Assembly (NCBI GenBank): GCA_965223725.1
Contig: CBDCXE010000005.1
Coordinates: 186,001-250,000 of the forward strand
DNA length: 64,000 bases
Reading direction: 5' to 3'
DNA from: CBDCXE01 sp965223725 [NCBI: Nitrospinota bacterium]
Lineage (GTDB): Bacteria; Nitrospinota_A; UBA7883
Part shown: in pieces, positions 1 through 64,000 of the stretch
Numbering within the stretch: position 1 is the stretch's first letter
How the letters are laid out: every line of letters begins with the position of its first letter
Notes under the pieces: model-generated
Databases searched by the model: none
What the model was told of the DNA's origin: nothing
What the model saw: the letters and a program-made list of their open reading frames with translations, nothing else
Made by a program: the position numbers and the translations under genes

Positions 1-240
1 GGTCAGGTGGTTGATCGTGGTTATTCTGTCCCGTCGGTGTCGAAACGTTTAGGTGTATCTGATCACAGCCTTTACAAGTGGGTCCGGGAGTCAGGTAAAA
101 GCAGTAATGATCGCTCCGTGGATGATCTGGATGCGGTTCGTCGCGAGAACGCCCGTTTGAAGGCGGAGCTGAAACGGGTTGAGGAGGAGCGGGACATACT
201 AAAAAAGGCCACAGCGTACTTCGCCAAGGTGTCCGGGTGA
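1..240 (+). CDS. IS3-family transposase OrfA (partial, open at window start)
   Basis: The reading frame is open from base 1, so the true start lies outside. The visible part has a helix-turn-helix (SVSKRLGVSDHSLYKWVR) followed by a leucine-zipper-like helix (ENARLKAELKRVEEERDILKKA), the standard layout of IS3-family OrfA. Known role: DNA binding and multimerisation. The fusion product OrfAB is the active transposase. It overlaps orfB by 4 nt and shares the frameshift site at 201-207. Confidence 0.88.
   Translation, partial: GQVVDRGYSVPSVSKRLGVSDHSLYKWVRESGKSSNDRSVDDLDAVRRENARLKAELKRVEEERDILKKATAYFAKVSG
201..207 (+). promoter_or_regulatory. Programmed -1 frameshift site (A6G)
   Basis: The heptamer A AAA AAG lies in the orfA frame near its 3' end. 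The -1 frame is open from here through the orfB start at 237, so slippage would produce the OrfAB fusion. This is the usual arrangement in the IS3 family. Confidence 0.8.
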
Positions 241-1100
241 GGTACGCGTTTATCCGTGATCATCGTGATCGGTTCCGTGTGACATCGATGTGCCGAGTGT
301 TGCGGACATGCCGCAGCGGGTTTTACTCCTGGCTAAAATCTCCGTTATCTGATCGTGATCGGGAAGACCGCAGGTTGCTGGTGAAGATAAAGGAATCGTA
401 TATTGCCAGCGGCAAGGTATATGGCAGTCCCCGGGTTCATCGTGACCTGGTGGAGGCTGGTGAGCGTATCGGCGAGAAGCGGGTGGCCCGTTTGATGAGG
501 TCTGCTGGTATTGCGGCTATCCGTGGTTACCGTAAGCCCCGTTATAAATCTGGCTCTCCTTGTGTGATGGCTCCTAACCGGTTGGGGCAATGTTTTGATG
601 TAGACGGTCCAGACCAGGCGTGGGTGACTGATATTACTTACATCCGCACCTGGGAGGGATGGCTTTATCTTGCGGTGGTGATGGACCTGTACTCCCGGCT
701 GGTTGTTGGCTGGTCTATGGGGTCCGCTTTGGCCAGGGGGTTGGTGTTGGATGCGCTACTGATGTCGGTTTGGCGGCGCAGGCCAAAGGAGAAGGTTATA
801 GTTCACTCGGATCAAGGGTCACAGTATGGCAGCGATGACTGGATCAGGTTTTGTGATGATAACAATCTTGTTACCAGCATGAGCCGACGTGGTAACTGTT
901 ATGACAACGCCGTGGCGGAGTCGTTTTTTAGCAGTCTGAAGAAGGAGCGGATCAGGCGCAGGATATACAGAACGCGTAAAGAGGCCCGGTCTGATATATT
1001 TGAATATATAGAGATGTTTTACAACAGGACAAGACGTCACAGCTACGTAGGATACGTCAGCCCAATGGAATTTGAGCAAGCCTCAAAACAACGGGCTTAA
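237..1100 (+). CDS. IS3-family transposase OrfB, DDE integrase core
   Basis: A 287-residue OrfB. It has an N-terminal HTH_21-like region (KESYIASGKVYGSPRVHRDL) and an rve catalytic core with the DDE triad visible in VTDITYI, HSDQGSQY and NAVAESFFSSLKKE. The C-terminus has the family motif YNRTRRHS. The GTG at 237 overlaps the orfA stop. In vivo the protein is probably made mainly as an OrfAB fusion by slippage at 201-207. Length and motifs are complete, with no disruption. Confidence 0.92.
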   Translation: MRYAFIRDHRDRFRVTSMCRVLRTCRSGFYSWLKSPLSDRDREDRRLLVKIKESYIASGKVYGSPRVHRDLVEAGERIGEKRVARLMRSAGIAAIRGYRKPRYKSGSPCVMAPNRLGQCFDVDGPDQAWVTDITYIRTWEGWLYLAVVMDLYSRLVVGWSMGSALARGLVLDALLMSVWRRRPKEKVIVHSDQGSQYGSDDWIRFCDDNNLVTSMSRRGNCYDNAVAESFFSSLKKERIRRRIYRTRKEARSDIFEYIEMFYNRTRRHSYVGYVSPMEFEQASKQRA

Positions 1101-1101
1101 A

Positions 1102-1126
1102 TGTCCACTATAACGGGGGAAGTCCA
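1102..1126 (+). repeat. Right terminal inverted repeat of the IS3-family element
   Basis: This 25-bp stretch directly follows the orfB stop. Its reverse complement starts TGGACTTCCCCCGTTATAG, matching the TG...CA end style of IS3-family elements. The partner repeat is outside the window, so the exact boundary is inferred. Confidence 0.65.
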
Positions 1127-1128
1127 AG

Positions 1129-1157
1129 TTGACAATTAACTTATACGGAACTATAGT
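1129..1157 (+). promoter_or_regulatory. Sigma70-like promoter just outside the IS end
   Basis: A perfect -35 box TTGACA (1129-1134) and a -10 box TATAGT (1152-1157) are separated by exactly 17 bp. It points right, towards the XRE gene at 1436. It starts 3 bp beyond the inferred IS end, so it belongs to the host island rather than the IS. Confidence 0.55.
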
Positions 1158-1435
1158 GAAAGCATAATATTGAGTGCAATGAGTTTGGAGAATGAAAATA
1201 TTTATTTTAGACGTTGGCTTTGATTTTTCACATAGCGGTTTGTGTAATGAACAGGAGCCAGTCACTAACCGGGAATCCTGGCCTGTGAGCTCTGAGCAAC
1301 GCATTTTTATACTCGCAACCATCTTTTAGTTTTATCAATATCAGATATTATTGAATTAACCAAAGTTACAGGTAGTAATTATAATTCCGTTAATAGTAAA
1401 TAGTCAATTTCTCATTTCGTCTATAGGGAACTATT
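1158..1435. other. AT-rich intergenic region, no convincing gene
   Basis: About 280 bp between the promoter and the XRE gene. It contains a 45-codon open frame at 1192-1329 (begins MKIFILDVGFDFSHSG) with GGAG placed too close to its ATG, and I do not recognise it. It is either a long leader or decayed DNA. No hairpin terminator was seen. Confidence 0.4.
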
Positions 1436-1801
1436 ATGGTCGGTAGTCGTCTACGTCAGTATCGAAAAGTAAAAAAAATGATGGCCAAAACCCTTGCGAA
1501 GCTCATAGGAATATCCCAAGGCTCGCTGTCAGATATCGAAAACGGAAAGACGAAACCATCATCTGATACCATAGCCTCAATTATTCGGCAAACGGATGTC
1601 AATCCCACCTGGCTCATGACCGGAGACGGCCCTATGCTGGTTGGAAAAATCAAGGAGGATATCGACAGCGTCAGTAAAATCGTCCTTGAGCATATGAAGG
1701 AAATGGATGAAGACGCGAGGCGCGACGTCTTAAAATACCTTCAAGAGAAGAAACTTCTCACCGAACTCCTCAATGAAAGACAAGAACAAAAAGCGTCGTA
1801 A
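1436..1801 (+). CDS. XRE/Cro-CI family DNA-binding regulator
   Basis: A 121-residue protein with an N-terminal HTH_3 domain (residues about 4-60; ISQGSLSDIENGKTKPSSDTI is the recognition region), a short linker containing WLMTGDGPM, and a charged alpha-helical tail. The WLMTGxGP motif is common in phage and island repressors of this class. It is convergent with the integrase, 12 bp away. The gene is AT-rich compared with the chromosome to the right, consistent with an integrated element. It is probably the repressor or excision control gene of the island; its target is unknown. Confidence 0.8.
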   Translation: MVGSRLRQYRKVKKMMAKTLAKLIGISQGSLSDIENGKTKPSSDTIASIIRQTDVNPTWLMTGDGPMLVGKIKEDIDSVSKIVLEHMKEMDEDARRDVLKYLQEKKLLTELLNERQEQKAS

Positions 1802-1812
1802 GTAGCAAAGAT

Positions 1813-2943
1813 TTATCTTGTATTTTCTTTGCTATCCAGATTTCTAGTTTTCTCCATTGCAAGGGCGACAGTCTCTGAAGCCTGGATGGCCCACTCTTTA
1901 GAAATATGGATGTAACGTTCGGTTGTTTGAACCTGGCTGTGCGTCATGAGAGTTTTCAATGTAAACAGGTCTACACCATTGACTGCGGCAATGGTCCCGA
2001 ACGTGTGGCGTAAATCATGGAAGCGAAACTTTTTCGCCAGGCAGGCTCGTTTTTTGATCCTTTCCCACGATCTCTTGAATCCAACACGTTCACCTCCACT
2101 TTTCCCTGGAAAAACATAAGGACTGCTGGATCGGGGATGATTTTCCAATACAGCCTTTAGCGCCGAATTCATTGGTATGACATGTGTTTCTCCTTCTTTA
2201 CCCCCTTTGGGTTGACGCAGGAATATCAGGTTGCGTTCAAAGTCCAGATCATCCCAACGTAACCGGAAAATAGCCGACCTCCTCATTCCAGTGTACAAAG
2301 CAGTCAGGACAATGCCACGGGACTGTGGATCATGGTCGAGTTCGACCGCAGATAGGAGCGCTTTCATTTCTGGTTCAGTTAACACTTCTGTCTTTTCCGA
2401 TTTGTATTTGGGAACAATAATCTTGAAATTCAAAGGATCGCATAGTCCCTTCTCTTCACCAAACCTGACTATCCGCTTAATGAATCCTACGATATAAACA
2501 GCAGTTCTATACTTTCCAGCTTTTTGCAGTCGTATCCGTAAACGATCCACATCCAGTGGCTCCAGCTGTGATGGTTCTTTCATGCCGAGATCGTTTCTTA
2601 GATGCTTGTCATAAGTTCTTACCTCCCGGTCTCGTGATCTGTGGTAATGCTTTTGGTCGAGATAAATTTCCCAAATACGGTTTAAGGAGTACGTTTCTTT
2701 TGCAACAACCTTAAACTTCTCTCTATCAATTCTGCGCTCTTTATTTGATCTTTCACCAAAAACTCGACGCAACCTTATTTGGTTCGCCCTTGCCGCCGTC
2801 ACTCCAGGAGCAAATCCAACGGGTTCTTCAATGCGTTTGCCCGACTCTGAATGATAGTATCGGATATAGAACTTTTTTCCTGCTTTTGTCCTAATGAAGA
2901 AAACATCTTGGTATTTGGTTTTTTGTCGTTTGTAAGCTGGCAT
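1813..2943 (-). CDS. Tyrosine recombinase (island/phage integrase)
   Basis: A 376-residue integrase. The N-terminal part is an arm-binding/SAM-like core-binding domain (to about residue 180). The catalytic domain shows the R...HxxR...H...Y set: the Arg in TGMRRSAIFRLRW, HDLRHTFG, the His in LMTHSQ, and the Tyr nucleophile in TTERYIHIS. GGAGG lies about 8 nt before the ATG. The gene sits 132 bp from the 3' end of a tRNA-Lys gene and is read in the same direction, away from it. This is the classic position of an integrase that used the tRNA 3' end as attB. The element would extend left beyond the window. Confidence 0.93.
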   Translation of the reverse strand: MPAYKRQKTKYQDVFFIRTKAGKKFYIRYYHSESGKRIEEPVGFAPGVTAARANQIRLRRVFGERSNKERRIDREKFKVVAKETYSLNRIWEIYLDQKHYHRSRDREVRTYDKHLRNDLGMKEPSQLEPLDVDRLRIRLQKAGKYRTAVYIVGFIKRIVRFGEEKGLCDPLNFKIIVPKYKSEKTEVLTEPEMKALLSAVELDHDPQSRGIVLTALYTGMRRSAIFRLRWDDLDFERNLIFLRQPKGGKEGETHVIPMNSALKAVLENHPRSSSPYVFPGKSGGERVGFKRSWERIKKRACLAKKFRFHDLRHTFGTIAAVNGVDLFTLKTLMTHSQVQTTERYIHISKEWAIQASETVALAMEKTRNLDSKENTR

Positions 2944-2999
2944 CTGAGCGATCCTCCAAAAAAATCCTGTCGTAAATAAATGTAAAAACAGGGAAGCTT

Positions 3000-3020
3000 T
3001 GGGGGGAATATGGGGGGAAT
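3000..3020. repeat. Paired TGGGGGGAAT repeats between integrase and tRNA
   Basis: Two identical 10-bp direct repeats start at 3000 and 3011, followed by a T run. Short direct repeats between an integrase gene and its att site often act as arm-type recombinase binding sites. That role is inferred from position only. Confidence 0.4.
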
Positions 3021-3075
3021 TTTTTCCGCTATGTTTATCGCCGGTTTCCAGAAGGCTCTAACCCATTGAAAAACA

Positions 3076-3151
<76 letters not shown>

Positions 3152-3341
3152 ACCGATTTTTATTCAATAAGTTACAACACAAGGGAGTTCTGTCTCTGGA
3201 GTTGTCAATGTATAAACTCAAGAGCTATTATACACTGCGAACCGGCCGTTTCTACCTTTAATCTTGATCCATACGCTAGAAACGTGTTGCTTGCCAGCAG
3301 GGAAGGGTGTTGCAAAAGTGCGGTTGATGTTTGACCTGGCT

Positions 3342-3635
3342 TTATAGCCAGGCCATAGGTTTGTGTTTCTCCACGAGGTCAACGAATTCGTCATAGCCGA
3401 CCAGCTTGACACCATCCACCAGGCTGGAAATTCCGCGCGCTTTGGTGTCCGGCTCCAGGGCCAGCACTTCGTTCGATTCCATAATCTTTTTCAGTTTCGT
3501 TTCATAGTTGGTACCAGCTTTTGCCGCCAGTACACCATCCTCTATGAGCAGTATGGGTGACCCGGATGTGGCGATTCTTGCGCATTCGTCCAGGGCGCTG
3601 TTGCTGAAAGGTGATTTATTTACTGTATGTAGCAC
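3342..3635 (-). CDS. dsrH: DsrH/TusB-family sulfur-relay subunit
   Basis: A 97-residue protein of the DsrH/TusB family (MLHTVNKSPFSNSALDECAR...LLIEDGVLAA). The family's conserved cysteine is Cys18. Known role: with DsrE and DsrF it forms a hexamer that passes persulfide sulfur, in sulfur oxidisers from TusA to DsrC and in Escherichia coli for tRNA 2-thiolation. It is the last gene of dsrE-dsrF-dsrH. A 7-bp hairpin overlaps its stop codon but has no T-run. No dsrAB or dsrC is visible, so the acceptor here is unknown. Confidence 0.85.
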   Translation of the reverse strand: MLHTVNKSPFSNSALDECARIATSGSPILLIEDGVLAAKAGTNYETKLKKIMESNEVLALEPDTKARGISSLVDGVKLVGYDEFVDLVEKHKPMAWL

Positions 3636-3653
3636 TAGTCTCTCCTGTTGTCT

Positions 3654-4043
3654 TTAATAAGGTATTGCGGCGTGCTGTTCTTCCATGATGGCGCCCAGCT
3701 CATCGGATTCTTTAACCTCCACAGGTATAGCGAAATCGTCTGGTGTCAGGCCTCGCTCTTCCATGGAGACCCTGTCGACGTATATTTTTTCCACGTCATA
3801 ATCTTCCAGCGCGCCATAGGTTTTGATAAACCCTTTGATGCCGATGTCGTCGGTGTTCTGATCCTTGACAAGCGCAAACACACCATCACCGATAAACGCC
3901 ATGGAAAGATCCTGCTCATACGCCGCCATGATTAATACAGTCTCCAGCCCTTCATAGCTATAGATGGTTCCGTGGGGGGCCTTGCGCATCACAAAAATGA
4001 TCTTTTTAATATTTTCGTCCATCTCTTCCATTTCATCATTCAT
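3654..4043 (-). CDS. dsrF: DsrF/TusC-family sulfur-relay subunit
   Basis: A 129-residue DsrE/F-fold protein (IIFVMRKAPHGTIYSYEGLE...AFIGDGVFALVKDQ) matching DsrF/TusC in order and length. AAGGG lies about 8 nt before the ATG. Family members have no catalytic cysteine essential for transfer, and none is seen here. It sits 13 bp after dsrE and 18 bp before dsrH, so the three are surely co-transcribed. Confidence 0.82.
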   Translation of the reverse strand: MNDEMEEMDENIKKIIFVMRKAPHGTIYSYEGLETVLIMAAYEQDLSMAFIGDGVFALVKDQNTDDIGIKGFIKTYGALEDYDVEKIYVDRVSMEERGLTPDDFAIPVEVKESDELGAIMEEQHAAIPY

Positions 4044-4056
4044 ATTAATGCCCTTC

Positions 4057-4413
4057 CTAACCGAATGTCACGAGCCTGTCGGCTTCGATTGTCATATCCG
4101 TAAGCTGACCCAGTCCGGATATCCTTGTACCCTCAACAATATGCCCATCCTTGATACCGCGCCTTTTGGACGCCGCGATGCAGGCGACGATGTCCACGCC
4201 GTTATCCTTGCCCAGCTCGGTCCAGCGGTCGTAAATGTTGCGGTCATCTTGGGGTGGTTCGCCCATGTTGTTCACGTTCATCACCCCGTTGTGATAAAAG
4301 AAAACACCAACAATCGAATGACCCTTGCCCAATGCGGCTTTTATAAAGTGGTATGCCGTATCGGCCGCCTGATTGTTGTATGGAACCTCGAGAACCTGAA
4401 CAGCGATTTTCAT
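4057..4413 (-). CDS. dsrE: DsrE/TusD-family sulfur-relay subunit
   Basis: I chose the internal ATG at 4413 (MKIAVQVLEVPYNNQ), which has GGGAGAGG just upstream, over a longer open frame. This gives 118 residues, the family's usual length. The active cysteine is visible in DIVACIAASKRRG, matching the sulfur-accepting Cys of TusD/DsrE. First gene of the minus-strand dsrEFH operon; its promoter must lie in the 120 bp shared with the divergent epimerase. In known systems DsrE receives sulfur from TusA; a TusA-like candidate lies at 32201-32512. Confidence 0.85.
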   Translation of the reverse strand: MKIAVQVLEVPYNNQAADTAYHFIKAALGKGHSIVGVFFYHNGVMNVNNMGEPPQDDRNIYDRWTELGKDNGVDIVACIAASKRRGIKDGHIVEGTRISGLGQLTDMTIEADRLVTFG

Positions 4414-4533
4414 AGCCTCTCCCGATAAAGTTGTAAAATAAAATTTTGCGCCGGCTTTACTTTTTACGCTAGCGCACATTCAATATTGATGTTAAAACCT
4501 GCAGTTAGATTCAATATATTACGGGGAAGCCGA

Positions 4534-5490
4534 ATGGGAGTCAAATATAAGGCTGTATTAGTAACCGGGGGGGCTGGGTTCATCGGCTCTCATGTGGTGG
4601 AGGAGTTGCTAAAGCGTGGGCAGAAAGCAGTTGTGCTGGATGATCTTTCCACTGGCAAGTTGGACAATCTGCCGGTTGACTCGGCGGATGTTGAGTTTGT
4701 GCATGGGTCTATTAATGATAGCGATATTGTGGATGAATTAATAAAAAGATGCGATTCCATCATCCACCTGGCTGCTGTGGCATCTGTTCAAAAGTCGATA
4801 GTGGACCCGTTAGGAACCCATAAGGTAAATTGTGACGGAACCATCACCTTGCTGGATTCAGCTAAGCGAAATGGTGTTGATCGGTTTGTTATGGCTTCCA
4901 CTGCGGCTGTTTATGGCAGTGGCGCTGTAATACCTGTTTCCGAGAGCGATACCCCGGATCCACTCACTCCTTATGCCATAGATAAACTAACCTCTGAAAG
5001 ATACTTAAATTTCTATAATTCCAGTTTAGGGATGAAGACAACCGCATTTCGGTTGTTCAATGTATACGGGCCGAGGCAGGACCCGGGTTCGCCATATTCA
5101 GGGGTGATAAGCATATTCATTAAAAACGCTCTGGAGGGTGGAAATCTGACAGTCTATGGTGATGGCAGTCAGACCAGGGACTTTGTTTATGTCAAAGATG
5201 TGGCCCGCCTTTTTGTCGAATCGCTGGGTATAGAAACGCTTATCGGACAAACTGTTAATGTGGCCACCGGCCAATCAGTATCCCTCAATGACCTGGTTCT
5301 GAACATGGAAAAGGTTATCGGCAATAAATTAGAAGTTATAAATGAAGATTTTCGGACGGGAGATATTGTGCATTCTTCTGCTAATGTTAATCGTTTGGAT
5401 AAGCTATATGGCGCAATACCAGATATTACACTGGAGTCTGGTTTAAAAAGCCTGGTGGATTATGAGCGGAAAAAGCGGAAAAGCAAATGA
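4534..5490 (+). CDS. NAD-dependent sugar-nucleotide epimerase/dehydratase (GalE/WbpP-like SDR)
   Basis: A 318-residue extended SDR protein. The nucleotide-binding motif is [10 protein letters not shown], the catalytic Ser/Thr region is STAAVYG, and the YxxxK pair is in TPYAIDK. The ATG at 4534 has GGGGAAG upstream and starts the protein at the Rossmann fold. Known relatives are UDP-glucose and UDP-GlcNAc 4-epimerases that make sugar donors for polysaccharide or LPS. Substrate cannot be told from sequence alone. It is monocistronic, divergent from dsrEFH and convergent with fadL. Confidence 0.82.
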   Translation: MGVKYKAVLVTGGAGFIGSHVVEELLKRGQKAVVLDDLSTGKLDNLPVDSADVEFVHGSINDSDIVDELIKRCDSIIHLAAVASVQKSIVDPLGTHKVNCDGTITLLDSAKRNGVDRFVMASTAAVYGSGAVIPVSESDTPDPLTPYAIDKLTSERYLNFYNSSLGMKTTAFRLFNVYGPRQDPGSPYSGVISIFIKNALEGGNLTVYGDGSQTRDFVYVKDVARLFVESLGIETLIGQTVNVATGQSVSLNDLVLNMEKVIGNKLEVINEDFRTGDIVHSSANVNRLDKLYGAIPDITLESGLKSLVDYERKKRKSK

Positions 5491-5521
5491 TCGCGCGAAC
5501 CGTTAAACCGGAACGCGCGAT
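5490..5521. terminator. Possible bidirectional hairpin terminator
   Basis: An 8-bp perfect inverted repeat (ATCGCGCG / CGCGCGAT) with a 16-nt loop lies between the convergent epimerase and FadL genes. There is no good T-run on either side, so strength is uncertain. Confidence 0.45.
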
Positions 5522-5535
5522 TCCCGGATCAAATA

Positions 5536-6840
5536 TTAATTACTAAACTGGTAACCCACTGAAATACCAAATATATTCGTGGTTGTTTTATAATCACCAT
5601 TCACAGAACTGAACGGGGCGCCAACATTGTTGTTGACCGTCCGCGTATCTGACCACAAATAAGCGTAGGACGCGTCGATGGTAAAATTATCTGTAGCTTT
5701 ATAGCCAACCCCCAGGCTGACCAGCTTCCTGTCCACATCTGGGAGGCGTGGAGTAAGGTTCTCTTCAGGAATTGGGGTTGGGTCATGGTAGAATCCGGCG
5801 CGCAACGTTGTCTGCTCGTTATATTTATATGCCGCGCCCACACGGATGGCTACAACATTCTTCCAATCATACTTTGTAATTCTCTGCGCTGGCAGCAAAG
5901 CCGTGCCAGTGGGAGCGATCAGTGGATTTGAGAATTTGAAATCAAGCTCTTTTATGGATGACCAACCGGTGTAGTCAAAATCAATCTCTACAGCTAACTT
6001 ATCTGTAGCCTGATAACCGATGCCAACAGCAAGGATGTCGGGATAGTTGATTTCCACTTCGGCGCCGGATTTGTAATCATCCCCAGAGAAACCTTTTGCC
6101 CTGAGCAGTGGAATCAAAGGCGCCGGGAAATTTAATATTTCGACATCACCGGTCACTTTCATTTTCATTCTGGACCTGTAGGAAACACCGACCTTAAATG
6201 CGTCCGTCGGCTTGACAAGCAAAGCCAGGTTAAAACCCCAGGCATCGCCATCGCCGGTAATGTTCGTGATGCCATCCGGCAGACCGGGCGCGCCAAGCGC
6301 GGCGCCGAAGGGATACATCGAATCGAACTTGGCGTCCGCCTTCATATAATTCACGCCCACCGCAGCGGAGAACATATCGCCAAACTTTCTTGCGACGTTC
6401 AGGTTGATCGTGCTGGTGATCAGCTTGGTTTCTGTCGCCTCATGCCGGAACGGGCCGGTCACGCTCCAGTTGGCGCCGGTACCGAAATTTGAAAAAAGCC
6501 CCAGCCCAACGGCCATGTCATAATCAGAAAAATTCTTGACAGCGTAAACATGTGGGATGGCAAAGGTTTCGTTAGCGTTTTCCAATGATACGCCTTGCCC
6601 GTCATAGGTTCCTTTTGGATCTATAAACTGTAAACCCGCTTTGGCGTTGTACTCGCCAATCTCCGTCATGGCGGCAGGGTTGTAGTAAACACTTGCGGCG
6701 TCTGACACATTGGCGACGTTGGCGTGTGCCATCCCCTGCCCGGCGTTATCCTGCTCTACTATACGAAATCCGGCGGCTTGCGCCATTGAAGGGGCAAACG
6801 CCATAGCGAAAACCAATACATAAAAAACCGTTTTTCTCAT
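5536..6840 (-). CDS. FadL/OmpP1-family outer-membrane transport protein
   Basis: 434 residues with a cleavable signal peptide ending ...PSMAQA before AGFRIVEQ. The mature N-terminus carries the FadL family hatch signature (NAGQGMAHANVANVSDAASV, then YYNPAAM). The rest is alternating beta-strand pattern ending in an aromatic-terminated strand (GYQFSN), expected of a 14-strand barrel. Known role: uptake of long-chain fatty acids or other hydrophobic compounds. The actual substrate is unknown. It stands alone, with a 224-bp AT-rich upstream region. Confidence 0.9.
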   Translation of the reverse strand: MRKTVFYVLVFAMAFAPSMAQAAGFRIVEQDNAGQGMAHANVANVSDAASVYYNPAAMTEIGEYNAKAGLQFIDPKGTYDGQGVSLENANETFAIPHVYAVKNFSDYDMAVGLGLFSNFGTGANWSVTGPFRHEATETKLITSTINLNVARKFGDMFSAAVGVNYMKADAKFDSMYPFGAALGAPGLPDGITNITGDGDAWGFNLALLVKPTDAFKVGVSYRSRMKMKVTGDVEILNFPAPLIPLLRAKGFSGDDYKSGAEVEINYPDILAVGIGYQATDKLAVEIDFDYTGWSSIKELDFKFSNPLIAPTGTALLPAQRITKYDWKNVVAIRVGAAYKYNEQTTLRAGFYHDPTPIPEENLTPRLPDVDRKLVSLGVGYKATDNFTIDASYAYLWSDTRTVNNNVGAPFSSVNGDYKTTTNIFGISVGYQFSN

Positions 6841-7064
6841 TTTACAACCCTGTTTAGTTACTTAATGTAAGAATTTGTAGTGTGGTTACTCTTTTCAAGC
6901 GCATTGCGCTCCACCTACTTTCAGATTTTAAATTATAACATGCGAACTTTTCGTTTGTATTGTATTTTCTGCAACAAAATGATAATTAGTATGCGGTCTT
7001 TATGTTGGAAAATATGAGGGTTAAAGGACCCTGCTCAAACTTATAAGCAAATAGAAAGATAAAA

Positions 7065-7448
7065 ATGCTTCTATATATTATCGAATCAGCCATACCATTA
7101 TTGACAGCGCTTTTAATATGGGCAGGCATCCTTGCGCTTAAAGGTGATCATAAAAAACATAAAAAAGTCGCTTTGACCTTTGCCGTAACCACATGGCTTT
7201 CATACATAATAGTTATTCTGCTCGTCCGGATGGGGTATAAAATCGAGGGTAAAGCGCCAGAATGGATTGTTAATTTACATCTTGTAATAATATATTGTAT
7301 TCCACCAGCTTTGGCGTTACTTGCGTATAGCGGATTGTGGTCCAGGCGTCCATTACATAAAAACCTTGCGGCTTTCATGGTGATTGCGTGGGCGGCCGCT
7401 TTGGTCACAGGGACTATGATATTCCTGATGGCCAGAGGGATATTATAG
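7065..7448 (+). CDS. DUF420-like four-helix membrane protein
   Basis: 127 residues with four membrane segments and conserved-looking histidines (GDHKKHKK, NLHLVI, RRPLHKN). Layout and His pattern resemble DUF420 proteins, which are often encoded with haem-copper oxidases; the Staphylococcus member CtaM is needed for quinol oxidase assembly. Its position 325 bp upstream of coxC fits a role in oxidase maturation. Assignment to DUF420 is from pattern recognition. Confidence 0.6.
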   Translation: MLLYIIESAIPLLTALLIWAGILALKGDHKKHKKVALTFAVTTWLSYIIVILLVRMGYKIEGKAPEWIVNLHLVIIYCIPPALALLAYSGLWSRRPLHKNLAAFMVIAWAAALVTGTMIFLMARGIL

Positions 7449-7773
7449 AAGCCTGATCAGAAATGTTTGTAACCGGAATAGAAGGCAAATTATATGCTTG
7501 AGCCGTGGAAATAAGTTATGGCGGCGGTAACAGCATTGGCATTAAAAATCGATAAAAAAAAGTTGCTTTATCCGGGATATATTGAGTATGATTAACGCGT
7601 TTACAAATATACAGTTTAGGAAGAAGACAAATTAAGCTAATAGGGGCTGGTAACGTCGTAGGTGTAGCCTGGAATAATATAACTGTTAGTAAATAATGGC
7701 GACGAGGGGATCGTCTGCCTTCTAAATATGGTAGTTCCAATATTCTAATTTCACATCTCTAAGGAGAATATCT
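7449..7773. other. Intergenic region upstream of the cox cluster
   Basis: 325 bp with no convincing gene, RNA or hairpin. It ends with AAGGAG ahead of coxC. It presumably holds the main cox promoter, which I could not place with confidence. Confidence 0.4.
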
Positions 7774-8538
7774 ATGGATGAAGGTCACGCAGAACATCAT
7801 GTGGAGCATCACTGGGAGACCAGCATATACCCAATTATACTGACAGCGGGTATATTTTTTGCCGTTCCTCTCGGGTTTTCCGCTATCTTCGAGTACGAAA
7901 GTGGTACTGCGGGGGCAGTATTGCTGGGGATTGGCGTACCCCTGATTCTTATCGGTATAGCCGGATGGGTTAGCGAAGGCATCGCTAATGCGGATAACGA
8001 GCCAGGCTATGCTTCAACAGGTCTTCCGATCTTTATTATTTCGGAAACCATGATCTTTTTGAGCCTGTTTGTCTCATACTGGATGCTCCGGCTCTCCGCA
8101 GATGTATGGCCGCCTCCGGGTACACCACATATTGGCCTGGCCATACCTATTATAATGACAATCATACTGATTAGCTCCAGTATCACTTATCACAAAGGTG
8201 AGGAATGCCTGGATGAAGGCGACAACGCGGGATTCCGTAAGTGGTTGTTGGTTACCATGGCGCTGGGAGCGGCCTTTCTAGGGTTTACTATCTATGAGTA
8301 TAGCCACCTGATCCACGAAGGGTTCACCTTTGGCTCCAACGCGAAAAGCACAGCGTTTTACTCGATCACCGGGTTCCATGCCTCCCATGTGGCAGTTGGT
8401 CTTGGTATCTTTCTGTTTGTGCTGATCCCGGCTATGAAAGACAAGATTAGCCATGTATTTGCTAAGGGCGCTGGGTTGTATTGGCATTTTGTCGATGTGA
8501 TCTGGTTTTTTGTTGTAAGCCAAATTTACTTCTGGTAA
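7774..8538 (+). CDS. coxC: Cytochrome c oxidase subunit III (aa3-type)
   Basis: 254 residues, seven predicted membrane segments and the subunit III signature elements (GLPIFIISETMIFLSLFVSY, FHASHVAVGLGIF, YWHFVDVIWFFVVSQIYFW). The N-terminus is histidine-rich (EGHAEHHVEHHW). AAGGAG lies 7 nt before the ATG. Known role: structural subunit of haem-copper oxidase in the inner membrane. It is unusual in being first in the cluster, before SCO and subunits II and I. The SCO gene starts 6 bp downstream. Confidence 0.95.
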   Translation: MDEGHAEHHVEHHWETSIYPIILTAGIFFAVPLGFSAIFEYESGTAGAVLLGIGVPLILIGIAGWVSEGIANADNEPGYASTGLPIFIISETMIFLSLFVSYWMLRLSADVWPPPGTPHIGLAIPIIMTIILISSSITYHKGEECLDEGDNAGFRKWLLVTMALGAAFLGFTIYEYSHLIHEGFTFGSNAKSTAFYSITGFHASHVAVGLGIFLFVLIPAMKDKISHVFAKGAGLYWHFVDVIWFFVVSQIYFW

Positions 8539-8544
8539 TCAGAA

Positions 8545-9396
8545 ATGACACGGTTTTACGGTTTGCCGGTTGTGTTATTGGTATTGGTATTATTGTTTGT
8601 AGCGATCTGCCCAATATCCGCCAACGCCGCCTACAGACCGATCGACTCCGATTTGGATCCGGAAATACTGCGTATGGATGAGTCTGAATTTTTAGGTGTT
8701 AAACTGGGCGACAGATTTGAATTTGTTGATGACTACGGCTCCTTGTTCACAATGAGGGACCTGAGAGGTAAATCACGAATTTTGTTGCTATCCTATTTCA
8801 CCTGTGACGGAGCTTGCCCAGCCATTAATATGGAGCTGGGTGATCTGTTGAAAGAAGTCGAAAAACTGGGTCGTGTGAAAATTGGCAAGGATTACGAGGT
8901 GTTGACAGTTTCATTCGACAAGAATGACGACGCCACGTCCGGCAAGCATTTTCGAGAGATGCTTAATCTGCCAGAAGAGATGGAAAAACATTGGACAATT
9001 GCGACATTCAGGAAACCTGAAGAGATAAAACAATTAACATCTAAAATTGGGTACCGGTTTTTCTGGTCCCCGGCCGACCGGATGTTCTATCATCCGAATG
9101 CATTTGTTTTTCTCTCTCCCGAAGGCCGTATTGTAAGGGTTATGCATAATTTGAAAATCAGCGCCAGGGACATGGAGCTGGCATTGATCGACACTAACTT
9201 TAACCGCCTGCAACCATCAGAGATAGTAGCGATGGCTATCAGCTTTTGCTATAGCTACAACTACAAAGAGGGGAAATATGGACTTAACTATCCCTTGTTC
9301 TTTGCTGTGGGATCTTTATTCCTGGGCGTAGGGGCTTTTAGTTATGGTGCATTAATAATTAGGAAAAGAGGTAAAGTCAAGGAGATGACGACATGA
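8545..9396 (+). CDS. SCO1/SenC-family copper chaperone
   Basis: 283 residues: an N-terminal hydrophobic signal/anchor, a thioredoxin-like domain with copper ligands CDGAC (about residues 87-91) and His in FYHPNAFVF (about 181), and a C-terminal membrane segment near residue 255. Known role: metallation of the CuA centre of CoxB. It overlaps coxB by 4 nt (ATGA), so the chaperone and its client are translationally coupled. The extra C-terminal anchor makes it longer than minimal SCO proteins (about 200 residues) but is common in this oxidase type. Confidence 0.9.
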   Translation: MTRFYGLPVVLLVLVLLFVAICPISANAAYRPIDSDLDPEILRMDESEFLGVKLGDRFEFVDDYGSLFTMRDLRGKSRILLLSYFTCDGACPAINMELGDLLKEVEKLGRVKIGKDYEVLTVSFDKNDDATSGKHFREMLNLPEEMEKHWTIATFRKPEEIKQLTSKIGYRFFWSPADRMFYHPNAFVFLSPEGRIVRVMHNLKISARDMELALIDTNFNRLQPSEIVAMAISFCYSYNYKEGKYGLNYPLFFAVGSLFLGVGAFSYGALIIRKRGKVKEMTT

Positions 9397-10400
9397 AAAA
9401 ATGGGCGTTTTTTGCTTTCGCCGTTCTGGCCGCTATGATTATGCGGGTAGCGACGGCCGATGCCAGCGATACCGCTGGCGAACAAGCTGGACATATAAAC
9501 AACCATACAGATGGCTGGGAAACCTTATGGGGCCATTTATTATGGGATATTGGTGTAATCGGGGTCACAGTTTTTGTTATGGCCGCTTATTTCATGGTGA
9601 AATATAAAAGAAAGAATGAAAGTGACGTGGGGCAGCTGCAGGAATTTTCTTTCAGCAACGCGCTGGCTTGGGCGTTGATACCTACGTTTATTTTTCTTGC
9701 GGATGATTTTTATCTGGCCGCTAGCGGATGGAAGCTGTGGATAGATCAGAGGACTGTCCCTGAAGATGCGGTAGAAGTTGAAGTTACAGCGCGGATGTGG
9801 GGCTGGGATTTTACATACCCTGATGGCTCCACTACGTCCAGCGATGTGGAATATGATGATAATGGCAATGTCACTGGTGTTGATGGCGAAGGTCTTGTGG
9901 TGCAGCAGGGCAAACCGGTGGTGTTGAGAATGACCAGCGATGACGTGGTGCACTCCTTTTCGATTCCTGCATACAGGATAAAGGAAGATGTTATGCCAGG
10001 GAGGGTGACCTACCTTTGGTTTGAGCCTCGAGAAACCGGGAAACTGGTATATACCTGTACAGAGTTTTGCGGTACTAACCACTCCAGAATGTTCGGAACA
10101 TTGTCGATTGTCGGCTCTGGTGTGTCCCGCGGATCGACCGAAGCTGAAGATGCCAACATGATAGCTAACGCGGCAGTTTCTGAAGCTGGTGAGGCTATGG
10201 ACGAAATGGTAGCCGAAGCCGAGGCCGTGGCGGATGAAGCTGCGAAGGCTGTTGATGAAGCGGCTGCTGAAGCCGAGGCGATGGTTGACGAAGCTGCGAA
10301 AGCTGTTGATGAAGCGGCTGCTGAAGCCGAGGCAATGGCTGACGAATCCGCCAAGGCTGTCGATGACGCTGTCAAGGAAGCTGAAAAAGCTGTTGAATAG
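9393..10400 (+). CDS. coxB: Cytochrome c oxidase subunit II with repetitive C-terminal tail
   Basis: 335 residues. A signal peptide is followed by two membrane helices and a periplasmic cupredoxin domain with the CuA ligand set CTEFCGTNHSRM (about residues 222-233). Family proteins usually end soon after CuA. Here the protein runs on for about 95 residues of Ala/Glu/Asp/Lys-rich helix, including three 18-residue repeats (DEAAKAVDEAAAEAEAMV type). The tail is predicted periplasmic and carries no haem c motif, so this is not a caa3-type fusion. Function of the tail is unknown. Confidence 0.93.
   Translation: MKKWAFFAFAVLAAMIMRVATADASDTAGEQAGHINNHTDGWETLWGHLLWDIGVIGVTVFVMAAYFMVKYKRKNESDVGQLQEFSFSNALAWALIPTFIFLADDFYLAASGWKLWIDQRTVPEDAVEVEVTARMWGWDFTYPDGSTTSSDVEYDDNGNVTGVDGEGLVVQQGKPVVLRMTSDDVVHSFSIPAYRIKEDVMPGRVTYLWFEPRETGKLVYTCTEFCGTNHSRMFGTLSIVGSGVSRGSTEAEDANMIANAAVSEAGEAMDEMVAEAEAVADEAAKAVDEAAAEAEAMVDEAAKAVDEAAAEAEAMADESAKAVDDAVKEAEKAVE
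10233..10394 (+). repeat. 54-bp tandem repeat, three units, inside coxB
   Basis: Units at 10233-10286, 10287-10340 and 10341-10394 each encode an 18-residue Ala/Glu-rich helix. The first two differ at only a few bases and the third is more diverged, so the array looks recently expanded. It ends one codon before the stop. Confidence 0.85.
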
Positions 10401-10456
10401 AAATTAAGTCTGGCATTTTGGCTGAGTTGGCACTTGATTTAGTTAACCTAAATGAT

Positions 10457-10471
10457 CCATCAACTTGATGG
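10457..10471. promoter_or_regulatory. Perfect 7-bp-arm palindrome before coxA
   Basis: CCATCAA-C-TTGATGG lies 26 bp before the coxA start. It contains ATCAA/TTGAT half-sites in the reverse order of an FNR box. It could be an operator or an attenuating hairpin between coxB and coxA. Role unproven. Confidence 0.35.
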
Positions 10472-10496
10472 TTGATTTATTAAGAAGGTATATAAA

Positions 10497-12071
10497 ATGA
10501 AAAGTTGGTTATTCACAACCGATCATAAAAGGATCGGTATATTGTATCTGGTGGGGTCCATGGCGGCTTTTGCTGTCGCAGGGCTTTGCGCTGTGATCTT
10601 GCGGCTGGAGCTTTGGGCTCCTGGTCAGACGTTCATTAATGCTGATCTATACAACCAGCTGCTCTATTTTCATGGAGCCGCTATGATTCTTGCTTTCCTG
10701 ATTCCTGGGTTGACCGGGTTTTTGGCAAATTATCTTGTGCCTATAATGATCGGCGCGCATGATGTTGCGTTTCCAAGGATCAACGCTTTAAGTGTATGGC
10801 TCTTCTGGTTCGCCATTGTCCTGGCGTTGCTAGGTTTTGTTATTCCTAATCCGCCGGATATTATGTGGACCGGTTACGCGCCATACTCTTCGCAATACAC
10901 GGATGGTAATACGGCGTTTTATGTGTTCACTGTTCATATGCTCGGCTTCTCCTCGATCCTGGGCGCGGTGAACTTCCTTTGTACAGTTATTTTTATGCGG
11001 GCGCCTGGCATGGGCTGGAACCAGCTCAACTTTTTTGTCTGGACAACCGTTGCGGCTTTCGTAATTCAGCTTATTTTCATCCCTGTATTGGCTTCCGCTG
11101 TTACTTTGGTTCTGCTGGATAAATATATGGGTACATCATTTTTCCAGGCGGAGACTGGCGGTGATGTGCTGTTGTATCAGAACCTGTTCTGGTTCTATTC
11201 TCATCCTGCTGTTTATGTTATTTTGCTCCCGGCTATTGGTGTGATTATGGAAATAGTTTCCACCATGTCGCGGAACAGAATATTCAATTATAAAGTTGCC
11301 GTTTATGGTGGTGTCTGGGGCGTTGTTCTGCTGGGGTCCGATGTCTGGGCGCACCATTTATATACATCTGGCCTGGCCGATTGGCTGAGGATTGGTATGA
11401 TGGTCACCACCCTGCTTATCAGTGTGCCTGTCGGGTTGCTTGTTATCAGCCTGGTGGGAACGATGTGGAAAGGTTCCATCAAATATAGCGTTGCGATGTA
11501 TTACGCCGCGTCGGAAATGTTTCTTATACTGATAGGTGGTCTAACCGGTATTCCTCTGGCAATGACATCGTTGACCCTGCATTTGGGGGAGACCTACTTT
11601 GTTATGGCGCACTTCCATTTCATCATGGGTATCATGGCCACATTCGCCGTGTTCGCCGGTGTATATCACTGGTTTCCGAAGATGACTGGCAAAATGCCTA
11701 ATCATACATTGGGAGTGATCGGTTTCTGGTTGAACTTTATCGGCGTTAACATTGTATTCTGGCCGCTGTTTATTATCGGCGTGGATGGAATGCCACGAAG
11801 GTATTTTGATTATGCCATGTTTCCGGAATTTACCGGGGCGCAGCAGATCGCCACAGTTGGCGCTATCGTCACCATCCTTGGTATTCTGGTGATGTTCATC
11901 AACTGGATCTACAGCGCTATCGCTGGTGAAAAAGCGTCTGACAACCCTTGGGGCTCGTCATCTCTGGAATGGACACATACAGAGACACCTCCGGGGCCGG
12001 GCAACTTCCCAACTCCTCCGACGGTATCGGAAGACTGGACACCTTATAACTACTCCGAGGTATCTTCGTAG
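10497..12071 (+). CDS. coxA: Cytochrome c oxidase subunit I (aa3-type, A2-like proton channel)
   Basis: 524 residues, twelve membrane helices. All metal ligands are present: His in YFHGAAMIL (low-spin haem), WFYSHPAVY (CuB His and cross-linked Tyr), WAHHLY (CuB His pair) and AHFHFIMG (high-spin and low-spin haem). The helix VI motif is YSHPAVY rather than GHPEVY; lack of the Glu and presence of Tyr-Ser is the mark of A2-type oxidases. Known role: oxygen reduction to water with proton pumping. A terminator follows at 12098-12130, so ctaA is transcribed separately. Confidence 0.96.
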   Translation: MKSWLFTTDHKRIGILYLVGSMAAFAVAGLCAVILRLELWAPGQTFINADLYNQLLYFHGAAMILAFLIPGLTGFLANYLVPIMIGAHDVAFPRINALSVWLFWFAIVLALLGFVIPNPPDIMWTGYAPYSSQYTDGNTAFYVFTVHMLGFSSILGAVNFLCTVIFMRAPGMGWNQLNFFVWTTVAAFVIQLIFIPVLASAVTLVLLDKYMGTSFFQAETGGDVLLYQNLFWFYSHPAVYVILLPAIGVIMEIVSTMSRNRIFNYKVAVYGGVWGVVLLGSDVWAHHLYTSGLADWLRIGMMVTTLLISVPVGLLVISLVGTMWKGSIKYSVAMYYAASEMFLILIGGLTGIPLAMTSLTLHLGETYFVMAHFHFIMGIMATFAVFAGVYHWFPKMTGKMPNHTLGVIGFWLNFIGVNIVFWPLFIIGVDGMPRRYFDYAMFPEFTGAQQIATVGAIVTILGILVMFINWIYSAIAGEKASDNPWGSSSLEWTHTETPPGPGNFPTPPTVSEDWTPYNYSEVSS

Positions 12072-12097
12072 TAGGGTTTGATTTTGAATTGTGAATT

Positions 12098-12130
12098 TGG
12101 CGCGGCTTTATGTCGCGCCAGATTTTCTTT
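12098..12130 (+). terminator. Rho-independent terminator after coxA
   Basis: A 9-bp GC-rich stem (TGGCGCGGC / GTCGCGCCA, one G-T pair) with loop TTTAT is followed by GATTTTCTTT. It closes the coxC-SCO-coxB-coxA unit. Confidence 0.75.
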
Positions 12131-12138
12131 GCAATTAA

Positions 12139-12168
12139 TTGTTTTTATAAAAACTTTTGGACTATAAT
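12139..12168 (+). promoter_or_regulatory. Promoter for ctaA, placed for a leaderless mRNA
   Basis: TTGTTT (12139-12144) and a perfect TATAAT (12163-12168) with 18-bp spacing lie right after the coxA terminator. The ctaA ATG is only 5 nt past the -10 box, so the predicted start of transcription falls on or next to the start codon. No Shine-Dalgarno is possible. Confidence 0.6.
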
Positions 12169-12173
12169 CTGGC

Positions 12174-13058
12174 ATGGTTAAACTGGTAATTGGGTTGTCG
12201 ATTCTGTTCACGTATACACTTATGGTGATGGGGAACATCGTGACGACCACCGGTTCCGGTCTTGCCTGCCCCGACTGGCCATTATGCTATGGGACAGTTA
12301 TCCCACCGCTCGAGATGCAGATATGGTTCGAGTGGAGCCACAGGCTGCTTGGCGCGTTAGCTGGTTTCTTTATTGTGATGTCGGCCGTGCTGGCCCGAAA
12401 GAAGCAATCTAGCGGACTTGTAAAGGCATTAACCGGCCTTGCTGTTGGCTTGCTTGTTTTTGGCGTCACCCTGGGCGGGATAATCGTCCTCACTGAAGCG
12501 CCGCTTCTGGAAGGGCCGCTTCATCTGGCGATCATTTCCTCTCATATCATTCTGGCGACTACGATTTTTACATTATTGATCCTTGCCCTTCGGTATCTAC
12601 CTGGCTCAAACAGGGATAGCGCTTTTGGTATTTACCCTGTTTTGTTCGGCATGATATTTATCCAGGTTATGATTGGTATATTCGTGCGGTATGGGCAAGC
12701 TTCGCTTGCTTGTCCCGACTTTCCGCTGTGCCAGGGGCAATTGGTTCCTGATCTTGCAGGGTTTAAGGTGACCATACATATTCTGCATCGGTTTATGGCG
12801 CTTGCCATATTCATAGTTTCCGGTTGGTATTTTATCAGCGCGATAAAAGAGCGCCTGGATGTGCTCCATGCAACGATCACATTTTTGCTGGTGATAACAC
12901 AAGGAACGCTTGGCGCATATATAGTTTGGAGTGGAATGTTTCTTCCATATATAGTATTACATGGGGCGAACGGATTTTTATTATTGGGATGGACGGCGTT
13001 TCTGGCCGCTCCATATTTTATTGGCGACAGAGCGTATATGGAAGGGGCCGTAGCGTGA
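12174..13058 (+). CDS. ctaA: Haem A synthase (COX15/CtaA family)
   Basis: 294 residues, eight membrane helices in two four-helix halves. Diagnostic sequences are TGSGLACPDWPLCYG and its half-repeat SLACPDFPLCQG, each with a cysteine in the loop, and haem-ligand histidines in WSHRLLGAL, HLAIISSH, LHRFMALA and VLHGANGF. Known reaction: oxidation of the C8 methyl of haem O to make haem A for CoxA. The ATG sits 5 nt after a consensus -10 box; a leaderless mRNA or use of a later Met (17 or 19) are the alternatives. It overlaps ctaB by 4 nt. Confidence 0.93.
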   Translation: MVKLVIGLSILFTYTLMVMGNIVTTTGSGLACPDWPLCYGTVIPPLEMQIWFEWSHRLLGALAGFFIVMSAVLARKKQSSGLVKALTGLAVGLLVFGVTLGGIIVLTEAPLLEGPLHLAIISSHIILATTIFTLLILALRYLPGSNRDSAFGIYPVLFGMIFIQVMIGIFVRYGQASLACPDFPLCQGQLVPDLAGFKVTIHILHRFMALAIFIVSGWYFISAIKERLDVLHATITFLLVITQGTLGAYIVWSGMFLPYIVLHGANGFLLLGWTAFLAAPYFIGDRAYMEGAVA

Positions 13059-13966
13059 CGCAATATAATTCAGAAGCTGGTTTATCTCGCGAAGAGAGCG
13101 GGATAAATATCCTGGGTAACATTCTGCCATACATTATTGTGGCAAAACCGTTCGTTGTCTTCATGGTGCTGGTATCCACGTTGAGCGGTATGTATATGGC
13201 CGGTAAAGCGCTGCCAGAATATATGCTGATTTTCTGGACGTTACTGGGGACAGGCTTGGCGACAGGCGGGGCCGCCGCGCTCAATAACTATATAGACAGG
13301 GATATTGACCTGGTTATGAAAAGGACCCGCTCTCGGCCGGTGCCTTCTGGCTCTGTGGACGCAACCCATGTCCTGGTAATAGGTTTAACGTTTTCCGCGC
13401 TATCCATGGCCGTTTGTCTTACGTACGTTAACACGATGGTTGCGATACTCTGCGCATCGGCAATACTGATCTATGTTGTGGCGTATACCATGCTGTCCAA
13501 ACGGCGAACACCCTTGGCCACATACATTGGCGGAGTTGGCGGCGCGCTTCCACCAGTGATCGGGTATGCTGCAATTAAACCGGAGCTGGATATTTTTGCG
13601 TTCATTCTGTTTGTGATCATTTTCGCATGGCAACATCCACATTTCTGGTCGCTGGCATTGAAATATATTGATGAGTATAAACAGGCTGGTGTGCGTAATC
13701 ATGCTGTAGCCATGGGTGTAGACGCGACCAAGCTTCGGATAGCCGTCTGGTCAGTTATACTGGCTGTTGTATCGCTTTTACCATTTTATTATGGCATGTC
13801 AGGCTCCATTTATCTGCTCACAGCGTTGTTAATCGGTTTAATTCATATATCTATGTCGTTGGCATTTATGTTTTCTACCCGAAAACTTGCCATGAACATT
13901 TTCTTTTTCTCGCTTATTCAGCTTCCTGCCCTTTATTTTGTGATGATCATGGATGTCATTTTATAG
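13055..13966 (+). CDS. ctaB: Protohaem IX farnesyltransferase (haem O synthase)
   Basis: 303 residues from the GTG at 13055, which overlaps the ctaA stop (GTGA) and has GAAGGGG upstream. A longer open frame reaching into ctaA was rejected. It is a UbiA-family prenyltransferase with the Asp-rich motif NNYIDRDIDLVMKRT and the second loop YTMLSKRRTP; nine membrane helices. Known reaction: transfers farnesyl to haem B, giving haem O for CtaA. Order ctaA-ctaB with overlap indicates coupled haem A synthesis. Confidence 0.94.
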   Translation: MTQYNSEAGLSREESGINILGNILPYIIVAKPFVVFMVLVSTLSGMYMAGKALPEYMLIFWTLLGTGLATGGAAALNNYIDRDIDLVMKRTRSRPVPSGSVDATHVLVIGLTFSALSMAVCLTYVNTMVAILCASAILIYVVAYTMLSKRRTPLATYIGGVGGALPPVIGYAAIKPELDIFAFILFVIIFAWQHPHFWSLALKYIDEYKQAGVRNHAVAMGVDATKLRIAVWSVILAVVSLLPFYYGMSGSIYLLTALLIGLIHISMSLAFMFSTRKLAMNIFFFSLIQLPALYFVMIMDVIL

Positions 13967-13984
13967 CATGAGGCCTGCTTAATA

Positions 13985-14104
13985 ATGTCTGGTGGAAAAA
14001 AGAGACCGCTTTTTACAAAAGGCGTGGTTGCGATTCTTTTCATCCTTCTGGTGGTCGCTATATATTCCAGCCTGGTTTACAGAGCTGTGTCCAGCGCCAA
14101 CTGA
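13985..14104 (+). CDS. Small single-helix membrane protein in the oxidase cluster
   Basis: A 39-codon frame beginning MSGGKKRPLFTKGVV, with one hydrophobic helix (about residues 15-32) and a short tail. GAGG lies about 10 nt before the ATG. It sits 18 bp after ctaB and 33 bp before the oxidase-like gene, on the same strand. Small one-helix proteins are common accessory subunits of haem-copper oxidases. No family is recognised, and coding status rests on context and composition. Confidence 0.6.
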   Translation: MSGGKKRPLFTKGVVAILFILLVVAIYSSLVYRAVSSAN

Positions 14105-14137
14105 TTCAGAAACGTCAGGCACAATTAATCAGTACAT

Positions 14138-15466
14138 ATGAAGCAACGATATAGTCCAGCTATCGCCTGGCTCACTGTTTCGATAATTTCCATGATGTTT
14201 ATGGGGATATACGCTTTTCTTGTCGCCCTTTCCCGGGTTCCCGGTTTTAACATGCTTTTCACCGATCAGAATTTTTTCAAAACTGCGTTGGTCACCCATG
14301 TTGTGCTGTCGGTGGTGATCTGGTTTATAGCATATATTCTGTTTGTTACGTATCACATTACAGATAAATGGCCCACCGGGTCGATAGATTATGCCCCTGC
14401 CATTGGCGCGGCGCTGGGTGTTGCGATGATAGTGGCGACACCGTTCACAGGCTCTGCCGACCCTATATTAAATAACTATATACCAGTGCTGAACCGTAGT
14501 TTGTATCTGTATGGTGTGTGGGTTTTTATCCTGTTTGCCATTGTAGGGATGGCCATAAGGGCCAAAGCGGTCATGAAATGTTTGCAAGATCCGGCCGGAC
14601 CACCTGTGATAATCACCGGCTCCATAGCATTAGCGGGGCTGGCGTTGCTGATAGGCGCCGTTTGTATTGTCATGTCATATTTTTACCTTGCTCCAGACGT
14701 TGGATCAATAGCTGTTCCTGTGCGATACGAGGCGTTGTTCTGGGGTGGGGGCCATGTCCTGCAGTTCACAAACACCCTTGGTTTGATGGCTGTCTGGGGG
14801 TTATTGGCCAGCAAGGTAGTCGATATTAGAGTCATGGAAGATAAAGTGGCCTATATCGTCCTGATTACCATGGCCCTGTTCACCATCTCGGCCCCGGTTC
14901 AATATTTCAAGGCGCCACTTCTGACAGTGGAGCACCGGCAGCTGTTTACCAGCCTGAAAAGCTGGGGTGTGGCCACCGGGCCGATTGTTATGGGCGCGCT
15001 TATATTGATCAGAAAATTTTCCAAAAATAGCCCTGTCTCTTCCCGTGGTTTATATCTATCAATCTGGCTGTTCGGCCTTGGGGGCGCCATGGCGCTGATG
15101 ATACAGGGGTCGGATACAAGGGTGCCAGCCCATTATCATGGTGTTATTGGCGCTGTTACTTTAAGTTTCATGGCGTATGCGTTGGTCCACACAGCGGAAA
15201 ACGGCTGGTTGAATATTAGCGAGAAGTGGCAAAAAATTCAGCTGACTTTATATGGCGTGGGACAGACCTTGTTTGTGATTGGCCTGTTTGTCGGTGGATC
15301 TGAAGGGCTGCCGCGCAAAACATTTGGAACAGCGCAAAACCTCGACAGTGCGCTGAAAGTAACTGGAATGAGCGTCATGGGCATTGGTGGGTTGCTGGCT
15401 GTGGCTGGTGGAGTGATGTTTATACTGTTTATGTTGAAAGCTTTATTTGGCAAGGAGAAGAGATGA
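14138..15466 (+). CDS. Divergent haem-copper-oxidase subunit I-like membrane protein
   Basis: 442 residues, twelve membrane helices, placed as oxidase subunit I. Histidines align with core ligands: His54 in helix 2 (LVTHVVLSVV), His206 in helix 6 (FWGGGHVLQFTN), and His332/His334 in helix 10 (AHYHGVIGAV). The CuB His-His pair of helix 7 is reduced to a single His266 (VEHRQ), and the HxxxY tyrosine is Phe210. Loss of that tyrosine is also seen in NO reductases. It may be a non-canonical oxidase, an NO reductase-like enzyme, or an assembly factor. It overlaps the downstream cytochrome gene by 4 nt. Confidence 0.7.
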   Translation: MKQRYSPAIAWLTVSIISMMFMGIYAFLVALSRVPGFNMLFTDQNFFKTALVTHVVLSVVIWFIAYILFVTYHITDKWPTGSIDYAPAIGAALGVAMIVATPFTGSADPILNNYIPVLNRSLYLYGVWVFILFAIVGMAIRAKAVMKCLQDPAGPPVIITGSIALAGLALLIGAVCIVMSYFYLAPDVGSIAVPVRYEALFWGGGHVLQFTNTLGLMAVWGLLASKVVDIRVMEDKVAYIVLITMALFTISAPVQYFKAPLLTVEHRQLFTSLKSWGVATGPIVMGALILIRKFSKNSPVSSRGLYLSIWLFGLGGAMALMIQGSDTRVPAHYHGVIGAVTLSFMAYALVHTAENGWLNISEKWQKIQLTLYGVGQTLFVIGLFVGGSEGLPRKTFGTAQNLDSALKVTGMSVMGIGGLLAVAGGVMFILFMLKALFGKEKR

Positions 15467-15831
15467 AGTTTCGTTTGTTAGTTGCGGTATTATTAACTGG
15501 CGTAGGTCTTGTAATGTTTAACGCTTGTGAGTCGAAGGAACCGGAAGTGCCAAATGCGCCAAAAGTGACAGAAGCGCCAAAAGAGCCAAAGGCATATAAA
15601 AGATGCGCCAAATGTCATGGAGAGCCAGGAGCGGGTGGCACAAGGGCGGCCCCGGACCTGAAGATATCTGAATATAGCCTGGCTCAGTTTAAAATGCAGG
15701 TCCAAAACGGGTCAAACTGGGAAGGCCGTCCACCAAAGAAACAACAATACCGCAAAAAGAAAATGCCGGCTCAACGCACAGTGAAGGAAGAAGATATAGA
15801 GACGATCTACAAATATATTCATACACAATAA
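15463..15831 (+). CDS. Monohaem c-type cytochrome lipoprotein
   Basis: 122 residues. A lipoprotein signal ends in the lipobox VMFNAC, followed by a Pro/Glu/Lys-rich linker and a small cytochrome c domain with CAKCH (haem c). The likely distal Met is in KKMPAQ. It overlaps the oxidase-like gene by 4 nt (ATGA) and is last in the cluster, suggesting it delivers electrons to that protein as NorC or CcoO do for their catalytic partners. That pairing is inference from coupling. Confidence 0.85.
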   Translation: MKFRLLVAVLLTGVGLVMFNACESKEPEVPNAPKVTEAPKEPKAYKRCAKCHGEPGAGGTRAAPDLKISEYSLAQFKMQVQNGSNWEGRPPKKQQYRKKKMPAQRTVKEEDIETIYKYIHTQ

Positions 15832-15940
15832 AACCTGGTAATAGAACCTGGCCGTAGTAATGATGTCAGCGTTGTGTGATTTTTATGGGCGTTATCTGAT
15901 GTTTTTTAATGGATAGGCATGGTTGTCCAGATAAAAAATA

Positions 15941-17107
15941 TCAGTCAACTATTCCACTGTACCCCTCGTACACATCCAGGAGTTTATCAATATAAGTCTC
16001 ATGCTTCCAGTTGGCAGAGGCGCTTATCCTGGCTCTCCTGCCCATTTCGATTGCCATGTCCCGATCGGTCAGTAATTGTTTGACTGCAGCTACAGTTTTA
16101 TCTAAATCTCCAACCGGCACCAAAATGCCGTCTATCCCTGATTCTATCATCTCTATGTTCGACTCCAGAAAAGTGGTAACCACCGGCTTGGCGGCCATCA
16201 TGCTCTCTGGGATGACCAGTTGTGGATGACAGTCCAATCTCTCGAATGGTAAAAGTACGCATATCGTTTCGCTCATCAACTTGCTTATGGAAATACCTGT
16301 CGGATAAGGGACCTTGTACACTTCGACATTTTCGTACTGATCTTCGATTTCCGGAAACCCGGGAACAGGGTCCCAATGGCGCCTTACAGCCATAACAAAA
16401 CTTATATCCGGGAATTCTGGCGCCAGCTTCCGATATACATTCAGGCATATATCCGCGCCATTGTCCTTCGATGGATCCCTCCAAAACAAAACACGATGCA
16501 GCTTTATTTCCCCTCTATTATCTTCATCATTAATAATTTTTCGCGATATTCCATGCCTGATAACCAGAGTGTCAATGCCATGTTTTTTACATAGGGATTT
16601 AACATATTCGGTTGCCACAAAGATCTTGTCGACACGATTATGCAAAAACGTTGATATAAAAGAAGGCTGCTTGGGAAAATCAGCTACAATAAGAGAAGCG
16701 AATATTGGGGTTCGAACTCCTAGCAAGCGCAGCACACCACCCAAGCCGGCGGTCCTTTGTCCGCCGAACAGATGGATCAGATCAAACTTTTCTTTTCTGC
16801 AAATGTTTACGATTTGATACAGCTGTTTAATTATTTTTAAGACTTTTATACCTTCATGACGCCCCACCTCCATCGCCACTCCTCCACCCCGTTCCCTGCC
16901 ATCAGTTACGGTATGGATGGTCACACCATCGGGTAAGCAATTTGGCAATGTTCTATCACTACCATACTCAGTAGTGATTAGCTGCGCCTCATGGCCTTTT
17001 TCCTGAAGCAGCTTTATGGTTTGCATTGGCAGTTGAACATGGGCGGAAACCGTATCTTCATAGCCCTTGGCGTTGGCTACTTGCGCGACAAATATTCCGA
17101 TTTTCAT
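15941..17107 (-). CDS. Glycosyltransferase family 4-like protein
   Basis: 388 residues with a GT-B fold. The N-terminal acceptor domain starts MKIGIFVAQVANAKGYEDT. The C-terminal donor domain has the Glu-rich signature PESMMAAKPVVTT...GIDGILVPVGD typical of GT4. Probably transfers a sugar to LPS, polysaccharide or a glycolipid; donor and acceptor are unknown. It is monocistronic, with a TATAAT-like box on its strand about 28 nt upstream. The gene is less GC-rich than typA next to it. Confidence 0.8.
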   Translation of the reverse strand: MKIGIFVAQVANAKGYEDTVSAHVQLPMQTIKLLQEKGHEAQLITTEYGSDRTLPNCLPDGVTIHTVTDGRERGGGVAMEVGRHEGIKVLKIIKQLYQIVNICRKEKFDLIHLFGGQRTAGLGGVLRLLGVRTPIFASLIVADFPKQPSFISTFLHNRVDKIFVATEYVKSLCKKHGIDTLVIRHGISRKIINDEDNRGEIKLHRVLFWRDPSKDNGADICLNVYRKLAPEFPDISFVMAVRRHWDPVPGFPEIEDQYENVEVYKVPYPTGISISKLMSETICVLLPFERLDCHPQLVIPESMMAAKPVVTTFLESNIEMIESGIDGILVPVGDLDKTVAAVKQLLTDRDMAIEMGRRARISASANWKHETYIDKLLDVYEGYSGIVD

Positions 17108-17215
17108 TTCACTTGAGTAGTAAACTGTATCCCATTATACAGTATTAAGGATATCCAGATTGCCGGTTGAATATGTAGTTGATCATGAAAATATTATAAG
17201 GAGCGTCAATGAACA

Positions 17216-19054
17216 CTAGCTGGCAGGGGTCAACTCCGCCCTCTTTTGCTGCTTTTTCCTATCTTCTTCACCCAGAAGTTTCTTCCTGATACGGATACCA
17301 TCCGGGGTAACCTCCGCAAGCTCGTCATCGGCAAGATACTCCAGGCTCTGCTCCAGTGACATCAACCGCGGCGGAGCAAGCTTGACGGTGTCGTCTGATG
17401 AAGCTGCGCGCACATTGGTCAGCTTTTTGCCACGGGTGACCTTGACCACCAGGTCGCCCGTCCTGTTACGTTCACCCACGACCATGCCCTTGTAAACCTC
17501 CGCGCCCGGCTTGACGAAAAACTCACCACGATCAGAGAGCCGGTCCAACGCGTAGGCAGTGACGGTACCTTGATCCTGGCTGATCAGCGATCCGCTCCGG
17601 CGCCCTTCGATGGGGCCTGCCCAATCAATAAAACGATGAAACGAATGGGTGATCGTCGCCGTGCCCCGGGTCTCGCTCAATAGCTCCGTCTGCATACCGA
17701 TCATGCCCCGGACCGGGATGGTGAACTCCAGCCGTACCCGACCCTTCTCCACCGCGCCCATGTTTTTCATTTCGCCCTTTCTGACGCCGAACTTTTCTAT
17801 CACCTTGCCGGCATACTCTTCGTCCACATCCACCAGCACGAACTCTTCTGGCTCCTTGACGACGCCGTCGATTTCCCGGGTGATGATCATCGGCCGCGAT
17901 ACCGACAGCTCATAGCCTTCCCTGCGCATCGTCTCTATCAGGATGGAAAGATGAAGCTCGCCCCGGCCCGACACCTTGAACGCTTCGCCGCCTTCCGCCC
18001 GTTCCACATGCAATGCCAGGTTCGACCGCAGCTCCTGCCGAAGGCGATCGTCCAGGTGCCGGCCGGTCAGCTTGTCGCCGGATCGCCCGACAAAGGGTGA
18101 TGTGTTGATCGAAAAATTCATCGATATGGTTGGTTCGTCGATCTCGATGGTCGGCAACGCTTCCGGGAACTGCTGGTCGGCCAGGGTCTCTCCGATTTTC
18201 AGATCCTTGAACCCGGCGGCCACCAGGACGATATCACCTGCGCTGGCGGACCCGGATTCTTTCCGGCTGAGCCCCTCGAAGTTGAACAGCTTCTGTATCT
18301 TCGTGGAAGTGATATCACCTTCCCGATCGATCCGGGCTATGGTCTCGCCGCTGTTTACAACACCGCGGGCGATCTTGCCGACGGCCACGCGACCCAGGTA
18401 GTTATCATACTCCACCGATGTCACCAACATCTGAAACGGCTTGTCGATGGTGACCATCGGCGGCGCCACATCGTTGACGATGGTATCGAGCAAGGGCGCC
18501 ATCGATTTGCCTGCGACCGCGGAGTCCATGGTGGCGATTCCGTTTTTGGCAGACGTGTATACAGTATGAAAGTCGAGCTGCTCATCGCTGGCGGCCAGGT
18601 TGGCGAACAGGTCGAACACCTGGTCGAGCACCCAGTCGGGCCGCGCGTCGGGCCGGTCGATCTTGTTGATCACCACCACCGGCGCCAGGCCGATCTCCAA
18701 CGCGTTTTTCAGCACATACTTGGTCTGCGGCATTGGGCCGTCCACCGCGTCCACCAGCAACAGCGCGCCATCGACCATCTTCAGGATACGCTGCACCTCG
18801 CCGCCGAAATCGGAATGGCCCGGCGTGTCCACAATATTTATTTTCACACCGTTCCATGTGACCGCGGCGTTTTTGGAGAAAATGGTGATGCCCCGTTCTT
18901 TTTCAAGATCGTTGGCGTCCATCACCCGCTCGGCGACGGTCTCGTTTTGCCGGAACAGCCCGGCCTCCTGGAACAGCGCATCGACCAGCGTCGTTTTGCC
19001 ATGGTCGACATGGGCGATCACACAGACGTTTCTGATATCTTGCCCTGGATTCAT
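17216..19054 (-). CDS. typA: Ribosome-associated translational GTPase TypA/BipA
   Basis: 612 residues, full family length. The GTPase domain has G1 AHVDHGKTT, the switch I motif ERGITI, G3 DTPGHSDFGGEV and G4 NKIDRPDAR. EF-Tu-like domain 2, EF-G-like domains III and V and the BipA-specific C-terminal domain (about residues 480-600) follow. Known role: ribosome assembly and stress or low-temperature growth. A 590-bp repeat-rich gap separates it from panC on the same strand. Confidence 0.96.
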   Translation of the reverse strand: MNPGQDIRNVCVIAHVDHGKTTLVDALFQEAGLFRQNETVAERVMDANDLEKERGITIFSKNAAVTWNGVKINIVDTPGHSDFGGEVQRILKMVDGALLLVDAVDGPMPQTKYVLKNALEIGLAPVVVINKIDRPDARPDWVLDQVFDLFANLAASDEQLDFHTVYTSAKNGIATMDSAVAGKSMAPLLDTIVNDVAPPMVTIDKPFQMLVTSVEYDNYLGRVAVGKIARGVVNSGETIARIDREGDITSTKIQKLFNFEGLSRKESGSASAGDIVLVAAGFKDLKIGETLADQQFPEALPTIEIDEPTISMNFSINTSPFVGRSGDKLTGRHLDDRLRQELRSNLALHVERAEGGEAFKVSGRGELHLSILIETMRREGYELSVSRPMIITREIDGVVKEPEEFVLVDVDEEYAGKVIEKFGVRKGEMKNMGAVEKGRVRLEFTIPVRGMIGMQTELLSETRGTATITHSFHRFIDWAGPIEGRRSGSLISQDQGTVTAYALDRLSDRGEFFVKPGAEVYKGMVVGERNRTGDLVVKVTRGKKLTNVRAASSDDTVKLAPPRLMSLEQSLEYLADDELAEVTPDGIRIRKKLLGEEDRKKQQKRAELTPAS

Positions 19055-19198
19055 ACTAATTTACCTAAATTTGGAAAATTAAATAGAATACCATACTGAC
19101 ATGGTTAGACCAAATTATCTGGCGCAGTTATGTGTCCGGTAATCGATATATCAAAATCATCGTTCAATCCTTTTTTAATCGTTTCTGCAATCTACCTT

Positions 19199-19510
19199 GC
19201 ATTAAATACGAGATTACAAGAGTAATTGTCGTTTGCAAATAGCAGGTGAGGGCGGCGGAACGGCGCTTTTGGCCCTGTCGGGATAAGTGGAACTTCCTTT
19301 CTGTTTGTATGTCCATCTCAACCGGCCCTCTGGCGTGGCCAGAGCAAACACCCTGACGAGATAGGCTGGTATGCCCTTTCGGTTGCCAATTCATCTTGAC
19401 CGGCCCTTTCATTTATATTTTCAATACCAACTATCTCTTATATCTGCAGCGCTCGCTGCATTAAGTACGAGATTACAACAGAAAAAGTAGAATGCAAATA
19501 GCAGGTGAAG
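19199..19510. repeat. Pair of 53-bp direct repeats 259 bp apart
   Basis: Copies at 19199-19251 and 19458-19510 share GCATTAARTACGAGATTACA at the left and TGCAAATAGCAGGTGARG at the right, with a more variable middle (about 44 of 53 identical by eye). They bracket the paired 56-bp repeats. Possible remnants of a small non-coding mobile or regulatory element. Confidence 0.65.
19273..19406. repeat. Two 56-bp repeats separated by a hairpin-containing 22-bp spacer
   Basis: Copies at 19273-19328 and 19351-19406 both start CCCTG(A/T)CG and end ACCGGCCC. The spacer region contains a perfect 7-bp hairpin (CTCTGGC-GTG-GCCAGAG, 19328-19344). There are only two units, so this is not a CRISPR array. An 82-codon open frame on the minus strand is a by-product of the repeat. 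Confidence 0.6.
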
Positions 19511-19560
19511 CATTTGAAGCATTTGGAGCATATGAGGCATTTGGAGCAAAAGAAGCATTT
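19507..19560. repeat. 9-bp tandem repeat, six units (GRAGCATTT)
   Basis: Six consecutive 9-bp units, consensus GRAGCATTT, with no indels. They begin inside the right copy of the 53-bp repeat. The array lies between panC and typA, both minus strand, and is a possible variable-number repeat locus. Confidence 0.75.
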
Positions 19561-19642
19561 GAGGGATCCCATTTCGCCCGTTTTGGCACGATTATTGTCC
19601 GCACACACCCATTTTCATGGCTCGATAGACTGTGATTTTTCA

Positions 19643-20476
19643 CTACACAATCAGGTTGTCGGTCAATCTTTTGCCGTCGATGTAGATCGCGGCGTAGACC
19701 AAAGTGCGCTGGCCGAATGTGTCTTCTTGCAGGTCATCGGCGTCCACCACTGCTGTGAAGTCAACTTCGATGAGGGGCTCTGCGGAGAGTCGATCATGCA
19801 ACTGCTGGTTCAGCTTTTTTCTGTCTCTGGCGCCCTTTTCTATTTTCGCCCCGATAGCCCGGAGCGCCTGGGGCAACGCGTTCAGGGCCAGGCGTTCCTC
19901 GCTATTGAGCAGGCTGTTGCGCGAGGAGAGGGCGACTCCATCTTTGTCCCGCCTGGTGGGCGCCCCGACTATTTTCACCGGGAAGTTCAGGTCGGCCACC
20001 ATCCTTTTTATGATCGCCAGCTGGTGCGGGTCCTTGCGGCCGAAATATGCGCGGTCCGGCTGGACGATGTTGAACAGTTTGGCGACCACCGTGGCCACCG
20101 ATCGATAATGCCACCGGATCCGGCTGCCCTCCAGTCTGCCGGTCAACTTGTTTACTTCCACGCTGGTGTCGAATCCATCTGGGTACATATCCGACGTGTC
20201 AGGCGAAAACAGGTAATCGACCCCCAGTTTCTCGCATATACCAATATCCCGCTTTTTATCCCGCGGATACGCCTCATACGCGCTTTTGCGAAACTGGCCA
20301 GGGTTGACGAAACGGGAGACGACCACCTTGTCGTTCTCCTTCAACGCCTTTTTAATCAACGCCTCATGCCCCTCATGCAGAAAACCCAACGTGGGAACGA
20401 ACCCAATGGAATGGCCCAACCTTCGATCTTTTTGGCATTGCGACCGCATCTTTTCCGGTTTTTTAAAAACTTTCAT
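19643..20476 (-). CDS. panC: Pantothenate synthetase
   Basis: 277 residues from the ATG at 20476 (MKVFKKPEKMRSQC), the start that matches PanC family length; an upstream extension of 22 codons was rejected. Nucleotidyltransferase motifs: VPTLGFLHEGH, DYLFSPDTSDMYPDGF, FGRKDPHQLAI, and SSRNSLL in place of KMSKS. Known reaction: ATP-dependent joining of pantoate and beta-alanine in coenzyme A synthesis. No panB or panD lies nearby. No clear Shine-Dalgarno precedes this start. Confidence 0.94.
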   Translation of the reverse strand: MKVFKKPEKMRSQCQKDRRLGHSIGFVPTLGFLHEGHEALIKKALKENDKVVVSRFVNPGQFRKSAYEAYPRDKKRDIGICEKLGVDYLFSPDTSDMYPDGFDTSVEVNKLTGRLEGSRIRWHYRSVATVVAKLFNIVQPDRAYFGRKDPHQLAIIKRMVADLNFPVKIVGAPTRRDKDGVALSSRNSLLNSEERLALNALPQALRAIGAKIEKGARDRKKLNQQLHDRLSAEPLIEVDFTAVVDADDLQEDTFGQRTLVYAAIYIDGKRLTDNLIV

Positions 20477-20621
20477 GGCAAGGCAATAATACCGGAATTT
20501 TGTCCGTAATATAACCATCATGAACAAGGCGCGACGAAACATCGATTTTCAGGAACAATAATATAAAGTGTATTAAAATGAAGATATGTTATTTGGATAC
20601 TTATTATCCGCGGCCCATGAC

Positions 20622-20727
20622 GGGTCCATGACCCATTGAGACCAACGTTGAAAGTATGAAAGTATAAAAATGAAAATATACATCAGAGCATATTGCTATC
20701 ATTCGGACTGTGACTGGTCCATGACCC
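20622..20727. repeat. Repeated GGTCCATGACCC motif upstream of the CsgG-like gene
   Basis: The 12-mer occurs at 20623-20634 and 20716-20727, the second just before the Shine-Dalgarno of the gene at 20740. The left copy extends to a GGGTC-CAT-GACCC inverted repeat. It could be a paired operator or an RNA hairpin near the ribosome-binding site. Role unproven. Confidence 0.45.
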
Positions 20728-20739
20728 TTGGAGGCTAAC

Positions 20740-21474
20740 ATGAAAAGAATAATTGGTGGAATCATCCCGGCGATATTTGCGGCGTCGCTATTTTCCGCAT
20801 GCGCCACACCAGAAACAACCACAACGGTCACAGGTGGTGGACCGACCATTGGCGAAGCCCGCGCGGAAGCGTATAACGGGCCGAAGGCGCGATTGGCTGT
20901 AAACAAGTTTGCGAATAAATCGGCCCATGGCCAAGGCAAGCTGGGCACAGGCATGTCCGACATGTTGACCACCGCCCTGTTCCAGTCCAACCGGTTCATC
21001 GTGCTCGACAGGACCGACAGTGACGCAGTGTTGGCGGAGCAGGACCTGGGCGCCTCCGGCCGGATCGACCAGAAAACAGCCGCCCCCATCGGCAAAATGG
21101 AAGGGGCCGAGCTGCTGGTCACCGGCGCTGTGACAGCGTTCGATCCTGATACCGGCGGTGTGCTCGGTGGTGTGGGTGTTGGTCTTGGCGGCGGCGCGGG
21201 CGTCGGTGTCGGCGGTGGCGGCAGGCAGGCCTATATGGCCATCGACCTGAAGGTCACCGATACCAGAACCGGCCGTATAGTGGCCGCCACCACGGTGGAA
21301 GGTAAATCGACCGATTGGGTCGCCGGGCTGGGCGCGGCCATAGGTGGTGTGCCGATACCTTTTGGGTTGGTCGGCTATCAGAAAACTCCGGCGGAGAAAG
21401 CTATCCGGGTTGTCATCGTCAAGGCGGTGGAATACCTGTCGAGCCAGACGCCGGCTTCGTACTATCACCAATAA
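20740..21474 (+). CDS. CsgG/LpoB-type secreted lipoprotein
   Basis: 244 residues from the ATG at 20740, with GGAGG 5-6 nt upstream. Lipoprotein signal with lipobox SLFSAC. The body resembles the CsgG fold: LAVNKFANKSAHGQGKLGTGMSDMLTTAL, RFIVLDRTDSDAVLAEQDL, GAELLVTGAVTAF and DLKVTDTRTGRIVAATTVEGK. A Gly/Val-rich segment (about residues 145-167) interrupts the domain where CsgG has its membrane hairpins. Likely an outer-membrane-linked assembly or export lipoprotein; no curli genes are present. The next gene follows by 15 bp and is probably its partner. Confidence 0.8.
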   Translation: MKRIIGGIIPAIFAASLFSACATPETTTTVTGGGPTIGEARAEAYNGPKARLAVNKFANKSAHGQGKLGTGMSDMLTTALFQSNRFIVLDRTDSDAVLAEQDLGASGRIDQKTAAPIGKMEGAELLVTGAVTAFDPDTGGVLGGVGVGLGGGAGVGVGGGGRQAYMAIDLKVTDTRTGRIVAATTVEGKSTDWVAGLGAAIGGVPIPFGLVGYQKTPAEKAIRVVIVKAVEYLSSQTPASYYHQ

Positions 21475-21489
21475 GGAAGTGTAAAACCC

Positions 21490-21912
21490 ATGATAAACAG
21501 AACCGGTGTCCTCAGCCTCGCTGGCGCGTTGATATTCTCCCTGATAATAGTATCGACCGCCAGCGCTGGCGTTATAAGCGAATCGACCGCCAAAATAACA
21601 CAACTGAAAATCATCCACCTGGGGCAGGGTAACCAGATAGCGCCATCGCAACCTGACGCATGGGGAATATCATCCGACCGCATCGGCCCTGGTGACATCC
21701 GAAAACTTATCGGGGTCGAAGTATACATCGACGCGGAGCAGAGAATATCGGCCGTCAAGGTCACGCGGGAGTCGTATACCGGCGACATGGTGACATCGAT
21801 ATTCACAGGCGTGGTGGAATTCTCCATCCAGGTGTTGAAAGAAGGCGCCAACCGCCCGCACAAGGTCGCGCCGATCACGATCCTGACCGCGGACAGCATC
21901 ACCTTCCCATAG
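21490..21912 (+). CDS. Hypothetical secreted protein, partner of the CsgG-like lipoprotein
   Basis: 140 residues. A clear signal peptide (cleavage near STASAGV) is followed by a small beta-rich domain (EVYIDAEQRISAVKVTRES and similar strands). No family recognised and no cysteines in the mature part. It is 15 bp downstream of the CsgG-like lipoprotein and 15 bp upstream of an alcohol dehydrogenase on the same strand; the first link looks functional, the second may be chance. Confidence 0.7.
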   Translation: MINRTGVLSLAGALIFSLIIVSTASAGVISESTAKITQLKIIHLGQGNQIAPSQPDAWGISSDRIGPGDIRKLIGVEVYIDAEQRISAVKVTRESYTGDMVTSIFTGVVEFSIQVLKEGANRPHKVAPITILTADSITFP

Positions 21913-21927
21913 CGCTTCCATTTATAA

Positions 21928-22917
21928 ATGAGGGCGTTGGTTTTTGACCAATCTGGCGAGGTTCGGTTTGACGGGGGCTACCCCGAACCGGTATTACAGA
22001 ACGGCGACGCCCTTGTCCGCGTCACCCATGCCGGGATATGCAACACCGACCTGGAGATAATCAAAGGCTATATGGGGTTTGCTGGCGTGCTGGGTCATGA
22101 ATTTACCGGCGTGGTGGAATCGGCGCCGTCGAAGGCCCTGATAAACAAACGGGTCGTCGGGGAGATCAACTGCGGATGCGGCGCCTGCTCGCTGTGCAAG
22201 GGTGGGGCGGGTAACCATTGCCCCGATCGATCGGTGGTCGGCATAGTTGGCCGCGATGGCGCCTTCGCCGACTACCTTGCCATACCGCAAAAAAACCTGC
22301 ATATTGTGCCAGAGTCTGTCCCTGATACCGAGGCTGTGTTCACCGAGCCGCTGGCGGCTGCGTTCGAGATCATCAAGCAAGGACTGATACATCCCGGCGA
22401 CAGGGTCGCTGTGTTGGGGGACGGCAAGCTGGGCCTGCTGATCGCGCAGGTTGTGGCGCTGACGGCGGATGATGTCACCCTGTTTGGGCATCACCCGGAC
22501 CGGTTGAAAATAGCGCAACAGCGCGGCGTCAAAACCTGCCTGACCGACCAAACCAGCGGATCTGCAGAACATAAATTCGATGTGGTCATCGAGGCCACCG
22601 GCTCTTCTGATGGACTGGGGCAGGCTATCGACATGATAAAACCGTGTGGTACAATTGTGCTGAAAACCACATCGGCGGACCGCTCCGGCATAGATATGAA
22701 CCGTATAGTGATAGATGAAATCAAGCTTGTCGGCTCGCGATGTGGCCCATTCGACATGGCGCTGGACGCGTTGGAGAGCAAGGCTGTGGACGTTCAACCA
22801 TTAATAACCGCCGTCGAGCCACTGGATAATGGAATAAACGCATTGCACAAAGCGTCCAACAAGGAACAGATGAAAGTATTGCTCGATATAGGCTCACAAA
22901 AATTGAATGTGGAATAA
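21928..22917 (+). CDS. Zinc-dependent medium-chain alcohol/polyol dehydrogenase
   Basis: 329 residues. The catalytic zinc site is in GICNTDLE and GHEFTGVV, the structural zinc site is in CGCGACSLCKGGAGNHC, and the Rossmann motif is in VAVLGDGKLGLL. The protein is somewhat short for the family (about 340-350). Known relatives oxidise sorbitol, threonine or other secondary alcohols with NAD(P). Substrate not predictable. It lies 7 bp before lgt. Confidence 0.85.
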   Translation: MRALVFDQSGEVRFDGGYPEPVLQNGDALVRVTHAGICNTDLEIIKGYMGFAGVLGHEFTGVVESAPSKALINKRVVGEINCGCGACSLCKGGAGNHCPDRSVVGIVGRDGAFADYLAIPQKNLHIVPESVPDTEAVFTEPLAAAFEIIKQGLIHPGDRVAVLGDGKLGLLIAQVVALTADDVTLFGHHPDRLKIAQQRGVKTCLTDQTSGSAEHKFDVVIEATGSSDGLGQAIDMIKPCGTIVLKTTSADRSGIDMNRIVIDEIKLVGSRCGPFDMALDALESKAVDVQPLITAVEPLDNGINALHKASNKEQMKVLLDIGSQKLNVE

Positions 22918-22924
22918 GTAAGGT

Positions 22925-23692
22925 ATGTTTCCGGAACTGATCAGCTTTGGCTCTTTCACCATATACACCTATGGGCTGTTGGTGGCCACCGGCTTCCTGC
23001 TCGGCATAACCTGGACCACCTGGCTGGGCAAAAAGGAAGGACTGGACACGGGCAAGATCCACGATACCGCGTTCTGGATCGTTGTATCCGCCATCGTCGG
23101 GTCCCGCGTTGTCTACGGCATCGTCAACATCGATTACTATATCGATAACCCGCTCGACTTTTTCAAAATATGGAGCGGCGGGCTGGTGTTCTATGGCGGG
23201 CTGATAGGCGCGTTCATCGCCGCCATCGTCTGCACACGGATGTACAAGCTCGATTTCTGGCAGTTCGCCGATGTGGCCGCGCCGGGCGCCGCGCTGGGCC
23301 ACGCGATCGGCAGGCTGGGCTGTTTATTCGCCGGATGTTGTTATGGGGTGGAAAGCTCCGCGCCCTGGGCCGTGACATTCACCAACGTGAAATCGATGGC
23401 TCCGATCGGCGTCCCACTGCACCCGACCCAGCTGTACGACTCGCTGAACGAGTTCACCATTTTCGCCATCCTCGCCGCTATCCGGCCTTGGCGTAAATTC
23501 AAAGGGCAGATATTCTGGACCTGGGTAGGGTTATACGCCATCGGACGATCCATCGTGGAGATGTACCGCGGCGACCCACGGGGCGCGCTATTCGACGGCA
23601 TGATCTCCACGTCCCAGTTGATCGCCGCCGTCGCGGTCACCTTCGCCATAGGGTTCTATTTCAAGAATTCATCGAGACCGCAGGAGGGTTGA
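22925..23692 (+). CDS. lgt: Prolipoprotein diacylglyceryl transferase
   Basis: 255 residues, seven membrane helices. Family sequences visible: FTIYTYGLLVATGF near the N-terminus, the WSGGLVFYGGLIGA loop, the catalytic GRLGCLFAGCCYG region, and HPTQLYDSLNEF. Known role: first step of lipoprotein maturation, consistent with the several lipoproteins in this window. The stop TGA is immediately followed by the rluD start, so the two are translationally coupled. Confidence 0.93.
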   Translation: MFPELISFGSFTIYTYGLLVATGFLLGITWTTWLGKKEGLDTGKIHDTAFWIVVSAIVGSRVVYGIVNIDYYIDNPLDFFKIWSGGLVFYGGLIGAFIAAIVCTRMYKLDFWQFADVAAPGAALGHAIGRLGCLFAGCCYGVESSAPWAVTFTNVKSMAPIGVPLHPTQLYDSLNEFTIFAILAAIRPWRKFKGQIFWTWVGLYAIGRSIVEMYRGDPRGALFDGMISTSQLIAAVAVTFAIGFYFKNSSRPQEG

Positions 23693-24622
23693 TTGTCTCC
23701 GGCCGTGCAGGTCCTGCCAGAGCAGGCGGGCGAGCGGATAGACCGTTTTCTGGCGGCTGAACGGGCGGACCTTTCCCGCTCCCGCATCCAGAAGCTGATC
23801 TCCGAAGGGTTAATAACCATCAATGGCGCCAGCGTAACCAAAGCATCCGTCAAACTGGCCGAAGGCGACGAAGTGATGATCACCATCCCGGAGCCGGAGC
23901 CATCTGACCTGGTTCCTGAAGATATACCTTTGGACATAGTTTATGAAGATGGCGATATCATCGTAGTCAATAAATCCGCCGGGATGGTGGTCCACCCATC
24001 GGCGGGTCATGACAGCGGGACGCTGGTCCATGCGTTGCTGGGCCATGGCGGAGATCTTTCCGGTGTGGGTGGTGTGTTGCGGCCCGGCATCGTGCACCGA
24101 CTCGATAAAGATACCAGCGGATTAATCGTAATCGCCAAGAACGACAACACCCATCGGGAATTATCGGGTCAATTACAGCGGAGGGAGCTGACGAGGATAT
24201 ATGTGGCGGTCGTCAAAGGGACGCCGAAAACCGCGGAAGGTACCATCGAAACCGGGATCGGGCGCCATAGGCGTGACCGTAAGAAAATGGCTGTACTGGA
24301 GGAGGGAGGCAGAGAAGCGGTGACCATGTATGAGGTGGCGCAGCAGCTGGAGAAGCACAGCCTGCTGGAGATAAAGCTGTCCACAGGCAGGACCCACCAG
24401 ATCCGTGTGCATATGGCCCATATCAACCACCCGGTGGTGGGCGACCTGACCTATGGGCGGAAAGAGAAACCGGCGCTGATCAAACGTCAGGCGCTGCACG
24501 CATGGCAGCTTCGGCTGGTTCATCCCGTCAGCGGCGAGGCGCAACAGTTCAAAGCGCCGATCCCCGAGGATATGGAGGGCCTGATACAGAAGATCGGCGG
24601 CGATCCGACACGCTATCGTTAA
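23693..24622 (+). CDS. rluD: 23S rRNA pseudouridine synthase, RluD family
   Basis: 309 residues from a TTG start at 23693, with AGGAGG about 6 nt upstream overlapping the end of lgt. N-terminal S4 RNA-binding domain (SRSRIQKLISEGLITING), then the RluA-type catalytic domain with GIVHRLDKDTSGLIVIAK carrying the catalytic Asp, and TGRTHQIRVHM. The S4 domain and length fit RluD (positions 1911/1915/1917) better than RluA; exact target sites are inferred. Confidence 0.88.
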   Translation: MSPAVQVLPEQAGERIDRFLAAERADLSRSRIQKLISEGLITINGASVTKASVKLAEGDEVMITIPEPEPSDLVPEDIPLDIVYEDGDIIVVNKSAGMVVHPSAGHDSGTLVHALLGHGGDLSGVGGVLRPGIVHRLDKDTSGLIVIAKNDNTHRELSGQLQRRELTRIYVAVVKGTPKTAEGTIETGIGRHRRDRKKMAVLEEGGREAVTMYEVAQQLEKHSLLEIKLSTGRTHQIRVHMAHINHPVVGDLTYGRKEKPALIKRQALHAWQLRLVHPVSGEAQQFKAPIPEDMEGLIQKIGGDPTRYR

Positions 24623-24640
24623 GCCTTCATCAGGTTGAAG

Positions 24641-25084
24641 CTACATGGTGGCGTCCATCGGCAATCTTTTTTTCACCTGTGCGGTTTCGAAATACATCCA
24701 TGCCAGCAGAATGATCGAGGCGGAGATACCCAACCAGCCTATCAAGGGGTCCGACACCGGGCCCAGGAACCATTCGTAGGTCCCTTTCAGCGATATCAGT
24801 GTCAACACGATTATGGTGATAATCGGGTTAGCCATGTTGCCAAAGGTCACTTCCGTCGATCTCGCGATGATGATCAACCCGGTGACGATACCCACAAACG
24901 CCAGGTCGGAAAACAGGATAACCCCGGCGGCCACCGCCCACCGCATCGAGCCGTCGTCCGTGCCCAGGTCGGTCAGCAGTCCCATGAAAAAGCCGAGGGT
25001 TATAACGATCATAACCATGTGGGAAATGTTGGTAATTAATAATATTTGGTCAGACGCTGTTTTCGATTTTGTTTGATCTTTCAT
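24641..25084 (-). CDS. Hypothetical four-helix inner-membrane protein
   Basis: 147 residues with four hydrophobic segments (near residues 14-42, 48-73, 85-104 and 110-133) and charged ends. No motif recognised. No clear Shine-Dalgarno precedes the ATG at 25084. Convergent with rluD (18 bp between) and 115 bp downstream of mltA on the same strand, so it may be the last gene of that unit. Confidence 0.65.
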   Translation of the reverse strand: MKDQTKSKTASDQILLITNISHMVMIVITLGFFMGLLTDLGTDDGSMRWAVAAGVILFSDLAFVGIVTGLIIIARSTEVTFGNMANPIITIIVLTLISLKGTYEWFLGPVSDPLIGWLGISASIILLAWMYFETAQVKKRLPMDATM

Positions 25085-25199
25085 AGTCCATACAAACCAA
25101 TTTTCATTGTTGTGTAAATATCAGGCGTTCCGCTTCCCTTTGGTTTCAATAGATGTCCTGACCAGGAAAAGGATGCGGATATTTTTGGAGTGTTTGTCG

Positions 25200-26411
25200 C
25201 TATTTTTTCGAAGTGTCGCTGCTGATAATTTTTTCATAAACTTTGCGCTTGAGTGTCAGCATATACAGCTCTCCAAAGTTTTTCATCTCCCCTGCGGATG
25301 CCTCGGCCCGCTCCCCCAGCCCGAAAAAAAGGTCCATCCTGCCGGGGCCTTTGATGGCGCCACCCTGATCATGGTTGAACACGAACCGGCCACTTCTGGT
25401 CCAGCTGGTGACTACGCCGTTTTCGACGACCGGCATCTCCACGGTGATGTGGGCGATCGAACCCTTCGGGTATATCGACGGATCGAACGCGGCGGACCGG
25501 CCCGCTGTCAGCTTTGCCCCGGTGCTGCCAAACGGCCCATCATCCATAATAGTGAAAAAGATATAGCTGGGGTTGTGATACAGCACCCGTTCCAGATCCT
25601 CCGGATGGGCGCGCAGATAGTCCCGGATGGCGCCCAGAGACATATCCTCCCGTTTCACGGCGCCTTCATCGATCAGCAGCTTGCCGATGGAGCGGTATCT
25701 CCGGCCGTTGGCCCCGGCATAGTTCACAAACAGGCGTTCGCCATCAGGCAGCACGACCACCCCAGAGCCTTGCACATGCAGGATGAACAGGCCAATCAGG
25801 TCGTCCACCCACACAGCCTCCAGCCCGCGGCCGGTCAAGGCGCCGGCGGCGTCGATCTCCCGCCGGTTGAAATAGGGTGTCAGCCGGCCATCCACCACCC
25901 GGCCGGTGATCCGCTTGCCCTTCATCTCTTTGAAAAACAGGCCCAGGTCCACATTCACCAGATCATCCGGTTTATAATAAATCGGCCACTTGAACTGGTC
26001 ATCGCTGTTCAAGCTGCCCTGGAGGAGGGGCTGATAATATCCGGTGACCAGCACGTTGCCCCGTTTTGTTTTGCCGGTTCCTTTGATGATGTCAAACTCG
26101 CGTTTTATCCACCGGGCCCGGTTCGTCGGGTCGCTTTCGGTTTTGAATATTTCCACCAGTCTGCGGATAGAAGCTATCTGCTCCTTTGGTGTGACGATCC
26201 TTTTGCCCAGCCGCATCCTGGCGCCTGGCCCCTGCCTTTCCAGATATTTAATACTCCCCTGCGCCGCCGCTTCCAACGACGAAATATCCATATCATCATC
26301 CAGCGATGGCTTGGTTTTGAAAAGGGCAAAAGGAAAATCGGCGCAGGTTGTCATGAACAGAAGGAGCGCAAACGCAAATGTTATTCTGAAAAAACCTTTG
26401 ATGATCCCCAC
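25200..26411 (-). CDS. mltA: Membrane-bound lytic murein transglycosylase A
   Basis: 403 residues from a GTG start at 26411, with AAAGG about 8 nt upstream. Lipoprotein signal (FMTTC lipobox). MltA domain with the family features GYYQPLL and LFILHVQGSGVVVLPDGE, plus the C-terminal 3D domain FVFNHDQGGAIKGPGRMDLFFG containing the catalytic Asp region. Known reaction: cleaves peptidoglycan MurNAc-GlcNAc bonds to 1,6-anhydro ends, acting in the periplasm at the outer membrane. Ten bp downstream of the SAM hydrolase gene. Confidence 0.93.
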   Translation of the reverse strand: MGIIKGFFRITFAFALLLFMTTCADFPFALFKTKPSLDDDMDISSLEAAAQGSIKYLERQGPGARMRLGKRIVTPKEQIASIRRLVEIFKTESDPTNRARWIKREFDIIKGTGKTKRGNVLVTGYYQPLLQGSLNSDDQFKWPIYYKPDDLVNVDLGLFFKEMKGKRITGRVVDGRLTPYFNRREIDAAGALTGRGLEAVWVDDLIGLFILHVQGSGVVVLPDGERLFVNYAGANGRRYRSIGKLLIDEGAVKREDMSLGAIRDYLRAHPEDLERVLYHNPSYIFFTIMDDGPFGSTGAKLTAGRSAAFDPSIYPKGSIAHITVEMPVVENGVVTSWTRSGRFVFNHDQGGAIKGPGRMDLFFGLGERAEASAGEMKNFGELYMLTLKRKVYEKIISSDTSKK

Positions 26412-26421
26412 CGGTTACCTT

Positions 26422-27225
26422 TTAGTAAAACCGCGCCTCAACATGGTCGTTGATATTCAGGCCATGCAGCGCCGCGGCCGAACCGCCGTTTACGAACAGC
26501 TCTATGGTGTTCCAGCTGCCTATGATGGCGTACATGTTTTTGTCGTCCGGCGCCGACCGATAACTTTTCACCACGCCGCTGGCCACCCCGGACCGGGTCG
26601 CGATTTCGAAACTGCCGGTGAACTGTGTCCGTTCGACATTTTCCAGCATACCCAGGGTAATATTTGTTATGGCGTTGCCGAAATGGTCTATATAGATCAC
26701 GTTCCCTTCAACCAGGTTCGCCGCTGTCTGTATCGGCCTTGGCAGATCGAGCAGATGCGGGCTGGATATCAACGGCCCAAACGCATCCAGCGGCACGGTC
26801 CCGGTGGAGAGCCACCCAGCCGCCGGCGCAAAGATATCCCGGCCATGAAACGTGTTGGAGACCTCATCGGCCATCAGGTCGGGGTTGGTGATCTCGTATA
26901 TCTTATCGACCTTGTGGCTGGTGATCACCTCGGTAAACAGCCCGTTGTCCGGGCCGATGAAATAGTGCCCGCCCGCCTCGAAAATCATCGGCCTGCGCTC
27001 CGAGCCGACGCCTGGGTCCACAATGCACAGGTGGATAGACTTCTCCGGAAAGTGGCCAAACGACGCGAACATGACATACGCCGCCTGGCGGACATTCTGC
27101 GGCTTGATCTCATGGGTGATATCGACCAGGGTGACCTCGCGGTTGACGCCCAGCATGACGCCCTTCATCACGCCGACAAACAGGTCACTGGCGCCAAAAT
27201 CTGTGGTCAGTGTAATTATGGACAA
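26422..27225 (-). CDS. S-adenosylmethionine hydroxide adenosyltransferase family (DUF62)
   Basis: 267 residues starting at a TTG (27225), with AGGAAC overlapping the end of mtaB. Signature sequences: ITLTTDFGASDLFVGVMKG, VDITHEIKPQNV, LCIVDPGVGSERRP, GPDNGLFT and the C-terminal domain with IDHFGNAITNI. The family, related to bacterial fluorinase, hydrolyses SAM to adenosine and methionine with a conserved Asp-Arg-His set. Its physiological purpose is unclear in most hosts. Confidence 0.9.
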   Translation of the reverse strand: MSIITLTTDFGASDLFVGVMKGVMLGVNREVTLVDITHEIKPQNVRQAAYVMFASFGHFPEKSIHLCIVDPGVGSERRPMIFEAGGHYFIGPDNGLFTEVITSHKVDKIYEITNPDLMADEVSNTFHGRDIFAPAAGWLSTGTVPLDAFGPLISSPHLLDLPRPIQTAANLVEGNVIYIDHFGNAITNITLGMLENVERTQFTGSFEIATRSGVASGVVKSYRSAPDDKNMYAIIGSWNTIELFVNGGSAAALHGLNINDHVEARFY

Positions 27226-27230
27226 TCTGG

Positions 27231-28541
27231 TTACTGTTCCTTATTTGCAAAAGTTCCGGTCAGTCGCTCTTTATCGCCGCCGGTAATTTTAACAGAAACA
27301 ACCTTGTTCATCCACCCATCCGGCCCATCGAGGCCCACCGGGATATAATTGCCGGAAAACCCCTTCAACTTCCCTTCTTTATCACGGCTGTTTTCGATCA
27401 AAACATCCAGCGCCGATCCGATAAACCGCTGTCGAAATGCCATACCCAAACGCGCCGAGAGCTTTTTTAATTTTGCAGAACGCTCCTTGGCGACCTGTTT
27501 CGGTGGCGCGTCGTCCATGTTGCAAGCATCCGTTCCTTCCCGGGGTGAATAGGCGAAGACATGGAGCATCATCAACGGCGATTTCTCCAGTAGTTGGTAA
27601 GTCATCTCGAACTCACGATCTGTCTCGCCCGGGAACCCGACCATCACATCGGCCCCCAGCCCGATATCGGGAATTCTTGCCGCTAACCGATCCAGCAGCC
27701 GGAAATATTCGGCGCTGGTGTATGGCCGGCGCATCCGCTCCAGCACAATATCGGAGCCGCTTTGCAAAGGAATATGCAGGTGACGGCAGACCCGCGGCGA
27801 CTTGGCCATCAGGTCGATCAGCCCGTCGGTGACATCGTTCGGGTTCACGCTGGAAATTCTTATTCTTTGGATGTCAGTACTATCCAATATTTTCTGGATA
27901 AGCCCGGCCAGACCCATCCCATCGACCGATCTGTATTGCCCGATGTTGATACCGCTCAGCACCACCTCGTGTATCCCGGCGTTCGCCAGACGGTTCACTT
28001 GCTCCACCAGTTGCCCCGGGTCGGCGCTCCTGCTTCTGCCCCGGGCGAACCGGACGATGCAAAACGTGCAGACCTCGTCACAGCCGGACTGCACATTCAG
28101 ATAGGCGTTGGTCCGCCCCTCCATAGCCTTCACCGGATGGACAGGCAACAGGTCAGGCAACGGCTTATCCATCATCGTTCTCACGCCATCACCGCCGTCG
28201 ATATCGCGCAATAGCTCCGGAATGCTGAACTTTTCGCCGGCCCCCGCCACCAGATCGACACCTTCGACACATGCGACTTTTTCCGGGCTGGTCTCGGCGT
28301 AACAGCCGGTGACCACCAGCGTCGCGTCCGGATTGTCGGCCTTGGCGCTGCGTATGGCCGCCCTGCATCGCGCGTCGCTCTTGGCGGTGACGGTGCAGGT
28401 GTTCACGATCACCACATCGGCGGCCTGCGAGGGAGGGACCGCCCGGTAGCCGGCGCTCTCCAACGTGTGCGCCATTTCCGCGCTTTCATACCGGTTATAG
28501 CGGCAGCCGAGGGTCTGGAACTTGACGGTTCTTTTATTCAT
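27231..28541 (-). CDS. mtaB: tRNA t6A37 methylthiotransferase MtaB
   Basis: 436 residues from the ATG at 28541, which overlaps the upstream ferredoxin stop (ATGA). UPF0004 domain cysteines in LGCRYNRYES, NTCTVT and VTGCYAE bind one 4Fe-4S cluster; the radical SAM cluster is in SGCDEVCTFCIVR. A C-terminal TRAM domain follows (about residues 370-430). Known reaction: adds a methylthio group to t6A at position 37 of tRNAs reading ANN codons. Coupled to a multi-cluster ferredoxin gene, a plausible but unproven electron donor. Confidence 0.9.
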   Translation of the reverse strand: MNKRTVKFQTLGCRYNRYESAEMAHTLESAGYRAVPPSQAADVVIVNTCTVTAKSDARCRAAIRSAKADNPDATLVVTGCYAETSPEKVACVEGVDLVAGAGEKFSIPELLRDIDGGDGVRTMMDKPLPDLLPVHPVKAMEGRTNAYLNVQSGCDEVCTFCIVRFARGRSRSADPGQLVEQVNRLANAGIHEVVLSGINIGQYRSVDGMGLAGLIQKILDSTDIQRIRISSVNPNDVTDGLIDLMAKSPRVCRHLHIPLQSGSDIVLERMRRPYTSAEYFRLLDRLAARIPDIGLGADVMVGFPGETDREFEMTYQLLEKSPLMMLHVFAYSPREGTDACNMDDAPPKQVAKERSAKLKKLSARLGMAFRQRFIGSALDVLIENSRDKEGKLKGFSGNYIPVGLDGPDGWMNKVVSVKITGGDKERLTGTFANKEQ

Positions 28542-29149
28542 ATGGTCCGCGCCAGGGTGATGATGGCGTGCCTGTGGGCCTCCTGCACACAATGATATTC
28601 ACACAACCCACAGCCGACACACTCCGGCGCCCGCACCAGCGGCACACCGCCGATCATGATGATCGCCTTACCCTTCAGCGGGCAACGCTCCACGCAATAA
28701 TCGCAATGCTGCTTTTTGTACGCTTTGCATTTGGCCGGGGTCAGCCGCGCCTTGCCCATGTCCAGCTCGCTTATGTCATCGACCATCACCAGCGCCCCGG
28801 TCTGGCAGGCGTTGATGCAGTACAGGTCTGTGCAGAGGAAGCAAGGCTTCCGCGCAGGCTTAAAGGTCGGTGTGCCTTCCGCTTTGCCCTCCGTTTCGGG
28901 TGCACGGAACAGGGTGTTTTCCGGGCAGGCTTTTATGCAGTCGTCGCATTTGGTGCACAGCCCCAGAAACTTCTCCTCGGCCACGGCGCCGGGCGGACGC
29001 AGCAGTCCGCGCATCGGCTCCAGCGGGTTCCATTCATCCTCCGGGTCGGATTGGACGGCGTCGTTAAACTCCAGCGCGACCTTGCCCAGGAAGTTGAACC
29101 CTTCACGGAACAGCTTTCTGCGGTTAACCGGTCCTTTACTATCTCTCAT
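28538..29149 (-). CDS. NapF/MauM-like ferredoxin-type protein, several 4Fe-4S clusters
   Basis: 203 residues. Cysteine clusters: CTKCDDCIKACPENTL, CFLCTDLYCINACQTGA, CKAYKKQHCDYCVERCPLKG and CVGCGLCEYHCVQEA, enough for up to four 4Fe-4S clusters, as in MauM/NapG-type proteins. The N-terminal RRKLFREGF has a twin-arginine look but no hydrophobic stretch follows. Overlaps mtaB by 4 nt. No nitrate reductase or amine dehydrogenase genes are nearby; it may serve MtaB or the oxidase systems. Confidence 0.82.
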   Translation of the reverse strand: MRDSKGPVNRRKLFREGFNFLGKVALEFNDAVQSDPEDEWNPLEPMRGLLRPPGAVAEEKFLGLCTKCDDCIKACPENTLFRAPETEGKAEGTPTFKPARKPCFLCTDLYCINACQTGALVMVDDISELDMGKARLTPAKCKAYKKQHCDYCVERCPLKGKAIIMIGGVPLVRAPECVGCGLCEYHCVQEAHRHAIITLARTI

Positions 29150-29187
29150 ATTTTATATTGTACATTATGTTAATTTTGATCAAAGCT

Positions 29188-29216
29188 TTTCAGTAAAGAC
29201 GCAAATGCTTTATAAT
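29188..29216 (+). promoter_or_regulatory. Promoter for the Sel1 gene, near-leaderless geometry
   Basis: TTTCAG (29188-29193), 17-bp spacer, perfect TATAAT (29211-29216). The ATG at 29226 is 9 nt past the -10 box, leaving a leader of about 2-3 nt. Confidence 0.5.
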
Positions 29217-29225
29217 GATTTGCCT

Positions 29226-30392
29226 ATGAGTAACTTTAAGATAATCAGGTATACACAAATCGCTTCCATTCTGGCGATTACTATCTTTTCCACATCCTTT
29301 GCGCTGGCGCAATCGGCCGAACAATTAATCATGCTGGCGGAGGATGGGGATGTCCGGTCGCAATATCTTGTCGGGGTGATGTACCAAACCGGGCAGAACG
29401 GAGTGGAGAAAAATGAGGCGGAAGCGGCCAACTGGTATCGCCGGTCGGCCGATAGTGGTTATGCGGAGGCGCAATTTAACCTGGCTACGATGTACCTGGG
29501 CGGCTCCGGCGTCGAGGCAGACCCGGACCGGGGAATATCATACCTGGAAAAGGCAGGCGGACAAGGACTGCTGGAGGCTCAATCTTTATTGGGCAGATTG
29601 TTCGACACCGGCCAATATGGCGTGGAGCAGGACATCGATGAAGCGATCGAATGGTACATCCGGGCGGCCGATCGGGGTGATCAATATTCCCAGGCGCGGC
29701 TGGCGGTCTTACTGGCGGAAGGCGACCCGGAGCAGGATATCGGCGGCGATTCCGACAGCGCGCTGAAATACGCTTTGAAAGCGGCGGAGCAGGGTGACCC
29801 GGCAGCGCAGTACAACCTGGCCCAGATGTATAGAAACGGCGCCGAGGATTTGGAAGTCGATTTGGAGCAGGCGGCGCTCTGGTATAAAAAAGCGGCGGAC
29901 CAGGGGCATCTGGAGTCGATCCGCAACCTGGCGGGGATGTATTACAATGGCGATGGCGTTGACCAGGACAAGGAAGAAGCCGAGCGGCTGTACAGAATGG
30001 CGGGCGACCGGGGTGACCGGGAGAGCCAGTATAACGTGGCCCTGATGAACCTGAACGGTGACGGCATCCCGGAGGACAAGGCCACGGCCGCCGAATGGCT
30101 GAAAAAAGCGGGCGACAATGGCCATGCCGGCGCCCAGTACGACCTGGGGCTGATGTTTTACCGTGGCGATGGTGTGGAAAAGGATTACGGGGCCGCGGCG
30201 GAGCTGTTCCGCAAAACAGGCGAGGCGGGCAACGCCGAGGCGCTGTATAACCTGGGCGTTATGTACGCCAGGGGCGAAGGGTTCGACAAAGATTTGAAAG
30301 AGTCGCATAAATGGCTGACCAAAGCGGCGGAGATGGGCAGCGCCGACGCAAAGGAGTCGCTGGCGAAAATAAAAGCGGACCAGGAGCTGTAA
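29226..30392 (+). CDS. Periplasmic Sel1/TPR-like repeat protein
   Basis: 388 residues from the ATG at 29226; a longer frame running into the divergent ferredoxin gene was rejected. Signal peptide ending STSFALAQ, then about nine Sel1-like repeats of some 36 residues (e.g. AAQYNLAQMYRNGAED, AQYDLGLMFYRGDGVEKDY, ALYNLGVMYARGEGFDKD) filling the rest of the protein. Sel1 proteins are adaptors for protein complexes; the partner is unknown. The mature protein is strongly acidic. Confidence 0.88.
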   Translation: MSNFKIIRYTQIASILAITIFSTSFALAQSAEQLIMLAEDGDVRSQYLVGVMYQTGQNGVEKNEAEAANWYRRSADSGYAEAQFNLATMYLGGSGVEADPDRGISYLEKAGGQGLLEAQSLLGRLFDTGQYGVEQDIDEAIEWYIRAADRGDQYSQARLAVLLAEGDPEQDIGGDSDSALKYALKAAEQGDPAAQYNLAQMYRNGAEDLEVDLEQAALWYKKAADQGHLESIRNLAGMYYNGDGVDQDKEEAERLYRMAGDRGDRESQYNVALMNLNGDGIPEDKATAAEWLKKAGDNGHAGAQYDLGLMFYRGDGVEKDYGAAAELFRKTGEAGNAEALYNLGVMYARGEGFDKDLKESHKWLTKAAEMGSADAKESLAKIKADQEL

Positions 30393-30477
30393 AAAAGCGA
30401 CCTTCCTGCAAATTGAAATTTGCGTTATCCCGGAAACAAAAATAGAATGATCACCTTTAACCTGTAAGTGATTTTTA

Positions 30478-32199
30478 GTGAGATATACAAACTTCTTCGT
30501 GCCCACCTTGAAAGAGGTCCCTGCGGAGGCCGAGATCGTCAGCCACAAATTGATGCTCCGCTCCGGGATGATCAGGAAAATCGCCGCCGGTGTCTATTCC
30601 ATATTGCCGTTGGGCGTGCGGGTGATACGCAAGATCGAAACGATCGTGCGCGAAGAGATGGACAACGCCGGCGCGCTGGAAACCATCATGCCGTCGGTGC
30701 AGCCGGCCGACCTGTGGCGCGAGTCGGGGCGGTGGGAACAGTACGGCCCGGAGTTGCTGCGGATCAACGACCGGCACGGGCGCGAGTTCTGCTATGGCCC
30801 GACCCATGAAGAGGTGATCACGGAGCTGGTCCGTAACGATATAAAATCATACCGCAGCCTGCCGATCAACCTGTACCAGATCCAGACGAAGTTCCGCGAC
30901 GAGATCCGGCCGAGGTTCGGCGTGATGCGGGCGCGGGAGTTCTCCATGAAAGACGCCTACAGCTTCGACGCGGATCAGGAGGGGGCGGATAAAAGCTATG
31001 CGCTGATGAAGCAGGCGTACGAAAATATTTTCAATAAGCTCGACCTGAAATTCCGGGTGGTGGAGGCGGACACCGGCCAGATCGGCGGCGCCTTTTCCCA
31101 CGAGTTCATGGTGCTGGCGGATTCGGGCGAGGATACGATCGCATTCTGTACAAAGTGTCAATACGCATCCAACGTGGAGAAGGTGGAGTCGGCCGCGCCG
31201 GTCGAAGGTGATGATCCGGTTGAGCTCGCGCCGATTGAAAAAGTATCCACACCGGGCCAGAAGACCATAGAAGAAGTCTCAAAATTTCTGGACAGGTCCG
31301 GCGCCGATTTCATCAAGACGCTGATATACAAAACCGACCTGGAGGATGGCGAGTTCATCATGGTCCTCTGCCGGGGCGATCATGATGTTAATGAAGTGAA
31401 GCTGACCCGGGCCATCGGGGCGAACGAGATAAGACTGGCCGAGCCGGATGAAGTGGCGAAACTGACCGGCGCCCCCGTCGGGTTTGCCGGGCCGGTGGGT
31501 ATGGAGAATATCACGATAGTCGCTGATAACTATATGAAAACGATCCGCAACGGCGTCACCGGCGCCAACGAAAAAGATTATCACCTAACGAACGTCAATC
31601 CATCGCGCGATTTCCCGACTGCGAATTATGCTGATATCAAACAAGCGGTGGCTGGGGACCGGTGCCCACGATGCGATGATGGCGCGCTGGATTTGGCCAG
31701 GGGCATCGAGGTGGGGCATATATTCCAGCTGGGCGTGAAATATTCGGAGGCGATGAATGCTACGTTCCTCGACAACAACGGTGTCAGCAAGCCGATGATC
31801 ATGGGTTGTTACGGCCTGGGTGTGGCGCGCACCGCCGCCGCAGCTATCGAGCAGAACCATGATGAGAACGGAATCATCTGGCCGTTGGCCATTGCGCCTT
31901 TCAAGGTGGTGGTCCTGCCGTTGAATACGGAGGATGGCGAAGTCTCCAGCACCGCCGGGAAAATCTATGACGAGCTGAACGCCAAAGGCTATGAACCGAT
32001 CATCGACGACCGGAACGCGCGGCCGGGGGTCAAGTTCAGCGATGCAGATCTGATTGGCATCCCACTACAGGTCGTCGTCGGCAAAAAAGGACTGAGCAAC
32101 GGAACTGTCGAGATCAAAAACAGACGGACCGGCGTGAAGGAATCTGTGCCGGTGGATCAGGCGGTTGCGACCATAGACGATACTCTGGCAAGCAACTAG
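30478..32199 (+). CDS. proS: Prolyl-tRNA synthetase (bacterial ProS type 1)
   Basis: 573 residues from a GTG at 30478. Class II motifs: motif 1 near GVYSILPLGVRVIRKIE, motif 2 FRDEIRPRFGVMRAREFSMKD, motif 3 GCYGLGVARTAAAAIEQ. An inserted YbaK-like editing domain (about residues 225-400) separates motifs 2 and 3, as in bacterial ProS, and an anticodon-binding domain ends the protein. It is convergent with the TusA-like gene; the two stop codons are one base apart. Confidence 0.96.
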   Translation: MRYTNFFVPTLKEVPAEAEIVSHKLMLRSGMIRKIAAGVYSILPLGVRVIRKIETIVREEMDNAGALETIMPSVQPADLWRESGRWEQYGPELLRINDRHGREFCYGPTHEEVITELVRNDIKSYRSLPINLYQIQTKFRDEIRPRFGVMRAREFSMKDAYSFDADQEGADKSYALMKQAYENIFNKLDLKFRVVEADTGQIGGAFSHEFMVLADSGEDTIAFCTKCQYASNVEKVESAAPVEGDDPVELAPIEKVSTPGQKTIEEVSKFLDRSGADFIKTLIYKTDLEDGEFIMVLCRGDHDVNEVKLTRAIGANEIRLAEPDEVAKLTGAPVGFAGPVGMENITIVADNYMKTIRNGVTGANEKDYHLTNVNPSRDFPTANYADIKQAVAGDRCPRCDDGALDLARGIEVGHIFQLGVKYSEAMNATFLDNNGVSKPMIMGCYGLGVARTAAAAIEQNHDENGIIWPLAIAPFKVVVLPLNTEDGEVSSTAGKIYDELNAKGYEPIIDDRNARPGVKFSDADLIGIPLQVVVGKKGLSNGTVEIKNRRTGVKESVPVDQAVATIDDTLASN

Positions 32200-32200
32200 T

Positions 32201-32512
32201 CTATACACGCCTCAAGTAAAATATTATCGTGTCGTCGTTGTCGATATCGGTGCCGATCAGCTCCGCCGTTTTGCATCGTGCGACCCACGAATGTATATCA
32301 GGGAAAGATCACGGATGGCCCGACTCGGTCCGCAGCACCTGGCCCGGCGCCATGCCGGAGAGCGTGGAATGGCTCAGCAACACCGGCATGCCCATCCCGC
32401 AGCCGCCCAGCCGGATGGTCACATCGGCGTTGATATCTGGTTTTTCGGTCTGTTCGATCAATCTCCGGACATCGTCCATCGACTTTATCGAGTGTTTTTG
32501 AAGAAAGCTCAT
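32201..32512 (-). CDS. Predicted selenoprotein, TusA/SirA-like sulfur carrier (in-frame TGA at 32309-32311)
   Basis: ATG at 32512 with AGAAGGGA about 8 nt upstream. Sixty-seven codons are followed by an in-frame TGA, then 35 more codons to TAG at 32201. Both sides of the TGA match one TusA-like domain: GGCGMGMPVLL (altered CPxP motif, Cys retained), GMAPGQVLR, then after the TGA SFPDIHSWVARCKTAEL and a final strand IIFYLRR. TusA of E. coli has ADDPATTRDIPGF where this has SGHP-U-SFPDIHSW. A SECIS-like hairpin follows (32274-32293). Read through, the protein has 103 residues. Alternative: a recent nonsense mutation, but then the well-formed hairpin would be chance. Confidence 0.75.
32274..32293 (-). 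promoter_or_regulatory. Bacterial SECIS-like hairpin
   Basis: In the mRNA, CAU-U-CGUG pairs with CACGAUG around the loop GGUCG: seven base pairs with one bulged U and a G-U in the apical loop. The loop starts 23 nt after the UGA. E. coli fdhF SECIS has the same features (bulged U, GGUC loop bound by SelB), with the loop 18 nt from its UGA. Confidence 0.72.
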
Positions 32513-32562
32513 AATCTACATCCCTTCTGGATACAGACTATTATAAATTACTCTATTAGCCA

Positions 32563-32590
32563 TTTCAAACCACCGATTGTTTGCTATAAT
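32563..32590 (+). promoter_or_regulatory. Promoter for valS
   Basis: TTTCAA (32563-32568), 16-bp spacer, perfect TATAAT (32585-32590), about 30 nt before the valS start, divergent from the TusA-like gene. Confidence 0.5.
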
Positions 32591-32625
32591 TAACGCTTTG
32601 CAAAATCGATAATCAGGAGATGGCA

Positions 32626-35268
32626 GTGAAGCAACCAGCGCGGCGATATGAGCCGGAAGCTGTGGAGAAGAAATGGAGCGCCAAATGGATAGAATCGGGC
32701 GCGTTTTCCGCCGCCGATCTCTCTGACAAGCCGCCATATACCATAGTCATCCCGCCGCCCAACGTCACCGGCGCCTTGCACATCGGCCATGCGCTGAACA
32801 ACACCTTGCAGGATATCCTGGTCCGCTACAAACGGATGGATGGATACAACGCGCTCTGGATGCCAGGCACCGACCATGCCGGCATCGCCACCCAGAACGT
32901 GGTGGAACGCCAGCTGTTGGAAGAGGGAATCGACCGGAGGGAGATGGGCCGCGAGAAGTTTGTTGAACGGGTCTGGGAATGGAAAGCGGAGTCTGGCGGC
33001 ACGATCATCAACCAGCTCAAGAGCCTCGGCGCGTCGTGTGACTGGGAGCGGGAGCGGTTCACCATGGACGAGGGCTTGTCCAGGGCCGTCCGCGAGGTGT
33101 TCGTATCGTTGTATGAAGAGGGGCTGATATACCGCGGCGAATATATGATCAACTGGTGCCCCCGCTGCCACACCGCCCTGTCCGACCTGGAGGTGGAGCA
33201 TCAGGAGCGGGACGGCCATCTGTGGCATATCCGTTATCCGCTGGAGAACGGCGAAGGCGAGCTGATCGTCGCCACAACCCGGCCGGAGACGATGCTGGGC
33301 GACACCGCCATCGCCATCCACCCGGAGGATGAGCGTTATAAGAATTTCATAGGAAAAAATGTCATTCTGCCTATCGCGGAGCGTATCATCCCGATCATCA
33401 CGGACGAGTATGTTGACAGGGAATTTGGCACTGGCGCCTTGAAGATAACACCCGCCCACGACCCGAACGATTTCACCATCGGCGAAAAACATAACCTCGA
33501 GTTCGTAAAAGTTATCGCCGACGACGGCACGATGACATCCAACACACCGGACAGATATACCGGAATGGAAAGGTTCGAGGCGCGCAAGCAGGTGATCGCG
33601 GAGCTGGAAAGCGCGGGCCTGCTGGTTAAAACAGAAGATCATCGCCATGCGGTGGGCAGCTGCTATCGGTGCCACACCATTGTGGAGCCAAACGTATCGA
33701 AACAGTGGTTCGTGAAAATCGCGCCCTTGGCGGAGCCGGCCATCAAGGCGGTGGAAGATGGCGATGTGAAATTCGTGCCGGAGCATTGGCAGAACCTCTA
33801 TTTCGAGTGGATGCATAACATCCGCGACTGGTGCATCAGCCGCCAGATATGGTGGGGCCACCAGATACCGGCCTGGACATGCCTGAAATGCGGCGAGGTG
33901 ATGGTGGCGCGGGAAGATCCGACCGAATGCGCGAAGTGCGGCGCCGCCGACCTGGAGCGGGAGAGCGATGTGCTGGACACCTGGTTTTCGTCGGCGCTGT
34001 GGCCCTTCTCCACCCTCGGCTGGCCGGAGAAGACCGACGCATTGAAAACGTTCTATCCCACATCCACCCTGGTGACATCGTTCGATATCATCTTTTTCTG
34101 GGTGGCGCGGATGATCATGATGGGCCTGAAGTTCACCGGCGAGGCGCCCTTAAAGGAAGTTTATATCCACGCCCTGGTCCGCGACGCCGAGGGTAAAAAA
34201 ATGAGCAAGTCGAAAGGCAACACCATCGACCCGCTGGAGGTGATGTCGCAGTACGGCTCCGATTCGCTCCGTATGACCCTGGCCGCGTTCGCCGCGCAGG
34301 GGCGAGACATCAAGCTGTCGGAGGAACGGATCGAGGGGTACCGCAACTTCACCAACAAAGTGTGGAACGCGTTCCGGTTCGCCCTGATGAACCTGGAAGG
34401 GTTCGATTTCGCCAAAGCCGATATCAACCGGGGCGACCTGGCCCTGGCCGACCGGTGGATCTTATCCCGCCTGGACAAGACCATCGCCGCGACGCGACAA
34501 GCGTTTGACGAATACAAGTTCAATGATGCTGCGCATCATCTCTACCAGTTCACCTGGCGCGAACTGTGCGACTGGTATATAGAGCTGGTAAAACCGAGGC
34601 TGAACGGCGACGAAGAAGGCGCCGACGCGGCCCGGCACACGCTGGCCCACACACTGGAGAGCACGCTGCGGCTGCTGCACCCGATCATGCCGTTTATCAC
34701 AGAGGAGCTGTGGACCATGGTCAGCGCCTCCGGCCGGTTGCTGGTGTTGTCGGACTATCCTGTGTCGGACAGTGGCCTGCAGGATGAAGAGGCGGAGCGG
34801 GAGATGACCGTGGTGATGGATGTCACCACCGCCATCCGGAACATCCGGGGCGAGCTGGCGGTGAAACCTTCCACCCAGCTGCCGGTGATGATGCTGGTGA
34901 ATGAAAACGAGCCTGGGCTGAAAGCGACCGTGGAGAAGCAGCTTCCGTATATCAACAAGCTGGCCAATGTCGCCGGCGTTTTCATTGATAATAATGGAGA
35001 GAAACCGGAGAATTCCGCGGTGGGTGTGGTGGATAATATAGAGATTTTTGTTGATTTGTCCGGTATCGTGGAGTCTGATCAAGGTCTGGAAAAGTCTAAA
35101 AAAGAGCTGATCAAGGCGGAAGAGGAAATCAAGTTTTTCCAGAAAAAGCTTTCTAACAAAAAGTTTGTGGAAAACGCGCCGCCGGAGGTGGTGGAGAAAA
35201 ACAGGGCCAAGCTCGCCGAGTATGAGGCCAAGGCGGCAAAATTGCGGGGCAGCCTGATCAATGCGTGA
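32626..35268 (+). CDS. valS: Valyl-tRNA synthetase
   Basis: 880 residues from the GTG at 32626, chosen because AGGAG (32615-32619) lies 6 nt before it but directly abuts the alternative ATG at 32620 (two residues longer). Class I motifs: HIGH form PNVTGALHIGHALNN, and KMSKS in GKKMSKSKGNTIDPLEV. The CP1 editing domain, anticodon domain and C-terminal coiled coil (about residues 815-880) are all present. It starts a plus-strand run of envelope-sugar and purine genes. Confidence 0.96.
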   Translation: MKQPARRYEPEAVEKKWSAKWIESGAFSAADLSDKPPYTIVIPPPNVTGALHIGHALNNTLQDILVRYKRMDGYNALWMPGTDHAGIATQNVVERQLLEEGIDRREMGREKFVERVWEWKAESGGTIINQLKSLGASCDWERERFTMDEGLSRAVREVFVSLYEEGLIYRGEYMINWCPRCHTALSDLEVEHQERDGHLWHIRYPLENGEGELIVATTRPETMLGDTAIAIHPEDERYKNFIGKNVILPIAERIIPIITDEYVDREFGTGALKITPAHDPNDFTIGEKHNLEFVKVIADDGTMTSNTPDRYTGMERFEARKQVIAELESAGLLVKTEDHRHAVGSCYRCHTIVEPNVSKQWFVKIAPLAEPAIKAVEDGDVKFVPEHWQNLYFEWMHNIRDWCISRQIWWGHQIPAWTCLKCGEVMVAREDPTECAKCGAADLERESDVLDTWFSSALWPFSTLGWPEKTDALKTFYPTSTLVTSFDIIFFWVARMIMMGLKFTGEAPLKEVYIHALVRDAEGKKMSKSKGNTIDPLEVMSQYGSDSLRMTLAAFAAQGRDIKLSEERIEGYRNFTNKVWNAFRFALMNLEGFDFAKADINRGDLALADRWILSRLDKTIAATRQAFDEYKFNDAAHHLYQFTWRELCDWYIELVKPRLNGDEEGADAARHTLAHTLESTLRLLHPIMPFITEELWTMVSASGRLLVLSDYPVSDSGLQDEEAEREMTVVMDVTTAIRNIRGELAVKPSTQLPVMMLVNENEPGLKATVEKQLPYINKLANVAGVFIDNNGEKPENSAVGVVDNIEIFVDLSGIVESDQGLEKSKKELIKAEEEIKFFQKKLSNKKFVENAPPEVVEKNRAKLAEYEAKAAKLRGSLINA

Positions 35269-35313
35269 AAAGATGACGGAAAGGAATTATAACTCAAATA
35301 CAGGAGGTATGTT

Positions 35314-36603
35314 TTGCGTATTTGTGTGATAGGAACCGGCTATGTAGGGCTCGTGACTGGCGCGGTGTTTTCTGATATGGGCAACGACACCTGGTGCGTG
35401 GATGTAGACGCAGACAAGATAGATAAACTGAACAACGGCGTGATGCCGATCTATGAGCCAGGCCTGGAAGAGATGGTCAAACGCAATATGGATGAGTGCC
35501 GCATCCGGTTCTCCACCGACGTGGGCGCCGGCGTGGAGTTTGCCGAGATTGTTTTTATCTGTGTGGGTACCCCTTCCGGAAACGGGGGCGAGACCGACCT
35601 CTCTTATGTGGAGAGCGCGGCCAAAATGATTGGGGAGCGCCTGAACGACTATAAGGTCATCGTAAACAAAAGCACGGTGCCGGTGGGCACGGGCGACCTG
35701 GTCCGCAGAATAGTTAACGAGACCAAAACGTCTGATGTCGAGTTCGACGTGGTGTCCAACCCGGAGTTTTTGCGGGAGGGCTCGGCCATATCGGACGCGC
35801 TGAACCCGGACCGGGTGGTCATAGGCGCGCCGACGAACAATGTGGCTTTCAAACTGATGGAGCTGTACGCCATGATCGGCGCCCCGATCCTCATCACCGA
35901 CGTATCATCGGCGGAGCTGATCAAATACGCCTCCAACGCTTTCCTATCGGTGAAGATTTCGTTCATCAACGCCATCGCGAACATCTGCGAGTCCGCCGGG
36001 GCCAACGTCACCGATGTCTCCCGCGGCATCGGGATGGACAAGCGGATAGGCGAGAGTTTCCTGAGCGCAGGGCTGGGGTATGGCGGATCATGCTTCCCGA
36101 AGGATGTGAGGAGCCTGGTGCGCACCTCGGCGGACCTTGGCTACGATTTCGATCTGTTAAAGGAAGTTATAGATATAAATGAGGAGCGGGTGGAGCGTTT
36201 CGTGAACCGGATCAACGACCGGTTCCCCGACATGAAGGAGGCAACCATAGGTATGCTGGGCCTGGCGTTCAAGCCGGATACCGATGATATGCGGGAAGCG
36301 AAATCGGTGGAGATAATTAACCTGTTGACCGCAAAGGGAGCTAAAATTAAGGCGTATGACCCGGTGGCGATGGACAGCGCCAGGAAAATGTTGCCAGACA
36401 TAGAATATTGCGACAGCGCGTATGAAGTGGCCGAAGGTGTGGATGCCCTGGTGGTGGTGACCGAATGGCGGGAGTTTTTGTCGTTGAACCTGGAAAAGAT
36501 CAAAGGCGCCATGAGCGCACCGGTGATTTTTGATGGCCGCAACATCTATAACCCGGACAGAATGCGTTCGCTCGGTTTTGAATATTACAGTATCGGGCGA
36601 TAA
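35314..36603 (+). CDS. ugd: UDP-glucose 6-dehydrogenase
   Basis: 429 residues starting at a TTG (35314) with AGGAGG exactly 6 nt upstream; an ATG at 35309 in another frame stops after six codons and is a decoy. NAD motif [10 protein letters not shown], the dehydrogenase middle domain, the catalytic Cys in [12 protein letters not shown], and the C-terminal UDP-binding domain. Known reaction: two-step oxidation of UDP-glucose to UDP-glucuronate. The next gene decarboxylates that product to UDP-xylose. Confidence 0.95.
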
Positions 36604-36620
36604 CTAATAAGGATGCAACA

Positions 36621-37565
36621 GTGAAACGAGCTTTAATAACAGGAGGCGCCGGGTTCATCGGCTCCTACCTGACCGAGATGCTTCTGGACGAGGGGATGGA
36701 AGTCATATGTGTGGACAACTTTATCACCGGCTCGCCCGATAATATCGCGCATATCGACTCGGACCGGCTGACCTTCCTCGAGAGGGATGTGTCGAAAGGG
36801 CTTAGCGATATCACCGAGTCGCTCGATTACGTCCTCCATTTCGCGTCGCCCGCGTCGCCGATCGATTATATGAAATATCCGGTGGAGACCCTGCTGGTCG
36901 GCTCCGCCGGGACCCATGCCGCGCTCGATCTGGCGGTGGAGAACAACGCGGTGTTCATGTTGGCCAGCACCTCGGAGGTGTATGGCGATCCGTTGTCGCA
37001 CCCCCAGCAGGAGAGCTATTGGGGCAATGTCAACCCGATCGGCCCCCGGTCATGCTATGATGAGGCGAAAAGATATGCGGAGGCGGCCGTCATGGCATAT
37101 CACAGGAAACATGAACTGGATATCAGGATCGTCAGAATATTCAACACCTACGGGCCCAGGATGCAGATCGAGGATGGCCGCGCGGTCACCAATTTCATCT
37201 GTCAGGCGCTCCGGGGCGACGATATCACGGTTTTCGGCGACGGCTCCCAGACCCGGTCGTTTACCTTTGTCTCTGATCTGGCGAAGGGTATAATTTCATT
37301 GCTGTTTTCCGATGAGACTGCGCCGGTGAACATAGGCAACCCGCGGGAGATGACCGTGAAGGAACTGGCCGAAACTGTGTTGAAGCTTACTGATTCGTCG
37401 AGTAAAATAGTGCATATGCCGCCGTTGGAGGACGACCCGATGGTGCGGCGGCCCGATATCACCCGCGCCAACAGCCTCCTGGGGTGGAACCCTGCCATAG
37501 AGTTGGAGGAGGGGTTGCCCACCACCATCGATTATTACAGAAAAGAACTGAAAATAAACCGATGA
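36621..37565 (+). CDS. UDP-glucuronate decarboxylase (UXS-type SDR)
   Basis: 314 residues. [11 protein letters not shown] at the N-terminus, the substrate loop [11 protein letters not shown], and the UXS-specific stretch [16 protein letters not shown] followed by [12 protein letters not shown] with the catalytic Tyr and Lys. Known reaction: NAD-dependent conversion of UDP-glucuronate to UDP-xylose. Directly downstream of ugd (17 bp), completing a UDP-glucose to UDP-xylose route. Overlaps radC by 4 nt. Confidence 0.9.
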
Positions 37566-38266
37566 AACGTAGCAAATACGAACTGCATGAGGCGATCAAG
37601 CAATGGCCGGAGGGGGATCGGCCCAGGGAGAAGCTGGCGGAAAAGGGCTCTGCTTTCCTATCGGACTCGGAGCTGGTGGCCATAATCCTCGGCTCTGGCT
37701 CTGGCGCAAAAAACGCCGTGGATGTGGCCAGGGAGCTGATCAACAAGTTCGATGACATCGCCGGGATAGAGGCCGCCTCCATCGAGGAGCTTCAAAGCAT
37801 CAAAGGCATCGGTTTCAACAAAGCGGCCTCCTTGAAAGCCGCCCTGGAGCTGGGCCGGAGGTTCGGGTTGTCGTCCAAGAAAATAAAGTCCGCCCCCATG
37901 CGCACCGCGGAGGACGCTTTCAACGTATATTTCGCTTCCATGAAAAACCTGAAGAAAGAAGTTTTCAGTGTGATGTTGTTAAACTCCAAAAACAGAATGA
38001 TGAAAACCATCACAGTATCCGAAGGCACCTTGACCGAGACCGTGGTCCATCCCCGGGAGGTGTTCAACCCCGCCATCAGGGAGTCGGCCCACAGCGTGAT
38101 CCTGGCCCATAACCACCCCAGCGGAGAGCCGGAGCCGAGCGATGAAGATATCAACCTGACGCGTCGGCTGGTGGATGCTGGCAACCTGATGGGTATCCGG
38201 GTGGTGGACCATCTGATAATCGGGCATGGCCGATATTATTCATTTTCCGACAACGGAATGCTTTAA
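37562..38266 (+). CDS. radC: RadC-family JAB-domain protein
   Basis: 234 residues from the ATG at 37562, overlapping the upstream stop (ATGA). N-terminal helix-hairpin-helix region ([17 protein letters not shown]) and a JAB/MPN metal site in [15 protein letters not shown]. Length is normal. Despite its name the family's role in repair is doubtful; it is probably a metal-dependent hydrolase or DNA-structure binder. It is read with the sugar genes but no link in function is evident. Confidence 0.92.
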
Positions 38267-38317
38267 TAATATTGCGATCGGGTAAAAAATATAACCTGCG
38301 CATCTGGATAGACATAT

Positions 38318-38896
38318 ATGACATCTGACATTTCGGAAGGCCTGAAAGCCTCGGCCGACCTGAAGCTGCAACTACTGAACGATGGCACGGTGGATCTGGC
38401 CGCCGCCCTGGCCGACGCATGCATCAACACCCTCAAGGCGGGGGGCAAGATACTGATCGCCGGCAACGGCGGCTCGGCCGCAGACTCGCAGCATATCGCC
38501 GCAGAGCTGGTGGGCAAGTTCTATCTGGACCGGCCGGCGCTGGCGGCCATAGCGTTGACCACCGACAGCTCGAACCTGACGGCCTTGGGTAACGATATCG
38601 GGTTCGAGAATGTGTTCGCGCGTCAGGTGGAGGCGCTGGGCGCGGAGGGGGACGTCTTCCTGGGGATATCCACATCCGGCGCCTCGGCCAACCTGGTGAA
38701 CGCGTTGAAAGCGGCGAAAGCCAAAGGGCTGAAAACCGCTGGTTTGCTGGGGCGGGGCGGCGGCGCCATGATGGGGTTGTGTGACATCGCCATCGTCATA
38801 CCATCCGACGATACGCCGAGGATCCAGGAGGCGCACATAACCCTGGCCCACCTGGTGTGCGAAAGAATCGAAGCGGTGATGGAGAACAAAAATTGA
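38318..38896 (+). CDS. gmhA: Phosphoheptose isomerase
   Basis: 192 residues, one SIS domain with the family signature [20 protein letters not shown] and [15 protein letters not shown]. Known reaction: sedoheptulose 7-phosphate to D-glycero-D-manno-heptose 7-phosphate, first step of LPS heptose synthesis. It overlaps hldE, which does the next steps. Full length with the conserved C-terminal helix [17 protein letters not shown]. Confidence 0.95.
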
Positions 38897-40359
38897 GGTC
38901 ACGACTGTATGACCTGGTGAAATCGACAAAACCTGCTTCTCTCCTGGTGGTGGGGGATATCATACTGGACCGGTATATCAGCGGCTCGGTGGATCGCATC
39001 TCGCCGGAGGCGCCGGTGCAGGTGCTGGAGGTCACCGATGAGCGGGAGGTCCTCGGCGGCGCGGCCAACGTGGCGGCCAACGCGGCGGCCATGGGCGCGA
39101 AGGTGCGGCTGGTGGGCCTGGTTGGCAAAGATGAAAACGCCGCTTCGGTGCGCCGGCTCCTGAAAAAATGGGGCATCGGCTCCGGCGGGCTGGTGGCGGA
39201 CCGGTCCCGCCCCACCACCCGGAAAAGCAGGGTCGTGGCGTTGCGGCAGCAGATGCTGCGGGTGGACAGGGAGAAAAAGCACGCCATATCGAAAGAGATC
39301 GGCGCCAGCCTGCTCCAAAAGGTGGAGAAGGCTCTGCCCCATTGCGACGGGGTGATTCTGTCCGATTACGGCAAAGGTGTCGCCGAATCGTGGCTGCTGA
39401 AAAAGCTTTTCGCTGCATGCCGAAGGGCAGGCAAGAGGGTCATCGTAGACCCGAAGGGTAACGACTATTCCAAATATCGGGGCGCCCACCTGATAACCCC
39501 GAACAAAAAAGAGGCGGCCATCGCATCCGGCGTCGATATCAAGGCGGAAAAGGATTATATAAAAACCGCCAGAAAGCTGCTGGATATCACAGGCGCGGGC
39601 AAGCTGGTGATCACCCGGGGCGGCGAAGGGATGTCGGTTTTTTCGAAACAGGGCGAGGCGATGACCCTTACAGCCGAAGCGCTGGAGGTGTTCGACGTGT
39701 CGGGCGCAGGTGATACCGTGGTGGCGGCCTTGGGTGTCTATACCTTCTCCGGCCTGTCGGGGGAGGACTCTGCGCGGGTGGCCAATGTGGCCGCCGGTAT
39801 CGAGGTGGGGCGGCTGGGCGCCTGGCCGGTGTCGCAGGAGGAGATTATCGGAACCCTGGAGAACGGCGACGGCACAAGCAAACTGATGAACAGCCAGCAG
39901 GCGGCGGCGCTGTCGAAAAAGATGAAGGCGCGGGACAAAATCGTCGTGTTCACCAACGGCTGTTTCGATCTGCTGCACGCCGGGCATGTGAAGCTTCTGC
40001 GCAAAGCCAAGGCCATGGGCGATTGTTTGATCGTCGGGCTGAACAGCGACTCTTCGATCCGCAGGCTGAAGGGCGACAGCCGGCCGTTGCTGACAGAGAC
40101 CGACCGGCTGGAGATAGTCTCCGCCCTCGATTGTGTGGACGCGATCGCCCTGTTCGATGAAGACACGCCGCTGAAGCTTATCAAGGCGGTGAAGCCGGAT
40201 GTGCTGGTGAAGGGGAGCGATTACGATGTCCAGTCTGTGGTGGGGCGCGATGTGGTCGAAAAATACGGGGGTCGGGTGGAACTGGTGGACCTGGTGAAAG
40301 GAAAGTCAACCACCGGGCTGATCGAAAAAATACTAAATAAACAAAACGGCGGCAAATAG
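38893..40359 (+). CDS. hldE: Bifunctional heptose 7-P kinase / heptose 1-P adenylyltransferase
   Basis: 488 residues from the TTG at 38893, overlapping the gmhA stop by 4 nt, with GGAGA 8 nt upstream; a GTG at 38857 is a weaker alternative. The N-terminal PfkB-type kinase (residues 1-320) has [15 protein letters not shown] and the catalytic DVSGAGDTV. The C-terminal nucleotidyltransferase (residues 350-488) has [14 protein letters not shown]. Known role: phosphorylates heptose 7-P and activates it as ADP-heptose. The dephosphorylating GmhB and epimerase HldD are not in the window. Confidence 0.95.
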
Positions 40360-40362
40360 GCT

Positions 40363-41310
40363 ATGTCTGGCAACTACAGGTTCAAACCAGCCGATTTGAA
40401 AAAGATCACCACCTACTCGATCGACGAACGGAAGAGCCTGGTATCGGCCGATCAGTTTTCCAACGTCAAAAAGTATGGCGAAACCGGACGATATCAAGAC
40501 GCGTTGCCCTCGATATTGAAGGCGAACGATCTTAAGCGTGTGGTGGAGGCGATCAAAGCGGCCAAAGCGGCTGGCGCCCCGATCGTGGCGGCCATCGGCG
40601 CGCATCTGATAAAGTGCGGCCTCTCGCCGATCCTGATCGACATGATGGAGCGGGGGTTCATCGATGCCATCGCCATGAACGGCGCGGGCGCGGTGCACGA
40701 TCTGGAGATCGCCTACCATGGCGCCACCAGCGAGGATGTGGCGACGGAGATCAAATCCGGGCGGTTCGGCATGGTGGAGCAGACCGGAGCCCATTTCAAC
40801 AAGGCGCTGACGGCGGGCGACACGGATGACGGCATGGGCGCTGCGCTGGGCAAATATATGGTGGCGAACAAAATGCCGAACAACAACGTCTCTCTGCTGG
40901 CCCGCGCGTGGGAGCTGGACAAACCGGTCACCGTCCATGTGGCGATCGGGACCGATATCGTCCATATCCACCCCGGCGTGGATGGCGCCATGAACGGCCG
41001 CGCCACCATGAACGATTTCCGTCTGTTCACCGGGATAGTGGGTGAGCTGAAGGGCGGAGTCTATCTGAACATCGGTTCGGCGGTGATCCTGCCGGAGGTT
41101 TTCATCAAGGCGCTCTCCGCCGCGCGGAACCTGGGCCATGATGTCTCTGGCTTCATGACGGTCAACCTCGACATGATCCAACACTACAGGCCGTCGGTGA
41201 ATGTGGTCAACCGCCCGATCCAGGGCGCGGGGGAGGGTATATCGATCACCGGTCATCACGAGATTATGGTGCCGCTGATCTATCATATGCTGATGGAGGA
41301 CCAGCCATGA
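40363..41310 (+). CDS. Deoxyhypusine-synthase-like protein, function unknown
   Basis: 315 residues with a predicted Rossmann-like fold. The segment IVAAIGAHLIKCGLSPILIDM followed by the acidic/glycine loop AIAMNGAGAVHDLEIAYHG resembles the deoxyhypusine synthase superfamily by pattern, as does the later AIGTDIVHIHPGVDG. Bacteria lack eIF5A, and related bacterial proteins are mostly polyamine enzymes or uncharacterised. It is 3 bp after hldE and overlaps the next gene by 4 nt. I am unsure of the family. Confidence 0.55.
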   Translation: MSGNYRFKPADLKKITTYSIDERKSLVSADQFSNVKKYGETGRYQDALPSILKANDLKRVVEAIKAAKAAGAPIVAAIGAHLIKCGLSPILIDMMERGFIDAIAMNGAGAVHDLEIAYHGATSEDVATEIKSGRFGMVEQTGAHFNKALTAGDTDDGMGAALGKYMVANKMPNNNVSLLARAWELDKPVTVHVAIGTDIVHIHPGVDGAMNGRATMNDFRLFTGIVGELKGGVYLNIGSAVILPEVFIKALSAARNLGHDVSGFMTVNLDMIQHYRPSVNVVNRPIQGAGEGISITGHHEIMVPLIYHMLMEDQP

Positions 41311-42080
41311 TCCGGGTCTGTGTGCTCGGTTCCGGCTCGTCCGGCAACTGTACATATATCAGCGATGGCGACAGCGCGCTGCTGCTGGACGCCGGGTTCT
41401 CGGCGAAGGAGACCATCCGGAGGATGAAAGATGTGGGGCTGGACCCGGACAGCGTCGCCGGCATCGTGATCTCCCACGAGCACAACGACCATGTGCGGGG
41501 CGCCGGGCCGTTATCCAGGAATTTGAAAGTTCCGGTTTATATCAATGAAAATAGTTATAGTAAAGTTCGCTCTGTTATGGGCGAGGCGGGCGGAGGCGTT
41601 ATTCACTTCGGTGTTGGTGGATCGTTTAATGTGAACGGATTCAAGGTATCATCCTTTTCCATACCGCACGACGCCGTCGATCCTTGCGCTTTTGTGTTCG
41701 AGGCAAAAGGGAAAAAAGTTGGAGCTTTGACCGATACCGGGGTCACGACCAACCTGATGGAGCAAAGGTTGAAGGATGTGGATTATCTGGTGCTGGAGGC
41801 TAACCATGACGTCCAGATGCTGCAGGCGGGGCCGTATCCGTGGCGGCTGAAGCAGAGGATCGCTTCGCGGGACGGCCATCTGTCCAACGAGGCCAGCGCG
41901 GGGTTGCTCTCCCGCATTCTACATCATAACTTGCAAGGCATTACGTTTGCCCATGTATCCAACACAAATAATAATCCGGACCTGGTGCGGGTGACGGCGG
42001 ATTCTGTTTTGCGCATGAACGGAACTGCGTTTACAATAGCGACTCAAAATGCACCGGATAAAATAAACATAATTGAGTAA
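41307..42080 (+). CDS. Metallo-beta-lactamase-fold hydrolase (YycJ/WalJ-like)
   Basis: 257 residues. Begins MIRVCVLGSGSSGNCTYI, a YycJ signature; metal ligands in SHEHNDHVRG, the Asp in ALTDTGV and the later His in LEANHDVQML and GHLSNEAS. The family is thought to be a 5'-3' DNA exonuclease or nuclease linked to repair; activity is inferred. ATGA overlap with the gene before it and 26 bp before purB. Confidence 0.87.
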   Translation: MIRVCVLGSGSSGNCTYISDGDSALLLDAGFSAKETIRRMKDVGLDPDSVAGIVISHEHNDHVRGAGPLSRNLKVPVYINENSYSKVRSVMGEAGGGVIHFGVGGSFNVNGFKVSSFSIPHDAVDPCAFVFEAKGKKVGALTDTGVTTNLMEQRLKDVDYLVLEANHDVQMLQAGPYPWRLKQRIASRDGHLSNEASAGLLSRILHHNLQGITFAHVSNTNNNPDLVRVTADSVLRMNGTAFTIATQNAPDKINIIE

Positions 42081-42106
42081 ACAGAGAGTAAGGAGCTTTT
42101 CGTTAA

Positions 42107-43423
42107 GTGATACCTAGATACACACGGCCGGAGATGGAAAAAATCTGGACCATGGATAACAAGTTCGCCACCTGGCTGAAAATCGAACTGCTGGCGTGCG
42201 AGGCGTGGGCCAACGATGGGAAGATACCGCAGGAGTCGTTGCGCACGATCCGCTGGAAGGCGGACTTCGACGTGGAAAGAATAGAGGAGATCGAGGCCAA
42301 GACCCATCATGACGTGATCGCGTTTCTGACCTGTGTGGCGGAGAAGGTGGGGCCGGATTCGCGTTATATACACCTGGGGTTGACGTCGTCCGACGTGGTG
42401 GATACGGCGCAAAGCGCGCTGATGGTGGAAGCGTCCGACCTGATGATCGCCGGCGTGGACAAGCTGTTGAAGACCTTGAAAAAGCAGGCTATGGAGTATA
42501 AGGAGACGATTTGCATCGGCCGCTCTCATGGTATACACGCGGAGCCAACCACCTTCGGGTTGAAGTTCGCCCTCTGGTATTCCGACATGAAGCGCAACCG
42601 CGAGCGGCTGATAAACGCCAGGGAGTCGATCCGTGTCGGCAAAATATCGGGCGCCGTCGGCACCTACGCCAACGCCGCGCCAAAGATCGAAAAATATATC
42701 TGCAAACATATGGGGCTGAAACCGGCGGCGATCTCCACCCAGGTTTTGCAAAGGGACCGGCATGCGGAGTATATGACATCGATGGCTATCCTGGCCGCGT
42801 CGATGGAAAAAATCGCGGTGGAGCTGCGCCACCTGCAGCGGACGGAGGTGCTGGAAGCGGAGGAGTTTTTTCATAAAGGGCAGAAGGGGTCGTCGGCGAT
42901 GCCGCATAAACGCAACCCGATCACGTCGGAGAACCTGACCGGGCTGGCCCGGGTGGTGAAATCGAACGTCAACGCGGCGCTGGATAACGTGGCGTTGTGG
43001 CACGAGCGGGACATATCGCACTCGTCGGTGGAGCGGGTGATAATCCCCGATTCGACGATCCTGATCGACACGATGCTCTATAAACTGAACAAACTGGTGG
43101 ACAAGCTGATTGTTTACCCGGACCATATGATGGAAAACCTGGAGAAATCCAGAGGCCTGATATTCTCGCAACGGATCCTGCTGGAGCTGGCCATGAACGG
43201 CATGACCCGGGAGGATGCGTACAGCGTTGTGCAAAGAATCGCCATGAAATGCTGGAAAGAGAAAAAGCATTTTGTGGACCTGCTGTTGGCGGAGCCGAAA
43301 ATAAGAAGCGTCCTGTCGAAGAAGCAGGTTGAACATGCGTGCGATATAAATTACTATCTGAAAAATATTGATTATATTTTCGGCCAGGTATTCGGCAAAA
43401 AAAGTAAAGGTAAAGGCAAATGA
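42107..43423 (+). CDS. purB: Adenylosuccinate lyase
   Basis: 438 residues from a GTG start with AAGGAG about 11 nt upstream. Fumarase/aspartase superfamily signature GSSAMPHKRNPITSENL, the catalytic His region GRSHGIHAEPTTFG, and TSSDVVDTAQSAL. Known reactions: SAICAR to AICAR plus fumarate, and adenylosuccinate to AMP. First gene of purB-purC-purS-purQ, all overlapping or within 3 bp. Confidence 0.96.
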   Translation: MIPRYTRPEMEKIWTMDNKFATWLKIELLACEAWANDGKIPQESLRTIRWKADFDVERIEEIEAKTHHDVIAFLTCVAEKVGPDSRYIHLGLTSSDVVDTAQSALMVEASDLMIAGVDKLLKTLKKQAMEYKETICIGRSHGIHAEPTTFGLKFALWYSDMKRNRERLINARESIRVGKISGAVGTYANAAPKIEKYICKHMGLKPAAISTQVLQRDRHAEYMTSMAILAASMEKIAVELRHLQRTEVLEAEEFFHKGQKGSSAMPHKRNPITSENLTGLARVVKSNVNAALDNVALWHERDISHSSVERVIIPDSTILIDTMLYKLNKLVDKLIVYPDHMMENLEKSRGLIFSQRILLELAMNGMTREDAYSVVQRIAMKCWKEKKHFVDLLLAEPKIRSVLSKKQVEHACDINYYLKNIDYIFGQVFGKKSKGKGK

Positions 43424-44160
43424 TCGAACAGACCAAAGAAGTGACCCGGGGCGAAGCGATCCACGAGGGTAAGGCGAAGGTTATATATGCGACCTCCGAC
43501 CCGGATCTGCTGATTCAATATTTCAAGGATGACGCCACTGCGTTCAACGGAGAGAAATCGGGGACCATAAAAAACAAGGGCGTTGTTAACAATGCCATCT
43601 CCACCCATATATTCAAACTGCTGGAGAAGGCAGGGGTGAAAACCCACTATGTCGCCACACCGACCGAGCGGGAGATGCTGATCAAAAGGGTGGACATCAT
43701 CCCGGTGGAGGTGGTGATGCGCAATATCGCCGCCGGCTCGCTGGCCAAACGCATGGGTGTGGAGAAAGGGCTGAAACTGTCGGAGCCAGTGCTGGAGTAT
43801 TACTATAAGGACGACGACCTGGGCGACCCTATGATCAACACCCATCATATCCGCGCCTTCAAGCTGGCGGATGATGAGGATATGGATTTTATCGCGCGCG
43901 ACGCGTTCAAGGTGAACGAATGGATGGTCAACTACTTCGATAATATCGGCATCACGCTGGTCGATTTCAAGCTGGAGTATGGCAAATGCAGCGAGGGCAT
44001 CCTGCTGGCCGATGAGATCAGCCCGGACGGGTGCCGGTTCTGGGACAAAAAAGATGGCCGGGTGCTCGACAAGGACCGGTTCCGCCGGGACATGGGCCAG
44101 CTGGAGGAGACGTACGAAGAGATGCGCCAGCGCGTCCTGGCGTCGGGTGATCCGGAATGA
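43420..44160 (+). CDS. purC: SAICAR synthetase
   Basis: 246 residues. EGKAKVIYATSDPDLLIQYFKDDATAFNG at the N-terminus is the family's ATP/substrate region, and LVDFKLEYG plus LADEISPDGCRFWD is the C-terminal signature. Known reaction: CAIR plus aspartate plus ATP to SAICAR, the substrate of PurB encoded just upstream. ATGA overlap with purB and with purS. Confidence 0.96.
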   Translation: MIEQTKEVTRGEAIHEGKAKVIYATSDPDLLIQYFKDDATAFNGEKSGTIKNKGVVNNAISTHIFKLLEKAGVKTHYVATPTEREMLIKRVDIIPVEVVMRNIAAGSLAKRMGVEKGLKLSEPVLEYYYKDDDLGDPMINTHHIRAFKLADDEDMDFIARDAFKVNEWMVNYFDNIGITLVDFKLEYGKCSEGILLADEISPDGCRFWDKKDGRVLDKDRFRRDMGQLEETYEEMRQRVLASGDPE

Positions 44161-44411
44161 TGAAAGCTGTCGTCGTGGTTAGACTGAAGTCCGGCGTGCT
44201 GGACACCCAGGGCGAAGCGGTGCGTCAGGCGCTCGATTCATTGGAAAACGGCGCAGTGGACAATGTGCGGATCGGCAAGCATATCGAGCTCGATATCAAT
44301 GAGGATGATCCGGATAAGGCGCGGGCGGCGGTGGAGCGAATGTGCGATAAACTGCTGGCCAACCCGGTGATGGAAAATTACGAAATCGAAATTCTGTCTG
44401 ACCAAGGCTAA
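44157..44411 (+). CDS. purS: Phosphoribosylformylglycinamidine synthase subunit PurS
   Basis: 84 residues: KAVVVVRLKSGVLDTQGEAV, then VRIGKHIELDI, typical PurS. Two adjacent ATGs (44157 and 44160) are possible; the first overlaps purC. Known role: small subunit bridging PurQ and PurL in the three-part FGAM synthase, so this organism has a small-type PurL elsewhere rather than the fused enterobacterial form. Confidence 0.95.
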   Translation: MMKAVVVVRLKSGVLDTQGEAVRQALDSLENGAVDNVRIGKHIELDINEDDPDKARAAVERMCDKLLANPVMENYEIEILSDQG

Positions 44412-44414
44412 ACA

Positions 44415-45113
44415 ATGAAATTTGCTGTCATACAGTTCCCTGGTTCCAACTGTGATCACGATTTTATCCATGCAGTCGAAGACGGTATCGATTGCGACGC
44501 TTCGCTGGTCTGGCATCGGGAAAGCTCGCTGGGCGACGCCGATGTGGTGGTTGTGCCTGGTGGATTCTCCTATGGCGATTATCTGCGGGCTGGCGCTATA
44601 GCCCGGTTCTCTCCGGTGATGGACGCGGTTATCAAATTCGCCAACGATGGCGGACCGGTGATCGGCATCTGCAACGGTTTCCAGATCCTCACCGAGTCTG
44701 GTCTATTGCCGGGGGCATTGGCTCAGAACGCGTCGATGAAGTTCGTATGCAAGGACACCTTGCTTAAAGTGGCGACCGCCGATTCCTTCGTCACCAACGA
44801 ACTGTCGAAAGACGATATTATAAAAATCCCGGTGGCGCATATGGAAGGGCGATACACGACAGACGACGCAACCATAGACCAACTGAGAGCGGACGATCGG
44901 ATCCTGTTTCAATATTGCGACAGCTCCGGCGCCGTTACCGATATCGCCAACCCGAACGGCTCTATGGGGGGGATAGCGGGCATCCTTTCAAAAAATCGAA
45001 ATGTGGCCGGTATGATGCCGCATCCTGAACGGGTATATGAAGCCTCCCTGGGTGGGACCGATGGGCTCCACATACTAAAATCTATTGTCTCTACCGTATC
45101 CAAAGCTTCGTAA
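44415..45113 (+). CDS. purQ: Phosphoribosylformylglycinamidine synthase subunit PurQ
   Basis: 232 residues. Class I glutamine amidotransferase with the nucleophile in VIGICNGFQILTESGLLPG and the catalytic His/Glu in MMPHPERVYE. Known role: releases ammonia from glutamine for PurL. Three bp after purS; last gene of the purine run. Confidence 0.96.
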   Translation: MKFAVIQFPGSNCDHDFIHAVEDGIDCDASLVWHRESSLGDADVVVVPGGFSYGDYLRAGAIARFSPVMDAVIKFANDGGPVIGICNGFQILTESGLLPGALAQNASMKFVCKDTLLKVATADSFVTNELSKDDIIKIPVAHMEGRYTTDDATIDQLRADDRILFQYCDSSGAVTDIANPNGSMGGIAGILSKNRNVAGMMPHPERVYEASLGGTDGLHILKSIVSTVSKAS

Positions 45114-45130
45114 TTTACCATAGCCATCCA

Positions 45131-45159
45131 TTCAGTTATTCCCCTGCGCATGTTATAAT
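45131..45159 (+). promoter_or_regulatory. Promoter before the small Cys-motif gene and ligA
   Basis: TTCAGT (45131-45136), 17-bp spacer, perfect TATAAT (45154-45159). It lies 18 bp before the ATG at 45178; no Shine-Dalgarno is visible between. Confidence 0.45.
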
Positions 45160-45177
45160 TGCAGGCCTGGATTGCCA

Positions 45178-48658
<3,481 letters not shown>

Positions 48659-48748
48659 TCTGCTCTCCTGTCATGTTAAATGCATGTTTGCGATGTTTTG
48701 ATGGGTGTTCGTCCGGTTGGCTGTTTGATTGGTGGCTTCGGCAATCTG

Positions 48749-49048
48749 TTAATCTGCGTCGAAAATGGAATCGGGCTTCACATCGTGCTGTTCCTTGGCG
48801 TCTTTCAGCGATGCGTCGAAAAGGTCCTCGGCCAGTTGTTTCTTTTTTTCCTGTTGCTCTTTGATGTTGTCGAAAAATCCGGCGCGCTGTTCTTTATCCT
48901 GTTGTTCTTTTTGCAGAGCGTCAGACAACCGGTCGCCACTGCTTTCTTCCACCAATGGTTTGCGGCACTCCAGAACCTTGCCAGTCACCCTGTCTATGAT
49001 CAACAGTGATTCGCAACAGGGGCAATCTATCCTGATCTCCTTTTCCAC
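48749..49048 (-). CDS. Small hypothetical protein with CPCC motif and coiled coil
   Basis: 99 residues. IDCPCCESLLIIDRVTGKVLEC near the N-terminus suggests a half zinc ribbon; the rest is a highly charged helix (about residues 42-90, EQQDKEQRAG...KEQQEKKKQ). Cytosolic. No function known. 14 bp after tatA, so probably co-transcribed with it. Confidence 0.65.
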   Translation of the reverse strand: MEKEIRIDCPCCESLLIIDRVTGKVLECRKPLVEESSGDRLSDALQKEQQDKEQRAGFFDNIKEQQEKKKQLAEDLFDASLKDAKEQHDVKPDSIFDAD

Positions 49049-49062
49049 AGGAAAGGCGCCCT

Positions 49063-49281
49063 TTAGCCGACGTGTTCTTTTTCTTTTTCGGTTTGCTTTG
49101 GCTGATCCTGATCTTCGTCACTGGATGATGGCAAAGGCTTGTTTATTTCTGTCATCGACTTTCTGAAATTTTTGATCCCCTTGCCCAGCCCTGAGCCGAT
49201 TTCCGGTAATCTGCTGGCGCCGAACACAATCAACAATATCAGCAAAATGATAATCAGCTCTGGCATTCCTATTCCAAACAT
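49063..49281 (-). CDS. tatA: Twin-arginine translocase subunit TatA/TatE
   Basis: 72 residues: one N-terminal helix ([24 protein letters not shown]), the hinge and amphipathic helix [14 protein letters not shown], and an acidic tail. Known role: pore-forming subunit of the Tat export system for folded proteins such as Fe-S enzymes. tatB and tatC are not adjacent. Confidence 0.94.
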
Positions 49282-49425
49282 GCGTATCTCCCGAAAGTAA
49301 CCTGTAAACCAGACATTATGTCTCTACTTCATATTACCATTCATTTGCCAGGGCAATATGTAAAGATTGATGATATCCCGCAAACCATTCCGTTGCAAGG
49401 ATTTTAACCTTTGGCTTATTATCAG

Positions 49426-50595
49426 TTATTGGAGTGATTTCAGATATTTCCCTAGTCGTGATAATCCAAGCTCTATATTATCCATGGAGTTAGCGTAACT
49501 AAAACGCAGATACCCTTCACCGCTTTTCCCGAAGTCAATTCCAGGCGTAACAGCGACCCTGGCGTTTTCCAGTATATCAATGGCCAGGTTATATGAGTTT
49601 TTTTCATAGTGTGAAGCATTGGTGAATACATAAAAAGCGCCTTGCGGTGGATGAGCTACTGGCAGACCGATATTTTTTAACCCTTCCACCATAAAGATCC
49701 GCCGCTCCTCCAGCGCTTTTCTCATTTTAATTACATACGGTTTGCCTTTACGCAGGGCGGCAATGCCGGCCCATTGGACGAAAGGGTTGGCGGATATGTT
49801 GAAATTCTGCTGCATCTTTTGCATCGGACGAAGATAAACCAAGGGCGCCACCGCATACCCAAGCCGCCAGCCGGTCATGGCGTTCCTTTTAGAAAAGCCG
49901 TCTATCACAAACGCATGATCGGTAAACTCCAGAATAGAATGGGCAGCGCCTTCGTAGACAAGCCCATGGTAGATTTCGTCGGAAATAACCAATGGGCCAA
50001 GGTTTGCGATCGACTCCATTACATCACGGTCCAGTATCATCCCGGTCGGGTTGGCGGGGGAGTTTATCAGGATCGCCCTGGTTCGCTTCGTGATTTTTTT
50101 TGCGATCCGTTCCGGATCGAGCTGAAACCGATCTTTTTCCCGAACTTTTATCAGCACCGGCTTGCCGCCCAGAAACCGGACGAAATTTGGATAGCACGCA
50201 TAGCATGGATCGGCCATTATTATCTCGTCCCCTTTGTCCAGTATAGCGGCCAGGATTAGAAACAGCGCATTGGAAGAGCCAGAAGCCACCAGCGCCTGCT
50301 CCGGGTCGACCCGCGCGCCATACTCTTCGGCGATATGATCTGCAATGGCGCTGCGAAGCTCGATAAGCCCCAGGCTGTGGGTGTATTTGGTTTTGCCTTT
50401 TGCGATAGCCTCGATACCAGCTTTCTTGATCGGCTCCGGTGTGTCGAAGTCTGGCTCGCCGATCTCCATATGAATTATCTTTTTGCCAACGGCTTCCAGC
50501 GCCTTGGCCCGCTCCAGGATATCCATCACAATAAACGGAGGGATATCCTGCGATTTACGCGATATATGATCGGTCGGCAAACTACGTTTTTTCAT
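49426..50595 (-). CDS. Pyridoxal-phosphate aminotransferase, class I/II
   Basis: 389 residues. The PLP-binding Lys is in DGFSKRNAMTGWRLGY; other fold-type I features are EIGEPDFDTP, NSPANPTGM and the Asp-Tyr region VISDEIYHGL. It resembles aspartate aminotransferases of the Ib group; the exact substrate is uncertain. No operon partner. Confidence 0.88.
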   Translation of the reverse strand: MKKRSLPTDHISRKSQDIPPFIVMDILERAKALEAVGKKIIHMEIGEPDFDTPEPIKKAGIEAIAKGKTKYTHSLGLIELRSAIADHIAEEYGARVDPEQALVASGSSNALFLILAAILDKGDEIIMADPCYACYPNFVRFLGGKPVLIKVREKDRFQLDPERIAKKITKRTRAILINSPANPTGMILDRDVMESIANLGPLVISDEIYHGLVYEGAAHSILEFTDHAFVIDGFSKRNAMTGWRLGYAVAPLVYLRPMQKMQQNFNISANPFVQWAGIAALRKGKPYVIKMRKALEERRIFMVEGLKNIGLPVAHPPQGAFYVFTNASHYEKNSYNLAIDILENARVAVTPGIDFGKSGEGYLRFSYANSMDNIELGLSRLGKYLKSLQ

Positions 50596-50670
50596 GGGAC
50601 GGTATTCTACTCGATTTAATTGGTCGTGGGTAGGGTGGCTTTTGATCAGATTCGTCGTCGGGCTTTGCGT

Positions 50671-50712
50671 TTAAAATAATAAGCAGGCTGACCAATGGGT
50701 CGGCCAGCCTGC
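50671..50712 (-). terminator. Rho-independent terminator for the cupin locus
   Basis: On the minus strand a long GC-rich hairpin (arms GCAGGCTG / CAGCCTGC extended by GACC/GGTC) at 50683-50712 is followed by TTATTATTTT. It ends transcription of the disrupted gene at 50747-52077. Confidence 0.75.
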
Positions 50713-50746
50713 GATTTACCCTGTCTTAGCAGTCTGTGCTCACTCC

Positions 50747-52077
50747 CTAGGAAGGAAAGTCCGTGCATGTGAAACCAGGAGCGGGGAAACCATCAAACGG
50801 GAAGAAAGTGCCCTCCTCCGGCAAAGTGGTGCGTGACCAGGTGGAGAGCTGAAACCTCAGCCCCGGATGCATAGAGTGATGCACCGCACTGGCCCATTTG
50901 ATCACATCGCCATTGACCACAAGCTGGTATGTGGTTGGCATTATAATTGCCGCCTGTTCCTGCATAATCTGGAAGTTGCCAAAGGATGGTAAAAGTCCAG
51001 ATGCATTGGGCTTTCCAGCCATAAGGTATCAGTGCTGTAGGTATAGCCTGGCTGTCCCTGCAGAATGGTTGACCCTATCTTCTTGGTTAACGACATTGCA
51101 TCCAACGGAACATACAGCTCTTCTCCTTTATGGCAGTGGGTGCCATAGGTTGGGCCCGGAACCCTTTGCCCGCCTGGTTGATCAGCGGTCTGCCCTTGCA
51201 TGGTCAGGCCGATGCTGATTTGCGGCGGCACTTCCGGATAGCCAGCTGGCTTCGGCAATGACTGGAGCCATGTGTAAGTATTGGGCAATTTCGCCGCGGT
51301 TATGACGTCATAATAGTAAAGCTGACCCGTATCCGGGTTCGTTTGGAACAAACCATTGGTGTCATAGAGTCCACCACCGAGGCAGGCTATACATGTCCAG
51401 GAGTAATAGTGTGTAAACGTGGTTGGAAAATTTGCCGAAACGTACGCCTGGCTCAAATAGGAAAACCCCCAATCCAGACTCGCCAGAAAGGTCCCTGGCG
51501 GTATGTGCCCAGGCTGTGTAGCGCCCACGGCAATGTCTTGCATCAGCTTGAAAGTCACCTCATCATAAACATCACCGCCACTGGGAACTATTTGACTTGG
51601 ATCAAGCTCCCTCGCAGTTTGCCGGAGCTGGCCCAAGGCCGAGTCCATTTGAGCGCCGTAATTATCCGGGATCTTGAACTGGCCGCCAGGTACGCCAGGA
51701 TTTGGCACAGTGGCGCCGTCTATAACCTGCTGCGTGGTTCCATACGCATAAGTGCTGTATCTTGCGCCGGGATACCTCCAGCAACACGCGTCCAGATCAC
51801 CATTGGCGATCAGTTCGCCCATTTCATAAAGATGCAGTATTGAAAGGTTATTTTCAATGTCACTGTGCACGCCAATTTTTAACCTGGTCCCTGCCCCGAA
51901 GTTGTAAAGATTTTGCGCAAATGCTCCATAATCTTTCAAATACGACTTTGTCGCTTCTTTAACATTTTCCTCCTGGCCCGGAACAATCTTCCTGGGCGGC
52001 TTTTTGCCATAAACAACCTGCGTCGAAAAGATGCCGACGCAAAACGCACATAATAGAATTAATGATTTTTTAAACAT
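50747..52077 (-). pseudogene. Secreted cupin-domain protein, split by a frameshift
   Basis: Frame 1 (52077 to 50941) encodes a signal peptide (MFKKSLILLCAFCVGIFSTQ), a body of about 300 residues, and cupin motif 1, YGTHCHKGEELYVPL. Frame 2 (open to the stop at 50747) encodes cupin motif 2, NGDVIKWASAVHHSMHPG. The two halves of one cupin domain are in different frames, related by -1; the switch must lie roughly at 50950-51025. Causes could be a one-base deletion, a sequencing or assembly error, or programmed frameshifting. The motifs recall metal-binding cupins of the DMSP-lyase type, but the family is not established. A terminator follows frame 2, supporting a single original gene. Confidence 0.65.
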
Positions 52078-52681
52078 GATTTCTCCTTTACCTCCCTTAG
52101 ATTAAAAAGGAATATGCGCCCGGTAATGGATCTGCAAAAGCTATTGCTTGAAAAAAATGATTTGGCGCCGTTTACTCCACGGACCAAACCATGGCCTCTC
52201 ATGTCATAGGTGGGCTTGGGAATATTCGGCGAGGCGGTCCGGGCGCCCAGCGATACAGAACGGAATAGCCCTGTGCTTGCTAAACCAGGGTATGATTTGG
52301 GAAAAACCGGAAAGCCGGAGTGTGGACTGAACAAACTGTATCGCATACTGACCTCGTCAGAAAAATTTCCTTGCCACCAGGCATATTAAATATACCGACT
52401 GTAATAAAATATCAGATGTGAAGGCATTTGGCAAGAAAATAATTAAAAGTATCAATAAATATATTATTAACCTTTAAATAACATGCGCTTGCACAGCAAA
52501 AAATATTTGCTGCGTCTGTTGTGCGGCGATATTTTGTTCCGTCGATTTGCCGGAAAGCTGTGGACGCCGGTTCCGGGGGCCGGCGCTGATGGGACGCCGG
52601 CGGCCGGCGGTATCAGCAAGGACCATGCGACGGCGGATGAAAGAAACCGCCCAAACGCCATCGCAAGGTCCTGTATAAATG
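52078..52681. other. 604-bp intergenic region, no convincing gene
   Basis: Between the cupin gene and the P460 gene. A 95-codon minus-strand frame (52059-52346) has unlikely composition and runs into the cupin gene start. An imperfect hairpin (CAGCAAA-AAATA-TTTGCTG) lies at 52495-52513 and could end P460 transcription. The GC-rich stretch near 52560-52610 is probably the remains of a longer 3' region. Confidence 0.4.
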
Positions 52682-53164
52682 TCAGTCGCGCGGTTTGGTG
52701 AACACATAGGAGCTAGCTTCCACGTCGGTATGGCACTGATAGCACGAGTCGCCCCCGTCATCGGTGAGCCGTTCCGTCTTGCCGCTGCCGGCGAACCCTT
52801 CGAAGCCCCATCCGCCGGTTTTGGCGAAGGCCTTGGCGTTGCGCTCCATAACCCCCACCAGTTTCCGATCGCCTTCCTGCATGGTGTCATCCGCTTGCTC
52901 GTACTGCAGCAGATCGAACACAAACACTGCGCCATCCGGATAGGCGCCGCTGGCCAACCCCTCCACCGCCTTTTCGTTGGCGTATATATGATGGAGCCCG
53001 CCAAACGGATCCTCCAGGGGATGGCCCGGCAGGATCAGCATCGACTTGACATGGCGCCAGTCGCGATAGCCGTCCGGGTAGGAGACAGCAGCCCCGCCGC
53101 TGTATGACCTGGCCGCGAACAGAAGCACCAGCATGAGAGCCAAAAGTGAAATTACAGGTTTCAT
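52682..53164 (-). CDS. Cytochrome P460-family protein
   Basis: 160 residues from the ATG at 53164 (MKPVISLL), with GGAGG 8 nt upstream; a start five codons earlier lacks spacing. Signal peptide, then P460-fold sequences YPDGYRDWRHVKSMLI, GGLHHIYANEKAVEG, YPDGAVFVFDLL, RKLVGVMERN, and a C-terminal haem c site CYQCHTDVE followed by SSYVFTKPRD. Known relatives oxidise hydroxylamine or NO, or are uncharacterised. Periplasmic. Divergent from a MarR gene whose likely operators overlap its promoter. Confidence 0.88.
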   Translation of the reverse strand: MKPVISLLALMLVLLFAARSYSGGAAVSYPDGYRDWRHVKSMLILPGHPLEDPFGGLHHIYANEKAVEGLASGAYPDGAVFVFDLLQYEQADDTMQEGDRKLVGVMERNAKAFAKTGGWGFEGFAGSGKTERLTDDGGDSCYQCHTDVEASSYVFTKPRD

Positions 53165-53186
53165 AATACGATCCTCCATAGGTTAA

Positions 53187-53257
53187 ATAGTTTAGACTCG
53201 ATACTATATATGCCATAACGGCCGGGGCTTGTCAAGATAGTTTAGAGGCGATACAAT
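53187..53257. promoter_or_regulatory. Divergent promoters and paired operators between P460 and marR
   Basis: A 21-bp near-palindrome (ATAGTTTAGACTCGATACTAT, 53187-53207) lies over the P460 promoter. A similar copy at 53237-53257, exactly 50 bp away, overlaps the marR promoter TTGTCA (53229-53234), 17-bp spacer, TACAAT (53252-53257). The palindrome CTTGTCAAG supplies -35 boxes on both strands (TTGACA for P460). MarR autoregulation of both genes is the likely reading. Confidence 0.65.
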
Positions 53258-53263
53258 AGATCC

Positions 53264-53839
53264 ATGGAAGATAGCAGATTTTTCGATCTGGCCGAGCGGC
53301 TCTGCGCGCTGATGCGGTCGGAATGGCGGCGGGTGGACACGGGTGGGCTCTTGCCTGCTCATGCGGAGGCGTTGCGCTATCTGGCCCACTGCAACCGGTT
53401 CAGCAACACCCCATCGGCGCTGGCAAAATATTTCCAGACCACCAAAGGCACGGTATCCCAAACGGTGAACGCGCTGGAGAAGAACGGCTATCTGACGCGC
53501 AGCGCGGACCCGGATGATGGCCGGGTGACCCGACTGAAGCTGACCGGCGCGGGGAAGGCCCTGGCGCGCCGGTTGTCGAAACTGCCGTCATGGAAGGAAG
53601 CGCTGGACGATGTGGATAAGGATGACCTGGCAATCACCCAGAGGGTTATGGCGCAGGTATTGAGGGGTTTGCAAAAATCCCACGGATATACGCCGTTTGG
53701 ATTATGCCTCGATTGCCGCCACCTGTTGAAAGAGAAGGGCGGCGCGTATCGCTGTCAACTGACGAACGAGCGGCTGGCCAAGCATGAAACCGGCCAGATA
53801 TGCCACGAACAGGGGCGGAAATCGGGTGTGGGCGGGTAG
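53264..53839 (+). CDS. MarR-family regulator with four-cysteine C-terminal tail
   Basis: 191 residues. Winged-helix MarR domain (residues about 30-135; STPSALAKYFQTTKGTVSQ is modelled on the recognition helix, wing at DPDDGRVTRLKL). The extra C-terminal part has C148-x2-C151-x12-C164-x15-C180, which could hold a metal or Fe-S cluster and sense redox or NO. The ATG is 6 nt after the -10 box, so the mRNA is probably leaderless. Divergent from the P460 gene it probably controls. Confidence 0.85.
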   Translation: MEDSRFFDLAERLCALMRSEWRRVDTGGLLPAHAEALRYLAHCNRFSNTPSALAKYFQTTKGTVSQTVNALEKNGYLTRSADPDDGRVTRLKLTGAGKALARRLSKLPSWKEALDDVDKDDLAITQRVMAQVLRGLQKSHGYTPFGLCLDCRHLLKEKGGAYRCQLTNERLAKHETGQICHEQGRKSGVGG

Positions 53840-53848
53840 CCAACAATA

Positions 53849-54316
53849 TTACTCTTCAGGAGGCAGAAAGCATTTCGGGCCGATGTCTTCTTCCTGGTGC
53901 AGGGCCATATCCTTGTTTTTTTCGTAGGTCAGGTATATCGGGCATCCTTCGCAGGTTCTCAGCTTCGACTCACCCTGCTCCCTTATCGCCTCCCAGCACT
54001 TGATGCCGGTTTTGCCATAGGCGACGCACTCTGTTTGGCCGCACTGTTTGATGACCCAGCAGGGCGCCATCATGTATAGCAGCTTCAGGCCGGTGGTGCT
54101 GACCCCGACCTTGTCCAGATAGAACCGGACATTCTTGATGAACTGGATATCGTTTCTGGAATACCGTCGGTGGGAGTTGACCCGCTTCGGTTTGATAAAC
54201 CCGGCGTTTTCATATTCACGCAACATCCTCTGCGTGACGCCAGACAGCTCTTCCGCCACGGCGATGGAGTATACGGGTCGGGCGTTTTCCAGCTCCTGTT
54301 CAAGTTTTGACGGCAT
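53849..54316 (-). CDS. MerR-family regulator with two-CW cysteine domain
   Basis: 155 residues. N-terminal MerR winged helix (YSIAVAEELSGVTQRMLREYENAGFIKP, then RRYSRNDI). C-terminal domain: CWVIKQCGQTECVAYG, then KCWEAIREQ and CEGCPIYLTYE, the spacing of a two-CW domain. Seven or more cysteines could bind metal. AAGGAA precedes the ATG. It faces the ccoN operon across 333 bp and is a good candidate regulator of cbb3 oxidase; 9 bp separate it from the convergent marR. Confidence 0.82.
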   Translation of the reverse strand: MPSKLEQELENARPVYSIAVAEELSGVTQRMLREYENAGFIKPKRVNSHRRYSRNDIQFIKNVRFYLDKVGVSTTGLKLLYMMAPCWVIKQCGQTECVAYGKTGIKCWEAIREQGESKLRTCEGCPIYLTYEKNKDMALHQEEDIGPKCFLPPEE

Positions 54317-54649
54317 TTACTATTCCTTTATTCAAGTGGAAGCTATTATGACATAAAAATGTCAAATATTCTAGATATCAGACAAAAATACCCAAAAATA
54401 ATCCTAATACCATGCCTTAAAATTTGGAAAAACTGATAAATATTATTAGCATAAATCATATAATTACAATATGCTAATAACCTGACACGAAAACTTATAA
54501 ATAATTAACAAAAAAATGTTAGATTATCTAATAGTATTGTGATATGATCGTATCAATTTCAACGAAGCCATCGCATGATTTAAGCTTCTTTTTACATATA
54601 AACTGATTGGCTTTTGTTTTATTAGGATCACCATTGAGGGGAGCGCGCT
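54317..54649. promoter_or_regulatory. AT-rich control region between merR-type gene and ccoN
   Basis: 333 bp, far richer in A and T than its surroundings. It holds a perfect 11-bp inverted repeat (TTATTAGCATA / TATGCTAATAA, 54443-54453 and 54470-54480), a palindrome TTAGAT-T-ATCTAA (54519-54531) and a partial dyad ATTG...CAAT (54536-54557). No exact FNR/ANR box (TTGAT-N4-ATCAA) was found. GAGGGGA precedes the ccoN GTG. Confidence 0.5.
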
Positions 54650-56080
54650 GTGAATAGTAGCAATACAGAGCAATACAATTTTGAAGTAGTAAAGTGGTTT
54701 AGCATACTTTCGGTTGTGTATGTCGCTGTCGGATCCTTAATCGGGGTATGGTTAGCGGCGGAGCTGGCATGGCCCTGGTTAAACTTCGATATACCATACC
54801 TGTCGTTCGGGCGCCTGAGGCCACTGCATACCAACGCTGTAATTTTCGCATTCGGGGGCAGCGTGCTTTTCGCCGCCTCATACTACATCGTCCAGAGGAC
54901 AAACCATGTGCGGCTGTGGAGCGACAAGCTGGCATGGTTCACACTGATCGGCTGGAACCTTATAATTGTCCTGGCGATCATCACCCTGCCGCTGGGTATC
55001 ACCTCCGGTAAAGAATACGCAGAGCTGGAATGGCCCATCGATATATTGATCGCGGTGGTCTGGCTGGCCTATCTGTTCAATTTCACAATGACGGTGGTCA
55101 CGCGGAAGACGAGCCATATATATGTGGCCAACTGGTTTTTCTTCTCGATGCTGATCACCATCACCCTGCTCCACGTGGGCAACAGCATGGCCCTGCCGGT
55201 CTCACTGTTCAAATCCTACTCCATCTATCCTGGCGTGCAGGACGCCATGATCCAGTGGTGGTATGGCCATAACGCCGTCGGCTTCTTCCTGACCACCGGG
55301 TTCCTCGGTATCATGTACTACTTCGTGCCGAAACAGGCCCAGCGCCCGATCTACTCGTACAAGCTGTCGGTGTTACACTTCTGGACATTGATATTCGGCT
55401 ATGTATGGATCGGCGGGCACCATCTGCAATACACAGCATTACCCGACTGGACCCAGAGCCTGGGCGCGGCCATCTCTGTGGCGATGATTATCCCGTCATG
55501 GGGCGGCGCAGTGAACGGTATGCTGACTCTCTCGGGCGCCTGGTACAAACTCCGGACCGATTACGTATTACGGTTTTTAATCATATCGCTGGCCTTCTAT
55601 GCCATGTCCACGTTTGAGGGCCCGATGATGTCGCTCAAAACCGTCAACGCGCTTTCGCATTACACCGACTGGACCATCGGGCATGTGCACTCCGGCGCCC
55701 TGGGCTGGGTGGCGATGGTCTCCTTCGGCGCGCTGTACCACCTGATACCGCGCCTTTGGAACACCACGATATATTCCGACCGGCTGGTCAACTACCACTT
55801 CTGGCTGACCACGGTTGGGATCGCGTTCTACATCACCGCCATGTGGGTCTCCGGCATCATGCAGGGGATGATGTGGCGCGCATATGACGATTACGGCTCG
55901 CTCACCTATACCTTCGCCGAGTCGGTGGCCGCGATGCATCCATATTATGTATTGCGTCTGGTTGGCGGACTGCTGTTTTTGCTGGGTACCGTGGTGATGT
56001 TGTACAACGTGTTAATGACAATCAGGCAAGATAGCGAGGACAAGGTCCCAGCTGCGAAGCCAGCCATGGAGGGAGTGTAA
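54650..56080 (+). CDS. ccoN: cbb3-type cytochrome c oxidase subunit I
   Basis: 476 residues from a GTG with GAGGGGA upstream. Twelve membrane helices; haem/CuB ligands in [43 protein letters not shown] and [16 protein letters not shown]. Known role: high-affinity oxygen reduction under microaerobic conditions. First gene of ccoNOQP plus assembly genes; ccoO starts 1 bp after its stop. Confidence 0.97.
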
Positions 56081-56081
56081 G

Positions 56082-56744
56082 ATGCGTACCAAAGGAGATA
56101 TAATCCACGACTGGATAGAGAGAAACACCGTCGCCATGCTGGTTTTAATCGTAATGGCTGTTTCTGTGGGCAGTATCATCACCACCGTCCCGCTGTTCTA
56201 TCTGAACAACACCTGGGAAGATAGCGAGAAGTTCCCGGAGTTGGCCGGCGTACGGCCATACACTCCGCTGGAGTTTGCCGGGCGCGATGTCTATATCCGC
56301 GAGGGGTGTTACACATGCCACAGCCAGATGGTCCGCCCGTTCCGGGATGAGCTGATGCGCTATGGCCACTATTCGCTGGCGGTGGAGAGCAAATATGACC
56401 ATCCCTTCCAATGGGGCTCCAAGCGGACCGGCCCCGATCTGGCGCGGGTCGGCGGCAAATATTCCGATGAATGGCACGTGGCCCATCTTATACGGCCCCA
56501 GGACCTGGTGCCGGAGTCTGTCATGCCTGGCTATCCATGGCTGATGGAGGCGCAGGTGGACGCCGACTCTATACCGACCAAACTAGCCGCCATGAAGATG
56601 ATGGGTGTCCCCTACAGCCAGGAAGATATAGACACATCCGCCGACGCCGTCCGCGGCAAGACCGAGATGGAGGCGCTGGTGGCCTATATGCAAATGCTCG
56701 GGACCATGATCGAGTTCAAAGAGGGGAGGGCGTATCGTGACTAG
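56082..56744 (+). CDS. ccoO: cbb3 oxidase subunit II (monohaem cytochrome c)
   Basis: 220 residues: one N-terminal anchor helix, haem c site REGCYTCHSQMVRPF, and distal Met in the family region SVMPGYPWL. Known role: takes electrons from CcoP to CcoN. Overlaps ccoQ by 8 nt. Confidence 0.97.
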   Translation: MRTKGDIIHDWIERNTVAMLVLIVMAVSVGSIITTVPLFYLNNTWEDSEKFPELAGVRPYTPLEFAGRDVYIREGCYTCHSQMVRPFRDELMRYGHYSLAVESKYDHPFQWGSKRTGPDLARVGGKYSDEWHVAHLIRPQDLVPESVMPGYPWLMEAQVDADSIPTKLAAMKMMGVPYSQEDIDTSADAVRGKTEMEALVAYMQMLGTMIEFKEGRAYRD

Positions 56745-56940
56745 TTTCCTGAATACAGACTGGGCCGCCATGACGGCGACCGACTGGCTCGGCCTTGTAA
56801 TGACCGTTGTGATCTTTATCTTGATGGGGGTCGTTTACTGGAAAGTTTTTGGTCCATCGGGCAAGTCGATGGAAGAAGCGAAATATCTGGCGCTCGATGA
56901 TGAACAAGTGAGAGGAGGTAGAGCTGATCATGGAAAATAA
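56737..56940 (+). CDS. ccoQ: cbb3 oxidase small subunit
   Basis: 67 residues from a GTG inside the end of ccoO. One membrane helix (LGLVMTVVIFILMGVVYWKVF) and a charged tail (KSMEEAKYLALDDEQ). Typical for CcoQ, a complex-stabilising subunit. Overlaps ccoP by 11 nt. Confidence 0.88.
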   Translation: MTSFLNTDWAAMTATDWLGLVMTVVIFILMGVVYWKVFGPSGKSMEEAKYLALDDEQVRGGRADHGK

Positions 56941-57802
56941 AAAAGATAAAGAAATTGGAACAGGTCATGAGTGGGATGGTATCCGTGAGCTGAAAAACAA
57001 CCCGCCACGCTGGTGGATGATTGGATATGCGCTATCTCCGGTTTTTTTATTGATCTACTTCCTGCTATATCCAGCCATCCCTTTGGCCAACAGTAATACC
57101 AAAGGGCTGTTGGGGTGGACACAGGTAGAGGAGTATAAAGCCGGACTGAAAGAAGTGAAGGAGGCAAGGGCGCCATATGAGAAGCGCCTGAACGGCCTGA
57201 CCGCCCAGGAGATACTGGACAATCCGGAACTGAGCGAATATGCGCAAGCTTCTACAAAAGTCGTGTTCGGCGACAATTGCGCAGCATGTCACGGCTCGGG
57301 CGGGCAAGGGGCTGGCGGTTTTCCGTCATTGGCGGATGATGACTGGCTGTTTGGCGGTGGTATAGAGGCCATTGTCGAGTCGATAACCGATGGCCGGGAA
57401 GGCGCGATGCCTTCATACAAGGATCAGCTCACCACGCAGGAGATCGATGATCTGGTGGCCTATGTCCGTGGTTTGCCCGATGGAACGATCCATGAAGCCG
57501 GCAGAAAAGTCTATGCCGGCGAAACCGAAAGCGAAGCCGATTGCGTCGGCTGTCACGGATATGACGCAAAGGGTATCGTGGATATGGGAGCGCCCGACCT
57601 GACCGACGCGATCTGGCGGTTCGACGGCGCCGAAGAGGAAGTGCGCCGCACCATAGAGCATGGCGTCAACTCCGGCGAGGAGAATGAACGGGTGGCCATC
57701 ATGCCGGCATGGAGCGGCCGGTTGACAGAGACCGAGATCAGAAAACTGGCGGTGAAAATCTGGTCGTTGGGCGGCGGTGAAAAAGAGGAGGATGCATTAT
57801 GA
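56930..57802 (+). CDS. ccoP: cbb3 oxidase subunit III (dihaem cytochrome c)
   Basis: 290 residues. N-terminal EWDGIRELKNNPPRWW and one anchor helix, then two cytochrome c domains with CAACHGSGGQGAGGFPSL and CVGCHGYDAKG. GGAGG lies about 11 nt before the ATG. Known role: electron entry subunit. ATGA overlap with the next small gene. Confidence 0.96.
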   Translation: MENKKDKEIGTGHEWDGIRELKNNPPRWWMIGYALSPVFLLIYFLLYPAIPLANSNTKGLLGWTQVEEYKAGLKEVKEARAPYEKRLNGLTAQEILDNPELSEYAQASTKVVFGDNCAACHGSGGQGAGGFPSLADDDWLFGGGIEAIVESITDGREGAMPSYKDQLTTQEIDDLVAYVRGLPDGTIHEAGRKVYAGETESEADCVGCHGYDAKGIVDMGAPDLTDAIWRFDGAEEEVRRTIEHGVNSGEENERVAIMPAWSGRLTETEIRKLAVKIWSLGGGEKEEDAL

Positions 57803-57921
57803 GTAACATCGATTTTGTTGTGTGGCTTTCTGCGGGAACCATACTGGTGTCGCTGGTCATCGTCGTTTATCTATCACTGAAGGTCAGGGAATTGATGAAC
57901 AGGAACGGCGAAGAGAAGTGA
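57799..57921 (+). CDS. Small one-helix membrane protein in the cco operon
   Basis: A 40-codon frame (MSNIDFVVWLSAGTILVSLV...) overlapping the ccoP stop (ATGA) and ending 7 bp before ccoG. One membrane helix and a basic/acidic tail (VRELMNRNGEEK). Coupling to ccoP argues that it is translated. It is not CcoS, which is at 62365. Possibly an extra oxidase subunit or assembly peptide. Confidence 0.6.
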   Translation: MSNIDFVVWLSAGTILVSLVIVVYLSLKVRELMNRNGEEK

Positions 57922-57928
57922 TCTTATC

Positions 57929-59371
57929 ATGTGCCCGAATGGAGTAATGTTGAAAGAAGATAAACCGCCGACCGGCGATATGCTGGAAGATTCCGGCATT
58001 GATCAACTGTTTGACGAGAGTGAATACTGGCGGGTCAACCTGGGGGAGGAGCGTGTGCACGCCAAGCGCATGCCCGGCTGGTTCCGCAAAGTCAAATGGC
58101 TTTCCGCGTCGATCTACATTCTGTTTTTCATCGGTCCATATCTGCGCTGGGGCGGCCGGCAGGCGATATTATTCGACATTCCGGCGCGCAAGTTTCATAT
58201 CTTCGGGCTGACCATCTGGCCGCAGGATATCTGGATGTTGTCGCTGGTTCTGCTTACGTTTTTCATGTTGCTGTACGCGATGACCGCCATCGCCGGGCGT
58301 CTGTTTTGCGGTTACCTCTGCTGGCAGACGGTCTGGATGGATGTCTATACCTGGATCGAAGGAAAAATCGAAGGCTCGCCATTGCAACGCCACAACCTGG
58401 ACAAGGCCGGTTGGAGCCTTAAAAAAGTTGGCAAGAAAGGTTTAAAAACGATAATTTTCCTGTTCCTCTCTGCGCTGACCGGGGTCACGTTTACTTCCTA
58501 CTTCATCGATGTGTCGAAACTGTGGGAGCATTACCTATCGCTCTCCGGCCCGGTTTACATCTGGACGGTCCCGCTGATATTTACCATAGGCAGTTACCTT
58601 GGTGTGGCGATAATGCGCGAGCAGGTCTGCCTGTGGCTATGCCCATACGGCAGGATCCAGGGCGTTATGACAGACGAACATACGCTGATGCCGACCTACG
58701 ATTTCAGCCGTGGCGAGCCGCGCGCGCGGGTGGTCAGAGGCCGAGTAAATGAGCTGGGTGACTGTGTCGATTGCAACATGTGTCTGGCGGTCTGCCCCAC
58801 CGGTGTCGACATCAGAAACGGCCAGCAGGGGGGGTGCATCACCTGTGGGCTTTGCATCGACGCGTGCGATACTATTATGGAGAAAGTGAGCAAACCAAAT
58901 GGTTTAATACGCTACATGTCCCTTGCCCAGTTGCGCGGTGAGGCGGCGCAGACGATATGGAAACGGCCGAGGATGCTTGTATATCTGGTTGTGACGCTGT
59001 TTGGAATCGGCGGCGTTATATATGGCGTTACCCATATCAGCGCTGTCGATCTGGCCGTCATTCACGAACGTCAGCCCCTGTTTATAAAGATGTCGGACGG
59101 CCGCATACAGAACAAATACCGCCTGAAAGTCACCAACAAAACAGATCAAACAATCGATTTCGATGTGAAAGTGAACGGTGTCGAAGGTGGAGAATTAACA
59201 GGTGAAAACAGATTAAAAGCAGCGCCGGGCAAGGTCAGCTCTTCCACGTTTTTTGTCAGGGCGGATCAAAAAAGCTTGACCAATGGATCGTCACCAATCG
59301 TCTTCCTCATCGAGTCGAAAGATGGATATACAGACAAATACAAAAGCTCGTTTAACGGACCGGTGAAATGA
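57929..59371 (+). CDS. ccoG: Cytochrome oxidase maturation/cupric reductase CcoG
   Basis: 480 residues from the ATG at 57929; an ATG at 57947 is possible. Membrane helices with RLFCGYLCWQTVW and CLWLCPYGRIQ, two ferredoxin sites CVDCNMCLAVCPTGVDI and CITCGLCIDACDTIM, and a C-terminal Ig-like periplasmic domain. Known role: reduces Cu(II) for cbb3 assembly. ATGA overlap with ccoH. Confidence 0.95.
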   Translation: MCPNGVMLKEDKPPTGDMLEDSGIDQLFDESEYWRVNLGEERVHAKRMPGWFRKVKWLSASIYILFFIGPYLRWGGRQAILFDIPARKFHIFGLTIWPQDIWMLSLVLLTFFMLLYAMTAIAGRLFCGYLCWQTVWMDVYTWIEGKIEGSPLQRHNLDKAGWSLKKVGKKGLKTIIFLFLSALTGVTFTSYFIDVSKLWEHYLSLSGPVYIWTVPLIFTIGSYLGVAIMREQVCLWLCPYGRIQGVMTDEHTLMPTYDFSRGEPRARVVRGRVNELGDCVDCNMCLAVCPTGVDIRNGQQGGCITCGLCIDACDTIMEKVSKPNGLIRYMSLAQLRGEAAQTIWKRPRMLVYLVVTLFGIGGVIYGVTHISAVDLAVIHERQPLFIKMSDGRIQNKYRLKVTNKTDQTIDFDVKVNGVEGGELTGENRLKAAPGKVSSSTFFVRADQKSLTNGSSPIVFLIESKDGYTDKYKSSFNGPVK

Positions 59372-59874
59372 ACAGAAAAGAAGAGGCATGGTTCCAGAGC
59401 CCGTGGGTATTAGGGTTTTTCTGCGGGCTGACCATCGTGTTCGCCGCCAATATGGCAATGGTCTGGTTCGCTGTCAGTTCCAACCCAGGGTTGGTGGTGG
59501 AAGATTATTATGAGCGTGGGCAAAGCTTTGTGAACCGTACGAAACAAACCTTTGTCGGCCAGTCGAGCGATGGCCCTGCGATAAAACTGGTATCTAAAAT
59601 AAAAGCAGTTGCGAGCATTCCAGAAAATATCCGTGTCGAAATAAAATCTGTCGATGCCACAGCGCTGGCGCCGGATAAAGTTATGTTTTACGCATATCGC
59701 CCTTCCGATAAAAATCTCGATTTCGCCATCGAGTTGCAAGGCGAGACCAGCGGGCAATATTTGGCGGAAGTATTATTCCCGAAATATGGCGTGTGGGATA
59801 TTATTATTGAAGCGCAAAGAGGCGCTGAAATTTTCGACTATGCCGAAAGCATCGAAGTGGCGAAAAATGAATAA
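59368..59874 (+). CDS. ccoH: FixH/CcoH-family oxidase assembly protein
   Basis: 168 residues. One membrane helix (WVLGFFCGLTIVFAANMAMVW) followed by the FixH hallmark NPGLVVEDYYERGQ and a beta-rich periplasmic domain. Known role: needed for stable cbb3 assembly. Overlaps ccoG by 4 nt and ccoI by 8 nt. Confidence 0.92.
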   Translation: MNRKEEAWFQSPWVLGFFCGLTIVFAANMAMVWFAVSSNPGLVVEDYYERGQSFVNRTKQTFVGQSSDGPAIKLVSKIKAVASIPENIRVEIKSVDATALAPDKVMFYAYRPSDKNLDFAIELQGETSGQYLAEVLFPKYGVWDIIIEAQRGAEIFDYAESIEVAKNE

Positions 59875-62365
59875 TAAATCAACTTGCTTCCATTGCGGGC
59901 TGCAAAACCCGAAAAACAATGCGCCGGAGGCTGTGATTGATGGCGAACAGAAATATTTTTGTTGCAACGGATGCAAAAGTGTCTGCCTCTCTATCCATGA
60001 AGCGGGCCTGTTCGACTTCTATAAGCTTCGGGATGAGGGCCGGTGCGAGCTGCCCGCGCCGCCGCTGGATGACCTGGACTATTACGACCTGCCGGAAGCG
60101 CAACAGGAATATGTCACCCACAAGCAGGGCGATATCCATCAGGCGACATTCCTGGTGGAGGGAGTCCATTGCGCGTCATGTGTTTGGCTGATCGAAAAAG
60201 TTCTGGGGCAAAAACGGGGGATCGTATCTTCCATCGTGAACTTGTCCAGCAAGCGTCTCACCGTCCAGTGGAGCAGTGATCAGATAAAAACTTCGGAAAT
60301 AATAATGGCCTTGAACAAAGTCGGCTATATCGCCACCCCGTTCACCGCCGCCGCATTGGAGGAGACTGCAAAGCGAACCGCCAGACAATCGCTATCGCGG
60401 ATCGGGTTCGCCGGGTTTGCCGCCATGAACATGATGTGGGTGTCGATCGCGCTCTGGAGCGGCGGGGACCAGGGCGAGTATCGTGACCTGTTTCGAACAA
60501 TAGGCCTACTCCTGGCCACGGCCACTTTGCTCTATTCCGGCTGGCCATTTTTGTCCGGCGCCTGGAACGGCGCTAAACATCGTATGTTGACCATGGACGC
60601 GCCCATCGCCATCGGCGCGTTATCGATTTTCAGCTATTCCACCTGGATCTGGTACATGGCGCCTGCAGGGCAAGAAGTTTATTTCGACTCGGTTGTCATA
60701 TTCATTTTCCTGATCCTCGCCGGACGCCACATGGAAAACAGCTCCCGGTTGCGCGCGACAGACGCCACCAGCAGAATGGTAGAGCTGCAGCCCCGGTCGG
60801 CATACAGGATCGAAAACAGAGAACCGACCCTGATCTCTGCCCGCGCAATTGAAGCTGGCGATATTCTGTTGGTAAAGCCAGGGCAAAAATTTCCGGTGGA
60901 TGGTGTGGTTGTCGAAGGCCGGTCGACGGTGGACGAGTCGATACTGACAGGTGAGTCCAAACCGGTGGAAAAAACTGTGGGTGACTTGCTGGTGGCCGGC
61001 GCCACCAACTTCAATGGCGCCATTACCTTTCGGGCGACATCATCGGTGGAAAAGAACACGTTGTCGACTATCATGGAGCTGATAGAAAAAGCGCAGACCA
61101 GCAAGGCGCCGATCCAGAAGCTGGCCGATTCTATAGTTCCATATTTCGTGGCGACAACTTTACTCCTGGCCATGTCTGCATTTGCGTACTGGTTATACAT
61201 AGGCAGCCTCGAACCGGCCATGCTGGCCGCGGTCTCTGTGCTGATCGTGACCTGCCCATGCGCCCTGGGGCTCGCCACACCCTTGGCGGTGGCAGTGGGC
61301 ACAGGCGTAGGGGCGAGAAACGGAATCGTGATAAAAAGCGGCGAAGCGTTGGAGAAGCTGGCGCTGGGCAACCATATAGTGTTCGATAAAACCGGGGCCC
61401 TCACGGTTGGCCAAATGAGGGCGTACTCTATCACCCCCAAACCAGGCTTTAGTAGAGAGCCCCTACTCTCTATGGCGGCGGCGCTGGAACGTAGTTCCGG
61501 GCACCCCATTGCCAAGGCTATCGTATCCGCCGCCGCTGGGTCTGGTTATCCTTATCATAAAGTAACCGGCTTCGTCGCAACGCCCGGCGGCGGGGTAAGC
61601 GGAGTCGTTGATGGCGCCAGGATGGCCATCGGGTCGGAGCGGTTCATGAAAAGTATGGGTGTGGATATTGGGATAGTGGATGTGACAGAAAGGTTAGAAA
61701 TTTCCACAACGGTTTATATTTCAATCGATGGTGAAATCGCTGGTAAAATCGACATCGATGACAGATTGAGAGATGACGCAAAAGATACGATCACCAGCCT
61801 TGTCGACAACGGGTTTGACGTATCCATATTTAGTGGTGATCGGGCTGACGCAGTGGCGGCGGTGGCGGACCGGATCGGCGGTGTCGATGATGTCCGGGCG
61901 CAGATGGCGCCCGCGGATAAAGAAGCCGGTATCGCGCGGTTGATGGAATCGGGAGAAAATATCGTAATGGTTGGTGACGGAGTCAACGACGCGCCTGCGT
62001 TGGCCCGCGCCAATGTGGGTATAGCATTGGCCAGCGGAGCGGATATTTCATTATCCAGTGCAGATATTATTGTGACCGGAGAATCATTGTTGAAAATAAA
62101 CGATGCAATACGACTGGCAAAACGAACGGTGAAGTATATAAAAATTAACATGTCGCTGTCGGTGGCGTACAACTTGCTGTTCGTGCCATTGGCGATGGCT
62201 GGATATCTGACGCCGGTGATAGCGGCGGTTGCAATGCCGATAAGCTCGCTGATGGTGATCGGTGTATCGAGCATGATAAAAACCGGATATAAAAATGAAA
62301 AACTGAATGCTGTCATCAAAAAAGTAGAGTATGGGAAAAAGAATTTAGTTCTGGAGCATGCGTGA
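59867..62365 (+). CDS. ccoI: Copper-exporting P-type ATPase CcoI/FixI
   Basis: 832 residues from the ATG at 59867, inside the end of ccoH; an upstream extension in the same frame was rejected. N-terminal cysteine region (CFHCGL...CCNGCKSVC), HMA domain GVHCASCVWLIEK, membrane CPC motif VTCPCALGLATP, phosphorylation site FDKTGALTVGQ, and hinge GDGVNDAPALARA. Known role: supplies copper to the periplasm for CcoN CuB. Confidence 0.95.
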   Translation: MNNKSTCFHCGLQNPKNNAPEAVIDGEQKYFCCNGCKSVCLSIHEAGLFDFYKLRDEGRCELPAPPLDDLDYYDLPEAQQEYVTHKQGDIHQATFLVEGVHCASCVWLIEKVLGQKRGIVSSIVNLSSKRLTVQWSSDQIKTSEIIMALNKVGYIATPFTAAALEETAKRTARQSLSRIGFAGFAAMNMMWVSIALWSGGDQGEYRDLFRTIGLLLATATLLYSGWPFLSGAWNGAKHRMLTMDAPIAIGALSIFSYSTWIWYMAPAGQEVYFDSVVIFIFLILAGRHMENSSRLRATDATSRMVELQPRSAYRIENREPTLISARAIEAGDILLVKPGQKFPVDGVVVEGRSTVDESILTGESKPVEKTVGDLLVAGATNFNGAITFRATSSVEKNTLSTIMELIEKAQTSKAPIQKLADSIVPYFVATTLLLAMSAFAYWLYIGSLEPAMLAAVSVLIVTCPCALGLATPLAVAVGTGVGARNGIVIKSGEALEKLALGNHIVFDKTGALTVGQMRAYSITPKPGFSREPLLSMAAALERSSGHPIAKAIVSAAAGSGYPYHKVTGFVATPGGGVSGVVDGARMAIGSERFMKSMGVDIGIVDVTERLEISTTVYISIDGEIAGKIDIDDRLRDDAKDTITSLVDNGFDVSIFSGDRADAVAAVADRIGGVDDVRAQMAPADKEAGIARLMESGENIVMVGDGVNDAPALARANVGIALASGADISLSSADIIVTGESLLKINDAIRLAKRTVKYIKINMSLSVAYNLLFVPLAMAGYLTPVIAAVAMPISSLMVIGVSSMIKTGYKNEKLNAVIKKVEYGKKNLVLEHA

Positions 62366-62532
62366 TGGATACGATCTATGCGCTGATACCATTGATGATC
62401 GTCGTTGGATTGGCGATGGTGGCGCTTCTGGCTTGGGCTATTAAAAATGGGCAGTATGAAGATATGGAGAGCCCGGCCCACCGCATTTTGATGGATGAGG
62501 ACGACCCGCTATTGCCGAAAAATAAAAAGTGA
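62365..62532 (+). CDS. ccoS: cbb3 oxidase maturation protein CcoS
   Basis: 55 residues, one base of overlap with ccoI. One membrane helix (IPLMIVVGLAMVALLAWAI) then the CcoS hallmark KNGQYEDMESPAHRIL. Known role: cofactor (haem/CuB) insertion in CcoN. Overlaps the next gene by 4 nt (GTGA). Confidence 0.92.
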   Translation: MDTIYALIPLMIVVGLAMVALLAWAIKNGQYEDMESPAHRILMDEDDPLLPKNKK

Positions 62533-63767
62533 ATATCAGCGTCGCCTTTTTCATGGGATTTGTTGGCGGCATGCATTGCATAGGGATGTGCGGGCCGATA
62601 GCCGCCGCCTTGACCATTGGACAGAAGCGCTCTTTTACTTTCGGAGTGACCCTCTACCACCTTGGCCGTATATTTACCTACGCCGTTCTTGGGTTCCTGT
62701 TCGCTTATATCGGGAGTCTTCTATCATCCGCCGACCTGTTTCTATCCGCTCAAAAAGTGTTATCGGTCATTGCCGGGCTGGCCATGATTGCCTTTGCGCT
62801 GATCATAGGCGGCTGGGCGCCAGATCGATTTGGCAAACTTTCGTTTATTTCGATACCGGCCAGCGCATTAACCGCAGCGTCGAGGGAGAGCTCGAGCATG
62901 GCGTGGCTGGTCGTTGGGCTGGTGAACGGGCTGCTGCCGTGCGGACTGGTGTACGCGACGTTGGCCCTGGCCATTAACGCTGGCACACCGGTTGAGGGGG
63001 CGCTGTTAATGGCAGTTTTTGGGATCGGCACGGCGCCTTCATTATTGGGGGTTTCCTTTTTAACGAAATTTATTTCTTCCGCTTCCCGAACGTTGCTGCT
63101 AAAGATTGCCGCCGTCGGGCTTGTCCTGTTCGGTGTTTTCATGGTTGCCAAGGCGTTGTTCCTTATGGGTGACATGCCGATCAAAAAACATGAGAAAACA
63201 TTAAACCAATTGTCGATAGATAAGATCGAACAGAAGGTGCCACAAACTCCGTGGGATATCCATGTCAATGATGATGGAACTGTTGATGTGTTTGGGCTGA
63301 CTGTCGGCGCAAGCGATTTTAGTGATGCAAAACATACTTTCAACAGTGAGCCGAAGGTGGCGTTGTTCACCGATCCGGATGGCGGAAAAAGTCTGGAAGC
63401 CTATTTTGGCAAGGTAGTAACTGGCGGAATAACAGGGAAAGTAATCGCCACTATGGTTATGGATGACGGTTGGGCAGATCGGGCCATTGCCGAAGGTGTG
63501 GATCAGCAGCCGGCGTCGAACGGCTCTGTCCAGCACTTTCTGACGCGCAAGCATTACCTGGATGCGTCGCAGTTCCCCATCGCCAGCCTGACATTTATCC
63601 CATCGGTGAGTCTGGACGAGCAGACCATACAAAGCAGGTTTGGTACACCATATAAAATCGAACAGCTAGACGATGATCGATTGATCTATATCTATCCAAA
63701 TATTGGATTAAAAATCACACTGGGCGAAGGAAAAGAAATCCTCGAATATACCCGCCGATCTTTATAA
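62529..63767 (+). CDS. TauE/SafE-like copper-trafficking membrane protein with extra C-terminal domain
   Basis: 412 residues from a GTG. Residues 1-217 form a six-helix core with the CcoS-linked signature GFVGGMHCIGMCGPIAAAL and NGLLPCGLVYATL. Residues about 225-412 are a soluble, mainly beta domain (WDIHVNDDGTVDVFGL...) absent from the usual family members, which are about 220-250 long. It ends in charged residues and has no Cys. Coupling to ccoS implies a role in cbb3 copper supply or assembly; function of the extra domain is unknown. Confidence 0.85.
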   Translation: MNISVAFFMGFVGGMHCIGMCGPIAAALTIGQKRSFTFGVTLYHLGRIFTYAVLGFLFAYIGSLLSSADLFLSAQKVLSVIAGLAMIAFALIIGGWAPDRFGKLSFISIPASALTAASRESSSMAWLVVGLVNGLLPCGLVYATLALAINAGTPVEGALLMAVFGIGTAPSLLGVSFLTKFISSASRTLLLKIAAVGLVLFGVFMVAKALFLMGDMPIKKHEKTLNQLSIDKIEQKVPQTPWDIHVNDDGTVDVFGLTVGASDFSDAKHTFNSEPKVALFTDPDGGKSLEAYFGKVVTGGITGKVIATMVMDDGWADRAIAEGVDQQPASNGSVQHFLTRKHYLDASQFPIASLTFIPSVSLDEQTIQSRFGTPYKIEQLDDDRLIYIYPNIGLKITLGEGKEILEYTRRSL

Positions 63768-63907
63768 GCTGTTAAATCGTTATTCCGCCAGGATACGCTT
63801 GCGCCCCATGCTAAAATTAAATGTATGAATGCTGGTTCCGTGATGGTTTTGTGATGTTTTTGTTCTATCGTAAAAAAAGATAACCGATCGACCCTTGGAA
63901 TAAAGCA

Positions 63908-64000
63908 ATGAAAAAGAAAGTTCTGGTAATCGAGGATAGCAAGGATATTGCCGGGCTGGTCACCATGCATCTGAAAGATATGAACTGTGATGTCAATCAC
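63908..64000 (+). CDS. Response regulator receiver protein (partial, runs off the window)
   Basis: The first 31 codons read MKKKVLVIEDSKDIAGLVTM..., the first strand and acidic pocket of a CheY-like receiver domain (Glu9, Asp10). The output domain is outside. It lies 140 bp after the cco operon on the same strand. Type (OmpR or other) cannot be told. Confidence 0.8.
   Translation, partial: MKKKVLVIEDSKDIAGLVTMHLKDMNCDVNH

What the first reader, a model, noticed from the sequence alone, without database searches (positions are those of the whole stretch)
32201..32512. Probable selenocysteine-containing TusA-like sulfur carrier with a SECIS hairpin
Seen: an in-frame TGA at 32309-32311 inside one TusA-like domain, with recognisable family sequence on both sides (GMAPGQVLR before; SFPDIHSW and a closing strand after) and a final TAG at 32201. 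Seen: in the mRNA a 7-bp hairpin with one bulged U and the loop GGUCG starts 16 nt after the UGA, with the loop 23 nt after it. Known: E. coli fdhF SECIS has a bulged U and a GGUC loop bound by SelB. Inference: the TGA encodes selenocysteine next to a retained Cys in an altered CPxP motif (CGMGMP). A sulfur- or selenium-handling role beside DsrEFH would be new or little described.
Basis: partly seen in the sequence, partly recalled or inferred. Interest (0 to 1): 0.88.

Follow-up and report, generated by a model that had tools for sequence, protein, structure and literature searches.

The report
Selenocysteine-containing TusA-like protein family
A small sulfur-carrier-like protein whose gene looks cut short by a stop codon is very probably read through with selenium's amino acid, selenocysteine, and its relatives in another group of bacteria show the same arrangement, mostly inside sulfur gene clusters.

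Summary
Minus-strand frame 32201-32512 has one in-frame TGA (32309-32311) inside a TusA-fold protein, followed by a 7-bp hairpin with a bulged U and GGUCG loop. The hairpin alone is weak evidence (40 of 2064 window TGAs do as well). The decisive evidence is comparative: in 245 genomes of a Neomarinimicrobiota relative's phylum, 18 carry a homologue with TGA at the same codon and no Cys form was found. There, codons after the TGA are frozen as GCC-TGG-TGC-AGR against local usage. Of 18 carriers, 16 have selD with its own TGA and 15 tRNA-Sec; 16 of 17 tested have selA. The family lost the CPxP cysteine (now Met), keeps a Cys two residues upstream (CGMGMP) and has Sec at the start of helix 2. Sixteen of 17 intact relatives lie among TusA, DsrE2 or Hdr genes; the window copy stands alone between proS and valS, 28 kb from DsrEFH. 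A 2026 table of 119 selenoprotein families and NCBIfam show no such family. Sec insertion is very likely, a sulfur-trafficking role likely, the chemistry inferred. The window's own genome could not be tested for Sec machinery.

The parts
32201..32512 (-). Sec-containing TusA-like gene, 103 aa when TGA is read as Sec
   Evidence: family profile E 3e-17; AlphaFold model mean pLDDT 86.3 with TusA fold
32309..32311 (-). TGA codon, predicted selenocysteine 68, at the start of helix 2 (motif HPU, codons 32317-32309)
   Evidence: TGA at the same codon in 18 homologues
32274..32293 (-). SECIS-like hairpin, 7 bp with one bulged U, loop GGUCG at 32285-32281
   Evidence: matching region under synonymous constraint in relatives
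32384..32401 (-). CGMGMP motif (residues 38-43) in place of CPxP: Cys38 lies two residues upstream of the lost catalytic Cys, which is Met40
   Evidence: invariant in the 16 rows of A3; compared with ordinary TusA paralogues
32521..32528 (-). probable ribosome-binding site AGAAGGGA, 8 nt before the ATG
   Evidence: read by eye

Best explanation
The locus encodes a selenoprotein: a TusA-fold protein in which the UGA at residue 68 is decoded as selenocysteine by SelB and tRNA-Sec, directed by the hairpin 16-35 nt downstream. It belongs to a family absent from the lists I could check, which has swapped the CPxP cysteine of TusA for methionine and placed Sec at the start of helix 2, probably near an invariant Cys in the CGMGMP loop. 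Most likely it is a sulfur-trafficking protein: Sec, with Cys38 as partner, accepts sulfane sulfur from the TusA/DsrE2 carriers encoded near its relatives and hands it on or reduces it, feeding cytoplasmic sulfur oxidation. Shown: conservation of the UGA, synonymous constraint, Sec machinery in most carriers, TusA fold, gene context in relatives. Inferred: Sec insertion in the window's own organism, Cys-Sec pairing, and the direction of sulfur transfer. My estimates: Sec reading 0.93, sulfur-trafficking role 0.65, this particular chemistry 0.4.
For: TGA at the same codon in 17 of 199 and 18 of all 245 genomes of the phylum, although the window protein is only 32-42% identical to the 15 relatives aligned. 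After the UGA the 18 relatives use GCC for Ala in 18 of 18, TGC for Cys in 17 of 17 (G009 has Val) and AGR for Arg in 18 of 18, while the Arg of PVIR in the same genes is CGN in 17 of 17 (G175 lacks that part) and local AGR use is 0.07-0.45 in 17 genomes. Ordinary TusA paralogues at the same place use GCC in 6 of 14. All 19 rows, window included, can form a GGU-loop hairpin at nt 23 or 24; 103 of 2064 window TGAs can. Machinery: selA over cut-off in 16 of 17 carriers of that draw, against 128 of 182 non-carriers; selD with its own TGA in 16 of 18 carriers (in G622 split over two contigs); tRNA-Sec over the gathering score in 15 of 18; selB over cut-off beside selA in G001, the only genome tested for selB. 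TGA is the stop of 14 of 50 called window genes, so the code is not reassigned. Fold: 3lvj_C (E. coli TusA) Foldseek E 4.2e-5, VIA Z 11.5, rmsd 2.0 over 77 residues. Tree: 17 Sec rows apart from 32 ordinary TusA rows, support 100/100. Context: 16 of 17 intact relatives among TusA, DsrE2 or Hdr-type genes. The TAG ends one base from the proS stop, so the read-through frame fills the gap.
Against: The window's organism could not be tested for Sec machinery. No Cys form was found, although almost all selenoproteins are said to have Cys homologues (PMC12013277, passage). Fold energies are unremarkable: window z -1.23, L001 z 0.17. In six relatives (G091, G113, G114, G057, G099, G622) the lowest-energy fold of the segment is another one and the GGU-loop hairpin is weak, -2.7 to -3.0 kcal/mol. 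selD hairpins of the same genomes have other loops, nearer to the UGA. Within the phylum the stem core hardly varies, so covariation cannot be counted. The window copy sits on a long branch (2.93) and has no sulfur genes beside it. G054 shows no selA and only weak selD-like matches, G099 no selD, and G001, G114 and G622 no tRNA-Sec over the score. selA is common in non-carriers too (128 of 182), so that contrast is modest. G113's contig shows no sulfur gene beside its copy except EtfB/EtfA.
Confidence: 0.8

Rival explanations
1. The TGA is a true stop or nonsense mutation, or a sequencing error, in a pseudogene or ordinary TusA gene.
For: Window copy on a long branch; the 35-aa tail is weakly matched alone; decayed copies exist in relatives (G632 with TCA at the site, an in-frame TAA and broken motif; G175 fragment).
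Against: The same codon is TGA in 18 genomes of a distant lineage, which independent errors or mutations would hardly give. No other stop in the frame. The window shares all 14 invariant residues of A3 (it is one of the rows) and keeps a hairpin of largely different stem sequence.
Confidence: 0.05
2. It is a selenoprotein, but a thiol/selenol redox protein (peroxide or disulfide reduction) rather than a sulfur carrier.
For: The catalytic CPxP cysteine is gone while a Cys and a Sec remain at what may be one pocket; a redox function is thought likely for most uncharacterised selenoproteins (PMC13188914, section 7). The window copy has no sulfur neighbours.
Against: TusA fold and, in 16 of 17 intact relatives, a place among TusA, DsrE2 or Hdr-type genes.
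Confidence: 0.3
3. It handles selenium, not sulfur: a selenium donor or relative of YedF.
For: NCBIfam's best weak match for two relatives is YedF, a selenium-metabolism TusA-like protein (L011 E 1.2e-5, L009 E 4.5e-6, cut-off not reached).
Against: In the carriers selA and selD are not beside the gene: they lie on other contigs except in G002, where selA is about 42 kb away on the same contig. Only 18 of 245 genomes carry the gene although selA is over cut-off in 144 of 199.
Confidence: 0.08

Closest known systems
TusA / SirA sulfur carrier family (PF01206)
   Same: Same beta-alpha-beta-alpha-beta-beta fold and size; all 16 rows of A3 match PF01206 at E <= 0.01, best 2.2e-12.
   Different: No CPxP cysteine (Met instead), DPGS loop replaced by HPU with Sec; a separate group in the tree; the window is below the Pfam cut-off.
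YedF (selenium-metabolism TusA-like protein, NF008242) and YeeD/TsuB
   Same: TusA-like; YedF is the best weak NCBIfam match of two relatives; the YeeE-YeeD structure aligns to the model with Z 11.8.
   Different: Cys-based by recall; the NCBIfam cut-off of YedF is not reached (24.9 and 26.2 against 79 bits).
sHdr-LbpA sulfur oxidation system (Hyphomicrobium denitrificans)
   Same: Nine relatives lie beside Hdr-type genes, eight of them with a GcvH-like (lipoate-binding type) gene as well, often with EtfAB, lipoate ligase, LipS2-like, TusA and DsrE2 genes. In H. denitrificans sulfur reaches sHdr via rhodanese and DsrE3C, possibly involving TusA (PMC11582611, passages).
   Different: A Sec-containing TusA is not mentioned in the passages seen.
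Known bacterial selenoproteins of sulfur chemistry (DsrE-like UxxC, rhodanese-like, YeeE/YedE GUxSG, sulfide:quinone reductase type)
   Same: Sec in sulfur-handling proteins (Table 1 of PMC13188914).
   Different: None is listed as TusA or PF01206.

Membership tests
Bacterial selenoprotein | In-frame TGA at a conserved site with homology on both sides | tested here: met
   18 of 245 genomes plus the window
Bacterial selenoprotein | Hairpin shortly after the UGA with a conserved G in the apical loop (as described in PMC4607533, passage) | tested here: met
   Window 7 bp, GGUCG; synonymous constraint in relatives; weak in six of 19 rows
Bacterial selenoprotein | selA, selB, selD and tRNA-Sec in the genome | tested here: inconclusive
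   Window genome not held. In relatives:
Bacterial selenoprotein | Cys-containing homologue at the Sec site (usual, not obligatory) | tested here: not met
   None among the matches in 245 genomes of G001's phylum (E <= 1e-12) or the 8 read of 10 matching genomes in 398 of L002's phylum (E <= 1e-10); other phyla could not be reached
Bacterial selenoprotein | Selenium shown in the protein | not testable with these tools
   Needs 75Se labelling or mass spectrometry
TusA (PF01206) | TusA fold | tested here: met
TusA (PF01206) | Pfam gathering score | tested here: not met
   Window 21.9 against 28.6 bits; relatives match with E down to 2.2e-12, their scores against the cut-off were not listed
TusA (PF01206) | CPxP catalytic cysteine | tested here: not met
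   CGMGMP invariant in A3
YedF (NF008242) | NCBIfam cut-off, 79 bits | tested here: not met
   24.9 and 26.2 bits in two relatives, no match for the window
sHdr system component | Encoded within an hdr-lbpA cluster | tested here: not met
   Not met in the window; Hdr-type genes beside 9 of 17 intact relatives, 8 of these with a GcvH-like gene

The most novel reading that the evidence does not exclude
A sulfur carrier that holds its cargo on selenium: Sec at the start of helix 2 bears the sulfane sulfur as a selenenyl persulfide and Cys38 resolves it, giving a fast, reversible relay between TusA/DsrE2 and the Hdr-lipoate machinery. The active site of TusA would have moved from one helix to another, with no cysteine version left.
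Probability: 0.33. Interest if true: 0.85.

Novelty: new variant of a known kind. Interest (0 to 1): 0.72.

Why it matters
A gene finder that takes TGA as a stop ends these proteins early, so the family is probably mis-annotated wherever it occurs. If confirmed it adds a selenoprotein family on a fold not in the inventory I checked, ties selenium supply to cytoplasmic sulfur metabolism in uncultured bacteria, and offers a case of Sec without a known Cys counterpart, which bears on why Sec is kept. The prediction is directly testable by expression and mass spectrometry.

Tried and rejected
Reassigned TGA codon: rejected, 14 of 50 called window genes end in TGA. Chance hairpin as sole evidence: rejected as insufficient. 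Other selenoproteins in the window: a scan for TGA-interrupted frames gave 113; the 15 with little gene overlap (target included) were read by eye, and none but the target looked like a known protein split by its TGA. A weak Pfam match to PF21985 (E 0.062 and 0.03, far below its cut-off) was set aside. Viral contigs: 20 pattern matches, no relative. Plasmids: no match. Phylum of L002 (Rhodobacteraceae by record title, so Pseudomonadota by inference): 10 of 398 genomes matched at E <= 1e-10; 8 were fetched and read, all with CPxP, and none of the 10 is listed with an inner stop; only up to 13 candidates per genome were scored. Taxonomy of the window: its ValS gives full-length identities of at most 54% in 150 and 61 genomes of the two phyla (shorter pieces up to 65%), so it is not close to the genomes sampled; its phylum is unknown. 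RNAalifold and a covariance model were not run, since the stem core barely varies. Shared hairpin type with selD of the same genomes: not found. Literature: searches. The 5 papers holding TusA, selenocysteine and selenoprotein were seen as a listing only; none is about a TusA selenoprotein by title. Six exact phrases such as 'Sec-containing TusA' gave 0 papers. Only openly licensed PMC papers are searched. Haft and Tolstoy 2025 (PMC12013261) is not held; the 2026 inventory that cites it and NCBIfam release 20 were checked.

Full report
Observation. On the minus strand of the window, 32512-32201, a 103-residue frame is open except for one TGA at 32311-32309. It begins 8 nt after AGAAGGGA, and its TAG lies one base beyond the end of the converging proS gene; valS starts at 32620. 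It is not remarkable by energy (z -1.23), and 40 of 2064 TGAs in the window have a GGU-loop hairpin at least as stable at a similar distance. The case therefore rests on relatives.

Relatives. L002 is an ordinary TusA. L001, from a Candidatus Neomarinimicrobiota bacterium, has TGA at the same codon in a CGMGMP-type protein. In 199 genomes drawn from that genome's phylum (Marinisomatota in GTDB, name recalled) 17 carry the interrupted homologue; in all 245 held, 18 do. Seventeen are intact and one, G175, is a fragment without a recognisable first half. G091 has a second copy cut by a contig end at the TGA, not counted. In G632 the copy is decayed: TCA at the site, an internal TAA, motif lost; it is not counted either. 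No copy with Cys at the site was found, in this phylum (matches at E <= 1e-12) or among the 8 loci read of 10 matching genomes in 398 of L002's phylum.

RNA signal. After the UGA, the 18 relatives keep Ala as GCC (18 of 18), Cys as TGC (17 of 17; G009 has Val) and Arg as AGG or AGA (18 of 18). In the same genes the Arg of PVIR is CGN in 17 of 17; the Cys of CGMGMP (17 relatives and the window) is TGT in 11 and TGC in 7; Gly, Pro and Val codons of that motif vary. Neighbouring genes of 17 genomes use AGR for 7-45% of Arg, GCC for 19-66% of Ala and TGC for 25-87% of Cys (G175 gave no counts). At the same place in ordinary TusA paralogues GCC is used in 6 of 14. The genes are related, so the counts are not independent; the freely varying codons alongside are the internal control. 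The frozen codons form a short hairpin with GGU in its loop at nt 23; in G009, where Cys is Val, the loop becomes GGGUC, close to the window's. Against this: the hairpin is weak in six relatives and differs from that of selD in the same genomes. The window's stem differs in sequence but keeps GGU in the loop and gains outer pairs, so the hairpin rather than its sequence seems to have been kept.

Sec machinery. selA is over its cut-off in 144 of 199 genomes: in 16 of 17 carriers and so in 128 of 182 others. The phylum is widely Sec-using, so this contrast is modest. selD with an in-frame TGA of its own is present in 16 of 18 carriers (in G622 as pieces on two contigs) and tRNA-Sec in 15 of 18 (G632, searched with them, has both). 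G001 has selA directly before selB, but no tRNA-Sec over the score was found there; 150 of 412 and 131 of 414 candidates were scored, and the two best are tRNA-Ser. For the window's organism nothing could be tested. TGA is a normal stop there (14 of 50 called genes).

Protein. An AlphaFold model from 16 rows, Sec modelled as Cys, has mean pLDDT 86.3 and helices at 42-52 and 69-79. Among the best solved matches is E. coli TusA (Foldseek E 4.2e-5, the top row; VIA Z 11.5, rmsd 2.0, 77 residues, 22% identity); YeeE-YeeD chains score Z 11.8 and 11.7. Invariant in the 16 rows are G36, C38, G39, M40, G41, M42, P43, V44, G57, H66, Sec68, D72, W76 and F98. Set against ordinary TusA (LDCKGMNCPLPI...STDPGSINDMNAW), the catalytic Cys is Met40, a Cys sits two residues earlier, and DPG has become HPU. 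So Sec stands at the start of helix 2. That it faces Cys38 is inferred from the fold; the tool gives no coordinates. A tree of 17 Sec rows (window included) and 32 ordinary TusA rows splits the two sets with support 100/100; it has few columns, its bootstrap had not settled, and the window is a long branch.

Context. I fetched 19 neighbourhoods, called genes by longest open frames and grouped them by blastp, and named representatives from two genomes by Pfam and NCBIfam. Ten of the 17 intact genes (G001, G002, G009, G057, G089, G091, G099, G113, G114, G622) lie before etfB (directly, or after one small gene in G091, G113, G114). Nine of these ten have Hdr-type Fe-S and FAD genes beside them, and eight also a GcvH-like (lipoate-binding type) gene; G099's contig ends before it, and G113's 4.5-kb contig shows only the small gene, EtfB and EtfA. 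Several also show EtfA, lipoate ligase, LipS2-like radical SAM protein, ordinary TusA and DsrE2. Seven (G021, G030, G042, G049, G054, G085, G095) lie between DsrE2 and a rhodanese/metallo-beta-lactamase fusion, followed by Fe-S/NrfD and, where the contig reaches, molybdopterin oxidoreductase and DASS transporter genes. (NF047629, DsrE2, is over its cut-off in the G622 representative of that blastp group.) So 16 of 17 lie among TusA, DsrE2 or Hdr-type genes. The first layout resembles the sHdr-LbpA pathway of Hyphomicrobium denitrificans, where sulfur reaches sHdr via rhodanese and DsrE3C, possibly involving TusA (PMC11582611, passages). The window copy has no such neighbours; DsrE, DsrF and DsrH genes are 28 kb away at 3342-4479 (DsrE itself by eye).

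Mechanism. Best reading: Sec68 and Cys38 make a selenol/thiol pair at the two helix starts of a TusA fold; the protein takes sulfane sulfur from TusA or DsrE2 and passes it on, or reduces it, in cytoplasmic sulfur oxidation. The loss of the CPxP Cys and the lack of a Cys version in what I could search suggest that selenium chemistry matters. A pure redox role is the main rival.

Novelty. Table 1 of a 2026 review, stated to cover 119 prokaryotic selenoprotein families and subfamilies, has DsrE-like, rhodanese-like and YeeE/YedE entries but no TusA or PF01206 (PMC13188914; table and surrounding text read, passages in 40 and 46; part 3 of that section not read). NCBIfam gives only weak matches to TusA and YedF, plus weak hits of two relatives to a radical SAM family. 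Paper searches showed none by title or phrase. So this is, as far as checked, a new family of a known kind, bacterial selenoproteins, with an unusual relocation of the active residue.

Noticed in passing
L061 (G632:C11:44857-45039, minus): Decayed copy of the family with TCA in place of TGA, an internal TAA and a broken CGMGMP motif, still close to an intact ordinary TusA gene.
   Followed up: partly
L070, L074-L077, L082, L085: Second type of sulfur cluster in the phylum of G001: ArsR-like regulator (by eye), TusA, DsrE2, Sec-TusA, rhodanese/MBL fusion, Fe-S/NrfD fusion, molybdopterin oxidoreductase, two DASS-type transporters (the last parts only where the contig reaches); the substrate is unclear.
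   Followed up: partly
window 1813-3151: A frame of 376 aa that reads like an integrase (by eye, not scanned) lies next to a tRNA-Lys gene at 3076-3151, which suggests an integrated element at the window's left end.
   Followed up: no
window 3342-4479: DsrE/DsrF/DsrH-type gene set on the minus strand, far from the TusA-like gene.
   Followed up: partly
L066 (G091:C20:4063-4194): A second, nearly identical Sec-TusA copy cut by the contig end at the TGA; a true duplicate or an assembly overlap.
   Followed up: no
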